Part shown: positions 1 to 14,379 of the stretch, in pieces | How the letters are laid out: each line of letters starts with the position of its first letter | Numbering within the stretch: position 1 is the stretch's first letter | NCBI GenBank assembly: GCA_016934355.1 | Contig: JAFGTA010000227.1 | Location: 1-14,379, forward strand | Direction: 5' to 3' | DNA length: 14,379 nt | Source: Candidatus Bathyarchaeota archaeon | GTDB lineage: Archaea; Thermoproteota; Bathyarchaeia; TCS64 | Notes under the pieces: model-generated | Told to the model about the DNA's origin: nothing | Seen by the model: the letters and a program-made list of their open reading frames with translations, nothing else | The model's database searches: none | Translations under genes and position numbers: made by a program

Positions 1-232
1 GCTTGCCTCCCGAGGTTATCACCGCCTCGCCTGTGGGAAGCCCATGGGGGTACCTAGTCCTCCTGATCTCCCTGCACTCGGCCAGTATCGCCGGCCCGCC
101 TGCCCTGTGGATCGCGCCGTCGACTCCGCCGCCTCCCATGAGGCTGCTGTTCGCCGCGTTAACCACCGCGTCGGCCTCCACCTGCGTGATGTCCCCCATG
201 ACAAGCGTGATCTGTGCGCCGCCGAACATCAT
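1..232 (-). CDS. Macrodomain (ADP-ribose-binding) protein, N-terminal part only
   Basis: Reading the minus strand from ATG at 232 gives an uninterrupted 77-codon frame running off the left edge, so only the N-terminal half is present. It begins [20 protein letters not shown] and contains [18 protein letters not shown], the macrodomain signature: the Asn of NAAN and the glycine loop bind the distal ribose and phosphates of ADP-ribose. A later [10 protein letters not shown] matches the conserved TG.A..T.G..L stretch. The family (YmdB/Af1521-like, about 170-190 aa) binds or hydrolyses ADP-ribose derivatives such as O-acetyl-ADP-ribose, or removes ADP-ribose from proteins. Which activity this one has cannot be said. 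The start could be either of two adjacent ATGs (232 or 229). No Shine-Dalgarno is seen. A TATA-like box 24 nt upstream suggests a leaderless mRNA, divergent from the AdoMet decarboxylase gene. Confidence 0.9.
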
Positions 233-252
233 GGGGTTGACTTCTGTGAAGG

Positions 253-260
253 TTTATAAG
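253..260. promoter_or_regulatory. Shared TATA box of the divergent macrodomain/speH pair
   Basis: The 51-bp gap between the two divergent start codons holds one obvious TATA-like element, TTTATAAG, which reads CTTATAAA on the other strand. Its centre lies about 27 nt before the speH ATG (284) and about 24 nt before the macrodomain ATG (232). Both distances fit archaeal leaderless transcription, where the start site is about 25 nt from the TATA centre. No Shine-Dalgarno precedes either gene. Use in both directions is an inference. Confidence 0.6.
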
Positions 261-283
261 ACGGTTTCCCGTGTCCCCCCTTT

Positions 284-622
284 ATGATTGGGCTACACCT
301 CATGGTGGACGGAGTAACCGAGGAGCAGGTCGGCAGGGACACCGTCGAGCGGCTCCTAAAGGAGACGCCGCCACTCATAGACATGCACATACTATCCGGC
401 CCTCATATAGTGGAGGGAGTTCCCGAGAACCCTGGGTGGACGGGCTTCGTCATCATAGACAAGAGCCACATCTCGGTCCACACATTCACAGAGACCAGCA
501 CCGCCTCCATCGACGTCTACAGCTGCAAGCCCTTCAACGCCAAGAAGGCCGTGCAGTTTATCCAGAGCCTTATCAGATTCAAAGAAATTACCACGCGCAC
601 CATAACCCGCGAAGTAGTCTAA
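284..622 (+). CDS. speH: S-adenosylmethionine decarboxylase-family proenzyme (SpeH type)
   Basis: A 112-aa pyruvoyl-enzyme precursor. The family self-cleaves before a Ser that becomes the pyruvoyl group, then decarboxylates AdoMet to supply aminopropyl groups for spermidine; some crenarchaeal members instead decarboxylate arginine. The core SHISVHTFTETSTASIDVYS then C shows the correct spacing: Ser61 (pyruvoyl precursor), His66 (processing) and Cys81 (proton donor), exactly 5 and 15 residues apart as in the Thermotoga enzyme. Length fits the short class I archaeal/bacterial form. Odd point: the residue before Ser61 is Lys, where the family usually has Glu, and the usual W-P-E after the HT is F-T-E. 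The start at 284 is the first ATG of the frame, 27 nt after a TATA box, with no Shine-Dalgarno. It stands alone as a gene; the next gene is 265 bp away. Confidence 0.85.
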   Translation: MIGLHLMVDGVTEEQVGRDTVERLLKETPPLIDMHILSGPHIVEGVPENPGWTGFVIIDKSHISVHTFTETSTASIDVYSCKPFNAKKAVQFIQSLIRFKEITTRTITREVV

Positions 623-645
623 CAACGCCGGGGCCACGGCCCGGA

Positions 646-697
646 AAACGGGTTTTTCACCTCTAAAAGGCTTAAAAATACATGGTTTTACCCGTTT
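646..697. repeat. Inverted repeat enclosing a TATA-like box
   Basis: Perfect 8-bp arms AAACGGGT (646-653) and ACCCGTTT (690-697) lie 36 bp apart and enclose the AT-rich CTTAAAAATA (671-680). The spacing is long for a hairpin and looks more like two half-sites of a protein-binding element around a promoter. The T5 run at 653-657 may also end speH transcription. Nothing in this stretch is coding. Confidence 0.4.
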
Positions 698-734
698 ACC
701 CCTCTTTCCGGGGACGTTACTTCGATGGGGGCGA

Positions 735-770
735 GTAATCGATGGAATAGGCTTATACCCCTCGAATTAC
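735..770. repeat. Second inverted repeat around a TATA-like sequence
   Basis: GTAATCGA (735-742) and TCGAATTAC (762-770) are complementary apart from one extra T, and they flank GCTTATACC (751-759), a good TATA-like box. It repeats the arrangement seen 80 bp upstream with a different sequence. Together the two elements fill most of the 265-bp non-coding stretch between speH and the antiporter; I see no small gene or RNA there. Confidence 0.35.
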
Positions 771-851
771 GCGGTCGATAACATTTTTCACGCATTTTTC
801 AGGGCTTTCTCGCTGAGTGGCTTCGAAAGGTGGAACAATACGGCGTATAGC

Positions 852-875
852 TTTTATTTACGGTCCATTTAAAAA
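852..875 (+). promoter_or_regulatory. Probable promoter of the antiporter gene
   Basis: TTTTATTTA (852-860) and CATTTAAAAA (866-875) precede the ATG at 888. The first box is centred about 32 nt upstream, giving a very short leader; the second is too close to serve. No Shine-Dalgarno precedes 888, consistent with leaderless or near-leaderless translation. Confidence 0.45.
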
Positions 876-887
876 GACTGAGAGCCT

Positions 888-2138
888 ATGGAGGGTGGAC
901 TCGGCCAGTTTGATGCGATATACAATATCCTCATCATGGTCGTAATAATCTCCCTCGTCGCCCGGCAGATAAACTTCCCCCCAACCATAGCGTTCATCTT
1001 CGCGGGGCTCCTCGCGGCGTGGGTTCCCCGCCTCGCCCTCCCTGAGCTATCACCAAACGTCTTCCTAACCATACTGCTCCCGCCCATCCTGTTCAACGAG
1101 ACCCTCACCCTCGACATAGAAGGTCTCATCGACGACAGTGACACCATCCTCAGCTACGCCGTACTGGGTACTGTGCTCGTCGTCGCGGCCGTCGGCCTCT
1201 ACACCCACTACATCCTCGGCCTAACGTGGATCGAGTCCTTCATGCTGGGCATCATAATAGCGCCCACCGACCCCGTCTCCGTGATCTCCACGTTCAAGCA
1301 GCTCGGCGTCATCAAACGGTTCCAGCTCATAGTCGCCGGCGAGAGCCTGTTCAACGACGGCGTCGCCATCGTCGTCTACAGCATCCTCCTCATCATAATC
1401 GAGGCGGGCACCATCAGCGGCGTCGAGGTCTTCCAGATCACAGCAGTCAAGGTGCTGGGTGGCATCCTCCTCGGCTACGCCGCCGGCTACATCGTCCACC
1501 TCATCTTCTGCTGGACAGACGACCTCTTCGTCGAGATGCTGCTGAGCTTCATAGTCGCCTTCGGCGTGTTCAGGCTAGCCGAGCAGTTCCACGCGAGCGG
1601 CGTCATAGCAGTCGTCATGGCGGGGCTGCTCCTGAACTACAGGTGCAAGATCAGCGGCGGCATAACGGAGCACGACGAGGAGAGCCTTGAAGTCATATGG
1701 GAGTTCGTCGGCTTCATAGCCTCAAGCTTCGCCTTCATCTTCATAGGCGTCTCCCTGGAGCCCTCCCTCCTCGTCGGCTACACCCTGCCCATACTGGGCC
1801 TCTCCCTCTTCAGCGTCGCCTTCCGGTACGTGATGGTGAACATGGTCGCAGGCTTCCTCGAGGAGCGTCGGCGTAAACGCATACCCCAGAACTGGAGGCT
1901 CGGCATGACCTGGAGCGGCCTCAGGGGCGCCGTCTCCGTTGTCCTCGTCCTCGGCATCATCGGGATGGACCTCCCTAACGTCAACGTCATGCTCGCCCTA
2001 ACCTACGGTATCGTCCTCAGCTCAAACGTCATCCAAGGCCTCTCCATGCCCTTTATCGTGAACAAGCTCAGGCTCTTCAGCTCGCGGCCTAGCCCAGAGG
2101 CGCCTCCAGCCGAGGAAAACGTGGACACCCCCGACTAG
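888..2138 (+). CDS. nhaP: Na+(K+)/H+ antiporter, NhaP/CPA1 family
   Basis: A 416-aa polytopic membrane protein with about 12 hydrophobic segments, the usual size of the CPA1 transport domain. Diagnostic motifs are APTDPVSVIS (residues 125-134), with the Asp of the unwound helix, and GESLFNDGVAIVVY (152-165), with the Asn-Asp pair (N156-D157) typical of electroneutral NhaP/NHE exchangers rather than electrogenic CPA2 types. WSGLRGAVSVVL (342-353) carries the conserved Arg of the late helices. The family exchanges cytoplasmic Na+, K+ or Li+ for external H+ to control pH and salt balance. The C-terminal tail is short and Pro/Glu-rich, with no TrkA/RCK or CBS regulatory domain. The ATG at 888 is chosen because it directly precedes the first helix and lies behind a TATA-like box. 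Ion specificity cannot be read from the sequence. Confidence 0.92.
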   Translation: MEGGLGQFDAIYNILIMVVIISLVARQINFPPTIAFIFAGLLAAWVPRLALPELSPNVFLTILLPPILFNETLTLDIEGLIDDSDTILSYAVLGTVLVVAAVGLYTHYILGLTWIESFMLGIIIAPTDPVSVISTFKQLGVIKRFQLIVAGESLFNDGVAIVVYSILLIIIEAGTISGVEVFQITAVKVLGGILLGYAAGYIVHLIFCWTDDLFVEMLLSFIVAFGVFRLAEQFHASGVIAVVMAGLLLNYRCKISGGITEHDEESLEVIWEFVGFIASSFAFIFIGVSLEPSLLVGYTLPILGLSLFSVAFRYVMVNMVAGFLEERRRKRIPQNWRLGMTWSGLRGAVSVVLVLGIIGMDLPNVNVMLALTYGIVLSSNVIQGLSMPFIVNKLRLFSSRPSPEAPPAEENVDTPD

Positions 2139-2179
2139 CCTCAACCTAGCTGCTCATCAAGATATACGAGGACGAGCTC

Positions 2180-2329
2180 ATGCACCACCTGTTCCTCGAG
2201 AGCTTCCTGGAGACCATCCTCAAGCGGGAGACCATCACGGAGCAGGGTGTCTGGGATATGCTGTTCAGAGACCTGCCCACTCACGGGCACGTCGCAGACC
2301 CCTACGCTGAGAGAGAGTTCGGTTCCTAG
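2180..2329 (+). CDS. Small coding-like ORF (49 aa) or gene remnant, unknown function
   Basis: From ATG 2180 to TAG 2327-2329 the frame encodes a 49-aa polypeptide starting MHHLFLESFLETILKRETIT and ending YAEREFGS. Its codons end almost always in C or G (GAG, CTC, ATC, AAG), as in the antiporter next to it, which is strong evidence that it is or recently was translated. The same codon style extends about ten codons upstream of the ATG to a stop at 2147-2149, so the start may be an unusual codon, or this may be the C-terminal remnant of a larger gene. A GAGG (2168-2171) lies 8 nt before the ATG. The predicted peptide is acidic and helical; I do not recognise a family. It lies 41 bp after the antiporter and could be co-transcribed with it. 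Confidence 0.5.
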   Translation: MHHLFLESFLETILKRETITEQGVWDMLFRDLPTHGHVADPYAEREFGS

Positions 2330-2383
2330 CCCTTCCCCTACAGCTCATTTGAAGATATTTTCTTCTTTCACCCCTTCACTTAC

Positions 2384-2400
2384 TTTTTTTATATTTATTT
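2384..2400 (+). terminator. T-rich terminator after the antiporter/small ORF
   Basis: A T7 run (2384-2390) followed by ATATTTATTTT lies within a pyrimidine-rich stretch starting about 2361. Archaeal RNA polymerase terminates at such T tracts without needing a hairpin. It would end transcripts from the antiporter and the small ORF before the next gene's promoter, whose TATA-like candidates lie at about 2419-2436. Confidence 0.5.
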
Positions 2401-2471
2401 TACACTTTATTTCTTACCTTTATAGTGATTATCTTATATCCTCATAGACGAAGGTGATCTCAGAAGCCCAT

Positions 2472-2479
2472 GGGGGTGA
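2472..2479 (+). promoter_or_regulatory. Ribosome binding site deciding the start at 2485
   Basis: GGGGGTGA lies 5 nt before ATG 2485. An in-frame ATG at 2470 has its own AAGGTGATCT (2451-2460) 9 nt upstream, so both starts are feasible. The 2485 start is preferred because the receiver-like fold begins right after it (GKRVNILAFIE). Confidence 0.5.
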
Positions 2480-2484
2480 GACAC

Positions 2485-3153
2485 ATGGGTAAACGAGTCA
2501 ATATATTAGCCTTCATCGAAGGCGATTCTCAGCCAGAGCTTCTCAGATATGTCCTCGAGAGATACGACCCTGATTTCCACGTAGACCTAGCCGCGACCAT
2601 CCTCGCAGTTCAAGAACACATCCACTCCAACACATATGACTGCATGATGTCCACACACGAGTCGCCCCACCTCGGCGCAGTCCGACGGCTACAGATAACC
2701 AGCAGGTCCCCGGAGATACCACTGCTGTTGCTACACCAGCGTGAGCTGGACTCGCTTCACATTGGAACCGATATCACGAAACACGCCTGTGAACTAAGAC
2801 GGCTGGTAGAGAAAAGGGGTCAGATAAAAGATAACCGACCACAGCCACGAACACATCCTCTCGTATCCATAAGGGAAGGCGATATCTACGTAGAAGGCGC
2901 AGACGGGAAGGACATCCTGTGGGGGTACGAGGGCATCGACCCGTATTCAGTTGCCAGCTCGATGGAGCTCGAGCTACGAGCGATCGACTACGTCAGAGAC
3001 CGGCTCGCCGTAACTGTCTCCGAGGTGACGGAGGAGCTTAACCAAGCGGAGCTGCCCATCGAGGACGTGCCCGACCTCGTCTTCGAGGGCTACAGGAAGC
3101 TGCTTCTCTGGTTCAGGGATCTTGACGAGTCCTTTGGCTGCCGCCTACGATAA
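2485..3153 (+). CDS. Protein with degenerate response-regulator receiver domain
   Basis: A 222-aa protein (numbering from ATG 2485; five residues longer from 2470). Residues 5-100 follow the receiver-domain pattern: a first strand with acidic residues (VNILAFIEGDSQPELL), then YDCMMSTHESP (51-61) where active receivers have YD.V..D..MP, then PEIPLLLLHQREL (76-88) and IGTDITK (93-99), matching the P-D-I-P and G-A-D-x-x-x-K stretches. The phosphoacceptor Asp is replaced by Thr57, so phosphorylation in the usual way is not expected; it may be a constitutive or ligand-sensing pseudo-receiver. Residues 130-222 form a separate acidic, mostly helical region that I do not recognise and that shows no clear DNA-binding motif. 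No histidine kinase is nearby. It is a single gene between T-rich stretches. The receiver assignment rests on pattern only. Confidence 0.65.
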   Translation: MGKRVNILAFIEGDSQPELLRYVLERYDPDFHVDLAATILAVQEHIHSNTYDCMMSTHESPHLGAVRRLQITSRSPEIPLLLLHQRELDSLHIGTDITKHACELRRLVEKRGQIKDNRPQPRTHPLVSIREGDIYVEGADGKDILWGYEGIDPYSVASSMELELRAIDYVRDRLAVTVSEVTEELNQAELPIEDVPDLVFEGYRKLLLWFRDLDESFGCRLR

Positions 3154-3165
3154 CAATAACCCAAG

Positions 3166-3179
3166 TTTTTCTAGTTTTT
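3166..3179 (+). terminator. T-rich terminator of the receiver-like gene
   Basis: Two T5 runs (3166-3170 and 3175-3179) begin 13 nt after the stop codon. The stretch CTAGTTTTTA...TTAAAAAGCTAG (3171-3197) is also an imperfect inverted repeat. Confidence 0.45.
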
Positions 3180-3239
3180 ATATCTTTAAAAAGCTAGTAT
3201 TTCTTTCGTTTCCTTGCCTAGAGAACCATTAACCGGCAG

Positions 3240-3255
3240 TTTTTTTCGAAAAAAA
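3240..3255. repeat. 16-bp perfect palindrome T7-CG-A7
   Basis: Seven T, CG, seven A: a perfect palindrome 60 bp upstream of the small RHH gene. It can act as a T-run terminator on either strand, or as an operator; RHH proteins bind palindromic sites as paired dimers. Confidence 0.5.
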
Positions 3256-3283
3256 TTATGATTTTTACCTAAAAAAATAAAGG

Positions 3284-3302
3284 TTTTTAAACTAAAAAGT
3301 TT
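3284..3302 (+). promoter_or_regulatory. TATA box and overlapping inverted repeat before the 54-aa RHH gene
   Basis: TTTTTAAAC (3284-3292) is centred about 28 nt before the ATG at 3316, fitting leaderless transcription. It overlaps the inverted repeat AAACT-AAAA-AGTTT (3289-3302), which would fall between the TATA box and the start, a position suited to autorepression. Confidence 0.5.
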
Positions 3303-3315
3303 AGAAAATCATAGG

Positions 3316-3480
3316 ATGCCTGAAAGAAAATACAAGTACCACACGGTAAACCTCCCCGAGAGCCTAGCGAAGAAGATCGAGGAAGTAATCGAGAGCGGCA
3401 ATCATGGTTACACCAGCATCCCTGACTTCGTGAAGTCGGCAGTACGCCGGTACCTGAGAGACCTCGGATATCTAGTGTGA
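3316..3480 (+). CDS. Small ribbon-helix-helix (CopG/MetJ/Arc-type) protein, 54 aa
   Basis: An ATG at 3316 and TGA at 3478-3480 enclose 54 codons. The product reads MPERKYKYHTVNLPESLAKK, then a helix, then GYTSIPDFVKSAVRRYLRDL and GYLV. This is the classic RHH layout: a short basic beta strand (KYHTVNLPE, residues 6-14) that pairs in a dimer and contacts DNA; helix 1 (about 15-26); a turn containing GYTSIPDFV, where the ST.SEFVR-like motif caps helix 2; and helix 2 (about 34-49). The size is that of a minimal RHH transcription factor. No toxin gene lies beside it on the same strand, so an antitoxin role is not indicated; an autoregulated or local regulator is likelier. There is no Shine-Dalgarno, and a TATA box sits about 28 nt upstream (leaderless). 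Targets are unknown. Confidence 0.8.
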   Translation: MPERKYKYHTVNLPESLAKKIEEVIESGNHGYTSIPDFVKSAVRRYLRDLGYLV

Positions 3481-3623
3481 GAGGGGAATCCGCAAAGCTC
3501 CCATGGTGCGTAATGCACAGGAAGCCCCGCATGCAGCGGCGGAAACTAGTTATTCCCATTTATCTCTGAGGAGACATTCCATGTTTGTCCGCATAATTTA
3601 TTGATATACACCCACCACAACAT

Positions 3624-3632
3624 TGTTATATC
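3624..3632 (+). promoter_or_regulatory. TATA box of the zinc-ribbon gene
   Basis: TGTTATATC is centred about 25 nt before ATG 3653, and no Shine-Dalgarno is present. An ATG at 3642 would give only ATG-GAT-TGA and is not used. The palindrome CGCTAGCG (3632-3639) lies between box and start. Confidence 0.5.
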
Positions 3633-3652
3633 GCTAGCGTAATGGATTGATC

Positions 3653-4012
3653 ATGGTGACATGCAGAGGATGCGGAGACGAGCTCTCAGAGGAAGCCAAC
3701 TTCTGCCCAAAGTGCGGGCTCAGAACCGAGAGAGGAGAGAAGGAGGGAGCAAAGACCCCCATATCGACTAGGCCGAACTGGGAGAGAGACGTCGAGACGG
3801 CACTCACCAACGCCTCCAAGCTGATGGAGGAGGCATTCCAGGCCGCCAAGAAAGGGCTGCAGCAGGCGGCGGACGAGGTAGGCTTCGAGCTGGAAAAGGC
3901 GAGGGACAGAAGGGTCACGAGGTCGGGGCCCCTCTACTGCCCGAAATGCGGAAGCAAGAATCCGAGCGACTCCCAGTACTGCACATCATGCGGAAAAGAG
4001 ATGCCTAGGTAG
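3653..4012 (+). CDS. Double zinc-ribbon protein
   Basis: A 119-aa protein with a four-cysteine zinc ribbon at each end: C4-x2-C7 with C18-x2-C21 (CRGCGDEL...FCPKCG), and C96-x2-C99 with C110-x2-C113 (YCPKCGSKN...YCTSCG). Between them, about residues 41-88 form a charged amphipathic helix (WERDVETALTNASKLMEEAF and on) likely to be a coiled coil or dimerisation/lipid-facing helix. The second ribbon matches the zinc_ribbon_2/DUF7577-like pattern CP.CG..n......C..CG. Such proteins are common in archaea and usually lack a known role; adaptor or nucleic-acid binding roles are possible. No membrane segment is visible. The ATG at 3653 is chosen over an in-frame TTG at 3647 because of the TATA spacing and because the first ribbon starts there. 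Confidence 0.75.
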   Translation: MVTCRGCGDELSEEANFCPKCGLRTERGEKEGAKTPISTRPNWERDVETALTNASKLMEEAFQAAKKGLQQAADEVGFELEKARDRRVTRSGPLYCPKCGSKNPSDSQYCTSCGKEMPR

Positions 4013-4146
4013 CACCCAAGTCATCTACTGTCCAGTCTCGATACTTCCCCTCCTTAAGCGCCACCCGGTCTTCTTTCTATCACTCGTTCGATGGTACTCA
4101 ATCCATCTGCGAAGACTCAAAAAAGACATGATCACAGCATATAGCA

Positions 4147-5142
4147 ATGAGCGTGCTGTGCTCCGGTAGCTACCTCGCGGACTTCATCGTACCAGACTTG
4201 CCGGAGATCGGAGCGCCGGGGAGCCTGGTATACGCTCCGAGGGGCATAACCCTCTCTGCGGGCGGGCACTCGGCCAACGTCGCCATAGACCTTGTCCAGC
4301 TCGGGCAGGCAACGGTCCACTCGACAGGGTGCGTCGGGGACGACCCCGTAGGCGAGCTCCTAGTAAACATTCTCAAGGGAAGAGGGGTACACGTCCACCC
4401 GCAGGTAGCCGAAGGCGTGACCACCTCCAAGAACATAGCCCTGATAGTGAAGGGCCAGGACCGCAGGTTCATAGCAGAGCTCACCGCCAACACACGCCTC
4501 GAACCAGCGCACGTGGAGAGGCTGCTCACGGAGCTGAGGCCCACGATATTCTACCAAGGGACAGTAGGAGGCCTGAGACACATCGACGCCAACCTAAAGG
4601 AGCTCCTAGCAGCAGCCAAGGACGTCGGATCGCTTACTGTAGTGGACGCCATACCGCCTACGAACTGCTGGGAGAACCTCCTCGAAGCCCTCGGCGGCGT
4701 CGACCTGTTCCACTGCAACCTCGAGGAAGCCCAAGCCATGCTAGGTTCGATGGACCCCTTCTCCCTGCTCAATGAGCTATGCAGGCGCGGTGTCAAGCTA
4801 TCAGTTATCTCAGCCGGTAGTATGGGTGTCTACGCCTCCACTGGGCTCATCACAGCTGAGATGCCAGCGTTCAATGTGGAGGACGTGGACCCGACTGGGG
4901 CGGGGGACGCCCTCTGCGCCGGAATGATCAACTACTTAACCCGAGAGGGACTCTCGTCAGATAGGCTGACTTCTCTGGATTCGCAGGGATTAGTGAGGCT
5001 GTTGCTGCATGGGCAGGCTGCGGGGGCCGCGTGCGTCACAGGTGTAGGCGCGACGACCAACGTGACGAGGCAGAGAGTGGAGGCTCTCCTGGAGGAGCAG
5101 GCGCAGATGTTAATGGAATCAACAAGGACAACAGTGGTCTGA
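4147..5142 (+). CDS. PfkB/ribokinase-family carbohydrate (or nucleoside) kinase
   Basis: A 331-aa member of the ribokinase superfamily, which phosphorylates sugars or nucleosides with ATP. Both family signatures are present: the N-terminal SAGGHSANVAIDLVQLG (about residues 37-53), with the GG of the substrate site, and the C-terminal DPTGAGDALCAG (248-259), with the anion hole and the catalytic base Asp254. The order YQGTVGG... / VVDAIPP... / CNLEEAQAML / VISAGSMGVY follows the core strands of the fold, with N-x-E-E-A typical of the nucleotide-binding half. Substrate is not determined; ribokinase, 2-keto-3-deoxygluconate, fructose and nucleoside kinases all share this pattern. It is the first gene of an apparent operon: its stop (5140-5142) lies 1 nt before the radB start. 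A weak A-rich box (4118-4126) lies about 25 nt before the ATG, with no clear Shine-Dalgarno. Confidence 0.88.
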   Translation: MSVLCSGSYLADFIVPDLPEIGAPGSLVYAPRGITLSAGGHSANVAIDLVQLGQATVHSTGCVGDDPVGELLVNILKGRGVHVHPQVAEGVTTSKNIALIVKGQDRRFIAELTANTRLEPAHVERLLTELRPTIFYQGTVGGLRHIDANLKELLAAAKDVGSLTVVDAIPPTNCWENLLEALGGVDLFHCNLEEAQAMLGSMDPFSLLNELCRRGVKLSVISAGSMGVYASTGLITAEMPAFNVEDVDPTGAGDALCAGMINYLTREGLSSDRLTSLDSQGLVRLLLHGQAAGAACVTGVGATTNVTRQRVEALLEEQAQMLMESTRTTVV

Positions 5143-5143
5143 A

Positions 5144-5833
5144 TTGTCCGGGAGACAGGGGCGGGTTAAAAGCGGCGTCGAGCCCCTCGACCAGTTGTTG
5201 GGAGGCGGCTTCGCCTGCGGCGCCGTCAGCCTCCTCTACGGAGAGGCTACAACGGGGAAGACGACACTCTCCCTCACCACAGCCCTGAATCACCTCGCCG
5301 GGCACCGGGCTGCGAAGGCTGTCTACATAGACTCCGATAACAAGCTAAACACGGGAAGGCTCACCCAGATGGCGGAGCCCAGGGGAGAAGAACTGCTCAA
5401 GAGGCTGCACCTCCACACGCCCCTGCGCTTCAGCGAGCAGGAGGAGACCATTGAGCAGCTCCCCATGCTGGACGCCATGGACCTCGTGGTGCTCGACAGC
5501 GTGACGGGGCTGTACCGTGGGGAGACAGGCGACGAGGCGAAAGCCTACCGAGCCAACAAAGAACTTAACCGCCAGCTTGGATACATATCGGAGATGGCGC
5601 TGAAAACCGGTGCAGCCTTCCTACTCACAGGTCAGGTACGCAGTGTACTGGATACCTCACAGGTAGAGCCGGTTGCGCCCCGTCTGCTCAGCTACTGGAG
5701 CTCCGCCATCCTCAAGCTGGAGAAGACGAGCGAGCAGGGGAAGCGTCAGGCAACGTTGGAGAAGCCGGCGGTTCAGCCCAACACTGTCAACATCTGGATA
5801 ACCGAGGCAGGAGCGTCAGAGACCCCGACATGA
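5144..5833 (+). CDS. radB: RadB-type RecA/RAD51 paralogue
   Basis: A 229-aa single RecA-fold ATPase. It opens with SGVEPLDQLLGGGF (residues 10-23), the family entry motif, followed by Walker A GEATTGKT (33-40) and Walker B MDLVVLDS (112-119). LLTGQVRSV later matches the L2-adjacent L-T-N-Q-V stretch of RAD51/RadA. It lacks the N-terminal helix-hairpin-helix domain of RadA, and its length fits RadB (about 220 aa). RadB is thought to assist RadA in homologous recombination, binding ATP but hydrolysing it slowly. The start is TTG 5144, one base after the kinase stop; no other start codon fits before the conserved core. The 3' end overlaps carS by ATGA. A short KaiC-like ATPase is the alternative, but the length and GGG-F entry fit RadB better. 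Confidence 0.82.
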   Translation: MSGRQGRVKSGVEPLDQLLGGGFACGAVSLLYGEATTGKTTLSLTTALNHLAGHRAAKAVYIDSDNKLNTGRLTQMAEPRGEELLKRLHLHTPLRFSEQEETIEQLPMLDAMDLVVLDSVTGLYRGETGDEAKAYRANKELNRQLGYISEMALKTGAAFLLTGQVRSVLDTSQVEPVAPRLLSYWSSAILKLEKTSEQGKRQATLEKPAVQPNTVNIWITEAGASETPT

Positions 5834-6306
5834 ACCTACAGACAATCCTATCCACAATCTACCTCTTTCTCCCCTCATACTTCGCTAACGCAAGTCCCGT
5901 CGTCTTCGGAGGCGGGGCGCCCCTCGACGGCGGCAGGACATGGCTGGATGGGAAGCCGTTCCTGGGAAGCCACAAGACCGTGAAGGGAACCTTCTTCGGC
6001 GTAGCGGTGGGGCTAATTGTCGGACTACTACAAGGCAACCTCCTCGGCGGCGCCCTCCAGTCAGTGGGTGCAATCACGGGCGACATCGTGGCGAGCTTCT
6101 TCAAACGTAGGTGGAACCTGCACCCGGGGGAGAGCATGCCCCTAGTAGATCAACTGGACTTCATCACGTTCGCCATCGTCATGAGCTATCCGGTGCAGCG
6201 CACATCATTGGAGAGCATTCTGATCATACTGGTGCTGACGGTGCCCCTCCACTACATCGTCAACTACGTCGCCTGGGCACTACGGCTCAAGGATCACCCG
6301 TGGTAG
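5830..6306 (+). CDS. carS: CDP-archaeol synthase
   Basis: A 158-aa integral membrane enzyme of the DUF46/CarS family, which transfers CMP from CTP to 2,3-di-O-geranylgeranylglyceryl phosphate to make CDP-archaeol, the branch point to all polar archaeal lipids. Visible family motifs are the loop GGGAPLDGGRTWLDGKPFLG followed by SHKTVKG (residues 27-53), and GDIVASFFKRR with LVDQLDFITF in the second cytoplasmic region. Hydrophobic segments lie at about 4-26, 53-75, 76-92, 115-130 and 133-152, matching the five-helix topology, slightly shorter than the usual 165-175 aa. Its ATG overlaps the radB stop (ATGA, 5830-5833), so it is translationally coupled. The stop codon directly abuts that of the convergent gene. 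Confidence 0.93.
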   Translation: MNLQTILSTIYLFLPSYFANASPVVFGGGAPLDGGRTWLDGKPFLGSHKTVKGTFFGVAVGLIVGLLQGNLLGGALQSVGAITGDIVASFFKRRWNLHPGESMPLVDQLDFITFAIVMSYPVQRTSLESILIILVLTVPLHYIVNYVAWALRLKDHPW

Positions 6307-7215
6307 CTAAAGCACCATCCGCCTCGGCTTCTTCCCCGCCTCGAACACCCTGCCGCAGTAGTTGACCACGAAGCTCCCCGGGAACGCGTTGTACAGCATG
6401 GCCATCGCTCTGAACCCCGTGCAGTGGCACGGGCTCAGGAACTTGAGGTTGAAGCCCTTTAACGCGTCGATGGTCTTAGCGATGTAGGGCTTCTCGCGCC
6501 CCACCAGGTGGGTCCCGCCGATGAAGCCGTATACGTCGCCGAAGCTCCCAAGCTTTCTGGTATGTATTAGGGTGTTCACGGGACCCGAGTGGGCGCACCC
6601 CGTCACCACCCAAGGACCTACGCCTTCCACCTCCGTCCACAGAGCTTGGTCGCAGAGAATCTGGTCATCCGCATCCTCTCCGTCCACGACCACGACCCGT
6701 CTACCGCCGTCTGTCGGGGGAGAAACCTCCTCGAACCCCGACACTCTGGGCACCTGCCCCGTTGTCCAGAGGCCGGGCACCACCTCGACGGGGACCTCCG
6801 AGAGGAACACCTCACCGCCAACTTTCTTGATATCCTCCACTCCCTGCCCCTTAAGGACGCCGCCCCTAGTCCTCTTGCCTTTACTGTCCTCATAGAACCG
6901 GGGCAGGAAGCAGTGGGGGTGAGCGTAGACGGGGCAGCCGCCGGCGGCCTCGACCACCTCGACCGTCGCCACCGTGTGGTCGCCGTGGCCGTGACTTAGG
7001 ACCACTGCGTCCACGTCGCTGAGGTCGACTTCCAGCTTCTTTATATTATGGAGCAAGGGTTCCCTGTCGTTCCCCGTGTCGAAGATGACCTTACGGGGGT
7101 CTCCTCTCTCGTCAACCAGCTCTAGCAGGTAGGATAGGCCCCACTGGCCGTGGAGGCCTGCACGTAGGACGAGGTTGTCCGCGAGGGTCGTGATCTTAAG
7201 CGACTTGACTACCAT
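6307..7215 (-). CDS. Metallo-beta-lactamase-fold protein, COG1237 (dihydropterin-phosphate synthase-like)
   Basis: A 302-aa metallo-beta-lactamase-fold protein. VVLSHGHGDHT (residues 71-81) gives the metal ligands H75, H77, D79 and H80. Further motifs VVTGCAHSG, IGGTHL and SPCHCTG are characteristic of the COG1237 group, which includes the MJ0301-type enzyme annotated as 7,8-dihydropterin-6-methyl-4-(beta-D-ribofuranosyl)aminobenzene-5'-phosphate synthase, tied to methanopterin-type cofactor synthesis. Whether this organism makes such a cofactor is not shown here, so the reaction is uncertain. GTG 7221, TTG 7218 and ATG 7215 are consecutive in-frame starts; ATG 7215 is preferred because AGGTG (7225-7221) stands 5 nt before it. 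The gene ends at 6307, immediately after the carS stop on the other strand, and lies 92 bp downstream of the sulfatase-like gene on the same strand. Confidence 0.85.
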   Translation of the reverse strand: MVVKSLKITTLADNLVLRAGLHGQWGLSYLLELVDERGDPRKVIFDTGNDREPLLHNIKKLEVDLSDVDAVVLSHGHGDHTVATVEVVEAAGGCPVYAHPHCFLPRFYEDSKGKRTRGGVLKGQGVEDIKKVGGEVFLSEVPVEVVPGLWTTGQVPRVSGFEEVSPPTDGGRRVVVVDGEDADDQILCDQALWTEVEGVGPWVVTGCAHSGPVNTLIHTRKLGSFGDVYGFIGGTHLVGREKPYIAKTIDALKGFNLKFLSPCHCTGFRAMAMLYNAFPGSFVVNYCGRVFEAGKKPRRMVL

Positions 7216-7220
7216 CAACA

Positions 7221-7225
7221 CACCT
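7221..7225 (-). promoter_or_regulatory. Ribosome binding site fixing the start at 7215
   Basis: On the minus strand AGGTG is followed by TGTTG and then ATG 7215, a 5-nt spacing. It overlaps the alternative GTG start at 7221, arguing against that codon. Confidence 0.55.
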
Positions 7226-7307
7226 GCATGTAATTGTCATCTAGAGGTGAAAATCTTTACTATGAAACCGGTCCTATCTGGACAGCTAACGCATCTGGGC
7301 GACCGTA

Positions 7308-8576
7308 TCATGTTTCCGGTAACGCGTCTTCTTTCCGCCCTCTTTCACGTAGTCTGCCTCTTATCTTGGCTATTCTCCGCGAGAAACTCTTACGCTTCCC
7401 CAGGTACTCGTCTTGGATCAGCTTCCTGAGCGTGCTGGCTGTCTCCCGGTGACTATCAACGATGTTGGTCTTTTCCGTTGGATCGGTCCTCAGGTCGTAG
7501 AGTTCCTCTTTATCATCGTCGGAGTAGGGAGCATAGACATACTTTGTATCGTATGTGCGTACTCCGACAAGCCATTTGGACTCGTCGGGGATCACTTCTC
7601 CGCAGGCCTCGAGGAACACGTGGGTACGTCCAATTTTTTCACCTTCTAACACGGGTTTCAGGCTCAGACCTTCGAGGCCCAGGTCATTTGTAGGAATCCC
7701 GAGAACGTCGATTAAAGTTGGGAAGACATCTATCTGACTCACTAGGTCATCGCTGCTACGTCCCAGGAACAATCCTTCGCCGCTGAATATCAGTGGAATC
7801 CGGGTCAGATAATCGTAGACATGGTACCCGTGCCCCTGTATCTTCAGGTGGTCGACCCTAGCGACGCCGAGGCGTGACAGCTTCTTCAACACCCTTCTAC
7901 GTGTCTTAGTCAGGCGGTCTTCGAGGTTTGTCCACGCGATGTTCTCCCCATGATCTCCTAGAACCACGATCACGGCGTCCTCACCGGCTGCGTTCACCAG
8001 CCGCTGCAGGTACTCGTCCACCGCCGACAGCGCCCTCTCATACCTGTTTCTCCCATATTCCCTGCTATCATGGCTCTCCGGGACGACGATGGGTAGGTGG
8101 AGCTCCCAGAGGTGTAGGAAGAGGAACCAGGGAGACTCATAGTGGCCGACCGCGACCCTGTCAAGCAGGGTCTGGCCCCACCTCGAGTGGATGTCCTCCT
8201 CCTTCTCCCTGTACCGGAACTCGGTGAAGCCCCGGCCTACGCCGATGCTCTCCACCAGAGGGCCCGTGACCTCTGCGTAGGTGTTGTACCCGTTCTCGCG
8301 AAGCACCTCGGGGAGCGTCTTCACGTCGTTAAGCTTGTAGCCGTAGAGAGACCGCAGTCCATGTCGAGGTGGGTATAAACCGGTTAGGATGCTGGCGAAG
8401 CTGGGGGACGTCGTGGATGTCGTCGAGAAGGCTCTCGTGAAGACGGCGCCGTGCTCGATCAGGGCATCGAGGAACGGCGTCTTTGTATTGACCTTGTCTG
8501 CTTCCCTATAGACGATGTCGGCCCTGCACGCGTCCAACACTATCAGAATTATATTGCGTTTACAGGTGCCGCTCAT
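7308..8576 (-). CDS. Sulfatase/alkaline-phosphatase superfamily hydrolase or phosphotransferase
   Basis: A 422-aa protein of the alkaline-phosphatase fold. NIILIVLDACRAD (residues 8-20) supplies the first metal Asp (D15). STTSPSFASILTGLYPPRHG (54-73) is the active-site loop C/S/T-x-P-S-x-x-x-x-L-T-G; the nucleophile position is Thr56 and the Arg of true sulfatases is Phe60. FLHLWELHLP (153-162), VVLGDHGEN (204-212, metal D208/H209) and HGYHVYDYLTRIPLI complete the metal site. Because Cys or Ser for formylglycine is absent, a phosphodiesterase, phosphatase or phosphoglycerol-transferase-like activity is likelier than sulfatase. There is no signal peptide. ATG 8576 is chosen over a TTG at 8618: it lies 29 nt after a TATA-like box and directly before the first strand. 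It is divergent from a small RHH-like gene 42 bp away. The substrate is unknown; surface glycans or lipids are possible. Confidence 0.85.
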   Translation of the reverse strand: MSGTCKRNIILIVLDACRADIVYREADKVNTKTPFLDALIEHGAVFTRAFSTTSTTSPSFASILTGLYPPRHGLRSLYGYKLNDVKTLPEVLRENGYNTYAEVTGPLVESIGVGRGFTEFRYREKEEDIHSRWGQTLLDRVAVGHYESPWFLFLHLWELHLPIVVPESHDSREYGRNRYERALSAVDEYLQRLVNAAGEDAVIVVLGDHGENIAWTNLEDRLTKTRRRVLKKLSRLGVARVDHLKIQGHGYHVYDYLTRIPLIFSGEGLFLGRSSDDLVSQIDVFPTLIDVLGIPTNDLGLEGLSLKPVLEGEKIGRTHVFLEACGEVIPDESKWLVGVRTYDTKYVYAPYSDDDKEELYDLRTDPTEKTNIVDSHRETASTLRKLIQDEYLGKRKSFSRRIAKIRGRLRERGRKEDALPET

Positions 8577-8599
8577 TAGAGAAAAGACTATTACCTCAA

Positions 8600-8611
8600 A
8601 ATTTAAAATAG
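8600..8611. promoter_or_regulatory. AT-rich promoter element between divergent sulfatase-like and RHH-like genes
   Basis: AATTTAAAATAG lies in the 42-bp gap. On the minus strand it reads TATTTTAAATT, centred 29 nt before ATG 8576, a good leaderless TATA box. For the plus-strand gene at 8619 it is only about 14 nt upstream, too close to be its own TATA, so that gene's promoter is unclear and may overlap the sulfatase-like gene start. Confidence 0.45.
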
Positions 8612-8618
8612 TTACCAA

Positions 8619-8816
8619 ATGGCTAAACTCGCTATCAGCATACCCCTGGAGCTAAAAGAAAAGCTAGACTCGTTTCTGGAGGCTAACAGGGACGAGTTCA
8701 AGGACGTCGAGGAGTTCATCCTCTTCCTTCTCTCGGAGTTCCTCGGCGACCTCGAAGAGCCCGAGGAGGACGAGCTCCTCAAGAAGAGGCTTAAGGCGTT
8801 AGGATACATAGAGTGA
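8619..8816 (+). CDS. Small RHH-like protein with sulfatase-style C-terminal tail, 65 aa
   Basis: A 65-aa acidic protein. AKLAISIPLELKEKLDSFLE opens it and matches an RHH strand (LAISIPLEL, residues 3-11) plus helix 1; FKDVEEFILFLLSEFLG (about 27-43) fits helix 2 with the usual V-E-E-F capping sequence. The C-terminal tail is a Glu-rich linker followed by LLKKRLKALGYIE. From memory of the family, an R-L-x-x-L-G-Y-I/L ending is frequent at the C-termini of sulfatase-superfamily proteins, and here the divergent neighbour is exactly such a protein, which itself lacks this tail. A role as a regulator or partner of the neighbour is an inference. The strand is less basic than in typical DNA-binding RHH proteins. 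No Shine-Dalgarno is seen; ATG 8619 is the only start that keeps the strand. Confidence 0.65.
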   Translation: MAKLAISIPLELKEKLDSFLEANRDEFKDVEEFILFLLSEFLGDLEEPEEDELLKKRLKALGYIE

Positions 8817-8840
8817 AGGCAGGATGCCGGCTAGCTAGTA

Positions 8841-8901
8841 CTTATATCAGAGACAGCCTAAAAAACATGTAAACATCGGACAGGTGACAGGGAGTGAGGT
8901 G
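8841..8901 (+). promoter_or_regulatory. Promoter and ribosome binding site of the twin-paralogue operon
   Basis: CTTATATCAG (8841-8850) is a good TATA-like box that would place the transcript start near 8870. GAGGTG (8896-8901) then lies 10 nt before ATG 8912. This is one of the clearly leadered, Shine-Dalgarno-type units in the window. Confidence 0.5.
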
Positions 8902-8911
8902 GCTAGCTTAG

Positions 8912-9481
8912 ATGTCGAGTACGAGACGTAAGATGCTAGCCGCGCAAGAGGACATCGCAAACAAGATCGTGGAGCTCGCCAACCGCAAGGACATGACGGT
9001 GTACCAGACGGTGAACGACATCCTTGAGCAGGCTATCCGCGTAGAAGGCATCGGCCTCAGCCTCAAGCAGGTGGTGGACGAACGGTGGATGCTGGAGCGG
9101 GCCCAAGAGATCGGTTTCACATTCACCATCGAGCAGCTTCTCTACCAACTGGTGGACGCAGCCTACGAGGAAGACAAGAAGAAGTTCACCGAGATATTCA
9201 AGGAGATGGGCCACTGGTACGGTAAGTATTTCCAAGCCAAGCACGACGACCCTCTCACGGCTCTCCGCGACTCGCTTGAGCTGTTCTGCCTGGGTAACAC
9301 CGAGTACAGCCTCGAGCAGACGCCGAGGAAGCTCAAGCTTTCGTTCATAGGGGAGAAGCTGACCTCCGGGTACACGGAGCTGTTCAGCGTACTCATGGAG
9401 GAGATACTGCTCGGCATCGGCTACAAGCTCAACGGCAAGGATATACGTAAAGGCATACTTCGAATGGAGTTCAAGAGGTGA
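8912..9481 (+). CDS. Unknown protein, first of tandem paralogue pair (RHH-like N-terminus)
   Basis: A 189-aa soluble protein; I do not recognise the family. Residues about 12-60 look like two helices of an RHH-like or similar small helical domain (TVYQTVNDILEQAIRVEGIG, then LSLKQVVDE). A central segment includes EMGHWYGKYFQAK, and the C-terminal 45 residues (LTSGYTELFSVLMEEILLGI, then GYKLNGKDIRKGIL) suggest a strand-helix unit. All three blocks recur in the next gene: DILEQAIRVE / EALDQALRVD, GHWYGKYFQAK / GAWYGAYLQTK, and TELFSVLMEEILLGIGY / TELLVQYLGGLMSELGY. There is no signal peptide or membrane segment. It is the first gene of a two-gene operon; its stop codon is part of the next gene's ribosome binding site. 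The position between an RHH-like/sulfatase-like pair and the S-layer gene may or may not be meaningful. Confidence 0.7.
   Translation: MSSTRRKMLAAQEDIANKIVELANRKDMTVYQTVNDILEQAIRVEGIGLSLKQVVDERWMLERAQEIGFTFTIEQLLYQLVDAAYEEDKKKFTEIFKEMGHWYGKYFQAKHDDPLTALRDSLELFCLGNTEYSLEQTPRKLKLSFIGEKLTSGYTELFSVLMEEILLGIGYKLNGKDIRKGILRMEFKR
9475..9481 (+). promoter_or_regulatory. Ribosome binding site overlapping a stop codon; fixes TTG start 9486
   Basis: GAGGTGA contains the TGA stop of the upstream gene (9479-9481) and lies 4 nt before TTG 9486, the only sensible start before the conserved part of the second paralogue. This implies translational coupling of the pair. Confidence 0.6.
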
Positions 9482-9485
9482 CGCC

Positions 9486-10076
9486 TTGGTAGAGGAGCTA
9501 CTGGACGACAGCAAGTTCATCCTGTTACCGGCGGCACTGGTCACCCAGCTCAGGCTCGTATCCGGTAGGCTCGGAAGCAGCGTCTCCAGGTACGCCGAGG
9601 AGGCTCTCGACCAGGCTCTCCGGGTTGACGAGATGGGCTCCAACCTCAAGGAGGCTGTAGACATTTACCGCTTGGTTACGGTGCAGAGGGGGGCAGGAGG
9701 AATCTCTGTAAACCGGGCTAACCTCGACGAGTTACTCAAGAAGCTTCACGGTAAGAGAGGGGACGAGGTCTCGCGTCTATGGTACGAATCAGGCGCGTGG
9801 TACGGCGCATATCTTCAGACGAAGTTCAACGGCGAGAACATATTTGATTTTCTTGAGAAGGATCTGCTGTTGAACTGGAACCTTGATGAGGTCGTGGTCA
9901 AGCAGGAGGATGTCCTCGTGTCTGTCCGCTGCACATCGTTCGGCATGTCTACAACTCTGACAGAACTGCTTGTCCAGTACCTTGGGGGATTGATGAGTGA
10001 GCTTGGTTACTCCGAGAATGAGCGGGATGTTCTCCGCGGGCTTGTCTTGATTAAGTTTTTACGGAAGCTTGGATAA
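9486..10076 (+). CDS. Unknown protein, second of tandem paralogue pair
   Basis: A 196-aa soluble protein paralogous to the preceding gene. The shared order is an N-terminal helical segment SVSRYAEEALDQALRVDEMG then NLKEAVD; a central YESGAWYGAYLQTKFNG; and a C-terminal block TELLVQYLGGLMSELGY, then a charged loop and VLRGLVLIKFLRKLG. Identity is low overall and concentrated in these blocks, so the duplication is old or the two subunits have specialised; they may form a heterodimer. The middle differs: it lacks the Phe-Thr rich stretch of the first protein and has a longer loop rich in Val (VVVKQEDVLVSVRC). The start is TTG 9486, supported by a strong ribosome binding site at the upstream stop. 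A T8 terminator follows about 25 nt after its stop. No function is assigned. Confidence 0.7.
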   Translation: MVEELLDDSKFILLPAALVTQLRLVSGRLGSSVSRYAEEALDQALRVDEMGSNLKEAVDIYRLVTVQRGAGGISVNRANLDELLKKLHGKRGDEVSRLWYESGAWYGAYLQTKFNGENIFDFLEKDLLLNWNLDEVVVKQEDVLVSVRCTSFGMSTTLTELLVQYLGGLMSELGYSENERDVLRGLVLIKFLRKLG

Positions 10077-10092
10077 TTAACAAGTTTAAATC

Positions 10093-10108
10093 AAAAAATA
10101 TTTTTTTT
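10093..10108 (+). terminator. A6-TA-T8 palindrome, terminator of the paralogue operon
   Basis: AAAAAATATTTTTTTT begins 16 nt after the stop codon at 10076; the central 14 bp are a perfect palindrome. The T8 run suits archaeal intrinsic termination. Confidence 0.6.
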
Positions 10109-10386
10109 AGGTTTATTTTAACATTTATTTGGAGTAATATTCTTTTCTTTTCTCTTTTATTAATATGTATTAACTTTATTTCAGGATAATTGTTGGTGTT
10201 TTTAGTGTCTCCAGAATGGTTTATGCACTAGGGTTCTTTATTTTTGTCTCATTTCTGTATACATCATCTGTGGTCTTGTAGACATACCTTAATATAGCGA
10301 ACTATGAGTCTGAATCCCAATCGATGAATAGGGTATGTAAAGTATATCATAATACCCTGTTCAGCGATAAAAGGTGAAAAAGGAAA
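10109..10386 (+). promoter_or_regulatory. AT-rich intergenic region and promoter of the S-layer-like gene
   Basis: This 278-bp stretch has no coding signature and is far more AT-rich than its surroundings. Two TATA-like boxes are visible: TTAATATAG (about 10288-10296) and AGTATATCAT (10341-10350). The latter is centred between the arms of an inverted repeat, GGGTAT (10331-10336) and ATACCC (10352-10357), so a protein bound there could control the promoter. AAGGTGA (10371-10377) lies 9 nt before ATG 10387 and is a strong ribosome binding site. A long, AT-rich upstream region with strong translation signals suits a highly expressed surface protein. I see no RNA gene in it. Confidence 0.55.
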
Positions 10387-13230
10387 ATGAATAGTAAGAA
10401 AGCAATAACGCTACTAGTTCTAGTAACACTGATCATTGGAATGATCCCGGTGATAAGCGTCTCAGCTGTTTCGATTACCAGTATAGTTCCGACTAACGGC
10501 AAGAAGGGCGACACGATCGTCGTTAAAGGCGATGGTGTTCCCGCTGGTTATGTGGTTGAGCTATACTGGGACGACGTCACAGTGACGTGGAACGGAAAGG
10601 TTGGTAAGCTTAACAGCACAACCGCCGAGTCAGCCGGCACTTGGGAGGTCTGGTTCGATGTTCCTGAGGCCAAGGTTGGCACTCACAACGTTTGGATCAA
10701 GGTCCCCTCAGGTGGCGAGACCGCACAGAACCCATTCACAGTTAACCCCATGCTGAAGCTGAGTGCAAGCTCAGGTTTGGCGACAGAGAAGGTCACGGTG
10801 GACTACTATGGTTTCGGCAGCTCTAGGAACATGGCAACATTGTTCGTTGTTGATGCTGATCCAGCTAACTGGCACACCAGCACTACAACAGCCGCCGCCA
10901 TCGACACGATAGTCTCTGGCGAGACCGACTACGATGGAACCCTTACAAATAAGCCAGTCGATAAAGGCACATTAACCGTACTCATTAATGCGGTTGCTGC
11001 CTTTGCCGACGATGGCGCAGGAGGTCTAACGGCTCAGGGCGCTTTCACTGGTTCGGGTAAAATCAACTACGTCACAGGTGCCTGGGAGTTCACTGTTACT
11101 GGTGGTGCTACCGCAGGTCAGGCTGTAACGGCTACATATGATTATTACTCAGATCAGGCCGACGACACGTATCTCCTTAGCACAAGCGGAACAACAAACG
11201 ACATAGGTACTCTACTAGGTCGAAAAGTTACTGTCCCTGGTGCTACAGCGGGAGCCTACTTAATGGCAGGCTACGACTCGAAGGGTGTCGTATCTACTAA
11301 GGCTTTCACAATCGGCGCAGTGATCTCAGTAGACAAAGACGAGGTCGTCACTGGTGACATCATCAAGGTTGATGGAAGAGGATTCACAACTGGTGGTGCA
11401 GCTTTAATAGCCGCATGTGAACTACACAGAACAGGTACAGGTAAAATCGCTGATGCCGTCATTATTGACGACAAGACGGCGATAAAGACAGATGGCACAT
11501 TCAGCATACAGATTGTGATGCCCGACGGTCCGAAGAAGGACGATGACTACTTCCTCTACATCGAAGACAACGCAGGCACACCGAAGAGCGCTCAGGCTGA
11601 TCTTGAGATCACCGCTCTATCCGAGATTACTCTCGACCCAGAGTACGGTCCTCAGGGAAGCCGCGTGTCCATCTCGGGGAAGAACTTCCCCAAGATAAGG
11701 GGCGAAACTGTACTTGTCAAGCTATTTGAAGGTGCAATTGAGCGTGCGGACATCGAGGATTACGAGACAAACGCCGATGGTACCTTCTCAGGAACCTTCC
11801 GTGTACCCACTTGGCCAGACGCCGCATACTCAATTGTAGCCATGGCCGAATACAAGGCAGGTCCACCTCAGGTACTCTACAACGTTGAGGCCGACGCCGA
11901 CTTCAGAATCGGTACTATCCTCGTGCTTCTCTCTGATGATGAAGGCCCCGCCGGAATGAAGATCACGCTGACGGGCAGCGGATTCACAAACAGCGGAGAG
12001 TGGAACGCCACATTCGGAGACATTGATCTCTTCACAACTACTGCAACAACTGCACAAGGTCTGCTTGACGACGGCGGTAGCACACCCGTGTTCTACGTGC
12101 CACAGGTCGAGCCAGGTGAATACGAAATCTTAGTGCTTGACGTAACAGCCGAGATCGAGGTCGTTGTCCCCTTCACGGTGACAGCTACCACTGGCTTCAC
12201 AGTAAGCCCGGCTACGATGCCCTCAGGGTTCAACGTAACCATCACTGGTTCAAACTGGATTACCGACCCAACATCGACATTCACGTTCACGCTATACAAC
12301 GTGACTGGAACAGGTGCAATTGCGGATGAATGGGACATCGCGACGAAGATCCGGCAGTTCAAGGCCGGCAGCGCCGCCGAAGTACAGTTCGTCCGTCCCA
12401 ACGATGACGGCGAAATCGCCGCATGGTGGGAGGCAGAGCAGCCCGACGGCACCGAGCTAGACAAGGGTGTATACTACCTAAACGTAACAGACAACACAGA
12501 GGACTACTTCGTCCAAGTACAGGTAACCATAGGCGACAAGCACATCTACGCAGCGCCCAGAAAGTCCACGTTCCGCATCGGCGACACCGTGTCCTTCGTG
12601 CTCCAGCACAGCTTTGGCAACAAGGCACCTGTAGCCGGAGGAGACCTGAGGGTCTACGACCCAGACGGTAGCCTATACTGGGACGGCGACGACATCGACA
12701 CCTGGACCAAAGTGGAGATGTACTACACCGCACCGATCTCTTCACAGACAGCAGGCAACAACCCGATGATCCTCCTCGACGACGCACCTCTCGGCTCTTG
12801 GACATACAAGTGGCGCGAGGACGACGGCGACACGATAAAGGAGGGCTCATTCAACGTTGAGGCCGCTGCGGCTGACGTAATCGGAGAGCAGATCGAGGAC
12901 CTCAACTCGGCGATCGACGGCCTGACCAGCGACATCTCGACGGTCAGCAGCGCGGTCACGGGCCTACAGACCAACGTCAATAGCGCCATCCAGGCGGCCA
13001 ACGCGGCCGTCGCGGCAGCCAACGCAGCGACAGAGGCAGTCAACGCAGTAGCTGGCACAGCCAGCGACGCAGCTACGGCAGCGCAGAGCGCAGCCGACGC
13101 GGCAACGGACGCTCAGAGAGCGGCCAACGGACTGACCACACTCGTCTACGGCGCCATCGGCGCGAGCCTAGTAGCGGCACTTGCAGCAATCGTATCTCTA
13201 ATGCAGATAAGCAGAAGGATAGCAGGCTAA
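10387..13230 (+). CDS. S-layer-like surface protein with Ig-like repeats and C-terminal membrane anchor
   Basis: A 947-aa secreted protein. A Sec signal peptide covers residues 1-27 (MNSKK, hydrophobic core, ISVSA before the cut). The body holds about seven Ig-like (IPT/TIG-like) modules, each beginning with a P/S-x-x-G-x-K/x-V-x-I-x-G-x-G/N-F-like pattern: ITSIVPTNGKKGDTIVVKGD, ISVDKDEVVTGDIIKVDGRG, ITLDPEYGPQGSRVSISGKN, DDEGPAGMKITLTGSGF, VSPATMPSGFNVTITGSNW. A separate module is inserted in the second (about 169-265). An Ala-rich coiled coil spans about 832-915, and a membrane segment about 919-940 ends in ISRRIAG. There are five N-x-S/T sequons, four of them in the C-terminal half (WNATF, FNVT, YNVT, LNVT). 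The coiled coil plus anchor resembles archaeal S-layer stalk proteins (SlaB/tetrabrachion style). It probably lines the cell surface. It stands as a single gene with its own promoter and terminator. Confidence 0.85.
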   Translation: MNSKKAITLLVLVTLIIGMIPVISVSAVSITSIVPTNGKKGDTIVVKGDGVPAGYVVELYWDDVTVTWNGKVGKLNSTTAESAGTWEVWFDVPEAKVGTHNVWIKVPSGGETAQNPFTVNPMLKLSASSGLATEKVTVDYYGFGSSRNMATLFVVDADPANWHTSTTTAAAIDTIVSGETDYDGTLTNKPVDKGTLTVLINAVAAFADDGAGGLTAQGAFTGSGKINYVTGAWEFTVTGGATAGQAVTATYDYYSDQADDTYLLSTSGTTNDIGTLLGRKVTVPGATAGAYLMAGYDSKGVVSTKAFTIGAVISVDKDEVVTGDIIKVDGRGFTTGGAALIAACELHRTGTGKIADAVIIDDKTAIKTDGTFSIQIVMPDGPKKDDDYFLYIEDNAGTPKSAQADLEITALSEITLDPEYGPQGSRVSISGKNFPKIRGETVLVKLFEGAIERADIEDYETNADGTFSGTFRVPTWPDAAYSIVAMAEYKAGPPQVLYNVEADADFRIGTILVLLSDDEGPAGMKITLTGSGFTNSGEWNATFGDIDLFTTTATTAQGLLDDGGSTPVFYVPQVEPGEYEILVLDVTAEIEVVVPFTVTATTGFTVSPATMPSGFNVTITGSNWITDPTSTFTFTLYNVTGTGAIADEWDIATKIRQFKAGSAAEVQFVRPNDDGEIAAWWEAEQPDGTELDKGVYYLNVTDNTEDYFVQVQVTIGDKHIYAAPRKSTFRIGDTVSFVLQHSFGNKAPVAGGDLRVYDPDGSLYWDGDDIDTWTKVEMYYTAPISSQTAGNNPMILLDDAPLGSWTYKWREDDGDTIKEGSFNVEAAAADVIGEQIEDLNSAIDGLTSDISTVSSAVTGLQTNVNSAIQAANAAVAAANAATEAVNAVAGTASDAATAAQSAADAATDAQRAANGLTTLVYGAIGASLVAALAAIVSLMQISRRIAG

Positions 13231-13249
13231 ACAGCCTAACCTCTTTTTT
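13224..13249 (+). terminator. Hairpin plus T-run terminator of the S-layer-like gene
   Basis: AGGCT-AAAC-AGCCT (13224-13237) is a perfect 5-bp stem that includes the TAA stop codon in its stem and loop. It is followed 6 nt later by a T6 run (13244-13249) and more T-rich sequence. A bacterial-style hairpin is unusual in archaea; the T tract alone would suffice. Confidence 0.55.
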
Positions 13250-13290
13250 ATTTTCATTTATAACAACCAGAGCAGAGGATACTCCGCTTC

Positions 13291-14184
13291 TTAGATCCGG
13301 GGCTTGAACTCGACTTCTTGAAGCCTTTCAGCAAGCCCGTAAAGCCTTTCCCTGCCTGGAGTCTCGCCGCCTATAACAGAGTCCTCGAACTCGTTATTCA
13401 CGAGGCTGACCAGCACGTCCATCTGCATGTCCAGACGCTCAGCGTCGGCCTCACCTATGCCAGAGTAACCGCCAAGCTCCTTCTCCCATAGAAGGTAGAA
13501 CGTAGATACGAACAGGTGGTGGTACCTCTTGTCAAACCATTCAGACGGGTGCTTCGACGCCTCCGCGACGCCCCGCAGCACGATCTCGAGGAGCCCGAAG
13601 ACCTCCTTCTTAACCGCCCCCACATGCCTCTCGCGGAGCTCCGCCTCGAGCTTGTCAAGCGACACGCTGTACTGGCTTGGCTCCAGACCCTCCCTGTCCC
13701 GCTGAACAAGCTTAAGCTGCGTGAGAACCTCCTGGAGCCCCGGCCAGTTTATCTTCCCGCCGGTGCCGGCGGCCAGCTTGAAGAGGTTGTCCGCGAGGTC
13801 CAGGTTCAGGTAGAGCTGGCCTAGGTGAAGCTCCCGGGTCTCCCTGAACTCCCGTCTCTGACGCTCCACAAGCTCCTTCCTTCTCGTTATCTCCCCTTGG
13901 ACGCTGCTTTGGATCTCAGTTATCTGCTCCTCGTAGACTGTAAAGAAGGTAAGCTCCTTTGCCTCGCCTTCGGCTGTGTAGCTTAGCCTGAGCCTCTGTG
14001 ATCCGGTGTACGGCTTGTGGCCTTTGCTGAGCTCGGTTTCCTGAACCTGCTCCAGCTTGATCTCTGCGGTGGGTACCATTTTTCTGCCGACGAGACCTCT
14101 CTGAACCGATACGGTTATGGTGTCGCCGTCCAGAGCTAGCTCGGCGGTTTCGCCTTTCAGAAGCTTTCCCCGGACCTCAGGCAT
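13291..14184 (-). CDS. Unknown 297-aa protein, beta-rich N-terminus (PH-like?) and helical C-terminus
   Basis: A 297-aa soluble protein; I do not recognise a named family. Residues 1-100 are beta-rich, with alternating strands such as ETAELALDGDTITVSVQRGL, AEIKLEQVQETEL, RLRLSYTAEGEAKELTFFTV and a closing helix EEQITEIQSSV. This layout resembles a PH-like domain, seven strands closed by a helix; that is a pattern-based guess. After a charged helix (ITRRKELVERQRREFRETRE) the remainder is helical, with no membrane segment or catalytic motif visible. ATG 14184 is chosen because the upstream gene's stop (14179-14177) overlaps it as ATGCCTGA, giving translational coupling, and because residues before it in this frame are out-of-frame coding of that gene. 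It converges on the S-layer-like gene. Confidence 0.75.
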   Translation of the reverse strand: MPEVRGKLLKGETAELALDGDTITVSVQRGLVGRKMVPTAEIKLEQVQETELSKGHKPYTGSQRLRLSYTAEGEAKELTFFTVYEEQITEIQSSVQGEITRRKELVERQRREFRETRELHLGQLYLNLDLADNLFKLAAGTGGKINWPGLQEVLTQLKLVQRDREGLEPSQYSVSLDKLEAELRERHVGAVKKEVFGLLEIVLRGVAEASKHPSEWFDKRYHHLFVSTFYLLWEKELGGYSGIGEADAERLDMQMDVLVSLVNNEFEDSVIGGETPGRERLYGLAERLQEVEFKPRI

Positions 14185-14379
14185 CCGGGTTCCTCCGCAG
14201 CGAGTCCGAGGTCTCTTCGAGGGTGAGGGGCGAGTAAGTCGTCCTATGGTACATCTTGAGGTACTCGATGCCGTACTTCTCGGCCACGCCCAGCTCATTC
14301 AGCCTCACCTCCCCCTTATCGTCGAGGATGCGGGTGATCTTCTTCTGGAACACGGGGTAGTTGAGCAGCATCTCCTTCC
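14177..14379 (-). CDS. C-terminal part of an unknown protein, cut by the window edge
   Basis: The frame is open from the right edge to TGA at 14179-14177, giving at least 66 residues: KEMLLNYPVFQKKITRILDD, then GEVRLNELGVAEKYGIEYLK and a tail ending DSLRRNPDA. An ATG lies at 14371, but the purine-rich GGAAGGAG touches it directly and so cannot serve as its ribosome binding site; the frame stays open upstream, so the gene probably extends past the window. Codon use matches the neighbours. No domain is recognised; the helix-turn pattern around ELGVAEKYGIEYLK could be a small helical domain. It overlaps the next gene by 8 nt and is clearly in one operon with it. Confidence 0.6.
   Translation of the reverse strand, partial: KEMLLNYPVFQKKITRILDDKGEVRLNELGVAEKYGIEYLKMYHRTTYSPLTLEETSDSLRRNPDA

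What the first reader, a model, noticed from the sequence alone, without database searches (positions are those of the whole stretch)
8912..10076. Tandem, translationally coupled paralogues of unrecognised family
Two soluble proteins of 189 and 196 aa share three ordered blocks (DILEQAIRVE/EALDQALRVD; WYGKYFQAK/WYGAYLQTK; TELxxxxxxxxxxxxGY) yet are otherwise divergent. The second starts at TTG from a ribosome binding site built into the first gene's stop. Coupling plus divergence suggests an obligate heterodimer. The N-terminal part could be an RHH-like dimerisation domain fused to a new alpha/beta domain. Seen: the blocks and the coupling. Inferred: heterodimer and function.
Basis: partly seen in the sequence, partly recalled or inferred. 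Interest (0 to 1): 0.7.

Follow-up and report, generated by a model that had tools for sequence, protein, structure and literature searches.

The report
Paired regulators of archaeal surface-coat gene
Two neighbouring genes in an uncultured Bathyarchaeia archaeon probably encode the two halves of one DNA-binding switch that controls the gene for the cell's surface coat, through a pair of short DNA sites kept at a fixed distance from that gene's start signal.

Summary
The tandem is real. A (8912-9481) and B (9486-10076) are paralogues over nearly their whole length (BLASTP E 9e-11; profile-profile E 3.5e-21). Of 256 genomes of the class, 80 have a match; 69 of them have two, side by side in 68. 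Each chain is a ribbon-helix-helix (RHH) segment plus a domain with the V4R/H-NOX/Bet3 fold. In a predicted A-B model the two N-termini together match TraY, a protein with two RHH copies. The heterodimer idea gains support; the 'new' domain is a known fold in an unnamed family.

The neighbourhood suggests a function. In 44 of 63 pairs with room downstream a large membrane-anchored surface (S-layer-like) protein lies within 3 kb (complete ORFs only: 32 of 63, against 0 of 51 upstream). Its promoter holds palindromes TGTNNACA: 76 in 40 regions against 4.4 in shuffles; 34 against 1.7 in the 19 regions not used to spot the motif. Successive sites lie mostly 20-22, 28-31 or 60 bp apart; a TATA-like box follows at 11-14 bp in 25 of 34 regions. 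In the window: 10256-10263 and 10277-10284.

Best reading: an RHH/V4R-like heterodimer that binds these sites and controls the surface gene. Binding, sign of control and ligand are untested.

The parts
8912..9481 (+). gene A, 189 aa: RHH segment (about residues 6-45) plus V4R/H-NOX/Bet3-like domain (about residues 70-189)
   Evidence: ORF; family; model; fold matches over residues 70-189; RHH part from alignment with B and from the joined model
9475..9481 (+). Shine-Dalgarno-like GAGGTGA of gene B, containing the stop codon of gene A
   Evidence: sequence
9486..10076 (+). gene B, 196 aa, TTG start: RHH segment (about residues 10-48) plus V4R-like domain
   Evidence: ORF; family; RHH models hit by some family members; fold of the B half of the joined model of a relative
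10256..10263 (.). distal palindrome TGTATACA, proposed operator half
   Evidence: statistics
10277..10284 (.). proximal palindrome TGTAGACA, 21 bp from the distal one, proposed operator half
10288..10296 (+). TATA-like element CTTAATATA, 11 bp after the start of the proximal palindrome
10320..10368 (+). predicted 5'-UTR hairpin (ATCG...CGAT) just before the Shine-Dalgarno AGGTGA at 10372-10377
   Evidence: z -3.7 in the window, -1.9 to -5.1 in 8 of 8 window-side relatives (window included); covariation not tested
10387..13230 (+). surface (S-layer-like) protein, 947 aa: signal-like N-terminus, TIG domains, Ala-rich C-terminal stretch and C-terminal membrane anchor; proposed target gene
   Evidence: ORF; TIG E 4.2e-12; hydrophobic ends

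Best explanation
A and B are the two subunits of one transcription regulator. Their N-terminal RHH segments pair into a DNA-binding unit; their C-terminal V4R-like domains are dimerising, possibly ligand-sensing domains. The regulator binds two (sometimes more) TGTNNACA palindromes on one face of the helix directly upstream of the BRE/TATA region of the neighbouring surface-protein gene and sets its transcription. Shown by computation: paralogy, co-inheritance, fold, RHH-like joined model, neighbourhood, sites and their geometry. Inferred: that A-B is the protein that binds these sites, that it is a heterodimer in the cell, and that it acts as an activator (I put activator at about 60%, repressor 40%) under control of a small molecule (about 50%).
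Confidence: 0.72

Rival explanations
1. The TGTNNACA pairs are the operator of another regulator, for instance a small stand-alone RHH protein such as the 54-aa one at 3316-3480, and A-B merely lies next to the surface gene.
For: The window has two further small RHH-like ORFs (3316-3480 and 8619-8816); the 54-aa one is conserved in 8 other loci of the 79. TGTNNACA is a plausible site for any RHH dimer.
Against: Among the 79 loci the 54-aa protein was found only in window-side loci, whereas the sites occur in other clades too; whole genomes were not searched for it. The 65-aa one was found in the window alone. Surface genes of genomes without A-B lack the site in 4 of 4 readable cases.
Confidence: 0.13
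2. The conserved palindromes are a core promoter feature (an extended BRE or TFB contact) of strongly expressed surface genes, with no dedicated regulator.
For: The proximal site lies a fixed 11-14 bp before the TATA-like element, where TFB acts.
Against: There are usually two sites, 2, 3 or 6 helical turns apart, and the exact two-site pattern is found once per genome, in 10 of 256 genomes; a core element would be common.
Confidence: 0.07
3. A and B are a toxin-antitoxin, partition or plasmid-maintenance pair, as RHH proteins often are (one relative is labelled plasmid stability protein by its source).
For: Small tandem coupled genes with RHH segments; FitA-like and CopG-antitoxin models hit a few relatives weakly.
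Against: Both partners have the same two-domain plan; the pair sits between conserved chromosomal genes (PfkB-, RadB- and CarS-like clusters); no nuclease or ParA partner; the class-wide tree shows long co-inheritance.
Confidence: 0.03
4. A and B form separate homodimers with different targets rather than an obligate heterodimer.
For: Seven loci have one gene only and so presumably a homodimer (L016, L058, L059, L065, L073, L079, L086). A and B differ widely in sequence.
Against: In all 70 two-gene loci the pair is adjacent, same strand, same order, with tight coupling in 58; the joined model pairs the two N-termini, though it could not compare homodimers.
Confidence: 0.15

Closest known systems
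V4R sensor domains of MopR/PoxR/DmpR
   Different: No V4R sequence match; no invariant cysteine; joined here to an RHH segment instead of AAA+ and HTH domains.
RHH regulators: TraY, CopG/MetJ class; archaeal CdrS and aCcr1
   Same: Strand-helix-helix N-terminus in the joined model; best structural match TraY, two RHH copies in one chain; short palindromic sites proposed.
   Different: Two different subunits from a gene pair and a large C-terminal domain. CdrS and aCcr1 control cell-division genes (PMC7617429, passages), not a surface gene.
NikR (RHH plus ACT sensor domain; recalled, no call)
   Same: Architecture by analogy: RHH at one end, a ligand-binding oligomerising domain at the other, operator halves about two turns apart.
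   Different: Sensor fold differs; NikR is one gene, a homotetramer.
TRAPP subunits Bet3/Trs33, YslB and H-NOX
   Different: No sequence match; no conserved haem histidine or cysteine; RHH segment added.
GvpE-responsive elements of haloarchaea
   Same: Two 8-nt elements immediately upstream of the BRE with constrained distance (PMC4390858, passages).
   Different: GvpE resembles a leucine-zipper protein; its elements are separated by 4 nt, not by 12-13 or more.

Membership tests
RHH (MetJ/CopG/Arc-type) regulators | N-terminal strand followed by two helices | tested here: met
   Joined model of L008: E4-10 H11-23 H28-44 and E202-208 H209-222 H226-242. The single-chain model of A showed a helix in place of the strand.
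RHH (MetJ/CopG/Arc-type) regulators | Two chains pair their strands into one DNA-binding unit | tested here: inconclusive
RHH (MetJ/CopG/Arc-type) regulators | Sequence match to an RHH profile | tested here: inconclusive
   Window B: RHH_3 E 0.18, below cut-off. Family B: 7 of 35 RHH_3, one RHH_5 2.3e-5; one relative bears PF07878 in the database. B plus single-gene set: 11 of 47 RHH_1. Family A: none of 34.
RHH (MetJ/CopG/Arc-type) regulators | Binds a short palindromic or repeated operator | not testable with these tools
   Candidate sites found; binding not testable here.
V4R domain (PF02830), PoxR/MopR sensor | V4R fold | tested here: met
V4R domain (PF02830), PoxR/MopR sensor | Sequence match to the family | tested here: not met
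   V4R absent among families up to E 1 for both window proteins and up to E 0.1 for the 34 and 35 relatives scanned.
V4R domain (PF02830), PoxR/MopR sensor | Cluster of three conserved cysteines (as described in PMC5847659, passages) | tested here: not met
   No cysteine among invariant or nearly invariant columns of 34 A and 35 B sequences.
H-NOX / HNOB (PF07700) | Profile match above cut-off | tested here: not met
   A: 14.2 bits against 25.5; 5 of 34 relatives weakly.
H-NOX / HNOB (PF07700) | Conserved haem-ligand histidine (recalled) | tested here: not met
   No histidine among invariant or nearly invariant columns.
TRAPP Bet3/Trs33 | Fold and paralogue heterodimer | tested here: inconclusive

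The most novel reading that the evidence does not exclude
A dedicated two-subunit, ligand-gated regulator of the archaeal S-layer: an RHH/V4R-like heterodimer that bridges two helically phased TGTNNACA operators abutting the BRE of the surface-protein promoter and so ties surface-coat synthesis to a small-molecule or envelope signal. It arose by an old gene duplication within Bathyarchaeia from a single-gene homodimeric ancestor, and the operator spacing (2, 3 or 6 turns) changed from clade to clade while the distance to the TATA element stayed fixed.
Probability: 0.45. Interest if true: 0.82.

Novelty: new variant of a known kind. Interest (0 to 1): 0.68.

Why it matters
The S-layer is the outer coat of most archaea and its protein is among their most abundant; my searches of the held open-access library (read as listings apart from PMC10477458 and PMC7617429, of which I saw passages) showed no dedicated regulator of an archaeal S-layer gene, which is not proof that none is in print. 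Bathyarchaeia are abundant and hardly cultured; Bathyarchaeum tardum shows an S-layer by microscopy (PMC10477458, passages). If right, this gives a regulator, an exact operator and a target gene that can be tested with three pieces of DNA and two small soluble proteins, and an RHH/V4R-like domain pairing for which a literature search returned one paper holding all three terms, whose passages mention RHH and V4R in separate proteins.

Tried and rejected
Haem or NO sensing: weak HNOB hit, rejected for lack of a conserved histidine. Sequence relatives of known structure: none better than E 0.3. Whole-genome copy number in the window's own genome: not held; G001 stood in and has two hits, the pair itself. 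Autoregulation through the same site: one TGTAAACA at 8868-8875, but no enrichment upstream of A (5 against 3.6 in the same 39 loci; 13 against 5.7, shuffle maximum 11, in 76 loci) and no conservation in the relatives printed. Site pairs before ESCRT/Vps4-type genes: none seen; one isolated site in L096. First joined alignment (A4) put B rows on the A half and was not folded. Alignment A6 held a wrong stretch of L095 and was not used. The UTR alignment A7 was too poor for a covariation count and was left there.

Trans test. Four A-B genomes without an adjacent surface gene (G079, G105, G109, G198) have surface genes elsewhere: 3 of 6 upstream regions hold an exact site (L145, L146, L147), one more (L143) only site-like sequence, two none (L142, L144). 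Genomes without A-B: 0 of 4 readable (L148, L155, L156, L159), a fifth masked (L154); one search named 11 such genomes, and the other six, matched only over part of the protein, were not fetched. Other surface-like genes fetched: L151 holds a site; L153, L157, L158, L160, L161 none; L149 masked, L150 and L152 without a usable start region.

Rows dropped or chosen: of 79 loci, 9 with one hit left out of pair counts (two cut by contig ends, seven true singles); 7 of 70 pairs with under 600 bp downstream left out of the surface-gene count; near-identical L099 and L100 left out of site counts; two of the 40 regions belong to single-gene loci (L058, L059). A1 and A2 use 34 of 188 and 35 of 143 hits, chosen by me out of the 120 listed. 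The surface-gene rule (length and hydrophobic ends) was set after seeing the genes. The motif was spotted by eye, hence the held-out test. Related loci are not independent; no phylogenetic correction was made.

Full report
What is there. A and B are paralogues along nearly their whole length (hhalign E 3.5e-21). Protein searches gave 188 hits for A and 143 for B. The few with source names are mostly Bathyarchaeota or Thermoproteota; one B relative is named as a bacterium (P0137), and one of 20 contigs found in a scan of the GTDB species genomes is titled Aquificota (L006), 18 Bathyarchaeota, one uncultured archaeon. I take the bacterial labels as binning errors but did not test that. Pfam and NCBIfam give nothing above cut-off for either window protein.

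How the pair is distributed. In 256 genomes of the class of G001 (a relative, CP070784) 80 have a match at E 1e-5; 69 have two matches, side by side in 68, the exception being G201. With the window and 20 contig loci, 58 further neighbourhoods were taken, 79 loci in all. 70 have two genes, on one strand; the first always scores higher against family A than against B, the second higher against B than A in 69 of 70, L062 being even. A tree of 146 rows puts all 69 A rows on one branch (71 rows with L005 and the single gene L016, 100/99) and 64 B rows on another (99/94); five B rows group with six single genes (99/91). The tree is rooted for drawing only. I read this as one old duplication; single genes may be the ancestral state or losses.

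What it sits next to. In the window the next gene is a 947-aa protein with a signal-like N-terminus, TIG domains and a C-terminal membrane anchor. With a rule of at least 550 aa, hydrophobic N- and C-termini and few internal membrane spans (or the matching end visible if cut), 44 of 63 pairs with 600 bp of room have such a gene within 3 kb: 31 complete on the same strand, 10 cut on the same strand, one complete and two cut facing the pair. Upstream, 0 of 51 for complete ORFs, for which the downstream count is 32 of 63. Of the 19 without, five are cut, split or mis-started surface ORFs on inspection (L010, L084, L089, L092, L109), five are followed by ESCRT-III/Vps4-type genes (L060, L062, L094, L096, L097; Pfam run on two: MIT and AAA clear in L062, Snf7 only E 0.0086 in L060) and three by FtsY/prefoldin-like genes (L075, L082, L085; Pfam run on L075 FtsY only). 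S-layer is my reading of the surface protein; no protein data exist here.

The operator. Reading the regions between B and the surface gene showed TGTNNACA again and again. In 40 regions (9,003 bp) there are 76, dinucleotide shuffles mean 4.4, maximum 11 of 200; 38 regions have at least one, 30 at least two (shuffles 0.28, maximum 3). Among all 64 patterns of this shape it is first, z 33.8, the next 6.7; in the 19 regions not printed there are 34 against 1.7, maximum 6 of 200. Distances between successive sites: 20-22 bp 16 times, 28-31 13 times, 60 three times, 39, 41 and 53 once each, and 2 (overlapping sites) three times. A TATA-like octamer starts 11-14 bp after a site in 25 of 34 regions with enough sequence, random positions 3.1, maximum 10 of 1000. 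In the window: TGTATACA 10256-10263, TGTAGACA 10277-10284, CTTAATATA 10288-10296.

Specificity and movement. TGTATACAN{11,15}TGTAGACATA occurs in 10 of 256 genomes, once each; the reversed control pattern occurs once, in G058. All 10 lie at this region; in G250 the contig ends before the gene can be seen. With looser letters, 12 of 19 window-side A-B genomes have a match, 18 distinct places, 15 of them at surface genes (G250 as before) and three elsewhere, not examined. The seven without include two whose contigs end at the pair (G246, G251), one with no surface gene adjacent (G243) and G240-G242, in two of which I saw the distal site as GGTATACA. In G001 the surface gene is 2.7 kb away and keeps its sites at -128 and -107; in L055 and L088 another gene lies in between and the sites stay with the surface gene. 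G237 has a second surface gene 3.9 kb on with its own pair. In genomes where the pair has no surface gene beside it, 3 of 6 surface-gene promoters elsewhere hold an exact site; in genomes without A-B, 0 of 4 readable. The promoter of A shows no enrichment.

How it probably works. RHH units bind short palindromes and often cooperate along one helix face; V4R domains in PoxR/MopR sense aromatic compounds and control a transcription activator (general knowledge; structure titles). An A-B unit on each palindrome, tied through the V4R-like domains, would explain sites two, three or six turns apart. The proximal site ends four to five bases before the TATA-like element, beside or over the BRE. In haloarchaea GvpE activates from two 8-nt elements next to the BRE and the short distance is essential (PMC4390858, passages), which is why I lean to an activator; a repressor hindering TFB remains possible. 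The order of certainty: paralogy and co-inheritance (near certain), fold class (high), neighbourhood and sites (high), heterodimer (likely), A-B binds the sites (likely), activator and ligand (open).

What is known. HNOB, V4R and ATC-hydrolase domains are described as similar, V4R with three cysteines (PMC5847659, passages); these proteins lack conserved cysteines and histidines. RHH regulators control cell-division genes in archaea (PMC7617429, passages). Searches for S-layer regulators, RHH with S-layer, and RHH with V4R listed nothing that describes this system; these are title and abstract listings of an open-access library.

Noticed in passing
window 10320-10368: Predicted hairpin in the 5'-UTR of the surface gene, directly before its Shine-Dalgarno; z -1.9 to -5.1 in 8 of 8 window-side regions, against -2.6 to +0.8 in 11 regions of other clades. 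May stabilise the mRNA or control translation.
   Followed up: partly
window 8619-8816 (+): 65-aa RHH-like ORF directly divergent from the sulfatase-like gene 7308-8618; found in no other of 79 loci.
   Followed up: partly
window 3316-3480 (+): 54-aa RHH-like protein, up to 98% identical in L002 and L007, found in 8 other loci; unusually conserved for its size.
   Followed up: partly
L060, L062, L094, L096, L097: In one clade the A-B pair is followed by ESCRT-III-like and Vps4 (MIT plus AAA) genes, without the site pairs; the pair may control division genes there, as RHH regulators do in other archaea.
   Followed up: partly
L095 (G237), about 3.9 kb beyond gene B: Second surface gene with its own TGTATACA pair 21 bp apart plus extra sites, and a hairpin-like leader by eye.
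   Followed up: partly
G238:C4:73522, G245:C37:9674, G247:C88:10400: Three further TGTNNACA pairs away from surface genes, possible other targets or chance.
   Followed up: no
window 2470-3153 and 13291-14298: Two conserved ORFs (227 and 335 aa) without Pfam match at E 1, kept in the neighbourhood of two and three loci.
   Followed up: no
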